Shown: piece by piece, positions 1-54,134 of the stretch
How the letters are laid out: each line of letters starts with the position of its first letter
Numbering within the stretch: position 1 is the stretch's first letter
NCBI GenBank assembly: GCA_021372535.1
Contig: JAJFUH010000170.1
Span: 1 to 54,134, forward strand
Direction: 5' to 3'
Length of the DNA stretch: 54,134 bases
From: a bacterium
GTDB lineage: Bacteria; Latescibacterota; Latescibacteria; Latescibacterales; Latescibacteraceae
Notes under the pieces: generated by a model
Told to the model about the DNA's origin: nothing
Database searches by the model: none
The model's input: only the letters and a program-made list of their open reading frames with translations
Translations under genes and position numbers: made by a program

Positions 1-1148
1 CGCGTCTCTTTCAGTTCGTCACGGGCGGGAGTGAATGCGGGATCGAAATCGAGGGCTCTTTTGAAGCAATTCCGTGCATCTTCGGATGCGCCTGTTTTCT
101 TTAAAACGCACCCGAGTTCATACATTACCGATGCATGCCCCGGTTCAATCATAAGCGCGGTATTATATCGTTCGATTGCGGCGTCAAACTCTTCCATGTC
201 GGTATATAACCGGGCAAGGTTGAGGTTGGCATCAAAATTATACTGGTCGGCGGAAAAAGCCCTGTTAAAATATTCCATTGCTTTTTCCGTGTCTTTTTTC
301 CCCCTGTAAGCGAGCCCGATGATATTATATGCCGCCGGAAGAACGGGATTTATCTCCAGAGCCTTTGTACAGGTTTCGATTGCGGAATCGTACGCTTCAT
401 TTTTCATGTGTACGAGCGCCATCGAGATATAAAGGGCGCTGTTATTCGGGTCCACCCCGATAGCTTTTTTATAATGAGCGACTGACTCGCCATATGCGCC
501 GAGGATACCCTGAACGCAGGCGCAGCCGATGCGCCCCGGCAGACAATCCGGATCGATTTCAAGGGCTTTTTTGAACTGTGCGAGCGCATCCTCATATTTT
601 TCAATATTTTTAAGCGCTTCTCCGAGATAAACACGAATCAGAGCGTCCCCGGGATTGATTTCGATGGCTTTTTCATACTGTTCAGCCGCTCCCATGTAAT
701 CACCGGTATTGAAAAGCGAGGAACCGAGGTGCACGTATGCATGAACGTTGTTTCGGTCACGGTCGATTGCCTTTTTATAACTCATGACGGCTTCGGAGAA
801 ATTCCCCTGAAGGCGGTAGCATTCACCGCAATAAAAATCGTTATCGCCATTTTTCGGATCGAACGCTGAAGCCTGCGTGAAAAAATATACCGCGCTCGCG
901 TAATCGTTCTTTCTGAAATACGACATGCCGAGACGGTTGAAAATCACCGCATCGCCCTGTGTTGACTCTATGGCTTTTGTATAATATGCTATGGCGTGGT
1001 CAAAATCCCCTTTTTCGAAAGACTCATTTCCTTTTTCGACAAGGTTCCGGTCGATATTCTGGGTTTCCGCAGTAATCGGCATGACAAGAGGCAATGCCGC
1101 GATAACCATTATTATAATGAGGAAAAGATGTGTCTGTCTGATTTTCAT
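1..1148 (-). CDS. Exported TPR-repeat protein, truncated by left edge
   Basis: The frame is open from an ATG at 1148 to the window edge, about 382 codons, with no stop, so the C-terminus is missing. Residues 1-27 form a signal peptide (basic start MKIRQTH, then a hydrophobic run ending near ITAETQ). From about residue 38 the protein is a continuous series of 34-residue tetratricopeptide repeats with the usual spacing (examples: GDFDHAIAYYTKAIE, EKYEDALAQFKKALEIDP, KDTEKAMEYFNRAF), about ten copies. TPR solenoids bind other proteins. No catalytic domain is visible in the part present. It lies 82 nt downstream of the SUMF1 lipoprotein and is probably the last visible gene of the caspase-like operon. 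It is likely a periplasmic or outer-membrane scaffold. I see no clear Shine-Dalgarno site, so the start rests on the signal peptide. Confidence 0.85.
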   Translation of the reverse strand, partial: MKIRQTHLFLIIIMVIAALPLVMPITAETQNIDRNLVEKGNESFEKGDFDHAIAYYTKAIESTQGDAVIFNRLGMSYFRKNDYASAVYFFTQASAFDPKNGDNDFYCGECYRLQGNFSEAVMSYKKAIDRDRNNVHAYVHLGSSLFNTGDYMGAAEQYEKAIEINPGDALIRVYLGEALKNIEKYEDALAQFKKALEIDPDCLPGRIGCACVQGILGAYGESVAHYKKAIGVDPNNSALYISMALVHMKNEAYDSAIETCTKALEINPVLPAAYNIIGLAYRGKKDTEKAMEYFNRAFSADQYNFDANLNLARLYTDMEEFDAAIERYNTALMIEPGHASVMYELGCVLKKTGASEDARNCFKRALDFDPAFTPARDELKET

Positions 1149-1230
1149 GAAAGCGTAACCGTTTTTTATGGTGTATATGTTTGTTCTGGCTCCCGAAGCC
1201 GGTTATGTTCCGGTACTGTCCGAACAGGTC

Positions 1231-2352
1231 TCAGAGATTTCCGTTTCGGACAATCCTGAGTCCGATACCGCTGGATTTTGCTCCCTCATTGCAGCGTGAC
1301 CGCGCAGAAGACCGGCATGTATATGCATCGCTCATCCAGTTTCCCCCGCGAACGATTGTGGATCTTCTCCGGGTTTCGGGACCCGTGGGATTTACCCCGG
1401 GACTGGAACCATAGTAAGTATCACTGTAAATGTCGTAACAGAATTCGGAAACATTGCCATGCATATCATACAGACCCCATGCATTCGGTTCTTTTCCTGC
1501 GACCGGCCATGTCGATACTCTGCAGTTAAGGGTATACCATCCCGCATTGTCGAGGTCCTGTTCCGTGTCTCCCGTATTGTAACTGGTTATCGTCCCCGCA
1601 CGGCATGCGTACTCCCACTCGGCCTCTGTGGGCAGCCGGTAACCGTTTCTGGTGTAATCGCAGTTCCATGATTCCTCGTCATAGCATGGCTCCAGACCCG
1701 CGATTATGCTCACCTGGTTGCAGAATTTCAGCGCATCTTCCCATGAAATGCTGTCGACGGGACAGGTCATATCGAGATTAAACCGTGAGGGATTTGTGAG
1801 CATGATGTTTTTCCACTGTACCTGCGTAACTTCCGTGGTACCAATTATGAAGGCATCGAGGGTGACGGTATGAACCGGTTTTTCATCGGTTTCGCCGGAA
1901 TCCGAACCCATCTGAAAGCTGCCGGCGGGAACCGCCACATACCCATGCTTTTTCATGGCAACGGTTACGGATGTGGTCTGATCGGGAACAACAGTGATAC
2001 CGGGTGTTTTCCCCATATAGGAAATCGACCAGATGTTATCGAATCCCATGACTTTCACCGTTATCCCGCTCTGCGCCCTTATCCGGAATGTTTTTGATAT
2101 CTGTATCCCATCATACGAGAATACCTCGCCGCCGATGAGCGAGTGAAAACTATCGTACACGAAAACAAGCGCGTGTGTCGTTTTTTCTTCAGTCGAGGCT
2201 GCTTTTGCGGCATGCTCATCGGGGAAAACAAGCTTTATACTCACCGAGCCGTATTGTTCGTCCGTCTCAGTAGACTTGAGCGGACTTTTTTTACTGCACG
2301 AAAGGAAGAGTACGATTAAAATCATCATGAATGCCGGAAAAAATCTGCGCAT
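1231..2352 (-). CDS. SUMF1/FGE-sulfatase-domain lipoprotein (non-catalytic type)
   Basis: This 373-residue protein has a lipoprotein signal (lipobox LFLSC, Cys19). Residues about 30-140 form a beta-rich segment, followed by a SUMF1-type C-lectin-like domain: VPAGSFQMGS, EKPVHTVTLDAF, RLPTEAEWEYACRAG, YDMHGNVSEFCYD and a closing GLRIVRN. Genuine formylglycine-generating enzymes carry a Cys pair near the RGGS segment. Here the segment reads VRGGNWMSDAYTC, so the first Cys is missing and the protein is probably a binding or structural domain. I start it at 2352 because AGGTGA sits 8 nt upstream and the signal peptide begins there. An upstream ATG at 2382 would overlap the previous stop as ATGA but adds ten residues before the signal. 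It lies between the beta-sandwich gene and the TPR gene and is probably cotranscribed with them. Confidence 0.85.
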   Translation of the reverse strand: MRRFFPAFMMILIVLFLSCSKKSPLKSTETDEQYGSVSIKLVFPDEHAAKAASTEEKTTHALVFVYDSFHSLIGGEVFSYDGIQISKTFRIRAQSGITVKVMGFDNIWSISYMGKTPGITVVPDQTTSVTVAMKKHGYVAVPAGSFQMGSDSGETDEKPVHTVTLDAFIIGTTEVTQVQWKNIMLTNPSRFNLDMTCPVDSISWEDALKFCNQVSIIAGLEPCYDEESWNCDYTRNGYRLPTEAEWEYACRAGTITSYNTGDTEQDLDNAGWYTLNCRVSTWPVAGKEPNAWGLYDMHGNVSEFCYDIYSDTYYGSSPGVNPTGPETRRRSTIVRGGNWMSDAYTCRSSARSRCNEGAKSSGIGLRIVRNGNL

Positions 2353-2378
2353 TGCCGTTGTCACCTCATAGATGCTTC

Positions 2379-2888
2379 TCATTCGGGGAAAAAGATTTCA
2401 ACCAAGACCGTTCCGAACTGAATGACCGGAATGGGGCCTTCCGTTTCTTTTCCGGTTTCGCCTCCGCCGGACATCAGGGCAACAGCCCCGCCTACAAGCA
2501 CGAGTCCCGCAAGGATATACAGTTTATTTACCGGTTTCCCCGGTTCCTGTGTGGCTTCGAGCATGATAACCATGTCGCCGGTGAGTCGGTCAATATCCCT
2601 GAAAACATCCCATTCGATAAGCCGGTTGGCTCCGGGACCGATTCCTTTCCCCACATCGCCCGAAAGCGCCGTGGGTTTGATCGGGAACGTTTTACCGCCA
2701 TCCAGCGAAACCTGAATGGAAACGGTGTATGTCCCTTTTCCGGTAATCTGGTAGCTGATCAGCACCGTTTCATTCGATGTGATGTTGCACTGGATATTTC
2801 CGATGGTGGCGGCCGCTGCCTGAGACCGGAACAGCATTACCGCAATCAGTCCGACAGACAGGCATTTTCTCCAGTTTTTCACTCGCAT
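2379..2888 (-). CDS. Small exported beta-sandwich protein with C-terminal hydrophobic segment
   Basis: This 169-residue protein is not assigned to a named family. Residues 1-27 are a signal peptide ending near QAAAA. Residues about 30-115 look like an Ig or fibronectin-III-type beta sandwich (alternating hydrophobic strands, SLDGGKTF turn, LIEWDVFRDI). Residues about 122-141 form a hydrophobic, glycine-ending stretch (LYILAGLVLVGGAVALMSGG) that could anchor it in the membrane. Its ATG follows the stop of the caspase-like gene directly (TAAATG), which suggests translational coupling. The tight position between a caspase-fold protein and a SUMF1 lipoprotein suggests that it bridges or presents these partners at the envelope. 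That role is inferred from context only. Confidence 0.75.
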   Translation of the reverse strand: MRVKNWRKCLSVGLIAVMLFRSQAAAATIGNIQCNITSNETVLISYQITGKGTYTVSIQVSLDGGKTFPIKPTALSGDVGKGIGPGANRLIEWDVFRDIDRLTGDMVIMLEATQEPGKPVNKLYILAGLVLVGGAVALMSGGGETGKETEGPIPVIQFGTVLVEIFFPE

Positions 2889-4196
2889 TTATTTCGCTCC
2901 GGCAAGAATAAGTTCTGCATTACCCGTGAACCGCGGATGCTGGACATGAGCATTGAATATGACCTGTGACAGGCCGGGAACCCCGATTTTTTCATCGGCC
3001 ACGTTTTTGAACAAATCCCCGGCGAAAATGGCGGTTTTCCCCTCCATTGCGAGGTTTCTGGCCGAATCGAGAAAAACATAGGTAAAAAGACCATGCATGG
3101 ATTCATGATACCGGCCGGACCTCTCTCCGGGTGAGGCAGCCATAAAAAGCGCCATATTCCCGAACCTGTCCGCATAACCGTCGATATCGGTTCCGGCTGT
3201 ACCCTGATTTCCGGTATCGGAAAAAGCAGTATCGATCACGAGTGTCACCGACCGTGGTTTCAAAACGGCGAGGTTGTTCAGGAGGAGTTCGAGAGAGCAG
3301 CCGCTTTCCTGGAGATTCTCAGGGGCGTACGCGCTGTCCACCGGTATAAGACATGGTATGCCCGTTTTCTGGTCAACAGCGCCGAAACCGCAGTAATAGA
3401 TGAATACATCCGATGTATCCGGTTTTATATACTGCGTCATGATGCCCGCCGATTTAACGGTACCGAAAACCTCGCGGAAATCGTCAGCCGTTGCATTCTG
3501 ATAGAAGAGAATACGGTCGGGGTCATATCCGAAAACACGGACGAGATATTCCCGCACAGTCCGGGCGTCGTTTATCGCATAAGCGTTCGATCCGAAGGAC
3601 GCGGGATCGTAGTCACAATTTCCGATTACGACAGCGACACCGTCGGGGTTGACACAGCCTGTAGAAGGAACGGCATCGTCTATGGAAATCCGGTTCATGG
3701 TAGTACGGATGGTTGTCGGGGTACTGTTACGGGAGTTGTTTTTCGCCCTGCACGAAAGCGCGATATCGACCACCGCCGGTGAATAACCGTACTTCTCGGT
3801 TATTGCAAGTCGCAGAGGTATGATGCGGTCGGTTATGGAATCGGGCGCACTTGACGAGAAGGTCAACAGTTTTTTCCCGCCCGGAGGAATGGTTCCGGCC
3901 ACTGAGGACTGTTCGAGCACGATTCCGTTCAGCGGCCCCCCCGAAATATATCCTTTCACATCGTATGCCTTCCCTCTGCCCATGTTGGTAATCTCTACGA
4001 CAACCTGTGCTTCCTGCCCGGCATCCATGTAACGGTCGGGATCGCTGAAACTAACCGTTACACCGAGCACAGGTTTCTGATGAACAAGGGAAACCGGAAT
4101 GAGAGCCGATTTGCTGAATATGATTTCAGCGAACGCCCCGGAACGGAAGGGCATCAGAATGGCGCAGAGAAGAAAAAACCACAATCGCATCGGCAT
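2889..4196 (-). CDS. Exported caspase-fold (peptidase C14-like) protein lacking catalytic His and Cys
   Basis: 435 residues with a signal peptide (1-23). Residues about 44-150 form an Ig-like/CARDB-type domain (GQEAQVVVEITNMGRGKAYDV). Residues about 185-420 form a caspase p20-like domain, recognisable from GVAVVIGNCDY, AINDARTVREYL, FIYYCGFGAVDQKTG and LIPVD. In active family members the His lies in a GHG motif and the Cys in DACFSG. Here these read CGFG (Phe271 in place of His) and DTAFSD (Ala324 in place of Cys). The codons are TTC and GCT, so neither change is a single-base ambiguity. The protein is therefore predicted to be a pseudo-protease. It is the first gene of the minus-strand operon and abuts the next gene with no gap. 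An alternative ATG lies at 4190. Confidence 0.88.
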   Translation of the reverse strand: MPMRLWFFLLCAILMPFRSGAFAEIIFSKSALIPVSLVHQKPVLGVTVSFSDPDRYMDAGQEAQVVVEITNMGRGKAYDVKGYISGGPLNGIVLEQSSVAGTIPPGGKKLLTFSSSAPDSITDRIIPLRLAITEKYGYSPAVVDIALSCRAKNNSRNSTPTTIRTTMNRISIDDAVPSTGCVNPDGVAVVIGNCDYDPASFGSNAYAINDARTVREYLVRVFGYDPDRILFYQNATADDFREVFGTVKSAGIMTQYIKPDTSDVFIYYCGFGAVDQKTGIPCLIPVDSAYAPENLQESGCSLELLLNNLAVLKPRSVTLVIDTAFSDTGNQGTAGTDIDGYADRFGNMALFMAASPGERSGRYHESMHGLFTYVFLDSARNLAMEGKTAIFAGDLFKNVADEKIGVPGLSQVIFNAHVQHPRFTGNAELILAGAK

Positions 4197-4424
4197 CGCT
4201 CGTTTCTGAGAACACTTTTATGGTAAGCTTCTGTGTGAACCTGTAAACGTTTTCCATCAGCCGGAAAAAATTCCTTACAATACCATATAATATATACAAC
4301 AAATAAACCGGACAGGTTTAGTATTTTTATAAAAGTAAATTTACTACGGTAAAAAATTATTTCAAGTACTTTTTTTATCGTGCAGTAAAATATATGAATT
4401 CCGCACGATACATGGATGTTTGTT

Positions 4425-4453
4425 TTGACAATTACAATCTGTTACCATACATT
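4425..4453 (+). promoter_or_regulatory. Possible sigma70-type promoter toward the ABC importer
   Basis: A perfect -35 hexamer TTGACA at 4425-4430 is followed after 17 nt by TACATT (4448-4453), a 4/6 match to the -10 consensus. It lies about 400 nt upstream of the importer ATPase start, so the link to that gene is uncertain. TATAGT slightly further on is a better hexamer but at poor spacing. Confidence 0.3.
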
Positions 4454-4610
4454 ATAGTGAATTTTACCTGAGTATGATACTACCATATATACACCTCATT
4501 ATATATTAGAGTATCATTCAATAAAAAAGGATTAAAGCAATTTTCACCTGTTGTAAAAAACCGGTTTCCTTTAGTTTTTCTTTTAGCCCGGATTATTCGT
4601 GAAAATATTT

Positions 4611-4640
4611 CACCACAAAGACACAAAGGCACAAAGAGAC
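4611..4640. repeat. Short interspersed repeat, family A (ACACAAAG-type)
   Basis: This segment contains near-tandem units of about 8-9 nt with the core ACACAAAGGCACAAAG. It resembles the segment at 15142-15173, whose core is ACACGGAGGACACGGAG, with the same unit length and periodicity. It is non-coding, and no function is visible. Confidence 0.5.
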
Positions 4641-4710
4641 ATAATAGATTGTTAATACTGATATTAGTAGCGATTAATCGTCGGCATCAAAAAAGATATA
4701 TAAAAAACGA

Positions 4711-4737
4711 ATTCGCGAAAATCCGCGTTCTATAATT
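4711..4737. repeat. Short interspersed repeat, family B (CGCGGATTTTC-type), inverted copy
   Basis: It reads CGCGAAAATCCGCGTTC on the plus strand. The reverse complement (GAACGCGGATTTTCGCG) matches the segments at 16395-16416 and 44990-45021 with a few substitutions. It lies just upstream of the ABC importer operon. Confidence 0.5.
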
Positions 4738-4758
4738 CATGAGTAGATCGGGTTAGTT

Positions 4759-4851
4759 GTGACGGTGACTGAAAATGAAAACGATATGCCTTTTTACGGA
4801 GGAACAGCGCTCGATGCCATCCTTACGAAGCCCTTACGGCAAGGGGAGTGA
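4759..4851 (+). CDS. Possible 30-codon leader ORF upstream of the ABC ATPase
   Basis: An open frame from GTG at 4759 (internal ATG at 4786) encodes about 30 residues, including PFYGGTALDAILTKPL, and stops at 4851, three bases before the ATPase start. Its last codons overlap the GGGGAG ribosome-binding site of the ATPase gene. I see no Shine-Dalgarno site for the small frame itself. It could be a translationally coupled leader peptide, the tail of a lost gene, or chance. Confidence 0.25.
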   Translation: MTVTENENDMPFYGGTALDAILTKPLRQGE

Positions 4852-4854
4852 GAT

Positions 4855-6366
4855 ATGAAGCCGGTTCTCCGTATGGAAGGGATAACGAAGGGGTTTTCGG
4901 GCGTTCGTGTGCTCCATGGAGTCGATTTTGAGGTGCTGCCCGGAGAGGTCATGGCTCTCATGGGGGAAAACGGCGCGGGAAAATCAACGCTCATGAAGAT
5001 ACTTGCCGGAGTACACACCGACTGGGAGGGTCACATCCATGTCGATGGCCGTGAAGTGCGTCCCGCATCGACGAGAGAGGCGGAGGATGCCGGTATCGCC
5101 ATCATATACCAGGAGCTTAACCTGATTCCCGGGCTGACAGTAGCAGAGAACATCTTTCTCGGACGGGAGCCGGTCCGTTTCGGCGGCGTAATCGATTACG
5201 GCGCCATGAACGACTCGGCCCGCGGCATCCTCAATGACCTTCATTTTACCGCTCCGGTCACCGCGCCCGTATCATCGCTCAACATCGGGAACCGCCAGCT
5301 CGTGGAGATAGCGAAAGCGCTCTCGCTCAATGCCCGTATCCTCGTCATGGATGAGCCGACATCGGCGCTTTCCGAGGCAGAGACCGTGATTCTGTTCTCG
5401 GTTGTGCGGAAGCTCAGGAATCGTGGCGTTTCGGTTGTCTATATCTCCCATCGTATGGGCGAGGTCTTCGATATTGCAGACCGTGTCACCGTGCTGCGGG
5501 ACGGTTCTCTGATCGATGTGAGGCCCGCCGGTGATGTCTCCCGTCAGGAGCTCATACGGCTCATGGTCGGACGGGACGTGGACCAGTTTTTTGTCCACAA
5601 GGAGGCGCCGCAGAAAAATGTGGTGCTCAATGTCTCCGGTCTGAGCCGGATTACGGGTGATGCGACTGGAAAATCCTCCGTCAGGAATGTATCGTTCGAG
5701 GTTCGGAGAGGCGAAAACCTCGGGATTGCCGGTCTGCTTGGAGCGGGAAGAACAGAGCTGCTCGAAGCGCTGTTCGGCGCGGCGGCTCCGTTTACGGAAG
5801 GAACCGTAGAGCTCGATGGCATTCCACGGCGTTTCCGTAATCCCGCCGATGCCATAGAATCGGGAGTCGTCCTTATTCCGGAAGACCGTAAGGGAAACGG
5901 CCTCGTGCTCGGTATGACGGTAATGTACAATATGACCCTCGCGGCGCTGAAACAGGCGGTCAGGCACGGTGTTCTATCGCGGGCGAAGGAACGTCAGCTC
6001 GCGGAAGGATATGTTCGTGATCTTTCGATTACGGCAAGCGTTATGGAAAGCCCTGTCGAGTCCCTCTCGGGCGGGAATCAGCAGAAGGTGATGATTGCCA
6101 AGTGGCTGGCGACCCATCCGAAAGTGCTTCTCCTCGACGAGCCGACTCGCGGTATCGATGTCGGGGCGAAGCATGAAATTTACGAGCTTCTTTCGGAGCT
6201 CACCCGTCAGGGGATCGCCATTGTGCTGGTTTCATCGGAAATTCAGGAGCTTCTCTCGCTCTGCGACCGTATCATGGTCATGCGCGAAGGGGAAATTTCG
6301 GCATTTTTTGACCGCGAGGAGGCCACACAGGAAAAAATACTCGATGCCGCCTCGCCGCTGGCATAA
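4855..6366 (+). CDS. Sugar ABC importer ATPase with two nucleotide-binding domains (RbsA/MglA/XylG type)
   Basis: This 503-residue cytoplasmic ATPase powers a CUT2-type monosaccharide importer. The N-terminal domain has a canonical Walker A (GENGAGKST, residues 37-45), a Q-loop region (IIYQELNL), a signature-like segment (LNIGNRQLVEIAKAL) and Walker B (LVMDEPTSAL). The C-terminal domain has the diverged P-loop usual for this family (GLLGAGRTELL), a proper signature (LSGGNQQKV) and Walker B (LLLDEPTRGIDVG). Length and architecture match RbsA and XylG (about 500 residues). GGGGAG sits 7 nt upstream of the ATG. It is followed by the permease after 120 nt and by the binding protein. The sugar cannot be told from the sequence. 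Confidence 0.96.
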   Translation: MKPVLRMEGITKGFSGVRVLHGVDFEVLPGEVMALMGENGAGKSTLMKILAGVHTDWEGHIHVDGREVRPASTREAEDAGIAIIYQELNLIPGLTVAENIFLGREPVRFGGVIDYGAMNDSARGILNDLHFTAPVTAPVSSLNIGNRQLVEIAKALSLNARILVMDEPTSALSEAETVILFSVVRKLRNRGVSVVYISHRMGEVFDIADRVTVLRDGSLIDVRPAGDVSRQELIRLMVGRDVDQFFVHKEAPQKNVVLNVSGLSRITGDATGKSSVRNVSFEVRRGENLGIAGLLGAGRTELLEALFGAAAPFTEGTVELDGIPRRFRNPADAIESGVVLIPEDRKGNGLVLGMTVMYNMTLAALKQAVRHGVLSRAKERQLAEGYVRDLSITASVMESPVESLSGGNQQKVMIAKWLATHPKVLLLDEPTRGIDVGAKHEIYELLSELTRQGIAIVLVSSEIQELLSLCDRIMVMREGEISAFFDREEATQEKILDAASPLA

Positions 6367-6486
6367 ACCTGACATGAAAAAACGCGGAGAAACCGGAAGC
6401 AATAAAAAAATCGCACTGAGTCATTTTTTTTCAACAGTATGTTTCTGCTGAAGGAATGATGATTATTCACCGGTAAGGAATACTCC

Positions 6487-7731
6487 ATGATTCAGAACGC
6501 ACCACTCTCACGGTCATACACACGGATGCTCATGCGGCGTCTTGCGCCGTTCATGGGCCTGATCGTAATTTTTATTGCCGGGATCGCTCTCAACGGCAAT
6601 ACGTTCATCAATATGTACAATCAGCTCAATGTGCTCGGAAGGGTATCGATCAAGGCGCTTCCCGCTGTCGGGATGACGCTTGTCATCATATCCGCAGGGA
6701 TCGATCTTTCGGTGGGAAGCATGGTGTCGCTGTCTTCGGTCGTGTGCGCCATGCTGCTCATGGAACGAACGTGGACGAAGGCCACATCCCTGTCGCTGCC
6801 GCTGTTCGCGCTCATGGGACTCGTTCTCGGCTATGTCGGCGTTTCGCGGCTCGCGCCGAGGGTCGGGATTCGCGGGACTTCATCCGCAGCTGCGGGCTGG
6901 ACCGGCGGAATCGCTGCCGCCGCTGTCCTGTTCGTGTGGGGATACTCGCAGGTGCCTTCCGGATTCTCGACAGTTGCGGTGCTTCTTATCGTTCCGGGTG
7001 TGGGAGCAGCTCTCGGAGCGCTCAACGGTCTCATCATCTCCAAGGGGAAAATCCAGCCGTTTATCGTCACCCTCGGCATGATGAGCGCCGCAGTCGGTCT
7101 TTCCAAGTATATCGCCGGCAAGGGCGGCCAGATTCATACTATCTACTATGATGCAGCAGGGTATTCCGCGGCAGGAACCGCCCACATAGCGCCGAAAAGC
7201 TTCGATATCCTCAACAGCACCATTCCGCTCATGGGCATGAGGATATTCCCGGTGACCGGCGTCTTTTTTCTCGTGTCGGTGCTCGTCATGTATTTCATAC
7301 TGACACGGCTCCGGCTCGGCCGTTACATATATGCGATCGGCGGTAACGAGGAAACTTCGCGGCTGTCTGGCATTAATGTAGACAGAGTAAAAATAGTCAC
7401 TTACGCTGTTTCGGGGTGCCTCGCCGCTTTTGCCGGTGTGCTCTATTGCTCGGCGTACACACAGGGGAAGGCCGATGCCGGAATAACGTGGGAGCTCGAC
7501 GCCATCGCGGCGGTTGTCATCGGCGGTACGAGCCTCATGGGAGGGAAAGGGTCGGTCATTGGCACGATGGTCGGTGTCCTCATTCTCGGATATCTGAGCA
7601 ACATACTCAACCTTCAGGAGGTTTCGAGCGAGGTACAGGATATTCTCAAGGGAGTCATCATCGTGGGGGCGGTGCTCCTCCAGGAAGGTATTATTGCCCG
7701 GTGGCTCAGAGTGCTCAGAAAAAGATTGTAA
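6487..7731 (+). CDS. Sugar ABC importer permease (RbsC/XylH type)
   Basis: This 414-residue inner-membrane protein has many hydrophobic segments and belongs to the CUT2 permease family. Family blocks are present: GMTLVIISAGIDLSVGS near residue 60, the loop GLIISKGKIQPFIVTLGMM near 180, RLGRYIYAIGGNEETSRLSGI near 280-300, and VVIGGTSLMGGKGSVIGT near 350. It is longer than RbsC (about 320) because of an extra hydrophobic stretch around residues 95-165, as in the longer XylH-type permeases. AAGGA lies 7 nt before the ATG. The gene is the second in the importer operon, between the ATPase and the lipoprotein receptor. Confidence 0.95.
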   Translation: MIQNAPLSRSYTRMLMRRLAPFMGLIVIFIAGIALNGNTFINMYNQLNVLGRVSIKALPAVGMTLVIISAGIDLSVGSMVSLSSVVCAMLLMERTWTKATSLSLPLFALMGLVLGYVGVSRLAPRVGIRGTSSAAAGWTGGIAAAAVLFVWGYSQVPSGFSTVAVLLIVPGVGAALGALNGLIISKGKIQPFIVTLGMMSAAVGLSKYIAGKGGQIHTIYYDAAGYSAAGTAHIAPKSFDILNSTIPLMGMRIFPVTGVFFLVSVLVMYFILTRLRLGRYIYAIGGNEETSRLSGINVDRVKIVTYAVSGCLAAFAGVLYCSAYTQGKADAGITWELDAIAAVVIGGTSLMGGKGSVIGTMVGVLILGYLSNILNLQEVSSEVQDILKGVIIVGAVLLQEGIIARWLRVLRKRL

Positions 7732-7831
7732 AACCTTTATATTTTTTCAGTAATCCGGACAATATGGATATCTCTTGCTATGGAACCATAAACGCTTAAA
7801 AGTGCAATGTACAACAGGAAAGGATGACTGC

Positions 7832-8803
7832 ATGAGACGGATTATATGTTTCAGAGTATTACCATTCCTTTTGCTCACGGTGTTTCTGATCGGAGCCGGT
7901 GTTACAGGCTGTGCAAAAGAGTCGAAAGAGAATAAAAAATTCGTTATCGGGTTTTCACAGGTGACTGTCAAGGAACCGTGGCGCGTGGTGTTCAACGAAA
8001 AACTCAAAAGCCATGCCGACGAGCTTGCCGACAGGGTCGAACTTATCATGCTCGATGCAGATGACAAGACCGAGAACCAGGTCGAGCATGTCAAGACCTT
8101 CATCTCGAAGCGTGTCGATGCCATTCTGATCTCGCCCAAAGAGGCGTCGGGGTGTTCACGGGTTATTCAGGAGGCGACCGAATCGGGTATCCCGGTCATT
8201 GTCCTCGACCGTGCGACCACCTACAAGAATTATGCCGCTTTTGTCGGCGGCGACAACATGGACATCGGGCGCGCCGCGGGAAAGTATGCGGTCGAGCTCC
8301 TCGGCGGTGCCGGGAAAGCGAAAGGCAAGGTTTACGAGATATGCGGCGGGCTGGCGTCGACACCCGCTCAGGAACGCCGTGACGGTTTCCACGAGATTGT
8401 CGGGAAAGAGGCGGGGATCGAGCTGATCGGCGGTCTGGACGGCGACTGGAAGCTCGACAGGGCGAAAGCGATCACTCAGGACGCCCTCCAGGTTCACAAG
8501 GACATCGATGTCATTTACGCGCATAACGACCCCATGGCATATGGAGCATACCAGGCCGCAAAAGAGCTCGGGATGGAAAAGAAAATTAAGTTCATCGGTA
8601 TCGATGCGCTTCCGAACGAAGGGTGCGTATGGGTGCGGGACGGTATCCTCACCGCGACGTTCCTGTATCCCACTCCCGGGGCTGCTGGTCTCGATATCGC
8701 GCTCGATATACTGGAAAAGAAGCGGCCCGTAAATCCGGGTGAGCGGATCACCCTGCCGACCGCGCAGATAACGCAGGAGAATGTGAATGAGTTTCTCAAG
8801 TGA
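7832..8803 (+). CDS. Sugar-binding lipoprotein of the ABC importer (periplasmic binding protein type 1)
   Basis: 323 residues. A lipoprotein signal (lipobox GVTGC, Cys27) tethers the receptor to the membrane. The mature part is a periplasmic-binding-protein fold of the ribose/galactose type: FVIGFSQVT start, VDAILISPKEASGC, GIPVIVLDRAT, FVGGDNMDIGRAAGKYAVELLGG, ERRDGF, DVIYAHNDPMAYGAYQAAKELG and FIGIDALPN. I start at 7832 because AAAGGA is 7 nt upstream and the lipoprotein signal begins there. An ATG at 7775 would add 19 residues with no signal character. It follows the permease by 100 nt and completes a three-gene importer. Confidence 0.94.
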   Translation: MRRIICFRVLPFLLLTVFLIGAGVTGCAKESKENKKFVIGFSQVTVKEPWRVVFNEKLKSHADELADRVELIMLDADDKTENQVEHVKTFISKRVDAILISPKEASGCSRVIQEATESGIPVIVLDRATTYKNYAAFVGGDNMDIGRAAGKYAVELLGGAGKAKGKVYEICGGLASTPAQERRDGFHEIVGKEAGIELIGGLDGDWKLDRAKAITQDALQVHKDIDVIYAHNDPMAYGAYQAAKELGMEKKIKFIGIDALPNEGCVWVRDGILTATFLYPTPGAAGLDIALDILEKKRPVNPGERITLPTAQITQENVNEFLK

Positions 8804-8837
8804 GGTGAAAATTTCTCATAGCAGGATGAGGTGTTCC

Positions 8838-10118
8838 ATGAAAAATCTTTTTCGTACGATGTTATATTGTATCGTTTGCGGATTTTCCCTTGCTGCTCTC
8901 TCATGGGGACAGGGCCTCCCGTCTGCGGCACCGGGAGATGTCGGATTTTCGCCCGAGCGTTTGAACCGTATCGCTCCTGTCATGCAGCAGTATGTCGATC
9001 AGAACAGGATTGCAGGATGCCTCGTTCTCGTTGCCCGTCACGGAAAGGTGGCTTATTTCAAAGAATTCGGCATGTCGGACAAAGAGGCGGGGAAACCGAT
9101 GAAATCCGATGCCATTTTCCGGATAGCCTCCATGTCCAAACCGGTTACGGCCACGGCGGTCATGATGCTGTACGAGGAGGGGCGTTTCCTCCTCAGCGAC
9201 CCGGTTTCAAAGTACATTCCCGAATTCAGGAATATGCAGGTTCTGGTCGCTGATTCCGGCGGCGGTTCCATGAAGCTCGTTCCTGCCACCCGCGAGATAA
9301 CGATACGGATGCTCCTGAATCATACGTCCGGCATAACATATGGTGGCGGAAAACTCAGTGATTATTATACCAAAGCCGGAATTTCGACCGGTCTGAGATC
9401 CGAGGACGGAACGATAGGCGACATGGTCAAAAAACTGGCGGGTCTTCCGCTCAACCATAATCCGGGTGACGAGTGGGCGTATGGATTGTCTCAGGATGTG
9501 CTCGGGTATTTCGTGGAGGTCGTTTCCGGCATGCCGTTCGACCGTTTTCTGGAAGAACGGATTTTCAAGCCCCTCGGCATGAAGGATACCTGTTTTTTCC
9601 CGCCGGAGGCAAAGCTGCCGCGGGTTGCCACGCTCTATATCAAGAATAAAGAGGGTGGTATCGACCGTCAGAAGCCCGAAGATGCCCGCGCACTGTATTA
9701 TGGCCCCCGTAAATATTTTTCCGGTGGCGGGGGATTGCATTCGACGGTATCCGATTATGCCCGGTTCGCCCAGATGCTTCTCAACGGCGGGGAGCTTGAC
9801 GGCGTCCGCCTGCTCAGCCGTAAGTCGGTCGAGCTCATGACCTCCGATTCCACCGGCGGAATCGATATTCTGGGTGATTCTCCCGATACCCGCGCGACTC
9901 ACGGCGACCGGTACGGGCTCGGACTTGGCATTCACCTCTCGCCGGCCGATATGGAATCTTCGGGAACGTTCGGATGGGGCGGCGCTTTCCATACGCTCTT
10001 CTGGGTCGATCCGAAGGAGGATTTGATCGGGATTTTCATGTCCCAGCTCGGCGGGGAGGGCGACAAGTCCCAGCACAGAAAACTCAATGTCCTCGTGTAT
10101 CAGGCGATTATCGATTGA
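8838..10118 (+). CDS. Exported serine hydrolase, beta-lactamase / class C (EstB-like) family
   Basis: 426 residues with a signal peptide (1-26, ending SWGQG). The S-x-x-K catalytic motif is SMSK (Ser98, Lys101) inside FRIASMSKPVTATA. The Tyr of the second motif is probably Tyr215 (EWAYGLSQD). The third block is FGWGGAFHT near residue 380. Members of this family act as esterases, D-amino-acid amidases or penicillin-binding-protein-like enzymes, and substrate cannot be assigned. GAGGTG lies just upstream of the ATG at 8838. Upstream in-frame starts (8787, 8826) would push the signal peptide inward. It follows the sugar importer and precedes a sugar esterase, so deacylation of a glycan or glycoside is a reasonable guess. 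Confidence 0.9.
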   Translation: MKNLFRTMLYCIVCGFSLAALSWGQGLPSAAPGDVGFSPERLNRIAPVMQQYVDQNRIAGCLVLVARHGKVAYFKEFGMSDKEAGKPMKSDAIFRIASMSKPVTATAVMMLYEEGRFLLSDPVSKYIPEFRNMQVLVADSGGGSMKLVPATREITIRMLLNHTSGITYGGGKLSDYYTKAGISTGLRSEDGTIGDMVKKLAGLPLNHNPGDEWAYGLSQDVLGYFVEVVSGMPFDRFLEERIFKPLGMKDTCFFPPEAKLPRVATLYIKNKEGGIDRQKPEDARALYYGPRKYFSGGGGLHSTVSDYARFAQMLLNGGELDGVRLLSRKSVELMTSDSTGGIDILGDSPDTRATHGDRYGLGLGIHLSPADMESSGTFGWGGAFHTLFWVDPKEDLIGIFMSQLGGEGDKSQHRKLNVLVYQAIID

Positions 10119-10180
10119 TGTATTAAGGAGCACAGGGAGAGCTTTCACGGATAAATCACTTTAACTGTAAAGGATGACGT

Positions 10181-11332
10181 ATGCGTTTGTTACGGATTAC
10201 CTTACCGTTTACGATTGTATCGTTGTTTATCGTGGTGTTCGCAGGTGTCTGCAATGCTGCCGAACCGCTCGCGCCGTCGCTTGCCCGGAGCGAACCCGGT
10301 GATTCGACATTGTGGTATGATATCCGTAATCTCGATGTCGAGGGACGCGGCTGGACAGACACCAAAGCGTTCTACGACCGTCTGCCGTCGAAAGCGGAGG
10401 GTGTCGTGCGCGAACCTGTCTGGAACCTGAGCCGTCACTCCGCGGGAATATGTGTGCGGTTCATTACCGATGCGAAATCGATTTCGGCGCGGTGGACGCT
10501 TACCTCCGAGAGCCTGGCCATGCCTCATATGCCGGCAACGGGAGTGAGCGGACTCGACCTGTATGTACGGATGGAATACGGGCAGTGGCGCTGGCTTGCA
10601 AACGGCCGCCCGACCGAGTATCCGACCAACACCGCGCAGCTTGCGGCGAATCTGCCGCCCGGAAAGCGCGAATACATGCTTTATCTCCCGCTCTACAATG
10701 GTGTCTCGGCGGTCGAGATCGGTATTCCGAAAGATGCCGGTCTTGCCAAAGCCGATTCCCGCGGCCCCGGAAGGGACAAACCGATTGTGTTCTACGGAAC
10801 CTCGATCACGCAGGGTGGGTGTGCTTCACGGCCCGGGATGGTGCATACCGCGATTTTGGGGCGATGGCTCAATTATCCCGTCATCAATCTGGGTTTCTCC
10901 GGAAACGGAAGAATGGAGCCGGAAATGGCGGACCTGTTCGCCGAGCTCGATCCGTCCGTCTATGTGCTCGACTGCCTGCCGAACATGGTGGCTGATGAAA
11001 TAACAGAACGCGTGGAGCCGTTTGTCCGCACTCTGCGGAAGACGCATCCCGACACGCCCATTCTGTTCGTGGAAGACCGGACATACCCGAATTCGTTTCT
11101 CGTGGAATCGAACAAAAAACGTAACACGGAGAATCGCGCCGCATATCAAAAGGCATTTGCCCGTCTCGTGGCATCGGGAGTCAGGAACCTGTACTATCTG
11201 CCGGGCGAACAACTTCTCAGCGAGGACGGTGAAGACACGGTGGACGGTTCCCATCCGACCGATCTCGGTTTCATGCATCAGGCAGAGGCTCTCTACAAAG
11301 CGCTCGCGCCGATTCTGGAGGTTGACCGGTGA
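10181..11332 (+). CDS. Exported SGNH/GDSL esterase with GxDLY N-terminal domain
   Basis: 383 residues with signal peptide 1-27. Residues about 45-195 form the beta-sandwich N-terminal domain, including the GxDLY signature (Gly124-Leu-Asp-Leu-Tyr128). Residues about 200-380 form an SGNH hydrolase domain: nucleophile Ser208 in FYGTSITQGG, block III Asn242 in GFSGNG, and the Asp355/His358 pair in DGSHPTD. SGNH enzymes of this kind commonly remove acetyl groups from polysaccharides. AAAGGA sits 6 nt before the ATG. The stop overlaps the start of the next gene (TGATG), so it is coupled to the DUF5703 glycosidase. The two enzymes probably act on the same exported substrate. Confidence 0.93.
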   Translation: MRLLRITLPFTIVSLFIVVFAGVCNAAEPLAPSLARSEPGDSTLWYDIRNLDVEGRGWTDTKAFYDRLPSKAEGVVREPVWNLSRHSAGICVRFITDAKSISARWTLTSESLAMPHMPATGVSGLDLYVRMEYGQWRWLANGRPTEYPTNTAQLAANLPPGKREYMLYLPLYNGVSAVEIGIPKDAGLAKADSRGPGRDKPIVFYGTSITQGGCASRPGMVHTAILGRWLNYPVINLGFSGNGRMEPEMADLFAELDPSVYVLDCLPNMVADEITERVEPFVRTLRKTHPDTPILFVEDRTYPNSFLVESNKKRNTENRAAYQKAFARLVASGVRNLYYLPGEQLLSEDGEDTVDGSHPTDLGFMHQAEALYKALAPILEVDR

Positions 11333-13650
11333 TGTTATCCTTTAATAAACAACGACATGGCGGAAAAAGCGGATTTATAAATACCAGAAATACGTTCGTT
11401 ACTTACGGATTACCGCTGGTGTGCCTGTTATTGCTTTCGTGTACGGAGAAAAAGCCTCCTGAGGAAAGCGGAACCGATCCGCTTGTCCCGTACAACGTTG
11501 TCTGGAAAACACCGAGCCTTGATTCTTCCGGTTCCATGCCGATCGGTAACGGCGATATAGGCCTGAACGTATGGGTCGAGGGGGACGGCGATCTCCTTTT
11601 TTACATCGGCAAAACCGATTCATGGAGCGAAAACTGCCGTCTTCTCAAGCTCGGACGGGTGCGGGTGAATCTTACGCCGAATCCCTTTGTGAAGGGCAAT
11701 CCGTTCTGCCAGACTCTCCGTCTCCGCACCGGGGAAATCGAGATTACCGCCGGTCCCGACGATTCCGCTGTGAAGCTCCGTGTATGGGTCGATGCGCATA
11801 ATCCTGTTATCCGTGTCGAAGCCGAGGGAAAGAAGAAATTCGATGTTCGTGTGCAGTTAGAGTGCTGGCGTAAAGAACGCCGTCAGCTTACGGGGGATGA
11901 GCTTTTTTCCGCGTATGGTATTACGGGCGGTCCGCAGCCGGTATTTGTCGAGCCTGACAGTATTATGGACGGTTTGAGCGACCGGATTGTCTGGTATCAC
12001 CGCAACGAACGCTCATGCTATGAGGAGACGCTCGGTCTTCAGCACCTCGGCGACCTTGTCGAACGGTATCCCGATCCCCTGCTGAACCGCACGTTCGGCG
12101 GATGTATGAAAGGGAAGGGACTGACCCCTGTCAATGATACGACACTGTCGTCATCGAAGCCCCGTAAACGCTTCACATGTACGATCTATACCCTGACGGC
12201 ACAGACGGGGACTATCGGCGAGTGGCTCGACAGACTGAACCGGGCTGTCGCGGAAACCGACCGGAAAGACCTCGAAAAAACCCGCTCCTCGCACCGTGCA
12301 TGGTGGAATGATTTCTGGAACAGAAGCTGGATTTATGCGAGCGGCTCTCCGGATGCAAAAACGGTCTCGCAGGGATATGTGCTTCAGAACTGGATAAATG
12401 CGTGCGGCGGTCGCGGTGATTACCCGATCAAATTCAACGGTTCGATCTTCACGGTGGATGCGGCGATCAAAGACCGGCGATTCGACGCCGACTACCGGTC
12501 GTGGGGAGGATCGTACTGGTTTCAGAATACCCGTCTGCCATACTGGTCGATGCCTGCCGCGGGTAATTTCGATCTGATGGAGCCGCTGTTCAGAATGTAT
12601 CTCGATACGCTCCCCATGGCGCGGGAACGGACAAAGGCGTATTACGGTCATGATGGCGCATATTTCCCCGAAACCATGTATTTCTGGGGAACGTACAACA
12701 ATGACAATTATGGATGGGAACGCACGGATGAACCGCCCGGGATGACGGTCAACCGGTATATCCGCTATGAATGGCAGGGCGGAATCGAGCTGAGCGCCAT
12801 GATGCTCGATTATTACGTCATGACGCAAGATGAAAGGTTCCTGAAGGATACTCTTGTTCCGTTTGCCAATGAGATTCTTACCTTTTACGACAAGCACTAT
12901 CCCCGTGACGGAAACGGGCGAATACGTTTCGAGCCTGCGCAGGCCCTCGAAACCTACTGGGATTCGGTGAATCCCATGCCGGAGATTGCGGGATTGCAGT
13001 GTGTGCTGAACAGGCTTCTGGAACTGCCCGAAAGTTGTACGGCCGAATCGCAGCGTACGCTATGGCGGCGTATCCGTGACGAGCTCCCACCAATTCCGAC
13101 CGCAGAAGCCGACGGACAGACGGTACTGTCTCCGGCGCAGATCATGGGACCGAAGAACAATCGGGAGAATCCCGAATTGTACGCTGTTTTCCCCTACGGA
13201 CTTTACAGCGTGGGCAAAAAAGACATCGATGTCGCGCTGCGGACATTCGAACGCCGGGTTCACAAGAGCACCGGCGGCTGGCAGCAGGATGCGATACAGG
13301 CTGCGATGCTTGGTTTGACCGGAGAGGCTGTGCGTATGGTGACCGCGAATTTCAGAGCAAAAAACGAAGGAAGCCGGTTTCCCGCCTTCTGGGGGCCGAA
13401 TTTCGACTGGCTGCCCGACCAGACTCACGGCTGTGTGGCAATGACCGCCCTCCAGCGTATGCTGATGCAGACCGATGGCCGCGTTATCCGACTTTTTCCC
13501 GCATGGCCCCGAACGTGGGATGTGAATTTCAGGCTTTTTGCTCCTTTCAGGACGATTGTCGAAGGAGAAGTCCGGAACGGCTCGCTCGTACGGCTGGATG
13601 TTCAGCCTGAAGCACGCCGCGCGGATGTGGAGATAATGGAAATGAAATAA
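11332..13650 (+). CDS. DUF5703-domain lipoprotein, putative GH95-like glycoside hydrolase
   Basis: 772 residues. A lipoprotein signal ends at Cys37 (LLLLSC). Residues about 55-300 carry the DUF5703-type N-terminal domain (SMPIGNGDIGLNVWVEG, YIGKTDSWSE, LLKLGRVRVNL). Residues about 340-700 form a six-hairpin (alpha/alpha)6-type domain (WGGSYWFQNTRLPYW, YFPETMYFWGTYNN, ALETYWDSVN), with a beta tail (VIRLFPAWP, GSLVRLDVQPE). This layout is that of GH95/GH65-clan relatives. GH95 enzymes cleave alpha-L-fucosides and alpha-L-galactosides, but the substrate here is not shown. The ATG at 11332 overlaps the previous stop. A GTG at 11329 is an alternative. The lipid anchor suggests action at the cell surface or in the periplasm. 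Confidence 0.88.
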   Translation: MLSFNKQRHGGKSGFINTRNTFVTYGLPLVCLLLLSCTEKKPPEESGTDPLVPYNVVWKTPSLDSSGSMPIGNGDIGLNVWVEGDGDLLFYIGKTDSWSENCRLLKLGRVRVNLTPNPFVKGNPFCQTLRLRTGEIEITAGPDDSAVKLRVWVDAHNPVIRVEAEGKKKFDVRVQLECWRKERRQLTGDELFSAYGITGGPQPVFVEPDSIMDGLSDRIVWYHRNERSCYEETLGLQHLGDLVERYPDPLLNRTFGGCMKGKGLTPVNDTTLSSSKPRKRFTCTIYTLTAQTGTIGEWLDRLNRAVAETDRKDLEKTRSSHRAWWNDFWNRSWIYASGSPDAKTVSQGYVLQNWINACGGRGDYPIKFNGSIFTVDAAIKDRRFDADYRSWGGSYWFQNTRLPYWSMPAAGNFDLMEPLFRMYLDTLPMARERTKAYYGHDGAYFPETMYFWGTYNNDNYGWERTDEPPGMTVNRYIRYEWQGGIELSAMMLDYYVMTQDERFLKDTLVPFANEILTFYDKHYPRDGNGRIRFEPAQALETYWDSVNPMPEIAGLQCVLNRLLELPESCTAESQRTLWRRIRDELPPIPTAEADGQTVLSPAQIMGPKNNRENPELYAVFPYGLYSVGKKDIDVALRTFERRVHKSTGGWQQDAIQAAMLGLTGEAVRMVTANFRAKNEGSRFPAFWGPNFDWLPDQTHGCVAMTALQRMLMQTDGRVIRLFPAWPRTWDVNFRLFAPFRTIVEGEVRNGSLVRLDVQPEARRADVEIMEMK

Positions 13651-13703
13651 CAGCAAAGAAAACGGATGGATATATTGAAACATTATTAACCAAGGAGTAT
13701 GCA

Positions 13704-15062
13704 GTGATCTTAATGAAATCGGCCAGGTTCCGCCATATCGCGGCATTCGTGTTTTCCGTTGCCATGCTGTTTACCGGGAATGTGTCATTTGCCCAGGAGC
13801 GCGCTTCCATGAGCGATGAAGTTCTCCGGAATATAGCGCATGAACACTGGCAGGCATGGAGGCTGAACCGCTGGTCTTTTCCCATCGGGGCGTGGTCGTA
13901 CTTTCAGCGATTCGAAGGTACCCCGGAGGAATACGAAACGTACCGGGCGGCAAACATGACTGTTGTCATGGTGCCTTCCGGCCAATATGAAAACGCCGTA
14001 TCCAACGGTCTTGAGGCGGTTCTCGGCGCTTTTGAACCGCTTCATGAGGACAATACGCTGCTGCGGACAACCGTCAGGTTTCCACGACCGCACGATATGC
14101 GGGTGACAGCATACATGCTGAAGGACGAACCGCTTGTCGAGGATTTTCCCGCTATCGGCAAAACGGTCAGATTTATTTACGCGAACGATATTCGTAACGC
14201 TATCCCGATTATCGATTTCCGGCCGAACTGGTCTGTCCCGTATGAACGATTCGGCATGAGTTACGAAACCTATCTTCAGCGGTTTATCGACGAGGTTCAT
14301 CCCTGTGTGCTCCTCACCTGTAACTACCCGTTAATGCGGGACGGCAGCACACGCGCCGGGTACTACGACAACCTCGAACTGTTCAGGAGCAAGGCGCTCG
14401 AATACGGCATCGGACTCATGGGATTTGTGCTCGTTACTCCCCATACGCTTCCGGACAATCCTCAGATCGATTACCGTAAGCCGAGCGAATCCGATCTCCG
14501 CTGGATGGTATACAGCAATCTCGCGTACGGCGCGCAGGGGATATGGTACTACAACTGGCGCATCGATGATAACCGCTATGGTGAAAGCCTCATCGACGGA
14601 AAGACCGGACGCCCGACCGTTCTGTATCCGGTGGTGGCCGGTATCAATCAGGAGATTCAGGCGCTCGGGAAAGTGCTTTTAAAACTCCGATCAACGGGCG
14701 TTTATCATACCGGCGATGTAATTCCATCGGGAACAAGACGTTATATGGAGAGATGTCTTGCTCCGATCAGCGGGTGGAGCGGAAACGACTTTCTCATCGG
14801 TGAGTTCGAAAATCAGGACGATCCACGCGATGCTGCAGCCTACCTCATGATTGTCAACAAGCGCCACGAGATCGGAACTGCTGCGGCTGATCTCCGTTCA
14901 ACCGCTTCATTCACCGTAAACCCGGAGTATGGAGATGTTTTCTGTTATAACAGCGAATCCGGGAATTTTGTTACGTTAAACGGAGTGAATCGTAATTATA
15001 AACTGGAATTGAACGGCGGACAGGGTGTCCTGCTCCGGTTCGACCGTGAAGGGAAGCAGTAA
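13704..15062 (+). CDS. Exported TIM-barrel-like protein, putative glycosidase-related
   Basis: 452 residues. The start is GTG at 13704, supported by AAGGAG six bases upstream. An ATG at 13713 has poorer spacing. A signal peptide covers about residues 1-32 (ending VSFAQ). Residues about 50-360 have the alternating strand/helix character of a (beta/alpha)8 barrel, with acidic residues at strand ends (YMLKDEP near 138; LRWMVYSNLAYGAQGIWYYNWR near 265-285). The last 90 residues look like a beta-sandwich (AAYLMIVNKRHE, FSLT-like strands). This resembles barrel domains of GH42-like or DUF4434-like proteins, but no exact family is recognised. The gene lies 53 nt after the DUF5703 glycosidase and belongs to the same carbohydrate cluster by position. 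Confidence 0.75.
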   Translation: MILMKSARFRHIAAFVFSVAMLFTGNVSFAQERASMSDEVLRNIAHEHWQAWRLNRWSFPIGAWSYFQRFEGTPEEYETYRAANMTVVMVPSGQYENAVSNGLEAVLGAFEPLHEDNTLLRTTVRFPRPHDMRVTAYMLKDEPLVEDFPAIGKTVRFIYANDIRNAIPIIDFRPNWSVPYERFGMSYETYLQRFIDEVHPCVLLTCNYPLMRDGSTRAGYYDNLELFRSKALEYGIGLMGFVLVTPHTLPDNPQIDYRKPSESDLRWMVYSNLAYGAQGIWYYNWRIDDNRYGESLIDGKTGRPTVLYPVVAGINQEIQALGKVLLKLRSTGVYHTGDVIPSGTRRYMERCLAPISGWSGNDFLIGEFENQDDPRDAAAYLMIVNKRHEIGTAAADLRSTASFTVNPEYGDVFCYNSESGNFVTLNGVNRNYKLELNGGQGVLLRFDREGKQ

Positions 15063-15141
15063 TCGGAACTGATGTTATATATAAATCATCGAATTTCCAA
15101 TATCCGATCGTTCAACGGACATGAATACGGGAAAAAATATT

Positions 15142-15173
15142 ACCTCGGAGACACGGAGGACACGGAGAAAAAC
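15142..15173. repeat. Short interspersed repeat, family A (ACACGGAG-type)
   Basis: Near-tandem units with the core ACACGGAGGACACGGAG lie in the 208-nt gap between the TIM-barrel gene and the dehydrogenase gene. The unit length and pattern match the ACACAAAG-type segment at 4611-4640. Confidence 0.5.
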
Positions 15174-15270
15174 CATAAAATCTGTATAAACCGCTCATAA
15201 TCAACATAGATTGTGGCTGACAGGCTGTATATGAAAAAAATGTATTTATACCTGGAATAGAGAGGATTGA

Positions 15271-16275
15271 ATGGGTAATACGGTTACGGTAGCGGTCACA
15301 CAACTAGAATATGAAAAAGGGAAAGCCGTATTTGAACGCGCGGCAGAGAGGGGTATGATCTGTATCGCCGTTCCGCCCGGTGAAGCGGAATTAGCGGCTG
15401 CGATCCGTACGCACGGCGCCGGGCATGTTATTCTCGGTGTAGAACGATATTCCGGCGTACTGTATGACGCCATTCCCGCCGGGGGCGTGCTCGCGCGCTA
15501 CGGTGTCGGGTATGACGGGATCGATCTCTCCCGTGCCACGGGGAAAGGGCTGTTCTGTACGAGCACACCCGGTGTCCTCGATGATTCGGTTGCTGAATAT
15601 GCGATGACATTGATGCTTGCCGCGGCTCGTAATGTGGTCGAACTGAACGAGAGCACCCGCAGGGGAGCATGGGAATTGAGGATGAGCACGGAAATTCGAG
15701 GGAAGAGGCTTGCGGTAATCGGCTGCGGACCGATAGGGTGCAGGGTATCGCGGATCGCTTCGTTCGGGTTTGGTATGAGGGTTACCGGCGCGGAAATCCG
15801 TGATGTCGACCGTGATAAAATGCGGCACGAGCATGGTCTCGAATCCATCGTACGAGATTTCGGTGATGCTGTTGCCGACGCCGATTTCGTGTCCCTCCAT
15901 ATACCGGGTATTCCGGCAACCCGACGGTTTATTAACGGAAGCCGTCTCTCGCTCATGCCCCGGAAGGCATGGCTCATCAATACCGCTCGGGGCTCGGTGG
16001 TCGATGAAGCCGCGCTCTATGATGCACTGGCATCGAATGCCATCAGTGGTGCCGCGCTCGATGTGTTCAATCATGAACCCTATGTTCCGGTTGAGAATGG
16101 CGGGGATTTACGTACGCTTCCCAATGCCATCATGACTCCTCACATGAGCGCCAGCACTCATGAGGCTTGCGATCGTGTAGCGGAGCGGGCGCTTTTTAAC
16201 ATCGCATGCGCCGAACGCAGGGACTATGAACACATGGACCTGCTGAATCCGGAAATACTGCGCTCAAGAGAATAA
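15271..16275 (+). CDS. D-isomer-specific 2-hydroxyacid dehydrogenase
   Basis: 334-residue cytoplasmic NAD-dependent oxidoreductase of the D-2-hydroxyacid dehydrogenase family. The Rossmann motif GCGPIG is at 151-156. The three catalytic residues are present: Arg240 (INTARGSVVDE), Glu269 (DVFNHEP) and His291 (MTPHMSAS). Family members include phosphoglycerate, glyoxylate and hydroxypyruvate dehydrogenases, and the substrate is not evident. It interconverts a 2-oxoacid and a D-2-hydroxyacid. GAGAGGA lies upstream of the ATG. Its place between the glycosidase genes and a sodium:solute symporter suggests a role in catabolising the sugar acid or organic acid imported by this cluster. Confidence 0.94.
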   Translation: MGNTVTVAVTQLEYEKGKAVFERAAERGMICIAVPPGEAELAAAIRTHGAGHVILGVERYSGVLYDAIPAGGVLARYGVGYDGIDLSRATGKGLFCTSTPGVLDDSVAEYAMTLMLAAARNVVELNESTRRGAWELRMSTEIRGKRLAVIGCGPIGCRVSRIASFGFGMRVTGAEIRDVDRDKMRHEHGLESIVRDFGDAVADADFVSLHIPGIPATRRFINGSRLSLMPRKAWLINTARGSVVDEAALYDALASNAISGAALDVFNHEPYVPVENGGDLRTLPNAIMTPHMSASTHEACDRVAERALFNIACAERRDYEHMDLLNPEILRSRE

Positions 16276-16347
16276 TAAAACGGTTACAAGTCTCTCATTG
16301 ATACATCCATATTCTCCCGATAGCATGACATCAGATATCAGGGGCTT

Positions 16348-18243
16348 ATGCACATAATACCCTATATAATCTCCGGTAGTATGGTATTATTTGGAATAAA
16401 CGCGGATTCTCACGCGCGGCTTCCTGATAGTGAGACTCAGGTCAGTCACCGTGTAAATATTCTTGTTGAAGGGTTGACTCGCCCGAATCCATTCCGGGTC
16501 ACCATGAATACCCGCGGGGCAGCGCATGGACATTACAAAGTTTGCCAAGCCTCCGGCAGTGACAGAGAAAATTCCGACCTCCCCGCGATAGAGAGACCGC
16601 CCGGTGAAACCGCAGCACGTGTGAGTGAGAACGCCGCAGATGCCCGTATCCATGAAGAGCGGGGAGAGTACCGGGGATTGCGCTGGCCTGACTGGATTGT
16701 GATTGCGGGGTACATCGCGTTCATGCTCGGAATCGGCCTGTTCTACCTTCACAGGCAGAAAAACACCGAGGATTACCTGCTCGGCGGGAGAAAAATTCAT
16801 CCGGTCGCTTCCGGTATCTCACTGTTTGCGACCATGATAAGCACCATCTCGTACCTCGCCTATCCCGGCGAGGTTATCAGGCACGGCCCCACGGTATTAC
16901 TGCTGTACATTGCTTCTCTTCCGGTTATTTACCTTATCATGGGGTACGGATTGATACCTCTCCTCATGCGGCTCCCCGTCACAAGCGCGTATGAAATTCT
17001 GGAAAAACCACTCGGTACCGGAGTGCGGCTGTTCGGGTCGGCTATTTTTGTCCTGACACGGCTTGCGTGGATGGCCCTTTTGATTTTTCTCGCCGCAAAA
17101 TCGATGGTGGTCATGGTTAACGGTAAAACCGAGCTTATCCCCATAATAATAACTGTGGTCGGTGTCGTCACCCTCATATATTCCTCCATGGGAGGGCTGC
17201 GTGCGGTTGTTGTAACCGATGTGGCGCAATTCTTCATACTCGCGGCGGGAGCGATGCTGACGATGCTGTTTGTCACGGTGGCCATGGGGGGACCATTGAC
17301 GTGGTTTCCCACCTCCTGGGCGCCGAACTGGGACAGCTTTGTCGTATTCAGTATCGATCCTCATGTCCGCGTCACCGTAGTGGGAAGCATGGTATTCACC
17401 ATCGTATGGTGGGTCTGCACTGCCGGAGCGGACCAGATGGCGATTCAACGTTACCTCTCGACCCGTGACGTTCGAGCGGCCCGTCGCGCGTTTTTTACCA
17501 ACAACTGCGCGGATATTACCATTACGGTGCTTCTCGGGCTTGTCGGATTTGCCCTGCTCGGCTTTTTCCGGGGGAATCCGCATCTTGTCGGGGACGGAAA
17601 GAGTATCACCGGGGATACCGATTTCCTGTTTCCCCATTATATCGCGAATTTTCTTCCGGTCGGGGTTTCGGGGCTCGTTGTCGCGGGGCTGCTTTCCGCC
17701 GCAATGTCGAGCCTTTCATCAGGCATCAATTCCACAGCCACCGTCGTCGTGTCCGATTTTATCGACCGTTTCCGGAAGCGCACGGACAGCGAGATACATC
17801 ATGTGAAGATTGCCCGGTACATAAGCATCGCGGCCGGTGTGATCGTCATTCTCACCGGAACCTGCATGGAGAAGGTGCCGGGCAATATCATGGAAGTCAC
17901 CAGCAAAACGAACGGCCTTTTCGTGGCGCCGCTTTTCAGCCTTTTCTTCATGGCGCTGTTCGTTCCGTTCGCCACGCCGTTCGGGGCGGTTTTCGGATCG
18001 ATATACGGATGGTGCTGCGGAGGTTTTTTTGCTTTCTGGGATGTTATCACGGGACAGCCCGGGCTCAGTTTTCTGTGGATTCTGCCGGTTTCGCTTGCGT
18101 GCAGCATTCTGTTCGGTATGCTCTTCAGTATGGTTCCGTCACGGGGGAAGAGCTGGAAGGTTATTTCTGTCTGGTCTTTGGCACTTCTCGTTCCCCCCGT
18201 AACGACCTATGTTATTTTATCAGGGAAAATTCTGTTGTGGTGA
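16348..18243 (+). CDS. Sodium:solute symporter (SSS family); N-terminal start uncertain
   Basis: The open frame gives 631 residues, but the conserved symporter only begins near residue 111 (RWPDWIVIAGYIAFMLGIG), followed by about 13 membrane segments. Family blocks include EDYLLGGRKI near 140, SYLAYPGEVIRHG near 170, and AAMSSLSSGINSTATVVVSDF near 450. It imports a sugar, amino acid or organic acid with sodium. The first 110 residues lack any family resemblance, and the DNA encoding residues 17-23 is a copy of repeat family B, so this part is probably not translated. Candidate real starts are TTG at 16678 (GGGGAG 11 nt upstream) or GTG at 16621. This is the last plus-strand gene of the carbohydrate cluster. 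Confidence 0.88.
   Translation: MHIIPYIISGSMVLFGINADSHARLPDSETQVSHRVNILVEGLTRPNPFRVTMNTRGAAHGHYKVCQASGSDRENSDLPAIERPPGETAARVSENAADARIHEERGEYRGLRWPDWIVIAGYIAFMLGIGLFYLHRQKNTEDYLLGGRKIHPVASGISLFATMISTISYLAYPGEVIRHGPTVLLLYIASLPVIYLIMGYGLIPLLMRLPVTSAYEILEKPLGTGVRLFGSAIFVLTRLAWMALLIFLAAKSMVVMVNGKTELIPIIITVVGVVTLIYSSMGGLRAVVVTDVAQFFILAAGAMLTMLFVTVAMGGPLTWFPTSWAPNWDSFVVFSIDPHVRVTVVGSMVFTIVWWVCTAGADQMAIQRYLSTRDVRAARRAFFTNNCADITITVLLGLVGFALLGFFRGNPHLVGDGKSITGDTDFLFPHYIANFLPVGVSGLVVAGLLSAAMSSLSSGINSTATVVVSDFIDRFRKRTDSEIHHVKIARYISIAAGVIVILTGTCMEKVPGNIMEVTSKTNGLFVAPLFSLFFMALFVPFATPFGAVFGSIYGWCCGGFFAFWDVITGQPGLSFLWILPVSLACSILFGMLFSMVPSRGKSWKVISVWSLALLVPPVTTYVILSGKILLW
16395..16416. repeat. Short interspersed repeat, family B (CGCGGATTCTC-type)
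   Basis: The segment contains AAACGCGGATTCTCACGCG, close to the copies at 44990-45021 and (inverted) 4711-4737. It lies inside the nominal 5' part of the symporter frame, which argues that this part is not coding. Confidence 0.45.
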
Positions 18244-18358
18244 CAGTTTCTCACGGATATGTGGACAACGTAAGACATTACTGGTATATGAATGCCACCT
18301 TTTTTCCCGGTTCACCCCTTTGTTTCCTCTTTATGACCGTTTGCAGGTATAATAATAA

Positions 18359-18390
18359 TCCCCCCTCTCCAATGGGCAGGAAAGGGGGGA
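18359..18390. terminator. Hairpin between convergent genes, probable bidirectional terminator
   Basis: A 12-bp stem with one mismatch pairs TCCCCCCTCTCC (18359-18370) with GGAAAGGGGGGA (18379-18390) around an 8-nt loop. It sits between the convergent symporter and DUF362 genes. No long T-tract follows on either strand, so termination strength is uncertain. Confidence 0.5.
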
Positions 18391-18470
18391 TTAATGTAAA
18401 CTCAGGTTCTTTGACCTTCGACAGGTATATCGAGGCAGTCTATTATATTAACGCTGCCGGTAGTAATAGG

Positions 18471-20075
18471 CTAAACAGTGATGCTGATCTGTTTCGTCTC
18501 CGAAAAACTGCCCGCTTTTAACTGGTAATAATAGGTACCCGAAGCGGCTTTTGCGATATTCCATCCGGCCATGTGGTAGCCCGCTTCACATGCGCCGTCC
18601 ACAAGCACCGCAATGGATTGTTTTTTCCCGTTGAGGACTTCGAGACGGACGTTCTGTTTCTGCGGTACATCGTATGCTATGCACACATACGGGTATGAGG
18701 CGTTCGGGATATTCTGATACAGAACCCGTGCGCCGGGAGACTGCGGCAGAGGTGTTTTCTGCTGTCTGACTTTTGAGTAATCGAACGGCTCGTTGCACAT
18801 ATGGAACCGCGGCTCGGTCATGTTATTATAGTTTTTCTGGAGGTAGTATGTCAGAAGTTCCGTCCGCTTGAAACTATCGAGCGGAGTCAGAACCGCGCCT
18901 TCGGTTTTCCAGTCATATACAGGGATGATTCTCGGGTCGAGCACATTGAGCATACCGCGTTCCATGGCAAGGTGGAAAAGCCCGAAATTCCCGGGTTCAT
19001 GGCCGGCGAGCCAATGGCCGATGATATCGGTCTTGATCGGGTCCATACCGAAAACGATGATATTCGACATGAAATCCATCACCGTATTGTTTTCATGTGG
19101 TCCGCCGTTGAAACCATCACCGTCCCTGCCGACAATGCCCTCGACAACACAGAGTCCCATGGGGGAAGCCGAGAGGTTGTCGAGTGTCCGTGTCGCCCAG
19201 ATGTCCATCCATTGACCGCCGCTGTTTTTGTCTGCACGCTCCCAGCGGGGGATGCCGGCTGCAACATGGCGTTTGTAGTTTTCATCGAGTGTCTTCTCAA
19301 CGTCTTTAGTGATGTGGTCCTTATCGAGCTTTCTCAGAGCACCGAGCTGTCCGCAGAACTGCTGGTAATGATGGGCGATGCTGCCCTGGTGGTTTTTGCA
19401 ACAGAGGGTTATGCCCATGCCATGCGCCTTGAATTTCGAAATATTGAGCAGCCACGAATCTTTCGTGTTGATTGGATAGAGGTAAGGAAATTTCGTGTGA
19501 ATGACACCCTTGGGGACATCGACCCAGTTGATGTCCTCGGATCTGAGTTTGCTTACTTCGGGGCTTAAATCCCGTATATCGGCCCCTGTCCGGTCTGCCA
19601 TGGCGAAAAATCCCTGTGCTTTCCAGTCTTCGGGGCAGTTGACTTCCCTGATATAAAACTGGCTGCCGGAAAGCCCGAGTTCCTTCATGCCCTCGATGAC
19701 GCCCTCGGTAAAATCAACGTCAGTGTTGACCGTCATGCTGTAATCGTAAGAATACTTTGGGCTTCCTGATTGACAGCAGGTAAGGTTCGGTTTGATGGGA
19801 ATCTTGTGAGTGACAGGGATACCCTTGTCACGCTTCGGGACCATCACAGAACGGGAGAAATCCAGTCCCACCTGTTTTTTTGCTGCTGAATTGGTTTTTA
19901 CATCCACATTGGTTCGCATGATGAATACCGCTTCGGGATGCGCCTCCACAAACGGATGGACGCCGAAAAATCCCGCGGATGTCTGTGCCCGTGCGCCAAA
20001 GGAATGCAGTGGTTTCAACAGTTCGATACCGCCAGCGGCGGCAGTCAGCTTCAGAAACTCTCTCCGTGAAAACAT
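18471..20075 (-). CDS. Tat-exported DUF362 protein with C-terminal sorting/FlgD-Ig-like domain
   Basis: 534 residues. A twin-arginine signal (SRREFLKLTAAAGG; RR at 4-5) directs export of a folded protein. The body (about residues 90-400) is of the DUF362 type, seen in KAHGMGITLCCKNHQG, FPYLYPINTKDSWLLNISK and the VVEGIVGRDGDG block. DUF362 proteins are linked in other genomes to iron-sulfur or membrane-associated roles, but function is unknown. The last 75 residues form a beta domain (VRLEVLNGKKQ, YHMAGWNIAKAASGTYYYQLKAG) like the C-terminal sorting domains of FCB-group bacteria. A GGGAG site precedes the ATG. It has a paralogue at 43522-44979, which lacks this tail. Confidence 0.85.
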   Translation of the reverse strand: MFSRREFLKLTAAAGGIELLKPLHSFGARAQTSAGFFGVHPFVEAHPEAVFIMRTNVDVKTNSAAKKQVGLDFSRSVMVPKRDKGIPVTHKIPIKPNLTCCQSGSPKYSYDYSMTVNTDVDFTEGVIEGMKELGLSGSQFYIREVNCPEDWKAQGFFAMADRTGADIRDLSPEVSKLRSEDINWVDVPKGVIHTKFPYLYPINTKDSWLLNISKFKAHGMGITLCCKNHQGSIAHHYQQFCGQLGALRKLDKDHITKDVEKTLDENYKRHVAAGIPRWERADKNSGGQWMDIWATRTLDNLSASPMGLCVVEGIVGRDGDGFNGGPHENNTVMDFMSNIIVFGMDPIKTDIIGHWLAGHEPGNFGLFHLAMERGMLNVLDPRIIPVYDWKTEGAVLTPLDSFKRTELLTYYLQKNYNNMTEPRFHMCNEPFDYSKVRQQKTPLPQSPGARVLYQNIPNASYPYVCIAYDVPQKQNVRLEVLNGKKQSIAVLVDGACEAGYHMAGWNIAKAASGTYYYQLKAGSFSETKQISITV

Positions 20076-20191
20076 GGAAACTCCCTTGCAGTTGAGTATT
20101 GTAATAGTTTATACAAAATATTAAGGTATTTTCTTATCTGAACCATTTTTTACATACAGGACTCTATTCGTAATTTCAGTATTTAAATTTA

Positions 20192-20968
20192 CTACAAATA
20201 TGGTGCCTGAGAAATTTCTTTTTTCACATCTTCAACGAATTCTTCCATTTTTTTGAAATGAGAACCCTTCCAGAAGACTTTTCCGCATGACGAGCACCGG
20301 AAGAACTCATCATAGTAACGTCTCGTGTTCGGCTCCAATATGTCGATTACCGATTCTTTCGGTACCTCTTCCACAATTCCATTACATGAAATGCACCGTG
20401 AAAACGGCTGTATATATGCATGGAGGTCGAGACGTCTTATAACTTCATGTACCTGCTTTTCAGAATGCTGCGACCTGATCCAGTATCCATGGGTGACCTC
20501 GTTCATTTTCAGGAGCGAGACATCACGTGTCAGTATTATCCGATGGTGCTCACGCGCAATTCCGACAATTTCCGGGTCGGTATACGAATTATCGTACAGT
20601 GCGTCAAATCCAAGCATTCTCAGGCACCTTGCAAGCTTTCCGAGATGAACATCCAGGATGAATCGCGGCTCACGAAGTGGTTTTGCGCGGAGGCGGATCA
20701 CCGGTGAGATATCCATACTTTCGAATACGGGATACACCGAAACACAGTTGCCGTCCTGAAGGTGGTACAAAAATGAAACAGAATTTCCATCAACAAGGAT
20801 GAGGTCGATCTCGGTATGGGGAACGCCGATAGCTTCGATTGCATCCTTGACCGAGGGATTTCCTTCAAAGAGATAGGGAAACTGTGTTTTCCTCACCGGC
20901 CGGGGAAGAAAATCGTTGAGCTCTTCATAGAACCGGAAATGGGCTGTTTTTGCCGTTGCTGTATTCAT
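20192..20968 (-). CDS. Mut7-C RNase-domain protein with N-terminal ubiquitin-like domain
   Basis: 258 residues, cytoplasmic. Residues about 8-95 match the ubiquitin-like domain that often precedes Mut7-C (HFRFYEELNDFLP, GVPHTEIDLILVDG). Residues about 100-245 are a Mut7-C domain: PIN-like acidic residues Asp106 (FILDVHLGKLARCLRMLGFD) and Asp149 (RIILTRDVSLL), then a zinc ribbon with Cys192/Cys195 and Cys225/Cys228. Homologues are predicted nucleases of RNA, and the exact substrate is unknown. The length is typical for bacterial two-domain members. It stands alone on the minus strand, with gaps of 116 and 273 nt on its two sides. Confidence 0.92.
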   Translation of the reverse strand: MNTATAKTAHFRFYEELNDFLPRPVRKTQFPYLFEGNPSVKDAIEAIGVPHTEIDLILVDGNSVSFLYHLQDGNCVSVYPVFESMDISPVIRLRAKPLREPRFILDVHLGKLARCLRMLGFDALYDNSYTDPEIVGIAREHHRIILTRDVSLLKMNEVTHGYWIRSQHSEKQVHEVIRRLDLHAYIQPFSRCISCNGIVEEVPKESVIDILEPNTRRYYDEFFRCSSCGKVFWKGSHFKKMEEFVEDVKKEISQAPYL

Positions 20969-21241
20969 GATTGAGTGGTGTTACTCGAAAAATCCTCCGT
21001 ATTTAGGGATTTATAATGTTGGGTAATGGAACAGGATGCTTATTTCCATGCTCCGGAAAGAAAAAATCTCACTGGTTCATCGTTGTGCACATGAAAAAAT
21101 ACTTTTCAGCGCCTTCATATGCTGTATGACGGGATATGATTCATAAAAGTTTCAGAAAATTATCATCATGACGATATCAGGGCAGGAATCGGGGTGAAAT
21201 GGAATGCCGTAATAATACAAAAAACCGTGGATGAAATACAC

Positions 21242-21934
21242 CTACTCGTTTCCCGGATCGGGAGTGGCGAGCACGCAGACCGTAATCCTGCCTGCGCCGC
21301 CTTCACTGAGCGCGCGGGCGCACTCTGCGATGGTGGAGCCGGTCGTCAGCACATCGTCGATGAGAATGACATCACGGCCGGACAGGGACCTGCCGCCGCA
21401 GAAGACAAATGCATTCCGGACATTCTCGGCACGTTTGGAATGGTCGAGCGCAGTCTGGGTATCGGTTTTCCGGGCCCGTTTCAAAATATCAGTTCGTATC
21501 TCATGGCCGGAAAACGATGAGATTCCACGGGCGATATGCTCGCTCTGGTTATACCCTCTTTCCTTGAACCGGTCGGGATGGAGAGGAACAGGAACGAGAA
21601 GCGCATTTTCGCCGACAGGATTCTGTGCTGTGGCTTTCCGGGCCAGAAGCTCACCCATGACAAGACCTATGGACGGCATCCCGTGATATTTCAGGGAGTG
21701 AACGATACGGCGGCACGAACCATCATAGGGGAGGAGAATGACAAAATCTGTCACATGTTCCATGGCGCGGGGCGGAGCAGCGTAATGGAATGCCCTTTCC
21801 GTGAACGATTCGATACAGTCGGGGCAGATGATCCCGCCGGTAATCATTGCGGATTCGCAGGAGGGGCAAACCGGCGGGAACAGGAAATCTTTCAGGGAAT
21901 GGTAAATCTCAAGAACAGCCGACCGGCCATTCAT
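21242..21934 (-). CDS. comF: ComF-family phosphoribosyltransferase-like protein
   Basis: 230 residues. An N-terminal zinc finger (Cys23, Cys26, Cys37, Cys40) is followed by a phosphoribosyltransferase fold with the PRPP-binding loop VILIDDVLTTGST near residues 183-195. ComF proteins are associated with DNA uptake and processing in competent bacteria. The biochemical activity is not settled. The middle segment (ENALLVPVPLHPDRFKERGYNQ) is the family hallmark. Its ribosome-binding site (AAGGTGAG) lies within the last codons of the envelope-protein gene that ends at 21939, so the two are translationally coupled. It is the last gene of the radical SAM / envelope protein / comF operon. Confidence 0.93.
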   Translation of the reverse strand: MNGRSAVLEIYHSLKDFLFPPVCPSCESAMITGGIICPDCIESFTERAFHYAAPPRAMEHVTDFVILLPYDGSCRRIVHSLKYHGMPSIGLVMGELLARKATAQNPVGENALLVPVPLHPDRFKERGYNQSEHIARGISSFSGHEIRTDILKRARKTDTQTALDHSKRAENVRNAFVFCGGRSLSGRDVILIDDVLTTGSTIAECARALSEGGAGRITVCVLATPDPGNE

Positions 21935-21938
21935 GATC

Positions 21939-23495
21939 TTATCTCACCTTCATGACCGTCTCGATTCCCACAAAACGGTTTTTGTCGAGACCGCCCTTTT
22001 CGTTCGGGGTGAACGTATACCGTGTATCCCATACGATCATGAGCGATGGAGCAATCTCGAAGCCGATACGGGTTCCGTACATCGTGTTTTCGGTGTAATC
22101 GAGGAGGTTATACCGGTCCATATCGACGTATGTGTTATAGAAATAGGCTTCGGCAAGCGAGATTTTGGGAATCTGCTGAAGCACGCGGTCGAGGACATTC
22201 ACAACCCCGGTGAGGTCCTGGTACTGTCTGTCGCCGGTCATGTACTGATAGGTTGCGCGGGCGCTTACCATATCGAAGAAGTTATATCCCGCCATGCCAT
22301 ACATACCGTTAAGGGTCTCGTCCGGGAGAAAATCCTCTTTTGTTCTCGGTGATGCGCCTACCAGCACGACACGTTCATGTTCGTAAAGGTTGTCAAAGTA
22401 ATTCGGGCGGAAACGGCCCTCGAAGTGACGGTACTCGATACGGCCTTTGAAACGCTGCACGAGGAGCTGGAGACCGGGAAAGGCTGTTCCCCATCCGCCA
22501 TCAATATTTTCATCCCCGGTGTGAATCTTTGCATACTGGCCGTACAAATCCAGGTTTACCGGTCCTTCAAGCAAAGGCAGCCCGGCATCAAACCCGTAAA
22601 CCGAGACGCCGTTCTTGTGCTTCTTGATATTGAGGGGATCGCTGTAGGTCACATTATTGTCAAAGCCTTTATTGCCTGCGTTGTCGCTCCACCATGCATC
22701 GGTAAAGTTATCCCCGTCGGCGTCCGGATCGACGAATGTTTTTACGCCGTTATCGATCGTATAATCTGTTAAGCCGTCATGGTCGGTATCGATCCAGAGA
22801 TGTCTGTTATTGGGGAATCCATCCTGAAAATCAGGGTAACCGTCATTATCCGAATCCTTCAGTCCGGCGAACTGATTGATGTCTCTGACAAACGTTCCGC
22901 CGATGGTGAGCCTGCTGATGATTCCCATCTCCATGGGTTTGAGAGGCCGTGCAGTGACTCTGCCCCCCACAACTGCGCCTTTGTTTTTCAGGTCGCCGAA
23001 GGAATTCACCATGCCATGAAAACCGATACCGAATGTGCCGACATCTCTCACCGCGAAATCGAGGCCGACCTTCTTGTCGGCGGGATAGTTGAGCGTGTTG
23101 CGGTACCCGTCCATGATAAGACCGTACCCGAGCGTGACATCGTCGAGCGCGCCTGCCCGGGCATATATCTGGTCGAGCGGTTTGCCGTATCGTACGTAGT
23201 AGATTTTACGGAGGATTGTATCCCATACCCTGTTTTTATTGGAAAAATCCCATCCTTCGTCCGAAATTTTTCCTTTTTCGTCGATGAAAACTTCAATATC
23301 GAGGCCAACACCGAACTTCCCGATGGGTACATCGGGGCGGAATGAAAACCGCTGCCATTGAACGCCACCCATGGTAACTGTGCCGTAGCCGGCCTGGATG
23401 GTCATTTTCTGTGAAACCTCTTCCTGCGCGGAAATCAACGGAGTATTAAGAAAAGCGAGGAATGTTACAGCGATAGCGATCCAAGAAGGTTTCAT
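21939..23495 (-). CDS. Exported envelope protein with Asp-rich Ca-binding (thrombospondin type 3-like) insert
   Basis: 518 residues with a signal peptide (1-23, ending LISAQ). The sequence is rich in alternating polar/aromatic strands separated by short turns, as in outer-membrane beta-barrels. I therefore regard it as a probable barrel. Residues about 210-265 carry acidic repeats (DSDNDGYPDFQDG, DTDHDGLTDY, DPDADGDNFTDAW) resembling thrombospondin type 3/EF-hand-like calcium-binding units. The family name is not recognised. The larger protein at 39229-42273 has the same kind of insert. AAAGGA lies upstream of the ATG. It follows the radical SAM gene by 36 nt and precedes comF by 4 nt. Confidence 0.75.
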   Translation of the reverse strand: MKPSWIAIAVTFLAFLNTPLISAQEEVSQKMTIQAGYGTVTMGGVQWQRFSFRPDVPIGKFGVGLDIEVFIDEKGKISDEGWDFSNKNRVWDTILRKIYYVRYGKPLDQIYARAGALDDVTLGYGLIMDGYRNTLNYPADKKVGLDFAVRDVGTFGIGFHGMVNSFGDLKNKGAVVGGRVTARPLKPMEMGIISRLTIGGTFVRDINQFAGLKDSDNDGYPDFQDGFPNNRHLWIDTDHDGLTDYTIDNGVKTFVDPDADGDNFTDAWWSDNAGNKGFDNNVTYSDPLNIKKHKNGVSVYGFDAGLPLLEGPVNLDLYGQYAKIHTGDENIDGGWGTAFPGLQLLVQRFKGRIEYRHFEGRFRPNYFDNLYEHERVVLVGASPRTKEDFLPDETLNGMYGMAGYNFFDMVSARATYQYMTGDRQYQDLTGVVNVLDRVLQQIPKISLAEAYFYNTYVDMDRYNLLDYTENTMYGTRIGFEIAPSLMIVWDTRYTFTPNEKGGLDKNRFVGIETVMKVR

Positions 23496-23531
23496 GGCTG
23501 TTCCTTTCCCGGGGCGTTGATTTTGATTTTT

Positions 23532-25625
23532 TCAGAATGTACGGTTCATGACATGAAAGGCGAATGAAAGACTCAGACGGAAGTCTCTCAGTGCAATCAA
23601 AATGATTTTCGGAATCGAGAACGTGAAAGGCACAATTCTCCGATGTCTGAGCCGCTCGAGGGTAAGCGACCAGAACAGAGTTATCTTACGGCGCCGTGCA
23701 ACCTGCTTGATCGAAAAATTTTCCACCTGCTGGATGACATTGGTAAGATAAGGTGAAAACATGGTCGGGCTTTGAGAATCGTGCTTTTTCGATGTCAGAC
23801 GATCAAAATAGAGGTTCATTTCCCCGATAAGCATGTTAAAGCGTTTTTTGGCAGAGCCCCTGAGAATCGCGCCATCATAGTAATCGAGGATTTTGCTTTT
23901 AAGGGAGGTAACAAATACGTGCATTTCTTCGTTGTTTTTGATTTTATTGAAACGATTTTTAGCCTCGGCCAGATATGCGGTAAAATCGGCTACGAACTTG
24001 AATGTCGGATCATCGGGTTTACGGGTGAGCAGCCACAGCTCCTGAAGCTCGAAGAAAAACGCTATCCGTTTTTTGAGACCGCCAAGCAGTTCACGTATCC
24101 GCCTCATCTGGAACGCACCCCAGGGCATGACAGGAGTCCCCGGGCGGATGTTGGTGCGGTGTTTTCTTCTTACGAATCCCGCGACCATCGGATGACGCGG
24201 TTCGAGCAGGCTGTTTTTATACCACATTATGTTCTGAAATATATTCCAGTATGCTTTACTGCCGGAGCGTATCAGTATTTTTTTGAGGTTTTCAAAGCTG
24301 TAGAACGATTGCCATGCCTCATTGTATGTTGCAACCCATTCCTCACGGCTCATGAGCGGGTGATTCATGGATGGATGAAACGAGTCATATGTGTTGAGAT
24401 CGGGGTCCATGTATTCACCGGCAACCACCATGTCGTAATGGTCCTTTGATCCGGGAAGCGGGGTGAGCATGAAAAACGAAGCCTGATCCACCTTGATGTC
24501 ATTCTTAAGCCTGCGGATATCTTCGCGAACAGATTCCGGTGTGTCATAGGGGAAACCGATAATATACCCGACATGGGTCATGACACCTGAATTATGCCAT
24601 GCCTCGATGAATTCCGCATAGTTATCGACATTGTTCTGTTTTTTACCGACAGCCTCGATATTTTTAGGATTGAGGCTTTCCATCCCGATAAATACCTGCG
24701 TGCATCCGGCGCGCGCGGCCTTTTCAACAAAATTCCTGATGGTATGGGATTTCATATCGACCTGCATCAGGAACGAGATTTTCAATCCATCTTCCTCAAT
24801 GAATTTGATTATGCCGTCGAAAATCTTTTCCCATTCGGGATTACGCGAAAAATTATCATCGGTGAAAAAATAGCTGTTTATACCATTCTGATAATTCTGA
24901 CTTATGGTTGCAAGGACTCTTTCGGCGGAACGGTGCCGCATTTTATGCCCTTGTACATTGATGACGGTACAGAAGGAACACCCGAAGGGACATCCCCGCG
25001 AACAGTCGAGCGTGCCGAGATGAGGTATTGCGAAACGATTCATGTACGAGGAATCGGGCCGGGGTATGTGCATCTGTGAAAAATCGGGGAATTCGTCCAT
25101 GCGGTAGAGGGATTTTTCTTTACCCTGCACTACATCGAATAAAATCTGTTCCCAGCGGTTTTCCGCCTCGCCGTGGACAATGGTGACCCCAATGTCCATG
25201 AGTTCCTGAATTTCCGGTGTCGGTTCACCGAACATTGAAATGATACCGCTCACATGGAATCCCCCGATGAGGGTTTTTATCCCGAGCGATGTCAGTTTTT
25301 TCGCAATATCCGATGCGCGGGGAAACTGGTTTGACTGGACGCCTACAATTGCGGCGATAACCCGGTTTGAACCTTTGTTTTTTCTGGCAAGACGTTCGAA
25401 CGGAATGACATCGATGACTTCATCGAACAGCTTTATCGATATATCTATGTTTTTTTCTTTTTTCCAGCGGTCGACAAATTCGAGGGTGATGCTGCGCATG
25501 CATGCAAGCGTGTTGCACGGCAGAACACCGCGTAAATAACGAATGACATAGCCCTCTTCATCATATCGCGAAGGATTGATGAAGAGCATAGTTAGAGATT
25601 GTGGAGTTTGCGTGGTTTTTTCCAT
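23532..25625 (-). CDS. B12-binding-domain radical SAM protein
   Basis: 697 residues, cytoplasmic. Residues about 15-180 form a cobalamin-binding-type Rossmann domain (VGVQSNQFPRASDIAKKLTSLG, LIGGFHVSG). A radical SAM domain follows with the iron-sulfur motif CxxxCxxC at Cys212, Cys216 and Cys219. Other family features are YFFTDDNFSRNPEW and QVFIGMESLNPKNIEAVGKKQN. The last 250 residues are helical and rich in basic and aromatic residues, of unknown role. Enzymes of this class carry out radical methylations or rearrangements, and the substrate is unknown. It is first in the operon with the envelope protein and comF. I see no strong Shine-Dalgarno site before the ATG. Confidence 0.92.
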   Translation of the reverse strand: MEKTTQTPQSLTMLFINPSRYDEEGYVIRYLRGVLPCNTLACMRSITLEFVDRWKKEKNIDISIKLFDEVIDVIPFERLARKNKGSNRVIAAIVGVQSNQFPRASDIAKKLTSLGIKTLIGGFHVSGIISMFGEPTPEIQELMDIGVTIVHGEAENRWEQILFDVVQGKEKSLYRMDEFPDFSQMHIPRPDSSYMNRFAIPHLGTLDCSRGCPFGCSFCTVINVQGHKMRHRSAERVLATISQNYQNGINSYFFTDDNFSRNPEWEKIFDGIIKFIEEDGLKISFLMQVDMKSHTIRNFVEKAARAGCTQVFIGMESLNPKNIEAVGKKQNNVDNYAEFIEAWHNSGVMTHVGYIIGFPYDTPESVREDIRRLKNDIKVDQASFFMLTPLPGSKDHYDMVVAGEYMDPDLNTYDSFHPSMNHPLMSREEWVATYNEAWQSFYSFENLKKILIRSGSKAYWNIFQNIMWYKNSLLEPRHPMVAGFVRRKHRTNIRPGTPVMPWGAFQMRRIRELLGGLKKRIAFFFELQELWLLTRKPDDPTFKFVADFTAYLAEAKNRFNKIKNNEEMHVFVTSLKSKILDYYDGAILRGSAKKRFNMLIGEMNLYFDRLTSKKHDSQSPTMFSPYLTNVIQQVENFSIKQVARRRKITLFWSLTLERLRHRRIVPFTFSIPKIILIALRDFRLSLSFAFHVMNRTF

Positions 25626-25913
25626 TCTGTTTTAAATTCGTGCCTTCATCATTAATTAAACGCTTAATGACGCGCAATGGTGACTGAATATTTGTAAGAA
25701 TTTTTTTAATTAAATCCAATATAACAATCTATACCTTTTTTCAATAATAAGCAAGGACAATCTGGGAAGCTTACATATCGGCAGGCCGTTCTTTTATACA
25801 CTTGCATTATTTCACCTTTTAAAGCACTTTATAGACAGGTATTTTATACCGGCTGTTTCAACACGGTTGATTCGGGTTGATACTCTCGGCGTTTCGATAA
25901 TTGAGGAAGGACA

Positions 25914-26912
25914 ATGCGAAGAAACATTTTCATCCTGATTATGGTATGCTGTATAATCGTTATTATTTCCTGCAGAGACGGGGGCGAAGGGCCACGTGAA
26001 TTGAAGCTGAGCCTTATTTTGGGGAATACTTCGGACTGGTACCGTGGAGCGGCACGGTTTGCCGAGCTCGTCGGGGAGCGAACCGGGGGTGCTTACAAAA
26101 TCAGGATTTTTCCTCATGCCCAGCTCGCGGGGCAGGTTCAGCGCACGGAACTGGAAATGGTGCAGTCGGGTGTTATCGACATGTCTCTCGAATCAACCAT
26201 ACTCCTGTCCCTCATCGAAAGACGGATGAGTGTTTTCAGCATGCCCTGGTTATTTGATGATTACGAAGAGGTCAACCGTGTTCTCGATGGCCCGCTCGGG
26301 AAGGAAATACTCGGCCTGCTCCCCGAAAAGAGAATCATGGGGCTTGCCTATGGCGCCAACGGTTTCAGGCAGGTTACCAATTCGAGGAATCCGATCCGTA
26401 CTCCCGAGGATATAGCAGCCATGAAAATCAGGGTTCCGGGAATCAGAATGTATATCGATATTTTCAAGCTTCTCGGCGCCGATCCCTCTTCGATGAACTT
26501 CGGGGAACTGTTTACCGCGCTTGCGCAGAAAACCATGGATGGCCAGGAAAATCCCGTATCGGTTATTTTTTCGTCGCGGCTCTATGAGGTGCAGCGGTAT
26601 CTCACCATGTGGAATTATTCGTACGATCCGGTCATCCTCTGCGTAAACAAGCGCCTCTGGGATTCTCTGTCGCCTGAAACCCGCGAGATTTTCACCCGGT
26701 GCGCACAGGACGCGATGCGGTACGAACGGGGCATCGTGGCTGATGGCGAACCCGCGATCATCGATTCGCTGAAAGCGAAAGGAATGGAGATAAATTCCCT
26801 CACGCCTGATGCAATCGCCCAATTCAGGAAGCTGGCCGAGCCATTGTATGCCGAATTCGCCCGTGAGACCGGAAACGATCTGGTGAAACGGTTTCGGGAC
26901 GCGGTAAAATGA
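25914..26912 (+). CDS. dctP: TRAP transporter substrate-binding lipoprotein (DctP family)
   Basis: 332 residues. The signal peptide ends at a probable lipobox (VIISC, Cys20). The mature part is a DctP-type periplasmic receptor for carboxylates: LSLILGNTSDWYRGAARFAELV, RIFPHAQLAGQVQRTELEMVQSG, MPWLFDDYEEVNRVLDG, NSRNPIRTPEDIAAMKIRVPG and FGELFTALAQKTMDGQENP. The Arg in KIRVPG (near residue 170) is the family's carboxylate-binding position. GAGGAAGGAC precedes the ATG. It is followed by the small and large permeases, so all three TRAP subunits are present. The bound acid cannot be read from sequence. The 180-nt gap to dctQ contains a G tract and two hairpins. Confidence 0.95.
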   Translation: MRRNIFILIMVCCIIVIISCRDGGEGPRELKLSLILGNTSDWYRGAARFAELVGERTGGAYKIRIFPHAQLAGQVQRTELEMVQSGVIDMSLESTILLSLIERRMSVFSMPWLFDDYEEVNRVLDGPLGKEILGLLPEKRIMGLAYGANGFRQVTNSRNPIRTPEDIAAMKIRVPGIRMYIDIFKLLGADPSSMNFGELFTALAQKTMDGQENPVSVIFSSRLYEVQRYLTMWNYSYDPVILCVNKRLWDSLSPETREIFTRCAQDAMRYERGIVADGEPAIIDSLKAKGMEINSLTPDAIAQFRKLAEPLYAEFARETGNDLVKRFRDAVK

Positions 26913-26940
26913 ATACGCGGCCATGAAAGTCGTTTATCAC

Positions 26941-26994
26941 GGGGGGGGGGAACTTTCCCCGAATTATTAATCGGGGATCGGCACTTCGTGCCGA
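26941..26994 (+). other. G10 tract and tandem hairpins inside the TRAP operon
   Basis: Ten consecutive G residues (26941-26950) are followed by two adjacent inverted repeats: TCCCCGA (26956-26962) with TCGGGGA (26971-26977), and TCGGCAC (26978-26984) with GTGCCGA (26988-26994) around a TTC loop. No T-tract follows. They may act as an mRNA-stabilising or attenuating element that sets dctP above dctQM expression, or be a REP-like repeat. Confidence 0.5.
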
Positions 26995-27094
26995 CCCTTG
27001 ACAGCTTATATCCACGTAAGTGGTATTTATAACAATGCGTTAAAGTGAGTTTTGGGTTATTTCGGTTCTGATTTTTGTGTCGAATGGCGGAATT

Positions 27095-27553
27095 ATGAAA
27101 AAAAACATGCTTGTCGAAGAACTGTTTATCGCGGTTCTCCTCATGGTCATGGTGCTCCTGGTCGTTGCTCAGGTCTTCAGCCGTTATGTGTTCCATACTT
27201 CCATCTCCTACACCGAAGAGCTGGTGCGATACGGTTTTGTATGGGCGACATTTTTCGGTATCGCTGCTGCGGCATACCGTGACAGGCACCTTTCGATTTC
27301 CATTTCCGATCAGTATGCTCCACGGCGGCTTGTGAGATGGTCGCGGTTCGGTGCCGGATTGCTCGCGTCTCTATTCGCTGCGGTTATTCTCGTTTATGGT
27401 GTACGGGTTGTTCTGCTTCAGGCAGAGACCCATCAAACCACAGCGGCGCTCGGCATTCCCATGTGGATTGTCGGTCTTGCAGTACCGGTATCGGCGGTTG
27501 TTCTTGTTATCCGGCTTGTTCTTGTTTTTCTGAAGGGGAGGGGAGCGGCATAA
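27095..27553 (+). CDS. dctQ: TRAP transporter small permease subunit (DctQ family)
   Basis: 152 residues with four predicted membrane segments, as usual for DctQ. Family residues are visible: VFSRYVFHTSISYTEELVRYGFVWATFFG near residues 25-55 and the AYRDRHLSIS loop. It forms the integral-membrane complex of the TRAP importer with DctM. I start at 27095 (MKKNM), with CGGA just upstream. A GTG at 27077 would add six residues. The stop is one base from the start of dctM, which indicates coupled translation. Confidence 0.93.
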   Translation: MKKNMLVEELFIAVLLMVMVLLVVAQVFSRYVFHTSISYTEELVRYGFVWATFFGIAAAAYRDRHLSISISDQYAPRRLVRWSRFGAGLLASLFAAVILVYGVRVVLLQAETHQTTAALGIPMWIVGLAVPVSAVVLVIRLVLVFLKGRGAA

Positions 27554-27554
27554 C

Positions 27555-28847
27555 ATGGAATGGCGGATAGCACTGCTCCTCTTCGGGTCGTTTGCGGTCA
27601 TGCTTCTGGTCGATTTTCCGATTGCTCTCGCGCTGGGACTTTCGAGCCTCATCACCATTGCGGCTTTTTCGCTGGTACCCCTCGATTTTCTGCCGCAGCT
27701 CATGTTCGGAACGGCGGATTCCTTTACATTGCTTGCGATTCCGTTTTTCATTTTTGCGGGCCTGGTTCTCGGGCGAACATCAATTGCGCGAAGGCTTATT
27801 GACCTTGCCGGGCGCCTGGTAGGGGATTTTCCCGGAGGGCTGGGCATAGTCGGTATCATTACCGCGGTCTTTTTCGCCGGGATTTCGGGTTCGGGCCCTG
27901 CAGATGTGGCAGCTCTCGGACTTGTACTGATTCCGGCCATGAATCTCCGGGGATACGACAGGGATTTTTCATCGGCGCTTGTTGCTACGGCTGGTGGAAT
28001 CGGTATTATCGTTCCGCCTTCCATCGCTTTGATCATATATGGTTTCATCGCCGAGGTTTCCATTACAAAACTTTTTATTGCCGGAATAATTCCCGGAATT
28101 ATCGTGGCCTGCTCACTCAGTATCGTAACGTATGGTATATCCCGACGGAGAGGGTATCAGGTTCATGGGCGGAAGCAGGAGAAAATGAGGCTCCGCACCG
28201 CTTTCAAACGGGCGTTCTGGGGTTTGCTTGCTCCGGTGATCATTCTCGGCGGCATATACGGCGGCATATTCACTCCAACCGAAGCGGCTGCGGTCGCTGT
28301 TGTATACAGCATCGCCGTCGACATGTTTATCTACCGGTCGATGAAGCCCGGAGACATTATCAGGGTTGCCGGTGAAGCCGGGATAACATCATCGGTAATC
28401 ATGTCGATCGTGGTCACGGCGAGTCTTTTTGCCTGGATTCTCAATACCCAGGGAATAGCGCAGAAGAGTGCTTTTTATCTTGTTTCGCTCACGAAAAATC
28501 CTGTACTTCTTCTGATTATCATAAACGCGGTTTTGATTGCAGCGGGAATGATACTCGATGCGATTTCGATATTTTATATCTTTCTGCCGATTTTACTGCC
28601 GGTCATACGGTCTCTCGGTGTGGATCCCATCCATTTCGGAATTATAATGACGGTGAATCTTGCAATCGGCCAGGTTACTCCTCCGGTCGGGGTAAATCTG
28701 GTCGCAGCGTCCGGGGTGTCCGATACGAGTATTAAACGTATTTCACGGGCGGCGCTTCCGTTGATTATTGGTGAGTGTTGCGCCCTTCTGCTGGTGACGT
28801 TTATACCGAAACTTTCACTGGTATTGCCAAATTTTTTTTTAAAGTGA
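27555..28847 (+). CDS. dctM: TRAP transporter large permease subunit (DctM family)
   Basis: 430 residues with about 12 hydrophobic segments, the normal size of DctM. Diagnostic blocks: FPIALALGLSSL near 22, AIPFFIFAGLVLGRT near 60, FFAGISGSGPADVAALG near 110, ATAGGIGIIVPPSIALIIYG near 140, GIFTPTEAAAVAVVYS near 235, and the C-terminal GQVTPPVGVNLVAASGV. It is the ion-coupled transport channel for the DctP ligand. It follows dctQ by one base and ends the operon. A GGGGAGGGG stretch inside the dctQ tail can serve as its ribosome-binding site. Confidence 0.96.
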   Translation: MEWRIALLLFGSFAVMLLVDFPIALALGLSSLITIAAFSLVPLDFLPQLMFGTADSFTLLAIPFFIFAGLVLGRTSIARRLIDLAGRLVGDFPGGLGIVGIITAVFFAGISGSGPADVAALGLVLIPAMNLRGYDRDFSSALVATAGGIGIIVPPSIALIIYGFIAEVSITKLFIAGIIPGIIVACSLSIVTYGISRRRGYQVHGRKQEKMRLRTAFKRAFWGLLAPVIILGGIYGGIFTPTEAAAVAVVYSIAVDMFIYRSMKPGDIIRVAGEAGITSSVIMSIVVTASLFAWILNTQGIAQKSAFYLVSLTKNPVLLLIIINAVLIAAGMILDAISIFYIFLPILLPVIRSLGVDPIHFGIIMTVNLAIGQVTPPVGVNLVAASGVSDTSIKRISRAALPLIIGECCALLLVTFIPKLSLVLPNFFLK

Positions 28848-28939
28848 AATAATGTTTGCATGTCAAAGAGAAATTTGTATTTTAAACCAATAAGGAGCGC
28901 AATTTATTAATTAATACCCTAAAATAATAAAATACGTTC

Positions 28940-28968
28940 TTGACAGACTTTTAACCTTATACTATACT
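28940..28968 (+). promoter_or_regulatory. Strong sigma70-type promoter for the SUMF1 lipoprotein gene
   Basis: TTGACA (28940-28945), a 17-nt spacer and TATACT (28963-28968) give a near-consensus promoter. The expected transcription start near 28975 leaves a 5' leader of about 137 nt before the ATG at 29112. Confidence 0.75.
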
Positions 28969-29111
28969 TATATTGATTCTATATTGGATGTGAGGGAATA
29001 GTATATTGTTTTTTAAGTGAATGCGGTGAAAAGGGTATGTTCGTTTTCACAGCGCGGAATGGTTTATATCGTTAATTAAAAATAAGTCATTACTGATTAT
29101 GGAGGAAGCCA

Positions 29112-30578
29112 ATGATTCGTAGGGCCGCGATTTTCCTTTTAGTCCTTCCGTTCATTTTCGCGGTTGTATCATGCTCCAAAGATAGTTCCAGTTCAAAAGA
29201 CTCCGGACCATCTGATGTATCCATTGTGAATCCGTGGGATGATACAACCAGAGATGGTGTAGTAAATGTTACGGTATCGGCTGTTGATGATGATGAAATT
29301 GAACGTGTGGAGCTTTTTGTTGCAGGATCTCTGTACGGAACAGACACAAAAGAACCATATGAATTTCAGTGGGACATGGGGCCTCTGACAGATGGCTCAT
29401 CCACATCCATCTATGCCATTGCTGTGGACGGATATGGAAATGAAACAAGCTCCAAGGTTGTGACGGTTACCAAAGGTGTCAATGCTGTCCCTGAAGTAAC
29501 GCTTACAAGTCCTGCAAATGGAGCGAGTGTGCTTCAGGATAAACCCATTACCTGTACCGGCACTGCAAAAGACAAAGAGGACGGTGATCTTGGACCGTCG
29601 AATATCACGTGGAGTTCAAGCCTTCAGGGTTCTCTGAAGCTTGATGCGAACAATCAGTTCACGGGACTGGCGATCGGGGAACATGTAATAACCATGACCG
29701 CGACCGATTCCGATGGTGTTTCAGGATCAGTCAGCGTTAAAGTCAAGGTTGAAGAGAATAAATCCAACAATTTTGCTTACATACCTGCCGGGTCATACTA
29801 TATAGGTCAACCGGCATATAAAAAGAGCCTTGTTACATTAACCCATTCTTTCTGGATTGCAAAAACTGAAATGACTGTCGGTGAGTGGCTTGAAGCAGAT
29901 GCTCTTGTATTCGGAAAAGATCTCAAGAAAAATTTCACCGATAAAAGAAATAAAGAGCTGGCGACACTCTATGTGCAGGTATATGATGGCAGCTGGACAG
30001 ATTATCCTGCCGAATTTCTTACCTATAAAGAAGTTATTGCTGTCTGCAATGCCATGAGTGACAGAGATGGCCTCACTCCGGCGTATGATGTGCAGAGTAA
30101 GTCGATTACTTTTATCAAGGACGCCAATGGCTGGAGGCTGCCGACAGAAGCCGAGTGGGAAGTCGCAGCCCGCGGCGGACTGATGGGCAAGAAATTTCCA
30201 TGGGGTGACGGCGCTCCGAACGGTATGTGTAATTCAATGTCTGAACAGAACCTGCCGTCTCCGATGCCGCTCGTAAACGGCAGAGGACCGGTACCCGTAA
30301 AATCCTATCAGCCCAACGCTTATGGAATCTATGATATGTCGGGGAATGTTGCCGAGATGTGCTCTGACATGTTTGTAGGCAGTGTCCCCAACGGTATTGA
30401 TCCTATTGGAATCACCCAGGAAAAACTGCCGCGGTATACGGTAAAAGGGGGAACATGGTACGGGTTCGGCGAAGAACAAATGATCTGTGCTCGTGTTCTT
30501 TCGATGCCATATAACGATAAAGATAAAGATGGTTACAATTCAGGTTTCGGATTACGTGTTGTCCGTAACGTTGAATAA
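29112..30578 (+). CDS. Lipoprotein with Ig-like repeats and a C-terminal SUMF1 domain
   Basis: 488 residues. Lipobox AVVSC gives Cys21. Residues about 35-120 form a bacterial Ig-like domain (VNVTVSAVDDDEIERVELFV, YAIAVDGYGNETS), and residues about 125-215 a second one (LTSPANGASVLQDKPITCTG, GEHVITMTATDSDG). Residues 220-488 are a SUMF1/FGE-type domain: YIPAGSYYIGQ, FWIAKTEMTVGEW, GWRLPTEAEWEVAARGG, YDMSGNVAEMCSD and FGLRVVRNVE. The segment KGGTWYGFGEEQMICAR lacks the paired cysteines of true formylglycine-generating enzymes, so a binding role is more likely. GGAGGAAGCC precedes the ATG. It has its own promoter and terminator and thus forms a single-gene unit. The domain family is the same as in the lipoprotein at 1231-2352. 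Confidence 0.9.
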   Translation: MIRRAAIFLLVLPFIFAVVSCSKDSSSSKDSGPSDVSIVNPWDDTTRDGVVNVTVSAVDDDEIERVELFVAGSLYGTDTKEPYEFQWDMGPLTDGSSTSIYAIAVDGYGNETSSKVVTVTKGVNAVPEVTLTSPANGASVLQDKPITCTGTAKDKEDGDLGPSNITWSSSLQGSLKLDANNQFTGLAIGEHVITMTATDSDGVSGSVSVKVKVEENKSNNFAYIPAGSYYIGQPAYKKSLVTLTHSFWIAKTEMTVGEWLEADALVFGKDLKKNFTDKRNKELATLYVQVYDGSWTDYPAEFLTYKEVIAVCNAMSDRDGLTPAYDVQSKSITFIKDANGWRLPTEAEWEVAARGGLMGKKFPWGDGAPNGMCNSMSEQNLPSPMPLVNGRGPVPVKSYQPNAYGIYDMSGNVAEMCSDMFVGSVPNGIDPIGITQEKLPRYTVKGGTWYGFGEEQMICARVLSMPYNDKDKDGYNSGFGLRVVRNVE

Positions 30579-30596
30579 ATGATATCTGAATAATCG

Positions 30597-30632
30597 AAGC
30601 GGGGGATAGAACGATATCCCCCGCTTTTTTTT
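30597..30632 (+). terminator. Rho-independent terminator after the SUMF1 lipoprotein gene
   Basis: A perfect 12-bp stem, AAGCGGGGGATA (30597-30608) with TATCCCCCGCTT (30615-30626), has a 6-nt loop and ends in a run of eight T residues. Confidence 0.92.
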
Positions 30633-30689
30633 GCCCTTTTTGCCACATATATATTAAACGGATATCAGCGGTGTTGAGGGAGCAGGATA

Positions 30690-32408
30690 TTGGAAAACAG
30701 GGAAATTGCCGGGATTCTGGAGCATATTGGTCTTCTTCTGGAGATCAAAGGGGAAAATCCGTTCAAATCCCGTGCCTACTACAATGCCGCACGAACCATA
30801 AGCAGGCTGCCGTTCAGCGTGAAAAATGCCGCTTCTCAGGATGAATTGAAGAATATCAAAGGTATCGGAGAGGCGCTGGCAAAAAAGATATTTGAATTGC
30901 TGTCAACTGGCTCTCTGGAGTATCTCGTCAATCTCGAATCCGAAATACCGCCCGGTGTGATGGATATGCTGCAGATTCCCGGCCTGGGAGCGAAAAAGAT
31001 TCACAGGATTGTCAACGAGCTCGGGATTGTCTCTGTCGGTGAGCTCGAATATGCATGCCGTGAGAACAGAATCAGGCTTCTCGATGGTTTCGGAAAAAAA
31101 TCCCAGGAAAAGATTTTGAATGGTATCGCATTTGCCCAACGTTTCAAGGGCAGCATACTGTATGCCGGCGCGGAAACTATCGCGAAGGAAATCGTATCAG
31201 CTCTGCAATCCGTATCAGGCGTTGTCCGGGTCAGCACCGTCGGTTCGTTAAGAAGATGTATGGAAACGGTGAGAAGCCTGGATTTTCTTGTGGCAGTTGA
31301 TAAAGCACCTGTCGAAAAGATTGTTGAAAGCATTGAATCTCTTACGGTAATATCAAAAACTCTCAACCGGGGAAAAGAATCGGTTTCTGTCGAATATTCT
31401 AAAGGATTCACCGGCACTATTCTCATAGTCGGAACGGAAATGTTTCCGTTTGCTCTCCTCTGGAATACCGGTTCGGAACAGTTTATCACGAGTCTTTGTG
31501 CGCATGTAAAAGAAATAGGCTTCGATATCCGTGAGCAGGGGATATACCGGGATGGTGCTGCCCTACAGTTCGCAGAAGAAAACGAGCTGTTCGATGTATT
31601 CGGCATGGAATACATTCCGCCGGAACTCAGGGAAAATAACGGTGAAATCGAGATGGCGCTGAAACACCGTTTACCGGAACTCATCCGTCAGGAGGACTTG
31701 TGCGGGATATTCCATGTTCATACGGTGTGGTCGGATGGCTCCGATACGATAACGGGCATGGCGGAAGCCGCACATGGCATGGGAATGCGCTATATCGGAA
31801 TTTCCGATCATTCCGCGAGCGCAGGCTATGCCGGCGGACTTTCGGTCGAGCGGGTTAAAGCGCAGTGGGAGGAAATCGATTCGTTACGGGATCGTGATCC
31901 CGGTATATATATTTTCAAGGGAATCGAATCGGATATCAGGGTGGACGGTACTCTTGACTATCCCGATGAGATACTCGAAGGCTTCGATTTTGTCATCGCT
32001 TCGATCCATTCAAGATTCACCATGGATGAGGATATGGCTACCGAACGTATCATACGGGCGATATCTCATCCTTCTGTGACAATGCTGGGGCATCCCACCG
32101 GCAGACTGCTCCTGGCCCGGGAGGGATATCCTGTCGATATGGAGCGAATTCTCGATGCCTGCGCCCGTAACGATGTCGTGATCGAGCTCAATGCAAATCC
32201 GCACCGTCTTGATCTGGACTGGCGCTTTTTGAAAACGGCGGCATCGCGGGGGGTAATGATAAGCATAAATCCCGATGCGCATGATGTTTCCATGCTGTCT
32301 CATATACGGTTCGGGATTAATGTCGCCCGCAAGGGATGGATTACGAAAGAGTCAGTTTTCAACGCCGGGACCCTTGAAAAGGTCAAAAATCATTTTAAAC
32401 GATATTAA
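30690..32408 (+). CDS. polX: PolX-family protein with PHP domain; polymerase site degenerate
   Basis: 572 residues, start TTG at 30690 with GGAG seven bases upstream. Residues 1-150 hold the helix-hairpin-helix DNA-binding part (GENPFKSRAYYNAARTI, IKGIGEALAKKI, IPGLGAKKI). Residues about 155-310 form the nucleotidyltransferase palm. In bacterial PolX the three catalytic Asp residues lie in a DxD and a VDxR block. Here the first reads SLD (Ser196-Leu-Asp198), and the second aligns to GTIL (Thr243), so two of three are missing. The PHP domain (335-572) keeps its metal ligands: His342, His344, Asp349, His374, Glu413, His440, His468, Asp529 and His531. It is thus likely a DNA 3'-end-processing phosphoesterase or exonuclease rather than a polymerase. 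Confidence 0.9.
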   Translation: MENREIAGILEHIGLLLEIKGENPFKSRAYYNAARTISRLPFSVKNAASQDELKNIKGIGEALAKKIFELLSTGSLEYLVNLESEIPPGVMDMLQIPGLGAKKIHRIVNELGIVSVGELEYACRENRIRLLDGFGKKSQEKILNGIAFAQRFKGSILYAGAETIAKEIVSALQSVSGVVRVSTVGSLRRCMETVRSLDFLVAVDKAPVEKIVESIESLTVISKTLNRGKESVSVEYSKGFTGTILIVGTEMFPFALLWNTGSEQFITSLCAHVKEIGFDIREQGIYRDGAALQFAEENELFDVFGMEYIPPELRENNGEIEMALKHRLPELIRQEDLCGIFHVHTVWSDGSDTITGMAEAAHGMGMRYIGISDHSASAGYAGGLSVERVKAQWEEIDSLRDRDPGIYIFKGIESDIRVDGTLDYPDEILEGFDFVIASIHSRFTMDEDMATERIIRAISHPSVTMLGHPTGRLLLAREGYPVDMERILDACARNDVVIELNANPHRLDLDWRFLKTAASRGVMISINPDAHDVSMLSHIRFGINVARKGWITKESVFNAGTLEKVKNHFKRY

Positions 32409-32410
32409 AT

Positions 32411-32434
32411 GACTTGTGTAAGTCGGGATTTTTT
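32411..32434 (+). terminator. Weak hairpin terminator after polX
   Basis: GACTT (32411-32415) pairs with AAGTC (32420-32424) around GTGT, then GGGA and a run of nine T residues begins. The stem is short, so efficiency is doubtful, but the T-tract and its place just after the polX stop support a terminator. Confidence 0.4.
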
Positions 32435-32460
32435 TTTATTTTTACAGCGGACAATACGGC

Positions 32461-32536
32461 GGCTCATTCGTCTAGTGGCCCAGGACGCTGGCCTCTCACG
32501 CCGGAAACAGGGGTTCAATTCCCCTATGAGCTACCA
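32461..32536 (+). tRNA. tRNA-Glu (anticodon CUC)
   Basis: A full cloverleaf can be drawn. The acceptor stem is GGCTCAT/ATGAGCT with a terminal G-U pair. The anticodon stem CTGGC/GCCGG holds the loop CTCTCAC (anticodon CTC, codon GAG). The T arm is AGGGG-TTCAATT-CCCCT, the discriminator is A, and CCA is encoded (32534-32536). The D arm TCGTCTAGTGGCCCAGGAC is typical of bacterial tRNA-Glu. Confidence 0.97.
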
Positions 32537-32548
32537 TAAAAAATAACA

Positions 32549-32584
32549 AGGACTTATGGCGATAATATAAGTCCTGTTTTTTTT
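32549..32584 (+). terminator. Rho-independent terminator after tRNA-Glu
   Basis: AGGACTTAT (32549-32557) pairs with ATAAGTCCT (32567-32575) around a 9-nt loop, followed by G and eight T residues. It lies 12 nt after the tRNA CCA end. The rest of the gap to 32804 shows no gene. Confidence 0.9.
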
Positions 32585-32804
32585 ATTATTGTGAGTAATC
32601 CAGCCGCATTTCCACTTTGTACCCATTTTATCAGAGAATTTCCGTCTTTCTCGGGGTAACAACTCCCTGACAGCTTCCTTTTATAGTAATTTCTTTCCTT
32701 GATTGTATACGCTATAGAGCGTTTTAATAGCTTCCATGGCCATTTTGGTGTATTTTATTTTATACCTTATTAACGGATATACTCTAATTGAAAAGGAGAG
32801 TGTT

Positions 32805-33980
32805 ATGGACAAAAAACATTCGCGCCGCAGTTTTTTCGGGACGGCAGCGGCTGCTGGTGGAGCGGCGCTCGCTTCGACTCCTGTGGCACGGGCGCAGGTG
32901 AAACGTAAACCATCGACTGTCGAGTTAATCCAGGTCGGCGCCGCCTGCCTGAGCGATAACAGCCACATGAATTACAGCATATGGGCGCCGATGATCAACC
33001 AGACCGAGCCCGACCGCTGGCCCATGGGGCGGACCACACGGATGCGTATTACCCACTGCTGGGACCGTGACTATAAAGTGGCGCAGGAATTCGCGAAAAA
33101 ATATCAGTGCGAAGCGGTTAAAAATTACTACGATATGACGGACAAGGTGGATGGGATGATTTTCGCGGGTTTCAACGAAGTAAAATGGTGGCCGCAGCTC
33201 TCGAAACCTTATCTTGAGGCGGGTGTTCCCTGTTTCCTCAACCGTCCGTTCGCCTACAGCATGCGCGACGCCATGGAGATTGTCGAGCGTTCGAAACAAT
33301 ACAACACACCGATTGTGTGCACCGACGAGCGCGAATTCATCCAGCAGACCAACATCGGCCGTAAAAAAGTCGCCGAGCTTCTCAAGAACGGATTCACCAT
33401 CTCAGGCGCGAATGGCGACAATTCTGCGGGAAACGAGTATCCCCAGCACGGCGTGCACGGCCTTTATTTCATGCTCGCCATCCTCGGACTCGATGTGGCT
33501 AAGGCGGGGCTGCAGGCGGACGGCTGGTGGCGCGAAGTGACCAAAACCGCCCTCAAAGCTCAGACCTGGGCACAGATCACACTCCAGTACCGCGGTATCA
33601 AGGTTGAGGGAGTGGGGGAGCAGACCACGCCCTTTGTTTGTTCACAGCATCAGACCGGATCCTCCGGCGATGCGAGCATGCGGGTGTATTATAACGGCCC
33701 GTTCCGCGCCTACTGGGATGTTGAGCACCCATGGACGACCGGCTGGGAGCGGATGTACTACCTCTTTTTCCCGACAATTCTCGCGATGCAGCACCTGTTC
33801 GAGACACGGACAATGCAGTGGAGCTACGACTACATCCTCAAGAAGACGCGGATTTTTCTCACTGCGTTCAAATCGCACCTCGAACACGAGGGCGCAATGA
33901 TCGATGTGGACAGCCTGCCCGACAACTGGGAAGCGCCATGCCCGTACCCCGACTGGCTTGACAAGGCGATGTTCAGGTAA
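32805..33980 (+). CDS. Tat-exported Gfo/Idh/MocA-like oxidoreductase with altered cofactor motifs
   Basis: 391 residues. The start at 32805 has GGAG seven bases upstream. An earlier ATG at 32736 would bury the signal. The N-terminus is a twin-arginine signal (HSRRSFFGTAAAAGGAA). The rest follows the Gfo/Idh/MocA plan: a Rossmann-like N-terminal half (THCWDRDYKVAQEFAKKY, VDGMIFAGF, YLEAGVPCFLNRPFAYS) and a beta-sheet C-terminal half. However, the usual GxGxxG of the first strand is not present (VGAACLSDN instead), and the conserved EKP reads NRP. Either the cofactor is bound differently or the protein is not an active dehydrogenase. The gene stands alone between two hairpin terminators. Confidence 0.82.
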   Translation: MDKKHSRRSFFGTAAAAGGAALASTPVARAQVKRKPSTVELIQVGAACLSDNSHMNYSIWAPMINQTEPDRWPMGRTTRMRITHCWDRDYKVAQEFAKKYQCEAVKNYYDMTDKVDGMIFAGFNEVKWWPQLSKPYLEAGVPCFLNRPFAYSMRDAMEIVERSKQYNTPIVCTDEREFIQQTNIGRKKVAELLKNGFTISGANGDNSAGNEYPQHGVHGLYFMLAILGLDVAKAGLQADGWWREVTKTALKAQTWAQITLQYRGIKVEGVGEQTTPFVCSQHQTGSSGDASMRVYYNGPFRAYWDVEHPWTTGWERMYYLFFPTILAMQHLFETRTMQWSYDYILKKTRIFLTAFKSHLEHEGAMIDVDSLPDNWEAPCPYPDWLDKAMFR

Positions 33981-34120
33981 ATGAAACGGCGAGGTAAGCG
34001 GAAAGGTTTGTGGATCATAAAACGGAAAAATGAGCCGCAAAACCTTTTGTGATCATTGCTCCGGCGGATAAAAACTGAGATCGATGATGTCATGCCGAAG
34101 TTGTGTCGGCACCAATTCTC

Positions 34121-34160
34121 AAGTAGAAAAGGCCTGGTGAAAACCGGGCCTTTTCTACTT
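34121..34160. terminator. Long bidirectional hairpin terminator with GAAA tetraloop
   Basis: AAGTAGAAAAGGCCTGGT (34121-34138) pairs with the complementary arm at 34143-34160 over 18 positions (one T-G wobble) around a GAAA loop. The A/T runs inside the stem serve both strands. It lies between the convergent oxidoreductase and beta-propeller-like genes. Confidence 0.85.
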
Positions 34161-34199
34161 GCCTCAGGGTGAGCGTCAAATGCCCATTCGCCATTTTTA

Positions 34200-35702
34200 C
34201 TACGGTCTTTCTTCCGGCGGAATTTCCACCACCAGAATTGCCGGATGCCCGAAAGCGTTCCCCTTGCCGCAGAATTCGCCGTTCATGGCGAACACCAGGA
34301 AGGAGCCGTCATTGGAGATGTTCATGCCGTAGACCTCGCCCATGAAATAGCCGTACTTGTCGAAATAGTAATCCTGCAGCCAGCAGAGAGCCTTTTTCTT
34401 ACCGGTCTTTACATCGTACTGGACAATGGGAGCATCGCCCTTGGGGTAATAGTAGACATACCGGCCGGAGGGGTCAAGCGCCAGCTGGAGGACATCGCGG
34501 CCTTTGTCCCAGGTGGTTCCTGCCGATTCGACGAGCGGGTTTTGATATGCCTTGTAGGGCTTTTCCCAGCCGACATCCTCTCCGGGAACTCCGGGCATGG
34601 CGGTGGGATTACGGAGGGGCTTGAATTTAAAGAACACACCGTTCTGGGTAGTCATGTAGTACCAGCCGTCCATTGCCGGACTGTCAGTGAAACCGCGGGT
34701 ACAGTCCACCTTATGGGTATACGGATTTTCCGGCGGAGATACATCGTAACGGAGGAACCGGTTGAACTCCGGGTCATAGCTGAGGAATTGAGTCTTGTCG
34801 TGCCCGGGAAGCAGCTTCCGGCTCGATCCCTCCACACTCCAGAAAATGCCTGTTTCCTCATCGAGAAACATTGTCCGATCCCACCAGACCCAGCCCTCGG
34901 GCGGGCAGCCGGCATAGAGTACCTTTTTTCCGATGGTATCCCAGCAAAGGATGGTTCCGAAATCGCCGTTCGCCACCATCCTGCCCCGACGAGTGTCCAC
35001 GTTGAAGCATGGATAATTGGAAGGCGCCATGGGATTACCCCAGTTCTTAGCTTCATGGGTGAAAATGTTATAACTCAGGAGCCAGCTCCCCCGAAAACCA
35101 TTGGCGTACCAGGAAGAATCCGGGATAGCGCCAAAGTGCGTAGCTGCCCAGAGGGTGCCGTCAGGCATGATTCTCATATACCCGTGGATTTTGCCGTCGG
35201 TGTAAGTCTTGTCTGTCCAGCCAAGAAGTTTTGAGACATCCAATACCCGGTGCAGAAGGTTGCGGGCAGGGCAGTACTCGTAGAGGTTCAGCTGGCAGCC
35301 CATGCCCTTATGGTCTCCCACGGAGAAGTAGAAGCGGTTGTCTTCGCTGCGGGTCACATGGCCCCAGATTGCCCAGCCTGCCATATACTGCACTCCCTCA
35401 TCGGTGAAGTATTCGGGTTTCATGTCCGGGACGATACGGAGTTTGCAGGTGGGAGAGACTTTCGCAACAATATACTCACCCGCCGGTTTTTCCTTTGCAT
35501 CGGCGGGAAGCTGGAGAAATTTGTCCGAATTGTCTACCACAAAATCGGTTTTCTCGCGAAGTTTCATTTTATCGAACCGGGCGTTCTGCTCCATGCGCTG
35601 CTTTTCCTTCGCGGCATGCTCCTGGGCGGAAGCCAGAGAGGGTAAAAGAAAGGCGGCACAAAGGAGGATCATGATGCAGGTCATTCTGTACGGGGTAAAC
35701 AT
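34200..35702 (-). CDS. Exported protein of unknown function, possible beta-propeller
   Basis: 500 residues with a signal peptide (1-26, ending SLASAQ). A short charged helix follows (EHAAKEKQRMEQNARFDKM). The remainder is a series of strand-rich units containing Trp and Tyr with recurrent phrases such as RIMPDGTLWAATHFG, MFLDEETGIFWSVEG, YYMTTQNGVFFKFKPL, LALDPSGRYVYYYPKGD and MNISNDGSFLVFAM. That pattern of spaced dG-x-W/Y blades suggests a beta-propeller. No catalytic motif is visible and no named family is recognised. GGAG six bases before the ATG supports the start. It is transcribed convergently with the Gfo/Idh-like gene. Confidence 0.75.
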   Translation of the reverse strand: MFTPYRMTCIMILLCAAFLLPSLASAQEHAAKEKQRMEQNARFDKMKLREKTDFVVDNSDKFLQLPADAKEKPAGEYIVAKVSPTCKLRIVPDMKPEYFTDEGVQYMAGWAIWGHVTRSEDNRFYFSVGDHKGMGCQLNLYEYCPARNLLHRVLDVSKLLGWTDKTYTDGKIHGYMRIMPDGTLWAATHFGAIPDSSWYANGFRGSWLLSYNIFTHEAKNWGNPMAPSNYPCFNVDTRRGRMVANGDFGTILCWDTIGKKVLYAGCPPEGWVWWDRTMFLDEETGIFWSVEGSSRKLLPGHDKTQFLSYDPEFNRFLRYDVSPPENPYTHKVDCTRGFTDSPAMDGWYYMTTQNGVFFKFKPLRNPTAMPGVPGEDVGWEKPYKAYQNPLVESAGTTWDKGRDVLQLALDPSGRYVYYYPKGDAPIVQYDVKTGKKKALCWLQDYYFDKYGYFMGEVYGMNISNDGSFLVFAMNGEFCGKGNAFGHPAILVVEIPPEERP

Positions 35703-35820
35703 TGGAATCTCCTTTCCAACCGGAACTATGAGGAATCGAACTCCAGAGTACTTTCGGTTTCAATTTCCACTGGTAACAGAATAGAATCGGGTGACGCAAT
35801 TTTTTACGAATATATCATGA

Positions 35821-36042
35821 GGCACCCTGAAAGCAAGCATTTTTCGTAGCCTATGGTTCAATCGCCCCTTGATGAAAGCATTCTCCTGCCTGCTGAAATC
35901 TCACAACCTGATCAGCCGAAGTGAAAAACAGTATCGAAAAACACGGCACAACAGGAGAATCACAGTAGAGTGTGAGTTTGGCAGACTGAAAGATGAGTTT
36001 TGGAGGAGAAGTGTTTTGAGTGTTGGCCGATTGCTGGAATAA
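35821..36042 (+). pseudogene. Possible transposase C-terminal relic
   Basis: The frame is open from 35821 to a stop at 36042 (ATG at 35872) but has no ribosome-binding site. Its last third, HNRRITVECEFGRLKDEFWRR, resembles the C-terminal R-I-x-VE-x-FG-x-LK segment of DDE transposases of the IS5/IS1182 kind. The catalytic core is absent, and no flanking inverted repeats were found. If real, it is a decayed fragment. The resemblance is short, so it may be chance. Confidence 0.3.
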
Positions 36043-36680
36043 GTTTACATAAGTACAGTTATTAATGTTTTTTTAGTCGCTCAATTGTAAAAAATTGTAC
36101 AATATGGAAAAATTCTTACAATTTAAATAATTCTTACAATTTATGATATGGGATACATTTGTTGAAAATTAGTAATTTTTTCCGCTAAAACAGTTGATGA
36201 TTTTAAACTTTAACGATCTGTTATTTTTTAGATTACCGATGTTAAAAAATTATGTCTGTAATTTTTAAAAGATGCTCATATGATACTGATCAGTATATTT
36301 GAGTTTTATATATAACAAATAAATATAAAAAATCATAATAGCCATAAATACATGTATTAAAGATATATATATATTATAAGTAAATTCAATATAAATGTTA
36401 TTGGCGTTTATTATATTATATACTAAAGTATATCATCTGTTAAGTGTATAGGAATTTAAAAATATTTAGAGTTTTAAATACATTTTAAGGAAGAAACTAT
36501 TTTTTTTACAAAAAATTTCAAAAAAAAGTTGCTTTTTGTGAAACCCCAAATATATTTCCTTTAATTACTTGCATTTGGTGCAGTAAAATTCATTACCGGG
36601 GAGCAATCCCACAAACAATTTATAAGGGGGGATGTGCATGAAACATATCTTTAAATCATGAGTTTTTTTGAAATCGACGG
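36043..36680. other. Very AT-rich non-coding stretch upstream of a secreted-protein gene
   Basis: About 640 nt of strongly AT-rich DNA with many short runs and palindromes and no coding frame. It contains the direct repeat listed at 36111-36143 and the palindrome ATTGTACAAT at 36094-36103. It probably holds the promoter of the sorting-domain protein that starts at 36717, but I cannot place it confidently. Confidence 0.5.
36111..36143. repeat. Direct repeat of 15 nt at 18-nt period
   Basis: AATTCTTACAATTTA occurs at 36111-36125 and again, identically, at 36129-36143. TTGTAA/TTACAA words flank it nearby (36085-36090). The spacing could suit a paired DNA-binding protein, or it may simply be low-complexity AT sequence. 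Confidence 0.5.
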
Positions 36681-36716
36681 TTGAATGACATCTACGGTAA
36701 GAATTCGGAGGAAAGA

Positions 36717-38513
36717 ATGAAAAAACTTTTTTTAACAATAGCATTAATGCTGATTATACCGACAATGGTATTAGCTATCGATTTTTCCCCCACGGTATTG
36801 CGGCTTTCGGCTCCCGAAACAGTACAATATGATTTTGACGGGAAAAACATTGAGATTCCCATTACAGTCAGCGGAGTACCTGCCCGTACGCAATTCCTTG
36901 TATACACCAAGGATAAAGGCGAGTCGGTAGGCGCAGTTCGTAACGGTTATCTCGGATGGCACTACGTCCATAATATTGACACCTGTGTTTATTTATCGGA
37001 ACCATATGATTTTGATACTGGCAAAAATACTATCACATGGAACGGTAAAAACGATGACGGAGCTATGGTTCCGGCTGGTGACTATACATACTATCTTTGG
37101 GCATTTGATTTCTCGTCGGCAAAGCAGAGAGTTTGTCCAGGCGCTGATGCCAATGGAGGCAGAACTTTTGATATAGAACGTAACAAACTCACTTACCTTG
37201 AAAAAGATGAGTCCGGTCAGGTTCTTGTCCGTCCTGTTCTCTATAATTTCAGCGGTGGGAACTCTTCAGTAGCATATAAATGGATTCTTGGTGGAGACCC
37301 TCTCGATAATACTCTTCTGGAATCCACCGATTTCGGTATACCCAAAGAATGGTGTTACAGATCACCCTTTATGGGAGCATTCAATCCCACCGATCATAGT
37401 ACGACGTATGTATCCTTTACCCATACCGAAACTCGTTCGCATGTTGTATACAAGTACAAATGGGTACCGAACGGTCTTTCGGAAAAAGATGATAAATGGG
37501 GAACAGATCTTGTATGGACTCATAATATCGAGGCCAACTCAGGAATAGTGACGGATGGCGATTATCTGTATATGGATACTTGTAACATCAGGGTGTCCGA
37601 TCCTAATTCACATTTTTATATCATGGACTTCGATGGAACCGAAGTTGAGAACTTTCTGCTCGAATGGTGGATCAAGCCCGATGAGTATACCAAAGACGTC
37701 GGCGCGGCGCCCTATCTGAATGGCGGTCCTCAGTGGACGGATATTCGTGGTGATAGAGTATTCATGGGATATTGGTTCTGCATGTTCCAGATGGTCAATC
37801 CAAAGCTGTATCTTGAAACCGGAGATATGGATGATTTCACCATGTATTGCAATATGAACGGTGACTATATCAATGACCGTCAGTATCAGACAGATGCTGA
37901 AACCCCATGGGTTTGTTTCGGCGAAGGAGCTCCGAACGTTTCCACAGTATACTCAGATGCCCTTTACTTCGTCGCAACACCCCAGGATGGTATGGGTGCT
38001 GTTTCTTTTTGCGTAATGGGTCCCGATGGCACCGGATTGGGTTATTGTACCTTTGCGGGTGAAACCGCCGGCAATAAGAGAGGTGTCATGTTTATTGATT
38101 CCGGTTCAGCCTTTGATGGTATCTATACCGATAACAATTCTGCTCAGACCACGGAAACAGGCTTTATTTCTGGTTTGTTTTATGTAGGCCACGATTCAAT
38201 CAAGGGAACGATTACCAATTCTTCTGTTATGGTTGAGGAAAATAAACCGGCCGCATTCACAGTCGAACAGAATTCGCCGAATCCATTCAACCCGACTACA
38301 TCGATAAACTTCACCATCGCTGAAGCCGGTAATGTTTCTGTTGATGTGTTCAATGTAGCTGGCCAGAAGGTTGACACGCTTGTCAACGGCTTCATGGGTG
38401 CCGGCACGCATTCGGTTGTATGGGATGCTTCCCGGTTCTCCGCCGGTGTTTATTTCTACACGGTAAAGACTGGAAATTTATCACAGACCATGAAGATGAC
38501 GTTGCTGAAGTAA
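36717..38513 (+). CDS. Secreted protein with C-terminal NPFNP/FlgD-Ig sorting domain
   Basis: 598 residues. GGAGG five bases before the ATG at 36717 fixes the start. An upstream ATG at 36681 would add 12 residues before the signal. The signal peptide is residues 1-20 (MKKLFLTIALMLIIPTMVLA). The N-terminal 150 residues contain a FlgD-Ig-like unit (TITWNGKNDDGAMVPAGDYTY). The middle part is strand-rich, possibly propeller-like, with no known family. The last 80 residues are a textbook sorting domain: NSPNPFNPTTSINFTI, VSVDVFNVAGQKVDTLV and FSAGVYFYTVKTG, ending MKMTLLK. Such domains send cargo through type IX-like secretion in FCB bacteria. The gene is followed at once by a strong hairpin terminator. 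Confidence 0.9.
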   Translation: MKKLFLTIALMLIIPTMVLAIDFSPTVLRLSAPETVQYDFDGKNIEIPITVSGVPARTQFLVYTKDKGESVGAVRNGYLGWHYVHNIDTCVYLSEPYDFDTGKNTITWNGKNDDGAMVPAGDYTYYLWAFDFSSAKQRVCPGADANGGRTFDIERNKLTYLEKDESGQVLVRPVLYNFSGGNSSVAYKWILGGDPLDNTLLESTDFGIPKEWCYRSPFMGAFNPTDHSTTYVSFTHTETRSHVVYKYKWVPNGLSEKDDKWGTDLVWTHNIEANSGIVTDGDYLYMDTCNIRVSDPNSHFYIMDFDGTEVENFLLEWWIKPDEYTKDVGAAPYLNGGPQWTDIRGDRVFMGYWFCMFQMVNPKLYLETGDMDDFTMYCNMNGDYINDRQYQTDAETPWVCFGEGAPNVSTVYSDALYFVATPQDGMGAVSFCVMGPDGTGLGYCTFAGETAGNKRGVMFIDSGSAFDGIYTDNNSAQTTETGFISGLFYVGHDSIKGTITNSSVMVEENKPAAFTVEQNSPNPFNPTTSINFTIAEAGNVSVDVFNVAGQKVDTLVNGFMGAGTHSVVWDASRFSAGVYFYTVKTGNLSQTMKMTLLK

Positions 38514-38530
38514 TAATTTTCAAACAGAAT

Positions 38531-38572
38531 GTAAATAAAGCCCGGTATGGCAGCACTCCGGGCTTTATTTAC
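38531..38572 (+). terminator. Hairpin terminator after the sorting-domain protein gene
   Basis: A perfect 15-bp stem pairs GTAAATAAAGCCCGG (38531-38545) with its complement at 38558-38572 around a 12-nt loop. The T-rich 3' arm (CTTTATTTAC) takes the place of a separate T-tract. Confidence 0.85.
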
Positions 38573-39228
38573 TCAATTTCCCGGTTTGTGAATCCGTAAC
38601 TGATTCAAAGGTATTTACATGGTTAATTATTCTATGAAAAATTGAGTTATGCTTTTTTACATGATATCATAATGACTGTCATGCCTTAATGGTTAGGGCA
38701 TCTGTGTTTCTATCATATTCGTATGTTAAATCACCGGTGTAATGATTAAAATCTGCATGATGATAAATGAATATATTATATATTGATAATATACCTTTGC
38801 AGATGGTTTAAACTCATATGCAATCCGATTATGGTAATACCATTAAGTCGTTGAAATAATTCTCTCCAGTGAGGTTTTTATAGAAATCAGGATTTTTGGA
38901 TTACATCCCCTTTTGCCTTCACGCAGTGACACGCGCAGCGTGGCGAGCTGGATATTCTTTTTCCCCGGGGAGGCAGGAAAAACAGTGGTGCAGAAATATT
39001 CCTTGCTCCTTTCGTGCAAATGTGGCAGAGGAAATTGAACTGTCAATTTTTAAAAAACTGTATAATAATTTGTCTGAATGGTTCAAATAATATGAAAAAC
39101 ATGCCTATGTAATCGATAATGTTATGAAACACTTTAAAAGAATAAAATCTGATGTAGCTATGGAATGTTATTACGAAAAATAATCATTTTAATATATAAG
39201 CACCTACTTAGACATCAAGGATCGTACC
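38573..39228. other. Non-coding spacer before the 1014-residue envelope protein
   Basis: About 655 nt, AT-rich except for a GC-richer block at about 38910-39030. I see no supported gene. The minus-strand frame through the GC-richer block has no ribosome-binding site or recognisable domain. A promoter for the downstream gene is expected but not identifiable. Confidence 0.5.
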
Positions 39229-42200
39229 ATGAAAAGAACAGTTATTTGCGTTGTGTTGTTTTGCGTGAGTTTTTGTTTTTCGGGAAAGTTACAGTCGCAA
39301 AATATGTATGATTTACACAAATATACTGAAAGACAATGGATGAGCATGACAACGGAACAACGGTTAGCTGCCCTGGGAACCAGTCTCGAGTATGCTCCCA
39401 GCCAGACCTTTCTGGGTAATTTCGGCCAGAATTACGAAAAATACAACAAGTGGGGTTATGATTTCTATGAAATGAATGATCGGTATGAGAATTATTCTTT
39501 TCGTGGAATGGAAACCTATAATGTCATTGAACAGCGCAGATTGAGATGGTCGTACAACGAGTTCGGCGACCGTATTACAAAAATGAACCATACTGGTAGA
39601 GTATGGGGAGAAACATACCTTGGTGACGGAACGTTTTATGTGGATCCTCCGGAGAATTATATTAATTCAATGGCAACATATAATATTGACGGGGTCTGGC
39701 TGGCAAGGGAAGCCACGGAAGACTGGAACGTCTCGGTTGTCGGAGCAGGGGCTATACGTAAAAAATTTACACCTCTTACCATGAGTCTTCCCAACATCAA
39801 CGGCATGTCGATTGAGTTTGAGTCCCCGAAAACAAAAGTGAGTTTCATCAACAGTTCGCTTCTCGGTGACAACAGTGTTTATCTTGGCAGAAAAGCAGAG
39901 CAGTCGGATCTTTCCAAGTATGGCGGTTTGCTTTTGCGGGGCGGTAGTATGAGGAGGAAATTTGGGGTTTTGACACTCGGCGCGACTTACGTAAACCAGT
40001 ACTCAGTCCAAGGAAACCGGGAAGGGGGAGACGATTGGTTCGGTACGGTCAATAACTTCACTCCGACTCCTATAATTGTGGCAATGCGTTTCCTGGACGA
40101 CTCTCCGAATGATGGTGAGGGGGGAGCGGTGATTTACCAGGTCCGTCTTAAAGTGAACGGTCGCTACCGTGAGGATATTATCCCGAAAATTTTCAAGGAC
40201 AGTGTAAAATTGGATCGTACAACATCGATAACAAGTCTCTTGTATAACAAGTATCTGACTCCTCTGTCCGAAGCAATCCAGTACGGTCCCCCGATCGATC
40301 ATCTGAATACACGGGAAAATATACCGAAATATGGTGATTATCTATACTACCTGGATTACATTCGCGGTAACAATATCAAAAAGGTTAATAACGATTTCAA
40401 TCTCCAGAATGCCCAGAATAGTTTTGAAATACTCGACAATTCGAAATACCCCATTCATGCCAATGGTAACGATTCGGTTGTGTATTTTTTTGATCTTGCA
40501 AGTATAAAGGAAGTCGTTCAAAGTGTGGAAGCTGAAGTCACGGTGGCGAACGATTATCGGATTCAAACCTCTGAAATATTCTCGCAGGAAATAGCGGGTA
40601 CTCATGACACATCAGGTGATATTGTCAAATGGTATCGGGCCCTGTACTGGAAAACCCTCGCACAGGCTGACGGAAACATAAAGGATGGTTCGAATGTTCG
40701 TACCATTAACCTGAAATTCGGTTTTCAGGTTGCTTCTGTCATGTATGGATTTGATGCCGATTTTAATTACTATGGTGTTAAAGTAAGCGGAGAGTTTGTT
40801 ACAAACTCGAGTCATTATATGTTTCCGGATGGTCTGCCAGGCACTGGAGACCCGCAATACATCGTCCCGGGGCAGGCGCCTCGTGAAGGAGACCGCTGGA
40901 CATTACGGGATACGGCGTATTATGTAACAGCGAAAAAAGACTGGAATAAAATCGGTTTCGGAGCCGAAGTCTTCAAAATGGGTAAATTTTACCGTCCCTA
41001 CATGGATTATTACACCTCGACCGTTCAGGACAGATATATGTGGGATGCAGGTCAATGCGCGCCGCGTAATCATATTCTGAGGATTCCACTCATCGAGGAT
41101 AACGATGACGACGATCAATATCCCGATACGGACTGGAGCCGTCGTACCATGGGATATAGTGTGTGGGCATTCGAGGATGCGGATGGCGTATTTCCGGGCA
41201 ATGATAAAGATCATGACGGTTTACCGGATAATAATAAAAACAATAACTCGATACCCGATTACTCCGAACCTTTTCTCATGTTTGATTCAGATCCCGATGA
41301 ATTTGTATTTGGTGATGATTTTAATAACAATCAGATTCCCGATTACCGTGAAGATGACATGAAGTTCGATACACCGTATGATCTTGACCGTAAAGGCTAT
41401 CATGCATTTATGCGGTACAGCTTATTCCCGTCGCTGAACGCGACTGCGGGGAGAATGCGGACAAGGGGAGTAGGCCTTGATAACCGGACATTTAACGATT
41501 ACATCAAACTGAATTTGGATTATAAAGTATTCTCTGTAGGAATAATTTCGGCGGAATACAGGTTTGAAAGAATCCAGGATGATATTTCTGATCCGTACCT
41601 CCGGGTTGAACTTACCCAGAAACAATGGTATTCTTCGGGCACAAGCAGTTCTTTCGAACGATTCCAAAGAAGCATGTATTACGATATGCTTGATTATAAA
41701 AACTCAAAAGTCCATAAACTCTACATCGATTCGAAAATCAGGGCAATTCCCTCAATTACCTTGGAGAACCTTGTCAAATATGAGGTTAACGGACAAATCA
41801 AGGGTGAATTATATGATGGTACATATCAGCAGAAAGACACAATCACGAATCTCAGTATGGTCAATAAAGTTGTCTATACGAAGCAATTTGGGGACTTTGT
41901 CTTTTCTCCGGGTATAAAATTCAGATTTTATAAAAGAGATCGTTCTTTATCAACATACCCATACGACCACTACCTGATGCGAATTCCTCTTGTTACACTG
42001 AAGTATATCATTTCACCGGTGACTGATATCATGGTCGGGTTCGAAGGATTCAAATACTTTGAATTGCGGGTCAGGGATTATGTCCAGCCGGACAACGATT
42101 TCAAACGCCAGTCTTTCATCGTACAGCTTCAAAACAAGACATCATATTTTGGATACAACGTATGGGCTTCAACAGGTTTTAAAGCAGACCAGGTCGATTA

Positions 42201-42273
42201 TGACAGCACTACCCGTCAATTTGAGGAATCCAAAACTTCCACTGTATTTGTGAATGTCCTTGTCGGATGGTAA
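39229..42273 (+). CDS. Large exported probable outer-membrane beta-barrel with Asp/Asn-rich Ca-binding insert
   Basis: 1014 residues with a signal peptide (1-24, ending KLQSQ). The sequence has long alternating amphipathic strands with many Tyr/Phe/Trp residues. It ends VFVNVLVGW, with the terminal aromatic residue typical of outer-membrane barrels. Residues about 630-710 form an acidic insert (EDNDDDDQYPDTDW, DKDHDGLPDNNKNNN, DFNNNQIPDYREDD) like thrombospondin type 3 calcium sites. An N-terminal segment reads LTMSLPNINGMSIEFESPK. I do not recognise a named family. Its insert resembles that of the protein at 21939-23495. AAGGA lies upstream of the ATG. Role: possibly a surface channel or assembly factor (inference). 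Confidence 0.8.
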   Translation: MKRTVICVVLFCVSFCFSGKLQSQNMYDLHKYTERQWMSMTTEQRLAALGTSLEYAPSQTFLGNFGQNYEKYNKWGYDFYEMNDRYENYSFRGMETYNVIEQRRLRWSYNEFGDRITKMNHTGRVWGETYLGDGTFYVDPPENYINSMATYNIDGVWLAREATEDWNVSVVGAGAIRKKFTPLTMSLPNINGMSIEFESPKTKVSFINSSLLGDNSVYLGRKAEQSDLSKYGGLLLRGGSMRRKFGVLTLGATYVNQYSVQGNREGGDDWFGTVNNFTPTPIIVAMRFLDDSPNDGEGGAVIYQVRLKVNGRYREDIIPKIFKDSVKLDRTTSITSLLYNKYLTPLSEAIQYGPPIDHLNTRENIPKYGDYLYYLDYIRGNNIKKVNNDFNLQNAQNSFEILDNSKYPIHANGNDSVVYFFDLASIKEVVQSVEAEVTVANDYRIQTSEIFSQEIAGTHDTSGDIVKWYRALYWKTLAQADGNIKDGSNVRTINLKFGFQVASVMYGFDADFNYYGVKVSGEFVTNSSHYMFPDGLPGTGDPQYIVPGQAPREGDRWTLRDTAYYVTAKKDWNKIGFGAEVFKMGKFYRPYMDYYTSTVQDRYMWDAGQCAPRNHILRIPLIEDNDDDDQYPDTDWSRRTMGYSVWAFEDADGVFPGNDKDHDGLPDNNKNNNSIPDYSEPFLMFDSDPDEFVFGDDFNNNQIPDYREDDMKFDTPYDLDRKGYHAFMRYSLFPSLNATAGRMRTRGVGLDNRTFNDYIKLNLDYKVFSVGIISAEYRFERIQDDISDPYLRVELTQKQWYSSGTSSSFERFQRSMYYDMLDYKNSKVHKLYIDSKIRAIPSITLENLVKYEVNGQIKGELYDGTYQQKDTITNLSMVNKVVYTKQFGDFVFSPGIKFRFYKRDRSLSTYPYDHYLMRIPLVTLKYIISPVTDIMVGFEGFKYFELRVRDYVQPDNDFKRQSFIVQLQNKTSYFGYNVWASTGFKADQVDYDSTTRQFEESKTSTVFVNVLVGW

Positions 42274-42381
42274 TAAATATGAGTTTGCACATTGGATTGA
42301 ATTCTTCGAAAACGATTCGATATACAAAATGCGGCTAACGGATTCCAATAACACTGAAAGTTTACCGATCTGCACAAGATA

Positions 42382-42813
42382 ATGAAAATAAGCATTAATT
42401 GGATTATCACAAATTTAAGTATATTTATAATACCGATTGTTCGTGCAGAATATATTTATTCCGGAAATATTATAAATGATATTGAAAGACCCGTGGTGGG
42501 TGAAAAGGCAGCGCTCGAAGAGATCGATGCCGAATCACAGCCCGTCAGCACCCCTACGGACGCTTATGGTGTTTTTTCATTCGGCTTGAAAACGATTGCA
42601 GTCGAAGATAACACAACACCTTTCGAAATATGTGGTAACTTTCCGAATCCGTTTATTCCTCTGGCGAAAATTTTCTGCTGCCTTGGTTATCCTTTCTGCT
42701 TCGATCCCGGTGATAAAGCCTTAAAACAAATGAACGTTCCGGTTAATGATGTCCCTTTTGATAATGTGCTCTCCACGGCCGGATGGTTTTCATTCCAGGT
42801 GAAACTCTCATGA
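42382..42813 (+). pseudogene. Decayed secreted protein, N-terminal part
   Basis: The 143-codon frame has a signal-like start (MKISINWIITNLSIFIIPIVRA). It then has a carboxypeptidase-regulatory-like stretch (PTDAYGVFSFGLKT) and GNFPNPFIPLAKI, which looks like a damaged NPFNP sorting-domain entry. After that the sequence loses family character (CCLGYPFCFDPG). No ribosome-binding site precedes the ATG. The C-terminal half of a sorting domain is found in pieces at 43259-43466. I read the whole as a relic of one or two sorting-domain proteins, although a short expressed peptide is not excluded. Confidence 0.5.
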
Positions 42814-43258
42814 CGGATTGTATAATAGGGGTGAATACGCATATGAATGGACATTGGACTGGATGGCAATGAAAAAAATCTTCATGATCGATTCGCTGAT
42901 TGTAATACCCGCGGATGGATATACGAAAATCTGTCTTTGAGGCGCGGTTTACGGATGATTCCGCGGTGTAAAAAAATGCCGACAGAGCAGGTATGAGTTG
43001 ATATGCAGCACTTTTCATGATAGTTGATTCGGGACTATTCGACATGTGTAAGAATAGATTGTACTGCTCGATGAGCGAATTCGGGAAAGCATATATCCGG
43101 GTTTCATATGGAACTTGTTGTTCACATCTCAGTTTAAAACCTGCGGAACTGCCATAAAACATCACATAGTATCGTTACTCGATTTATTAATGTTAGCTGT
43201 TTCGGGAGAAAATAACAAACATGAGAGAGAAGCGCCGGAAGAAAGCATTCATGATAGA

Positions 43259-43466
43259 ATTGTTGTTAATATCACATTTTCCATCTATAACATGGGCGGT
43301 CAATGCGTCCGGACAATAAGCCCGGGGAAATGTGGCAGTGAAACCCGCTTTTTTGTTCGATATCTCCGGCTTTGCGGCAGGACAGCATATGTATCGGATT
43401 GAAGCCGGGCATGCAGCTTTTATCCGGCGGGGTAATGTTACTGAAGCAAAAAAATATAAAAGATAA
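43259..43466 (+). pseudogene. Frameshifted remnant of a C-terminal sorting domain
   Basis: Three consecutive frames together rebuild a sorting domain. First is VNITFSIYNMGGQCVRTI (from 43259). After a shift near 43325, a second frame gives FDISGFAAGQHMYRIEAGH and RRG. After another shift near 43432, a third frame gives VMLLK, the usual terminal motif. These match the pattern of the intact domain at the end of the protein at 36717-38513. At least two frameshifts make it non-functional. Between 42814 and 43258 I see no other recognisable coding remains. Confidence 0.65.
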
Positions 43467-43521
43467 AAATGTCCGAGAAAACAGTGAATCAGAAAAAGAG
43501 AAATAGAAAAAGGAGGCTACG

Positions 43522-44979
43522 ATGAAGAGACGCACATTTTTCCGGGCTGCCACCGGCGCGGTTGTTGCCGCTCATGCGTGGATGAGAAGTGCCTGGAGTG
43601 CTGTCAATGAAAGGGATGTTACGGTTGATTATGCCACGAAACCCGGTAAAACGACAGGTATGAGAATACGGGATGTGTGCAAGATTCTGGACAAAGGCGA
43701 AAAAAATAATATTCCTCCCGTTCTTCGCGAGGAGATACTCGATAATCCGGATGCCGTATTTATCATTTATACAGGAATAAAAACCGAAAAGGATGAAAAA
43801 GGCAGATTGAAGCCGGTGCCCGATCAGATGGAACGTCTTGGACACAGGATTTCAGAGCTTGTGTTCCGTAAAGGCACGGAAAAACGAGGCAGAACATTCA
43901 TAAAACCTAACATGGTCGGTTTCAATGGAAAAATTATCGAATGTCACAGTGGTATTGTTCACCCCTATTTCACTGTTGGTCTGGTGGATGGACTGCGCGA
44001 CATAGGTAACAACAATGTGGCCATGGGTCTGCGCGGTTCAGTCCGGCAATCTCAGGTTGTCGAGAGCGGGTTTCAGGAACTGCTTGATGCTCATAATCTG
44101 CCGCTTATCGATGCCAACATCGGGAATTTCAGTGATTATTCGCGCTCCGAACTGATATGGTATAAAAATCCCGAAGGTGTTGTGGCACGGCGGTTCTGTA
44201 CGTACAAACCCGCATATCAGAAAGGGACAACCTTCATCAATATAGCCCATGCGCATGTTCATCCTGTCGCACAGCTAACACTCACTGTCAAAAACCACAT
44301 GGGTATCATGCCCAATGGTTACGGTCATATCTGCGACTCATGGTGTACGCTGGATATATGGCGCAGGCAATTCATGGATGATTTCAACCCTGATTTCAGG
44401 TCTCTCGTAGAGAAATCCTTTATTAAACATGGGGATATGGGTTATAAACACTGGGATCACGGGGGCTTCTATAAACAATATAAGGAAATGGGCGGTTATG
44501 ATGCATTCATACGGGTTCATGACGACTACCTGAAAACGAAGGGAACCGCGGAGGAACGAAAAAAAGCACTGTATAAAATATACGATGTTGCGGATTCACG
44601 GCTCTTCTGGGGAGAGCAATGGGCGCAGAGGATGTGCGACTGCCTCCAGATTCTTCCGGAACCATATGTAAATATGGTGGAAGGTGTGTTTGCAGAAGGC
44701 TTCAGCGGCGCAGAGATCACGAATTTCGTCACTGTCGGCCGTTCACGGGTTTCGGTGGATGCTGTCACCGGCTGGATTATGGGTCATGATCCCCGCGAAG
44801 TGCCATCGATGAGAATTTTCAACGAGCGCGGGCTTGGAAACAATAATATTGAAATGATCCCTATCTATACCCTGGATGAAAAAGGCATTCAAAAAGTAGG
44901 TGATTATCGTGACCTGAAGCGCGCTTCTCTGGGTATTCCGCTCAACCGGATTCAGAACCTGGGCCCGCAATATTTCTGA
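43522..44979 (+). CDS. Tat-exported DUF362-like protein
   Basis: 485 residues. AAAGGAGG five bases upstream fixes the ATG. The N-terminus is a twin-arginine signal (MKRRTFFRAATGAVVAAHA). The body resembles DUF362 proteins: RTFIKPNMVGFNG, SGIVHPYFTVGLVDGLRDIG, AQLTLTVKNHMGIMPNGYGH and VEGVFAEGFSG. It is a paralogue of the protein at 18471-20075 (shared KNHxG segment and overall order) but lacks the C-terminal sorting domain. Several Cys and His residues (HICDSWC, MCDC) could bind metal, but no classical ferredoxin motif is present. The enzymatic role is unknown. It starts a run of three exported-protein genes. Confidence 0.84.
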   Translation: MKRRTFFRAATGAVVAAHAWMRSAWSAVNERDVTVDYATKPGKTTGMRIRDVCKILDKGEKNNIPPVLREEILDNPDAVFIIYTGIKTEKDEKGRLKPVPDQMERLGHRISELVFRKGTEKRGRTFIKPNMVGFNGKIIECHSGIVHPYFTVGLVDGLRDIGNNNVAMGLRGSVRQSQVVESGFQELLDAHNLPLIDANIGNFSDYSRSELIWYKNPEGVVARRFCTYKPAYQKGTTFINIAHAHVHPVAQLTLTVKNHMGIMPNGYGHICDSWCTLDIWRRQFMDDFNPDFRSLVEKSFIKHGDMGYKHWDHGGFYKQYKEMGGYDAFIRVHDDYLKTKGTAEERKKALYKIYDVADSRLFWGEQWAQRMCDCLQILPEPYVNMVEGVFAEGFSGAEITNFVTVGRSRVSVDAVTGWIMGHDPREVPSMRIFNERGLGNNNIEMIPIYTLDEKGIQKVGDYRDLKRASLGIPLNRIQNLGPQYF

Positions 44980-44989
44980 GCATTGAAGA

Positions 44990-45021
44990 GAATGCGGATT
45001 TTCACGGATAAATCGGATTGG
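44990..45021. repeat. Short interspersed repeat, family B (GCGGATTTTCACGG-type)
   Basis: The segment contains AATGCGGATTTTCACGG followed by ATAAATCGG. It matches 16395-16416 and the inverted copy at 4711-4737. Its TTTCACGGATAAATC part also occurs identically at 10143-10157. It is non-coding, located just after the DUF362 stop. Confidence 0.5.
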
Positions 45022-45163
45022 CAACGGGGAAAAGAATTATACACATAATTCCTGTTTTTATGTATTTTATGATTATTCCGCTGAAAGAATCATGGTTGCG
45101 GAAAATGCGCTATCCTTACTGTTCCTGACGGATAGTTCTCCACTGCCACGAAAGGAAATACCG

Positions 45164-47182
45164 ATGGGAAAAATTTCAATTCCTGCCGCGACACTGCTCG
45201 TTCTCTTTCTTTACGCTGCATCTGCGCCGGCTGTCGAAAACACCTGTACCATGACTTTCGATGGCTCCGATGCATGGGACAGTGCCCTGTACGACCGTTC
45301 GATCGATGTCAGCACGAATCCGGGAACAGCACAGCTTCTCAAGACAGAACTCATTGCTGACGAGATGGGCAATATCACCGATGCGACGCTCGATGTACTC
45401 GGCAAGGGTGAACGCGCCCGGAAAGAGCTTGTTATCCCCGATCCAGCAGCGGAAAAAGCGACACTGCTGATATACACCACAGGTATCCCCGAAGGGCAGT
45501 TCACGATCAAAGTGAACGGAACTCCCGTTGCCGTTACCTTTGATAAAGACCGCATGCTGACCGGAGGCTGGTGCCGCGCCGATATCGATCCGCGGCTGCT
45601 GAAAAGGGGTATCAATACCTTTGTGATATATCCCTCCGGCTCCAATTCCATCGCGTTGTATATCGACAACTGCCGTTTTCCGAACCGTTCGGCAAAAAGC
45701 GCTGATTCAGGACTGACCTGGGATTATGATCATCTCGGAGAACAGGGATTCTGCGACGGCGAATATCTCGTGCGCCTGCGGCTCTCCCATTACCCGCAGC
45801 AGGGGGAGATACTCTCCGATTTTATCAACACCGGCGACATGATTTCAAACGATCCGGTAAAACCGCTTTTCACGGTGAAGGACATTCAGGTTAAAGCCGA
45901 CGCCGATCTTCCCGGTAAAACATCGATCGCGCTCTATCTCCGGGGCGGTTCAACGCCCTCGTACGATCCTGCGGCATGGGACAGCTGGAAACCTGCGGAA
46001 GAATACCGTTCCATGAAAAATACCCGTCAGGACTGGAAGTTCTTTCAATGGAAGGCGCTGCTAAAAACAGAAAACGCTCTGAAAACGCCTTCGCTGAAAA
46101 AGGTTACGGTCACCGCAGTCATCGATATAAGCGGGGAATCCGGTTCGGGACTCACCGCCGATATGTCGGGAAACCGTAAAATCATCCGCGGCTATTATAA
46201 TTATGCTTATCAGCCGTTCGGTGACGACCGTCTCGAATGGCTCCGGAAATATTTCCGGCTCGACGAAGTGGTTGGCGGCTGTTCGAGCGAATTCGAAAAA
46301 TTCGAGGTGCTTGCCACATGGCTGAGAGGCCAGTGGCGGGATGCATGGTTCGGCGACCGGACAAAGGGACTCAAAACACCGTGGGACGCCTGGATAGCGC
46401 TCAACATGAACTCGGATTTCAAGGCATCCGGCATGTGTACTATCTATGCGAATACATTCGTGCAATGCTGCCAGGCGGTCGGTCTCAATGCCCGCGGGAA
46501 TGTCCTCGACCACCATTTCGTTTCGGAAATATGGTCTGACGATTACGAACGGTGGATACTCTTCGATATCGGTTTCAATGCTTATTCGCTGAGAACCGTT
46601 CACATGGAACTGGACGGCAAACTATTAAGCTGTGTGGATATCCTCAAAGCAGTCAACGCCGGGAAAATCAGCGATATACGGCTTGTGACTCCCGCTCTCT
46701 GGAAAGAACAGTGGCGCGGCGACCAGGCGGCTGAATCGAAACTGACCGATCCGATAAACTGGAAAGCGCGAACCGGTATCCCGACCCGTAACAATTATAT
46801 CGAAAGCTGGCTTCCCGGCGAGCTCCAGCACGGTTTCGGCCAGTACAGCTATGACGGGTATCTGTGGTGGAAAAAAACCACCATTCCGGAATACGAGGAA
46901 TACACCTACCATACATCGCATTACCGCGACATGTACTGGACTATCAACCAGGTGCAGATTTTCCTGTATGAATCCGGTAATCCGAACGCAGTCACTGTCG
47001 TGCTCGATACGGTAACTCCGAACCTCGATAAAGTAATGGCTCGTCTTGACAACGGCGAATGGAAAGAAACACCGATGAACTTTACCTGGACACTCAAGAG
47101 TGGAACGAACAGACTCGAGGTGAAGCCGGTCAACAAATGGGGGCTCGACGGCATTACAAGCGTTGTCACAATGCGTAAGTGA
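45164..47182 (+). CDS. Exported transglutaminase-like protein
   Basis: 672 residues. The start at 45164 has AAAGGA seven bases upstream. An earlier in-frame ATG (45092) would precede the signal by 24 residues. A signal peptide covers 1-24 (ending SAPAVE). Residues about 30-330 are beta-rich, like carbohydrate-binding or concanavalin-type domains. A transglutaminase-like core follows, with the catalytic triad Cys425 (GMCTIYANTF), His451 (DHHFVSEIW) and Asp468 (WILFDIG). Such domains act as cysteine peptidases, amidases or cross-linking enzymes. The C-terminal 130 residues form another beta domain (AVTVVLDTVTPNLD, NRLEVKPVNKWG). It probably acts on proteins or peptidoglycan outside the cytoplasm. 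It ends at a bidirectional hairpin. Confidence 0.86.
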   Translation: MGKISIPAATLLVLFLYAASAPAVENTCTMTFDGSDAWDSALYDRSIDVSTNPGTAQLLKTELIADEMGNITDATLDVLGKGERARKELVIPDPAAEKATLLIYTTGIPEGQFTIKVNGTPVAVTFDKDRMLTGGWCRADIDPRLLKRGINTFVIYPSGSNSIALYIDNCRFPNRSAKSADSGLTWDYDHLGEQGFCDGEYLVRLRLSHYPQQGEILSDFINTGDMISNDPVKPLFTVKDIQVKADADLPGKTSIALYLRGGSTPSYDPAAWDSWKPAEEYRSMKNTRQDWKFFQWKALLKTENALKTPSLKKVTVTAVIDISGESGSGLTADMSGNRKIIRGYYNYAYQPFGDDRLEWLRKYFRLDEVVGGCSSEFEKFEVLATWLRGQWRDAWFGDRTKGLKTPWDAWIALNMNSDFKASGMCTIYANTFVQCCQAVGLNARGNVLDHHFVSEIWSDDYERWILFDIGFNAYSLRTVHMELDGKLLSCVDILKAVNAGKISDIRLVTPALWKEQWRGDQAAESKLTDPINWKARTGIPTRNNYIESWLPGELQHGFGQYSYDGYLWWKKTTIPEYEEYTYHTSHYRDMYWTINQVQIFLYESGNPNAVTVVLDTVTPNLDKVMARLDNGEWKETPMNFTWTLKSGTNRLEVKPVNKWGLDGITSVVTMRK

Positions 47183-47243
47183 TCATCAATATGCTCATAT
47201 ATCGGGCTTATCCGGCAGATACCCGAACAGGTTTCGCAAGAGA

Positions 47244-47285
47244 TTACCGTACCCTTCTCCCATGATCGAAAGAGGGGTACGGTAA
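47244..47285. terminator. Bidirectional hairpin between convergent genes
   Basis: TTACCGTACCC (47244-47254) pairs perfectly with GGGTACGGTAA (47275-47285). The inner TTCTC/GAAAGAG segments can extend the stem partly. It lies between the convergent transglutaminase-like and SIS-like genes. Confidence 0.65.
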
Positions 47286-47299
47286 AGACCATAGAGGGC

Positions 47300-48679
47300 T
47301 TAATACCCTCTGTCAGTCGCCATCGTCCTTATACGGCTGTTAAAGCCATTGCCCCATTTAAGGGCGCCGGAAAAGTGAACACCGGGGATATTGCCGCCTG
47401 TGCGCGTACGGATCTGTTCGATGATTTCGAGGCTGATCGCCCAGTTGATGGCAAACATGATAATACCCGATGTCGGGCATACCTTTTTCTCGAATCCCGG
47501 TATGGCATACAGACCGTACGTATCGATCATGCGACCTGCATGAACCTCCGTTTCCTTGTGAACCGCCCGGCCTTCGGGTATGTTGAAATCACGGCAGACA
47601 GGGCCGATGGAAGCGACACGCATACCGATTTTTTTAAATTCACCGAGATTTTTGAGGTCAGCCTCATCATCCGGCTTGTATACTCCCATGATGACACAGT
47701 CTTTCGCCGTACCCTTGATATCGCCGTCCGACATTGACCGTGCAAAAGCGAATCCGCCGCGGCGGCCTGTTGTCTCGGTGGCAAACGTGTAACTGTAACG
47801 GCTGTAATAATAGACAGTTCCGCCGTTGAGCAGTGTATCGACAGCCATCGAAGCAATTTTCCGTATATCCCCGAGCTCGGAACCGATCAGCTCCATTTCC
47901 CGCCCGATTTCATCGAGAAAATTATCCATGAGCGGATCATCCACATCCACCCATCCGACATTATTTCCCGAAAGCGCCGGTTCATCGCCATCAACCTGAA
48001 CCGGTTTCCCCTCGATGGAGAGGATGCGGCATACATCGGCAAATATCATCCACATGAGGGTCATATACAGGGGGCCGGAAATCGGGCCGATGGGAGCGGG
48101 CATCCCGGGAATCTTCATGATTGCGCCGAGGCTGGTTATACCAGTGTCGATCCAGATTTTTGAATAAGGACGGATCTGCAGGGGTCGAATGGCATCGGTG
48201 ATATTTTCAAATCCTATGGCATCACCGCTCCACGGTGAGGGGGCACCTATTACAAATATTCCCTTTTTACCGAGATCATCGAATTCCTCACGGCTGAGAA
48301 TACGGCTCGCCATGAGAATATCCCCTTTTTTAGCTTTCTTGATGTCGTAGCCGTGAGAGCAGAACAGAGGCATCCCATTTCGGCCAGGAAACATTTCAGA
48401 GTTGGTACCGTGCCCCTGATCCCAGTTGAGCCAGAGCGTATTCCCCTTGCGGATGGTTCTCGCTATCGCATAAGAGGATTCGAGAAGATTTTCCGACTGG
48501 GTTTCACGGATCCGGGACAGCATGTCGAGGACATTTTTCTGGTATTGCATTCCCGGGGGAAGATTTCCACCTTCAGTACACGCTCCCGAACATGTTTCTG
48601 CGGCGTTCGCCTGACTGGCAATTCTACTCAATCCCGCCAAAGTCAACGGAATCAGCCGTACTGCTTCGCGACGTTTCAT
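47300..48679 (-). CDS. Exported protein with SIS-like sugar-isomerase fold
   Basis: 459 residues. The N-terminus (MKRREAVRLIPLTLAGLSR) has twin arginines and a hydrophobic stretch, consistent with Tat export. Residues about 45-75 (YQKNVLDMLSRIRETQSENL) and the LWLNWDQGHGTNSE segment resemble the first helix and phosphosugar-binding loop of SIS-domain proteins. The rest shows alpha/beta character (GIFVIGAPSPWSGD, DCVIMGVYKPDD). No catalytic residue can be assigned, and an exported SIS protein is unusual, so the call is tentative. GGGAGG lies upstream of the ATG. It follows the 188-residue gene at 48717 by 37 nt, probably in one transcript. Confidence 0.55.
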   Translation of the reverse strand: MKRREAVRLIPLTLAGLSRIASQANAAETCSGACTEGGNLPPGMQYQKNVLDMLSRIRETQSENLLESSYAIARTIRKGNTLWLNWDQGHGTNSEMFPGRNGMPLFCSHGYDIKKAKKGDILMASRILSREEFDDLGKKGIFVIGAPSPWSGDAIGFENITDAIRPLQIRPYSKIWIDTGITSLGAIMKIPGMPAPIGPISGPLYMTLMWMIFADVCRILSIEGKPVQVDGDEPALSGNNVGWVDVDDPLMDNFLDEIGREMELIGSELGDIRKIASMAVDTLLNGGTVYYYSRYSYTFATETTGRRGGFAFARSMSDGDIKGTAKDCVIMGVYKPDDEADLKNLGEFKKIGMRVASIGPVCRDFNIPEGRAVHKETEVHAGRMIDTYGLYAIPGFEKKVCPTSGIIMFAINWAISLEIIEQIRTRTGGNIPGVHFSGALKWGNGFNSRIRTMATDRGY

Positions 48680-48716
48680 GACGATCCTCCCGCTGGGTAA
48701 AATATGTACAAAATTA

Positions 48717-49283
48717 CTATAAGTTTGTTTTCCAGGAGATTTTATATTCGGTACATGGTTGATTTTCCGTCAGGGATTTTAATATTACCACGGTTACATT
48801 TTTGCAGCCGCAGACCTCAATGGCACGTTCCATCCAGCCGGCTATCCTGTGTTCGATTAGCTTGTCGATTTCAGGGAATTTGGTTATACGGACCTGAACA
48901 AAATTCTTTCCGCTTTCCCCAATCTCAATAGCGCTCGGTTTGTAATATGAACTTAAAATCGGGCCAGCCTTTTTGATCAGTATCTGCGGAGAACTCAGTT
49001 TTACCAGTATCCTGTAAAACCCCTTCAATCCATACTCGGCGCTGTACCGTCCGCATTCCCATGCACCGCGATAACTATTATTAAAAAACAATTCGCATAT
49101 TTTTTGTGTTGGTTCAATAATCAATTGTCTTAGAGGAAACCAATCACCTTTATGTATTGGAGAACTATATACTTCTCTTGCATGGGGAGACAGCGAATCC
49201 AGCCAGCGTTCATAGCCTTTATTACCGAACTTTTTCAGTATGAACAGCGGTATTGACAGTAAAGCTTCTCCTTTGACTTCCAT
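48717..49283 (-). CDS. Cytoplasmic protein of unknown function, DUF2378-like
   Basis: 188 residues without a signal peptide or membrane segment. The arrangement (EVKGEALLSIPLFILKKFG start, WFPLRQLIIEPTQKICELFF, WECGRYSAEYGLKGFYRILVKL, and a C-terminal beta hairpin VTVVILKSLTENQPCTEYKISW) recalls DUF2378/TIGR02265-type proteins of myxobacteria and other delta-type genomes, which have a ligand-binding-like fold of unknown role. The match is by general impression only. GAGAGGA seven bases upstream supports the ATG. It is probably cotranscribed with the SIS-like gene downstream on the same strand. Confidence 0.6.
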   Translation of the reverse strand: MEVKGEALLSIPLFILKKFGNKGYERWLDSLSPHAREVYSSPIHKGDWFPLRQLIIEPTQKICELFFNNSYRGAWECGRYSAEYGLKGFYRILVKLSSPQILIKKAGPILSSYYKPSAIEIGESGKNFVQVRITKFPEIDKLIEHRIAGWMERAIEVCGCKNVTVVILKSLTENQPCTEYKISWKTNL

Positions 49284-49691
49284 AGTGAAATCCTCTCTTT
49301 ACACAATCGATGATGAACTGTATGACAAGCAGAAACTTAATAGTCAAAAAGGAGAAGAATCTGGTGCAATCCTTACTTATTCACAAAAAAACGCGTAATG
49401 CCGTACAGCCGCTTTTAAAGACATACTATAATATGTACAAAAAAGTGAAACAGTGCAGTGAAAAAAATCATTATAATACATGATTCTGTATCAGATACGA
49501 ATATAATGGTACTATGTTTATTACGAAAGAAAAAAATGGTATGATATTGATAATGTGAGATAAAACTGTCCGGTAAAAATAATGAGCACCTTTTATTCGC
49601 AGCAGAACATAACCGGTGTCATTACTGTTGTACTCCGGGGAGTCAATGACCTGACCGGTGTTGCCTTACATGCACCGCGAATAAAGACTGA
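49284..49691. other. Non-coding spacer upstream of the 188-residue gene
   Basis: About 400 nt, AT-rich, with no supported gene. It separates the minus-strand gene at 48717-49283 from the decayed endonuclease tail. A promoter for the minus-strand gene is expected, but no clear hexamer pair was found. Confidence 0.4.
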
Positions 49692-49891
49692 AAAGATTTT
49701 TCCCGGACGGGAACGAAAAGGGTTTATTATCTTGCCGCTAAACTCAGCGAAGAAAAGGTTATCGAAATTCGCAGGCTTCATAAGGAAGGTGTGAGTAAAT
49801 GTCAGCTTGCCCTGAAGTTCAGAGTATCGAATGTGCGATTGACCAATGTGAGAGGTTTATTACATGGAAGCATGTAGGAGCGGTGGCTTAA
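49692..49891 (+). pseudogene. Relic of an HNH-type endonuclease C-terminal helix-turn-helix
   Basis: One frame gives AKLSEEKVIEIRRLHKEGVS followed by KCQLALKFRVSNVRLTNVRG, the helix-turn-helix commonly found at the end of HNH/NUMOD homing-type endonucleases (typical form: AKLTEEQVREIRRL...GVS...LA..F.VS...I...RG). After a frameshift near 49856, the next frame gives TWKHV, the usual terminal motif of that domain. The frame is closed upstream by a stop, and no HNH motif (paired His/Asn) is visible. It is a truncated, frameshifted relic of a mobile endonuclease gene, located about 90 nt from tRNA-Pro. Confidence 0.6.
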
Positions 49892-49982
49892 AGCGGTTCA
49901 CTTAGTAAAGATTGAGTACATTTTTATAAAATGAGCGCTTGCTTTCTGTGCTGACAAGAATGTGTAACTTATTGCGGGACAA

Positions 49983-50060
49983 TGGTCGGGGTGGTCAGAT
50001 TTGAACTGACGGCCTCTTGCTCCCGAAGCAAGCGCGCTAACCGGGCTGCGCTACACCCCG
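49983..50060 (-). tRNA. tRNA-Pro (anticodon CGG)
   Basis: On the minus strand the acceptor stem is CGGGGTG/CACCCCG. The anticodon stem CTTGC/GCAAG holds the loop TTCGGGA (anticodon CGG, codon CCG). The T loop contains TTCAAAT, and ACCA ends the gene. The D arm GTAGCGCAGCCCGGTTAGCG is typical of tRNA-Pro. It starts six bases after the stop of the YqaA-type gene. Confidence 0.96.
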
Positions 50061-50065
50061 AAACA

Positions 50066-50662
50066 TCAGAGTAAGTATTTCATAACGGCAAAACCGAGCA
50101 TCAATAATATAATAAAAATAATCGATAAAATGTTAAAATATTTATCGATAAAACACTTTATCGGTTGACCGAATTTCCAGAGCAGACCGGCGACAAGATA
50201 AAACCTCGCGCCCCGTGAAAGCAACGAAGCGACAACGAACCTGGTGAAATCCATGTCAAACGTACCGGCTGCGATAGTAAAAACCTTATAAGGGATCGGT
50301 GTAAACCCTGCAGCGCCGACGAACCAGACATCATATCTGATATACATGTCACGAACCATTGCGAATTTATCCAAAAAACCATAAAAGTCAAGTATTTTAT
50401 ACCCGATTCTGTCAAAAAACATCATTCCGATATAATATCCGAACATCCCGCCGAGAACCGAACCTATTGTGCATAGTGCCGCAAACCTTAAAGCCTTTCC
50501 CGGAGCTCCCAGAGCAAGGGCAATCAGCAGCACATCCGGAGGAACGGGAAAAAACGACGATTCGGCAAAAGCAAGGAGGAAAAGCGCCGCCGGGCCATAG
50601 GGTGTAGAAGCCCATTGAATCACCCAGTCATATAACCGCCTTAAAATCCTGGCATCAGCCAT
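50066..50662 (-). CDS. yqaA: YqaA/DedA-type (VTT domain) membrane protein
   Basis: 198 residues with about five hydrophobic segments. VTT-domain marks are present: FAESSFFPVPPDVLLIALALG near residues 32-52, GSVLGGMFGYYIG near 67-79, the GFTPIPYKVFTIAAG loop near 118-132, and SLLSRGARFYLVAG near 146-159. DedA/VTT relatives act in lipid scrambling or membrane homeostasis, and YqaA itself is poorly characterised. The ATG overlaps the end of pcm by 8 nt, so the two are translationally coupled. This places it as the last protein gene of the surE-pcm-yqaA operon. Confidence 0.93.
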   Translation of the reverse strand: MADARILRRLYDWVIQWASTPYGPAALFLLAFAESSFFPVPPDVLLIALALGAPGKALRFAALCTIGSVLGGMFGYYIGMMFFDRIGYKILDFYGFLDKFAMVRDMYIRYDVWFVGAAGFTPIPYKVFTIAAGTFDMDFTRFVVASLLSRGARFYLVAGLLWKFGQPIKCFIDKYFNILSIIFIILLMLGFAVMKYLL

Positions 50663-51302
50663 TCGTCCATCCCTGTTTGCCTATAAGCGGAACAAAAGCG
50701 CAGTCGCATATGTCATGTTTTTCAATCATGTTTTCGCCTTTGATAATAACTATCAGACGCTGGGTGTTACGGTTTCCGATGGGGATAACGAGCCTGCCTT
50801 TGAGAGCAACCTGGTCCAACAGAAAATCCGGTACATCCGGGGCGCCGGCAGTCACAAGTATCCTGTCGAAAGGAGCCTGTTCCTGAAGTCCGACGCTTCC
50901 ATCTCCGGTAAAAAACATGATATTCTGTATTCCCAGCTTTTTTATGACCGCCATGGCATGTTTCAGTAATTCTTCATGGTACTCGATGGTATAAACGGTA
51001 CATCCGAGAACTGCGAGCAGGGCGGCCTGATAGCCTGAACCGGTACCGATCTCGAGTATTCTCTCGCCTCCCGAAAGACCGAGCGCCTGAGTCATGAGGC
51101 CCACTATGTACGGCTGCGAAATTGTCTGGTTGCATCCTATGGGGAGCGGATGATCACCGTATGCTCTCGGCCAGAATGCCTGATCGACGAAGAAGTGACG
51201 GGGGAGAGAATTCATTACGCCGAGAACACGTTCATCGCTGATTCCTCGGCTGATTAACTGTTCTTTTACCATGCGGATTCTGGCAACTTCATAATCAATC
51301 AC
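50655..51302 (-). CDS. pcm: Protein-L-isoaspartate O-methyltransferase
   Basis: 215 residues, cytoplasmic. It methylates L-isoaspartyl residues in damaged proteins with S-adenosylmethionine to start repair. Family marks: MVKEQLISRGISDERVLGVM at the N-terminus, PRHFFVDQAFWPRAYGDHPL, the pre-SAM segment IGCNQTISQPYIVGLMTQAL, and the SAM-binding loop ILEIGTGSGYQAALLA. The size is that of bacterial Pcm (about 210). The start is GTG at 51302 with GGAGAG eight bases upstream. It lies 18 nt after surE, the order known from many bacteria (surE-pcm). Confidence 0.97.
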   Translation of the reverse strand: MIDYEVARIRMVKEQLISRGISDERVLGVMNSLPRHFFVDQAFWPRAYGDHPLPIGCNQTISQPYIVGLMTQALGLSGGERILEIGTGSGYQAALLAVLGCTVYTIEYHEELLKHAMAVIKKLGIQNIMFFTGDGSVGLQEQAPFDRILVTAGAPDVPDFLLDQVALKGRLVIPIGNRNTQRLIVIIKGENMIEKHDICDCAFVPLIGKQGWTNG

Positions 51303-51320
51303 AAAACTAACTCTCCGTTA

Positions 51321-52061
51321 TTACATATGCCAGTTCGATATATCCTGCAGGCTCTGAACGGCAGTCATATTGAGCTGAAGAGGAGTGATGGAGACATTTC
51401 CGCGCTCGATTGCCGCGAAATCGCAGTGTTCTCCGCCGCTCCACTGATCAGCCTGGCCGCCGATCCAGTAGTATGGTTTTCCCCGCGGATCGACCTTCTC
51501 GACAATCACTTCACGATACGGACGATTTCCGAGGGTGGTAACTTCATAAGAACCGCCGCTCCAGTGACCGGGAATGTTTACATTGAGGAATACCCCCTTT
51601 GGAAGGGTATTTTTTAACACTGCCTCCGCAACCCGGATAGCAACCAGAGCGCCCTTTTCAAAATCGGTGTTTTCGGGATCGACAAACGAAACGGCAATTG
51701 CGGGTACTCCGAGAATGGTCGCTTCCGCAGCTCCGGCGACAGTTCCCGAATATATCACATCATCACCGAGGTTACCGCCGTTATTTATCCCCGATATCAC
51801 GAGGTCAGGTTTTTTCCGGAGAATTCCTTCGAGCGAGAGCATGACACAGTCCGCCGGTGTCCCATCGACCGCCATGGTACGGTCATCGATCTTTCTCACC
51901 CGGAGCGGCCGGTTGAGAGTGAGAGCATGGCTTGCGGCGCTCTGCTCGCTTTCTGGAGCGACAACGAACGACTCCCAGACCGTGTCAATAGCCTTCCGGA
52001 GAACACGAATTTCCTCGGCAAAGATACCGTCGTCATTGGTGAGTAATACAGTCCTTCTCAC
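51321..52061 (-). CDS. surE: 5'/3'-nucleotidase SurE
   Basis: 246 residues. A metal-dependent phosphatase that hydrolyses nucleoside monophosphates. The N-terminal metal-binding motif is LLTNDDG (Asn9, Asp10, Asp11). Also present are VVAPESEQSAASHALTL (the conserved Ser and SG-like loop) and DLVISGINNGGNLGDDVIYSGTVAGAAEA, which matches the family's central block. The size is typical (about 250). The start is GTG at 52061, preceded by a GGGGAT-type site, and an ATG slightly upstream is out of frame. It heads the surE-pcm-yqaA operon and lies just after a hairpin that ends the tRNA transcript. Confidence 0.97.
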   Translation of the reverse strand: MRRTVLLTNDDGIFAEEIRVLRKAIDTVWESFVVAPESEQSAASHALTLNRPLRVRKIDDRTMAVDGTPADCVMLSLEGILRKKPDLVISGINNGGNLGDDVIYSGTVAGAAEATILGVPAIAVSFVDPENTDFEKGALVAIRVAEAVLKNTLPKGVFLNVNIPGHWSGGSYEVTTLGNRPYREVIVEKVDPRGKPYYWIGGQADQWSGGEHCDFAAIERGNVSITPLQLNMTAVQSLQDISNWHM

Positions 52062-52077
52062 GGGTGATCCATCCCCT

Positions 52078-52112
52078 AAAACGGAATGAGCAGATATTAT
52101 CTGCTCATTCCG
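52078..52112 (-). terminator. Perfect-palindrome terminator after the tRNA pair
   Basis: A 15-bp perfect inverted repeat, CGGAATGAGCAGATA (52082-52096) and its complement (52098-52112), is followed on the minus strand by TTTT. It lies between tRNA-Pro and surE. Confidence 0.75.
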
Positions 52113-52121
52113 ATCTGTTCA

Positions 52122-52198
52122 TGGTCGGGGCGATTGGATTTGAACCAACGACTCCCAGCCCCCCATGCTGGTGCGCTACCGGGCTGCGCCACGCCCCG
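52122..52198 (-). tRNA. tRNA-Pro (anticodon GGG)
   Basis: On the minus strand the acceptor stem is CGGGGCG/CGCCCCG. The anticodon stem CCAGC/GCTGG holds the loop ATGGGGG (anticodon GGG, codon CCC). The T arm contains TTGGTTCAAATCCAA, and ACCA is encoded. The D arm TGGCGCAGCCCGGTAGCGCA is typical of tRNA-Pro. This is the second proline tRNA in the window and reads a different codon from the first. Confidence 0.97.
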
Positions 52199-52215
52199 AC
52201 GAACAATATAAATTA

Positions 52216-52292
<77 letters not shown>

Positions 52293-52327
52293 TGTAACCG
52301 GAGGAGGGGGTAAAAACACTCAACCGG

Positions 52328-52423
52328 TTATCTGATCTTTTTCTTATGTCTGTCTTTTCTTAGACGTTTTTTCCGTTTATGAGTGGCAATTTTATGGCGT
52401 TTCCGCTTCTTACCGCATGGCAC
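52328..52423 (-). CDS. mS38/bS22-like (AURKAIP1/COX24-domain) small ribosomal protein
   Basis: 31 residues, start GTG at 52423 with AAAGGAG six bases upstream. The sequence starts VPCGKKRKRHKIATHKR and ends RHKKKIR. It is almost entirely Lys/Arg/His and matches the short proteins with an AURKAIP1/COX24 domain (the family of mitochondrial mS38 and mycobacterial bS22) found in Bacteroidota and relatives. In those ribosomes the protein lies in the small subunit near the decoding region. The overlapping ATG two bases upstream is in another frame and does not give this protein. It sits between HU and tRNA-Arg, all on the minus strand, in a translation-related context. Confidence 0.85.
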   Translation of the reverse strand: MPCGKKRKRHKIATHKRKKRLRKDRHKKKIR

Positions 52424-52448
52424 ATGAATCTCCTTTCGTTATACGTCT

Positions 52449-52724
52449 CTATTCGGCGACTTCCTTTTTCATTTCACGGGAAGGCTTAAAAACCGGCTGT
52501 TTGCGGGCGGGAATCTTTACTTCCGCACCCGTTCTCGGATTACGCGCCGTACGGGGCGCTCTCTTGATATTATAAAACGTTCCAAAACCACGGATTTCCA
52601 GGGGATCATCCTTCTTGAGCGCATATTTCACCGAATCAAGAAATCCCTCGACCACTGCGCGAACATCGGTTTTGGTCAAACCTGTCTGGGAAGCTATTCG
52701 TGCGATGACGTCCGCCTTCGTCAT
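52449..52724 (-). CDS. HU-family DNA-binding protein
   Basis: 91 residues, the normal length of HU/IHF subunits. N-terminal helices (TKADVIARIASQTGLTKTDV), then the beta-arm region: EIRGFGTFYNIKRAPRTARN, PRTGAEVKIPARKQPVFKPS. The Pro in the arm (RNPRTG) is the conserved residue that intercalates in bent DNA. It is a nucleoid-architecture protein acting as a homodimer or heterodimer. AAAGGAG precedes the ATG. It lies 132 nt downstream of sppA and 25 nt before the mS38-like gene. Whether it is HU or IHF cannot be told from sequence alone. Confidence 0.96.
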   Translation of the reverse strand: MTKADVIARIASQTGLTKTDVRAVVEGFLDSVKYALKKDDPLEIRGFGTFYNIKRAPRTARNPRTGAEVKIPARKQPVFKPSREMKKEVAE

Positions 52725-52856
52725 GCTGAACTCCTTTCGGACGCTGCTTGTAAAATGTAAAAAAACAATTATTTTCTATCAATATGAGATACCATATATT
52801 CTCTCTGATTACGGCTTGCCGCCGAAAGCCTTCCCTAAAAGCCCCGGCTGCAATTA

Positions 52857-53729
52857 TTACATCAGATAGAGTAAATGCGGCTCTCCCTGTTCGAACTTAA
52901 GCCACTGCAACCTCGTAATACCATGAAGCAGCATATCTTCCCAGAACGTGCGGGTTTCTTTCAAAACCGGTGGATTTACACCAAGCCCCACCATGGTACC
53001 GGCGATATCGATGGCATCCTGATAGGTTCCCATCACATCGACCAGTCCGCGTTCCTTTGCCTGTCTGCCGGTGAAAACCCTGCCATCGGCAAACGACCGC
53101 ACGGTTTCGGCATCTATGTCACGCCCCTCGGAAACCGCAGTGACAAACTGGTCGTATGTATCCATGATCACGCTGTCAATGAGGGCTTTTTCCTCATCGG
53201 TCATCTTCCGGGCCGAACTACCAATGTCTTTGTATTTCCCTGACTTTCGCACAGGAAAATCGATTCCAACTTTTTTATAGAGATCCGAAAAGTCGGCAAA
53301 ATTGACTATGACGCCGATACTCCCGGTAATAGTACCCGGATTTGCAACTACGGTATCACACGCTGCGGCAATATAATAACCGCCGCTCGCTGCAACCGAA
53401 CCCATTGAGGCAACAATTTTCTTACCAGCATACCGGGCTTTGATAATGGTCTCGTATATCTCCTGCGAAGCAGCCACACCCCCGCCCGGAGTATCGAGCC
53501 GTATGACCACAGCCGGGATATTATTATTTTTCATATACCGTTCGAGCTTGTTCACCACTGATGCCGGACTGATGATGGGGCCGACGATCTCGATGACTGC
53601 CACGCGCTTCTGAGCGACACGAAAACCATCTGCACTCATTGACGAGAGCATGATCGTGACAATCAGAACGAATCCTAAAAAAAACATCAGGATAAAAAGC
53701 CCGAGCACAATATCCCGTTTATTCAGCAT
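52857..53729 (-). CDS. sppA: Signal peptide peptidase SppA (short type)
   Basis: 290 residues. An N-terminal membrane anchor (about 8-29) is followed by an S49 serine peptidase domain: VAVIEIVGPI, VVIRLDTPGGGVAASQEIY, the nucleophile Ser115 in SVAASGGYYIA, NPGTITGSIGV, and the general-base Lys in KSGKYKDIGS (near 162-171). It degrades residual signal peptides in the membrane. The length matches the short bacterial form (about 300), not the tandem 67K form of E. coli. A good promoter lies 33 nt upstream of the ATG. Downstream are HU and translation genes on the same strand. Confidence 0.96.
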   Translation of the reverse strand: MLNKRDIVLGLFILMFFLGFVLIVTIMLSSMSADGFRVAQKRVAVIEIVGPIISPASVVNKLERYMKNNNIPAVVIRLDTPGGGVAASQEIYETIIKARYAGKKIVASMGSVAASGGYYIAAACDTVVANPGTITGSIGVIVNFADFSDLYKKVGIDFPVRKSGKYKDIGSSARKMTDEEKALIDSVIMDTYDQFVTAVSEGRDIDAETVRSFADGRVFTGRQAKERGLVDVMGTYQDAIDIAGTMVGLGVNPPVLKETRTFWEDMLLHGITRLQWLKFEQGEPHLLYLM

Positions 53730-53761
53730 CGGTCATGCCTCAGTTACGATTTAGACTTAAA

Positions 53762-53790
53762 AATATAATTGTAATAATCACGAAAGTCAA
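53762..53790 (-). promoter_or_regulatory. Sigma70-type promoter for sppA
   Basis: On the minus strand TTGACT (53790-53785), a 17-nt spacer and TATATT (53767-53762) form a near-consensus promoter. The expected start near 53755 leaves a leader of about 26 nt before the sppA ATG. Confidence 0.7.
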
Positions 53791-53905
53791 TATCAAATAA
53801 ATGTTTCTGAAGATTTCCATTTCTCCCTTTTATCTTCTGTCATATGCCATATACCTGTCTTTTGGTTTTTCACACCTCTTTTGAGGGATGACCGGATACT
53901 TTTAT

Positions 53906-53934
53906 TTGACTCATGTACCGTTACGCGCTATATT
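53906..53934 (+). promoter_or_regulatory. Sigma70-type promoter for the right-edge lipoprotein gene
   Basis: TTGACT (53906-53911), a 17-nt spacer and TATATT (53929-53934) lie 50 nt before the ATG at 53985. The hexamers and spacing are the same as in the sppA promoter on the other strand. Confidence 0.7.
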
Positions 53935-53984
53935 CAGAAATCATTGAACTCTCCTGCCAATCCTTTGCATGAATCGATTGATAT

Positions 53985-54134
53985 ATGAGAAATGCTCCGG
54001 TTGTTGCGGCTGTAATTCTGACAGGGGCGGTTATCCTTTGGAATTGTGATAATAAAAGGGCATTCATTTCATCTCAGGTTCCCCTGTATACCGCCAGAAA
54101 AACGTCGGAACCTCCTGTCATCGATGGTGTACTC
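53985..54134 (+). CDS. Lipoprotein, probably with a family-9-like carbohydrate-binding domain; truncated by right edge
   Basis: 50 codons are present and the frame is open at the window edge. Residues 1-21 form a lipoprotein signal (MRNAPVVAAVILTGAVILWN, Cys21). The mature start reaches TARKTSEPPVIDGVL, which matches the N-terminus of CBM9-like domains (typical continuation: D-D-x-x-W), usually found in sugar- or heme-related exported proteins. A stop codon lies in frame just upstream (TGA at 53979), so 53985 is the only start. No Shine-Dalgarno site is visible. A promoter lies 50 nt upstream. Confidence 0.7.
   Translation, partial: MRNAPVVAAVILTGAVILWNCDNKRAFISSQVPLYTARKTSEPPVIDGVL

Follow-up and report, generated by a model that had tools for sequence, protein, structure and literature searches.

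A putatively exported pseudo-orthocaspase in a conserved envelope operon of Latescibacterota

The window, a 54,134-nucleotide stretch of DNA that constitutes contig C170 of a Latescibacterota genome (5.35 Mb, 96% complete), encodes a caspase-like protein, P0001, in which both catalytic residues have been replaced. The orthologous protein from a second species in this genus (P0002 in genome G001, on JAFGMP010000341.1 of Candidatus Latescibacterota bacterium Zod_Metabat.481) shares 44–45% identity with P0001. We consider P0001 to be probably a genuine exported pseudo-orthocaspase that has no catalytic role and instead provides an envelope complex with a binding or scaffold module, as suggested by the context of its operon. 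The protein would be secreted across the inner membrane and would act through binding instead of cutting, as the caspase-shaped part of a complex with a DVGxG membrane protein, a SUMF1-like lipoprotein and a TPR protein. A peptide or protein partner is probably held in the old substrate groove, in which the two acidic pocket residues are retained. The module as a whole may have originated by duplication of a caspase/DVGxG/FGE module with an active caspase, of the kind that contig C24 carries in this genome.

Architecture and catalytic sites of P0001

The P0001 gene (2889..4196, minus strand) is the first gene of its operon and consists of an uninterrupted ORF from ATG to TAA that encodes 435 residues. 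Inspection of the N-terminus by eye revealed a probable Sec signal peptide, MPMRLWFFLLCAILMPFRSGAFA (residues 1–23; 4128..4196, minus strand), with the apparent cleavage site before a Glu residue, and a hydrophobic start is also present in the orthologue. The signal peptide is followed by a CARDB/NEW3-like Ig domain (residues about 40–151; 3744..4079, minus strand), which was delimited by alignment to the first repeat of the paralogue P0003; this repeat-containing paralogue matches NPCBM_assoc/NEW3 and also carries CARDB, and the Ig-like region of P0001 is additionally matched by TIGR03900. The caspase p20-like domain (residues 186–383; 3048..3641, minus strand) was assigned from Pfam, alignment and a low-confidence model. 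Pfam Peptidase_C14 (PF00656) matches these residues above its cut-off (E 1.7e-7; 31.6 bits against 21.4) as a single stretch ending at residue 383, and the homology runs on to about residue 431 in the alignment. P0001 scored below the NCBIfam cut-off for the EACC1-associated caspase NF047832 (28.3 bits against 140).

Alignment placed Phe271 (TTC; 3384..3386, minus strand) at the position of the catalytic His of GHG and Ala324 (GCT; 3225..3227, minus strand) at that of the catalytic Cys of DACFSG. In non-redundant active relatives, these columns are occupied by His in 16 of 16 and by Cys in 17 of 17 sequences. The orthologue has Tyr (TAT) and Ser (AGT) instead, and the His-Cys dyad of an active C14 peptidase is absent from both proteins. 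The Phe271 and Ala324 codons are each two bases away from a His or Cys codon; Phe271 could have arisen from Tyr by a single base change, which would explain its two-base distance from His. Chance or an assembly error is very unlikely to lie behind the dead dyad, because the frame-intact orthologue has lost both residues too. The preliminary description had proposed an intact frame with a signal peptide, a caspase p20 fold and the catalytic His and Cys replaced by changes of more than one base each, and our analysis agrees with it on all of these points.

Two acidic residues that correspond to the S1 pocket of metacaspases are retained in both dead copies: Asp210 of the NDA motif (3567..3569, minus strand), which is also present in 15 of 15 active relatives, and Asp322 of the DxC/A motif (3231..3233, minus strand), identified by alignment. 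Judging from the motif and from PMC6426788, Asp210 would be the equivalent of TbMC2 Asp95, and Asp322 is likely to be the equivalent of TbMC2 Asp211. P0001 thus combines a p20 domain bearing a substituted His-Cys dyad with both acidic pocket residues, two of the features by which Klemencic et al. (2019) define pseudo-orthocaspases, alongside the absence of a p10 domain and proteolytic inertness.

An AlphaFold model of the p20 domain, built on a two-sequence alignment, was of low confidence (mean pLDDT about 54, pTM 0.59), and the full-length model, also from two sequences, had a mean pLDDT of 47.5. When the low-confidence p20 model was submitted to Foldseek, a metacaspase and MALT1 were among the top PDB matches (E 1.6e-4 to 8e-4, TM about 0.4). 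A PDB sequence search with P0001 and P0002 gave only weak metacaspase matches (E 0.21 and worse). The model is only indicative; it backs the caspase/hemoglobinase fold and is silent on the emptied active site.

The operon and its sister modules

Genes 1–3 of the operon are either directly adjacent or share a few bases, gene 4 lies close behind, and the same four-gene order (pseudo-caspase, DVGxG protein, SUMF1/FGE-like lipoprotein and TPR protein) is found in the second species. Gene 2 (2379..2888, minus strand) starts directly after the stop codon of gene 1 and encodes a putatively exported 169-residue protein with a DVGxG domain that is shared with C24 and other genomes. By eye, this protein has a signal peptide and one TM segment near its C-terminus, and it is 55–56% identical to its orthologue. 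Its weak match to midcut-by-XrtH NF033207 (18.9 bits, cut-off 45) is probably due to chance or composition. Gene 3 (1231..2382, minus strand) overlaps gene 2 by 4 bases and encodes a lipoprotein (lipobox ..LFLSC) with a SUMF1/FGE-like domain (PF03781, E 1e-46) and 46% identity to its orthologue. Alignment with the S. coelicolor FGE (2q17/6muj) showed that, of the two residues we take to be the copper-binding Cys pair of FGE, the first is missing and the second is present; because the first is missing, the lipoprotein is probably not a formylglycine-generating enzyme.

Gene 4 (3..1148, minus strand) is an open-ended ORF with TPR Pfam matches that is cut by the contig end. Its complete orthologue (L032:7982-9514) is 35% identical, and its C-terminal CARDB-like part appears to start contig C143 (match at C143:1-365). 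Contigs C170 and C143 are apparently adjacent and broken within the TPR gene. Two other interpretations of the locus were set aside: a role in anti-phage defence is unsupported, as PADLOC anti-phage models gave no meaningful match to genes 1–3, and a diversity-generating retroelement at the lipoprotein gene was rejected, with no template-like match there and the two reverse transcriptases located on other contigs.

Apart from the orthologue, 23 homologues in which both sites could be read have His/Cys; they range from two paralogues in the same genome to proteins of other phyla. The sole further homologue lacking His/Cys is a doubtful, distant and long-branched p20-like fragment from another Latescibacterota genome (L018:3-626, G038:C26), in which the dyad columns hold Gly and a residue other than Cys (YSGGG, DVHSP); given its long branch and uncertain alignment, it is possibly an independent pseudo-caspase. 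The dead caspase gene was found in two species, both of one genus. A scan of GTDB genomes with P0001 alone returned no relative, and a scan with the P0001 and P0002 alignment, whose two peptide patterns were drawn from the Ig domain and could detect close relatives alone, returned only the known orthologue. No relative was found on viral contigs, and searches of the phyla of G259, G200 and G374 gave no members beyond the known ones, all of which have His/Cys. In the tree, the two dead copies are sisters (support 100/99) and are nested with the two active same-genome paralogues (93/81 and 99/97). This nesting of the dead pair among active paralogues suggests that activity was most likely lost after duplication, either before the species split or in parallel within the clade.

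One of the active paralogues, on C24, lies in a module that comprises a DVGxG protein, a lipoprotein with FN3 repeats and an FGE domain, the active caspase (His/Cys) and a DVGxG protein with a longer C-terminus. Downstream of this module is a 505-residue protein with an SH3b1 domain (PF12913; L033:9261-10778), which may be an NlpC/P60-type cell-wall hydrolase. The second active paralogue (L036:782-7283, on C194) is a 1054-residue protein with FG-GAP-like repeats (by eye), two CARDB-like domains and a caspase domain, and its gene is followed by one for a Ser/Thr protein kinase.

The presence of two His/Cys paralogues in the same genome, one of them in a matching module, together with the retained acidic pocket, would fit a dead caspase that inhibits or licenses the active paralogues on C24 and C194 by binding their partners or substrates. 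The second species, however, keeps the dead operon, and neither the family profile nor PF00656 found an active caspase in its genome, which is about 91% complete; as the PF00656 whole-genome search missed even the dead copies, this absence is evidence rather than proof. Since no active caspase was found there, the decoy or inhibitor role offered in the preliminary description becomes less likely, and we regard regulation of the paralogues as unlikely overall.

A module of related composition occurs in the distant Latescibacterota genome G046, where a lipoprotein, a DVGxG protein and a CARDB protein are encoded in a row without a caspase domain (L086:1971-4742, G046:C191). The N-terminus of this lipoprotein resembles that of the window lipoprotein by eye; the G046 protein also shows TolB-like repeats (by eye), and its DVGxG neighbour has a TM segment. 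The module therefore exists in three states, with an active caspase (C24), with a dead caspase (the window and G001) and with none (G046). Because the G046 row has no caspase domain, the envelope module seems not to need protease activity. A broader reading, which we put forward tentatively and with some doubt, is that of an envelope machine of exported non-enzymes, in which the dead caspase and the non-FGE SUMF1 lipoprotein would be held by the DVGxG membrane protein, and the caspase fold would serve as an interchangeable binding element in a larger Latescibacterota complex with these three states. The active sister module and the caspase-free relative provide a natural series for examining the role of a non-cutting caspase fold.

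The G046 row, with its CARDB and DVGxG proteins lacking a caspase domain, could also mean that the caspase fold is purely a structural spacer and that the Ig domain is the part that matters. This is quite improbable, as both species retain the p20 motifs and the pocket Asp residues and the identity of the p20 domain equals that of the Ig domain.

Constraint on the p20 domain

The p20 domains of the two species are 47% identical and give a dN of 0.46, a dS of about 2.3 and a ratio of about 0.2; these are NG86 values for one species pair, and with dS at or near saturation the ratio is rough. Conservation is similar in the Ig domain and the lipoprotein gene, higher in the 169-residue gene and lower in the TPR gene. 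In a set of 17 active relatives, 36 positions show conservation of 85% or more, and both dead copies still have the conserved residue at 21 of them. The catalytic His and Cys and the Gly of DACFSG are among the positions that neither copy retains, whereas Asp210 and the HGLFTY motif persist. The core motif HGLFTYVFL is identical in P0001 and the orthologue. At the level of sequence, this pattern is that of a constrained pseudo-enzyme and not of a decaying gene.

The loss of both catalytic residues, and the fact that their replacements differ between the species as expected of a site free to drift, might be taken as signs of a relic of a duplicated caspase gene that is decaying without present function. 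Against this, both species preserve the frame, the signal peptide and the operon order although their synonymous sites have diverged almost to saturation, and the p20 domain, with its low dN/dS and unchanged core motif, is as conserved as its neighbours; a relic is very improbable. The preliminary description had anticipated a clade that keeps Phe/Ala under purifying selection: the selection is seen, but the Phe/Ala pair is not shared, the orthologue having Tyr/Ser. It had also named the restoration of His and Cys in close relatives as an outcome contrary to its proposal, and none was seen, the only orthologue being dead as well. With a dead orthologue under purifying selection, the conserved, exported and non-proteolytic use of the caspase fold that it proposed appears well founded.

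An alternative is that P0001 remains a hydrolase that uses a different nucleophile: Cys269 lies two residues ahead of Phe271, and the orthologue carries Ser where the catalytic Cys would be. This is extremely improbable. Near the site, the two proteins share no substitute His/Cys or Ser pair: the orthologue has Ser in place of Cys269, and the side chain of Ala324 offers no nucleophile. To our knowledge, neither Tyr nor Phe can provide the general base that the known mechanism requires.

Relation to known pseudo-orthocaspases and envelope lipoproteins

Pseudo-orthocaspases are already published, and what is new here is the phylum, the Phe/Ala dyad, the putative export and the conserved operon. 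According to PMC6426788, they account for 858 of the 9,994 orthocaspases in bacteria; Alphaproteobacteria and Cyanobacteria contain about 90% of them, Tyr/Ser is the commonest dyad, and the acidic pocket and fold are retained. The dyads given in PMC6426788 and PMC8283722 include YS, YN, YA and FS, and in an earlier survey (PMC3501461) only 84% of the caspase homologues of bacteria had an intact dyad. Phe/Ala does not occur among the dyads of the consulted passages, including the 18 cyanobacterial types of PMC8283722. A literature search for Latescibacterota and caspases together returned no relevant paper.

Like the published bacterial forms, P0001 has a p20 domain with a replaced dyad and retained pocket Asp residues and belongs to a clade nested among active forms, and the second species carries the classic Tyr/Ser pair. 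P0001 differs from them in its Latescibacterota origin, its Phe/Ala pair, its putative export behind an Ig-like domain and its conserved envelope operon. Whereas pseudo-orthocaspases have so far been tied mainly to photosynthetic bacteria, P0001 falls outside those groups. SyOC of Synechocystis, another dead p20 protein, is likewise of biological use, since its deletion alters survival under oxidative stress (PMC7889975). It belongs to another phylum than P0001. We know of no operon or export architecture common to the two. TbMC1 and TbMC4 of Trypanosoma brucei also have a substituted dyad, including Tyr/Ser, and the cell still makes use of them, according to work cited in PMC6426788 and PMC8283722, but they are eukaryotic type I metacaspases with neither an operon nor a CARDB domain. 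What a caspase fold that cannot cut is used for is a question that P0001 shares with eukaryotic pseudo-caspases.

The gene 3 lipoprotein resembles GldK/PorK of the type IX secretion ring in being an FGE-fold lipoprotein of the envelope, and it matches the NCBIfam GldK model with an E-value of 3.3e-28. GldK/PorK is a structural component of that ring. An assignment of gene 3 as GldK was rejected, as its score of 99 bits lies far below the equivalog cut-off of 350. The best PDB match of the lipoprotein is TvpA of T. denticola.
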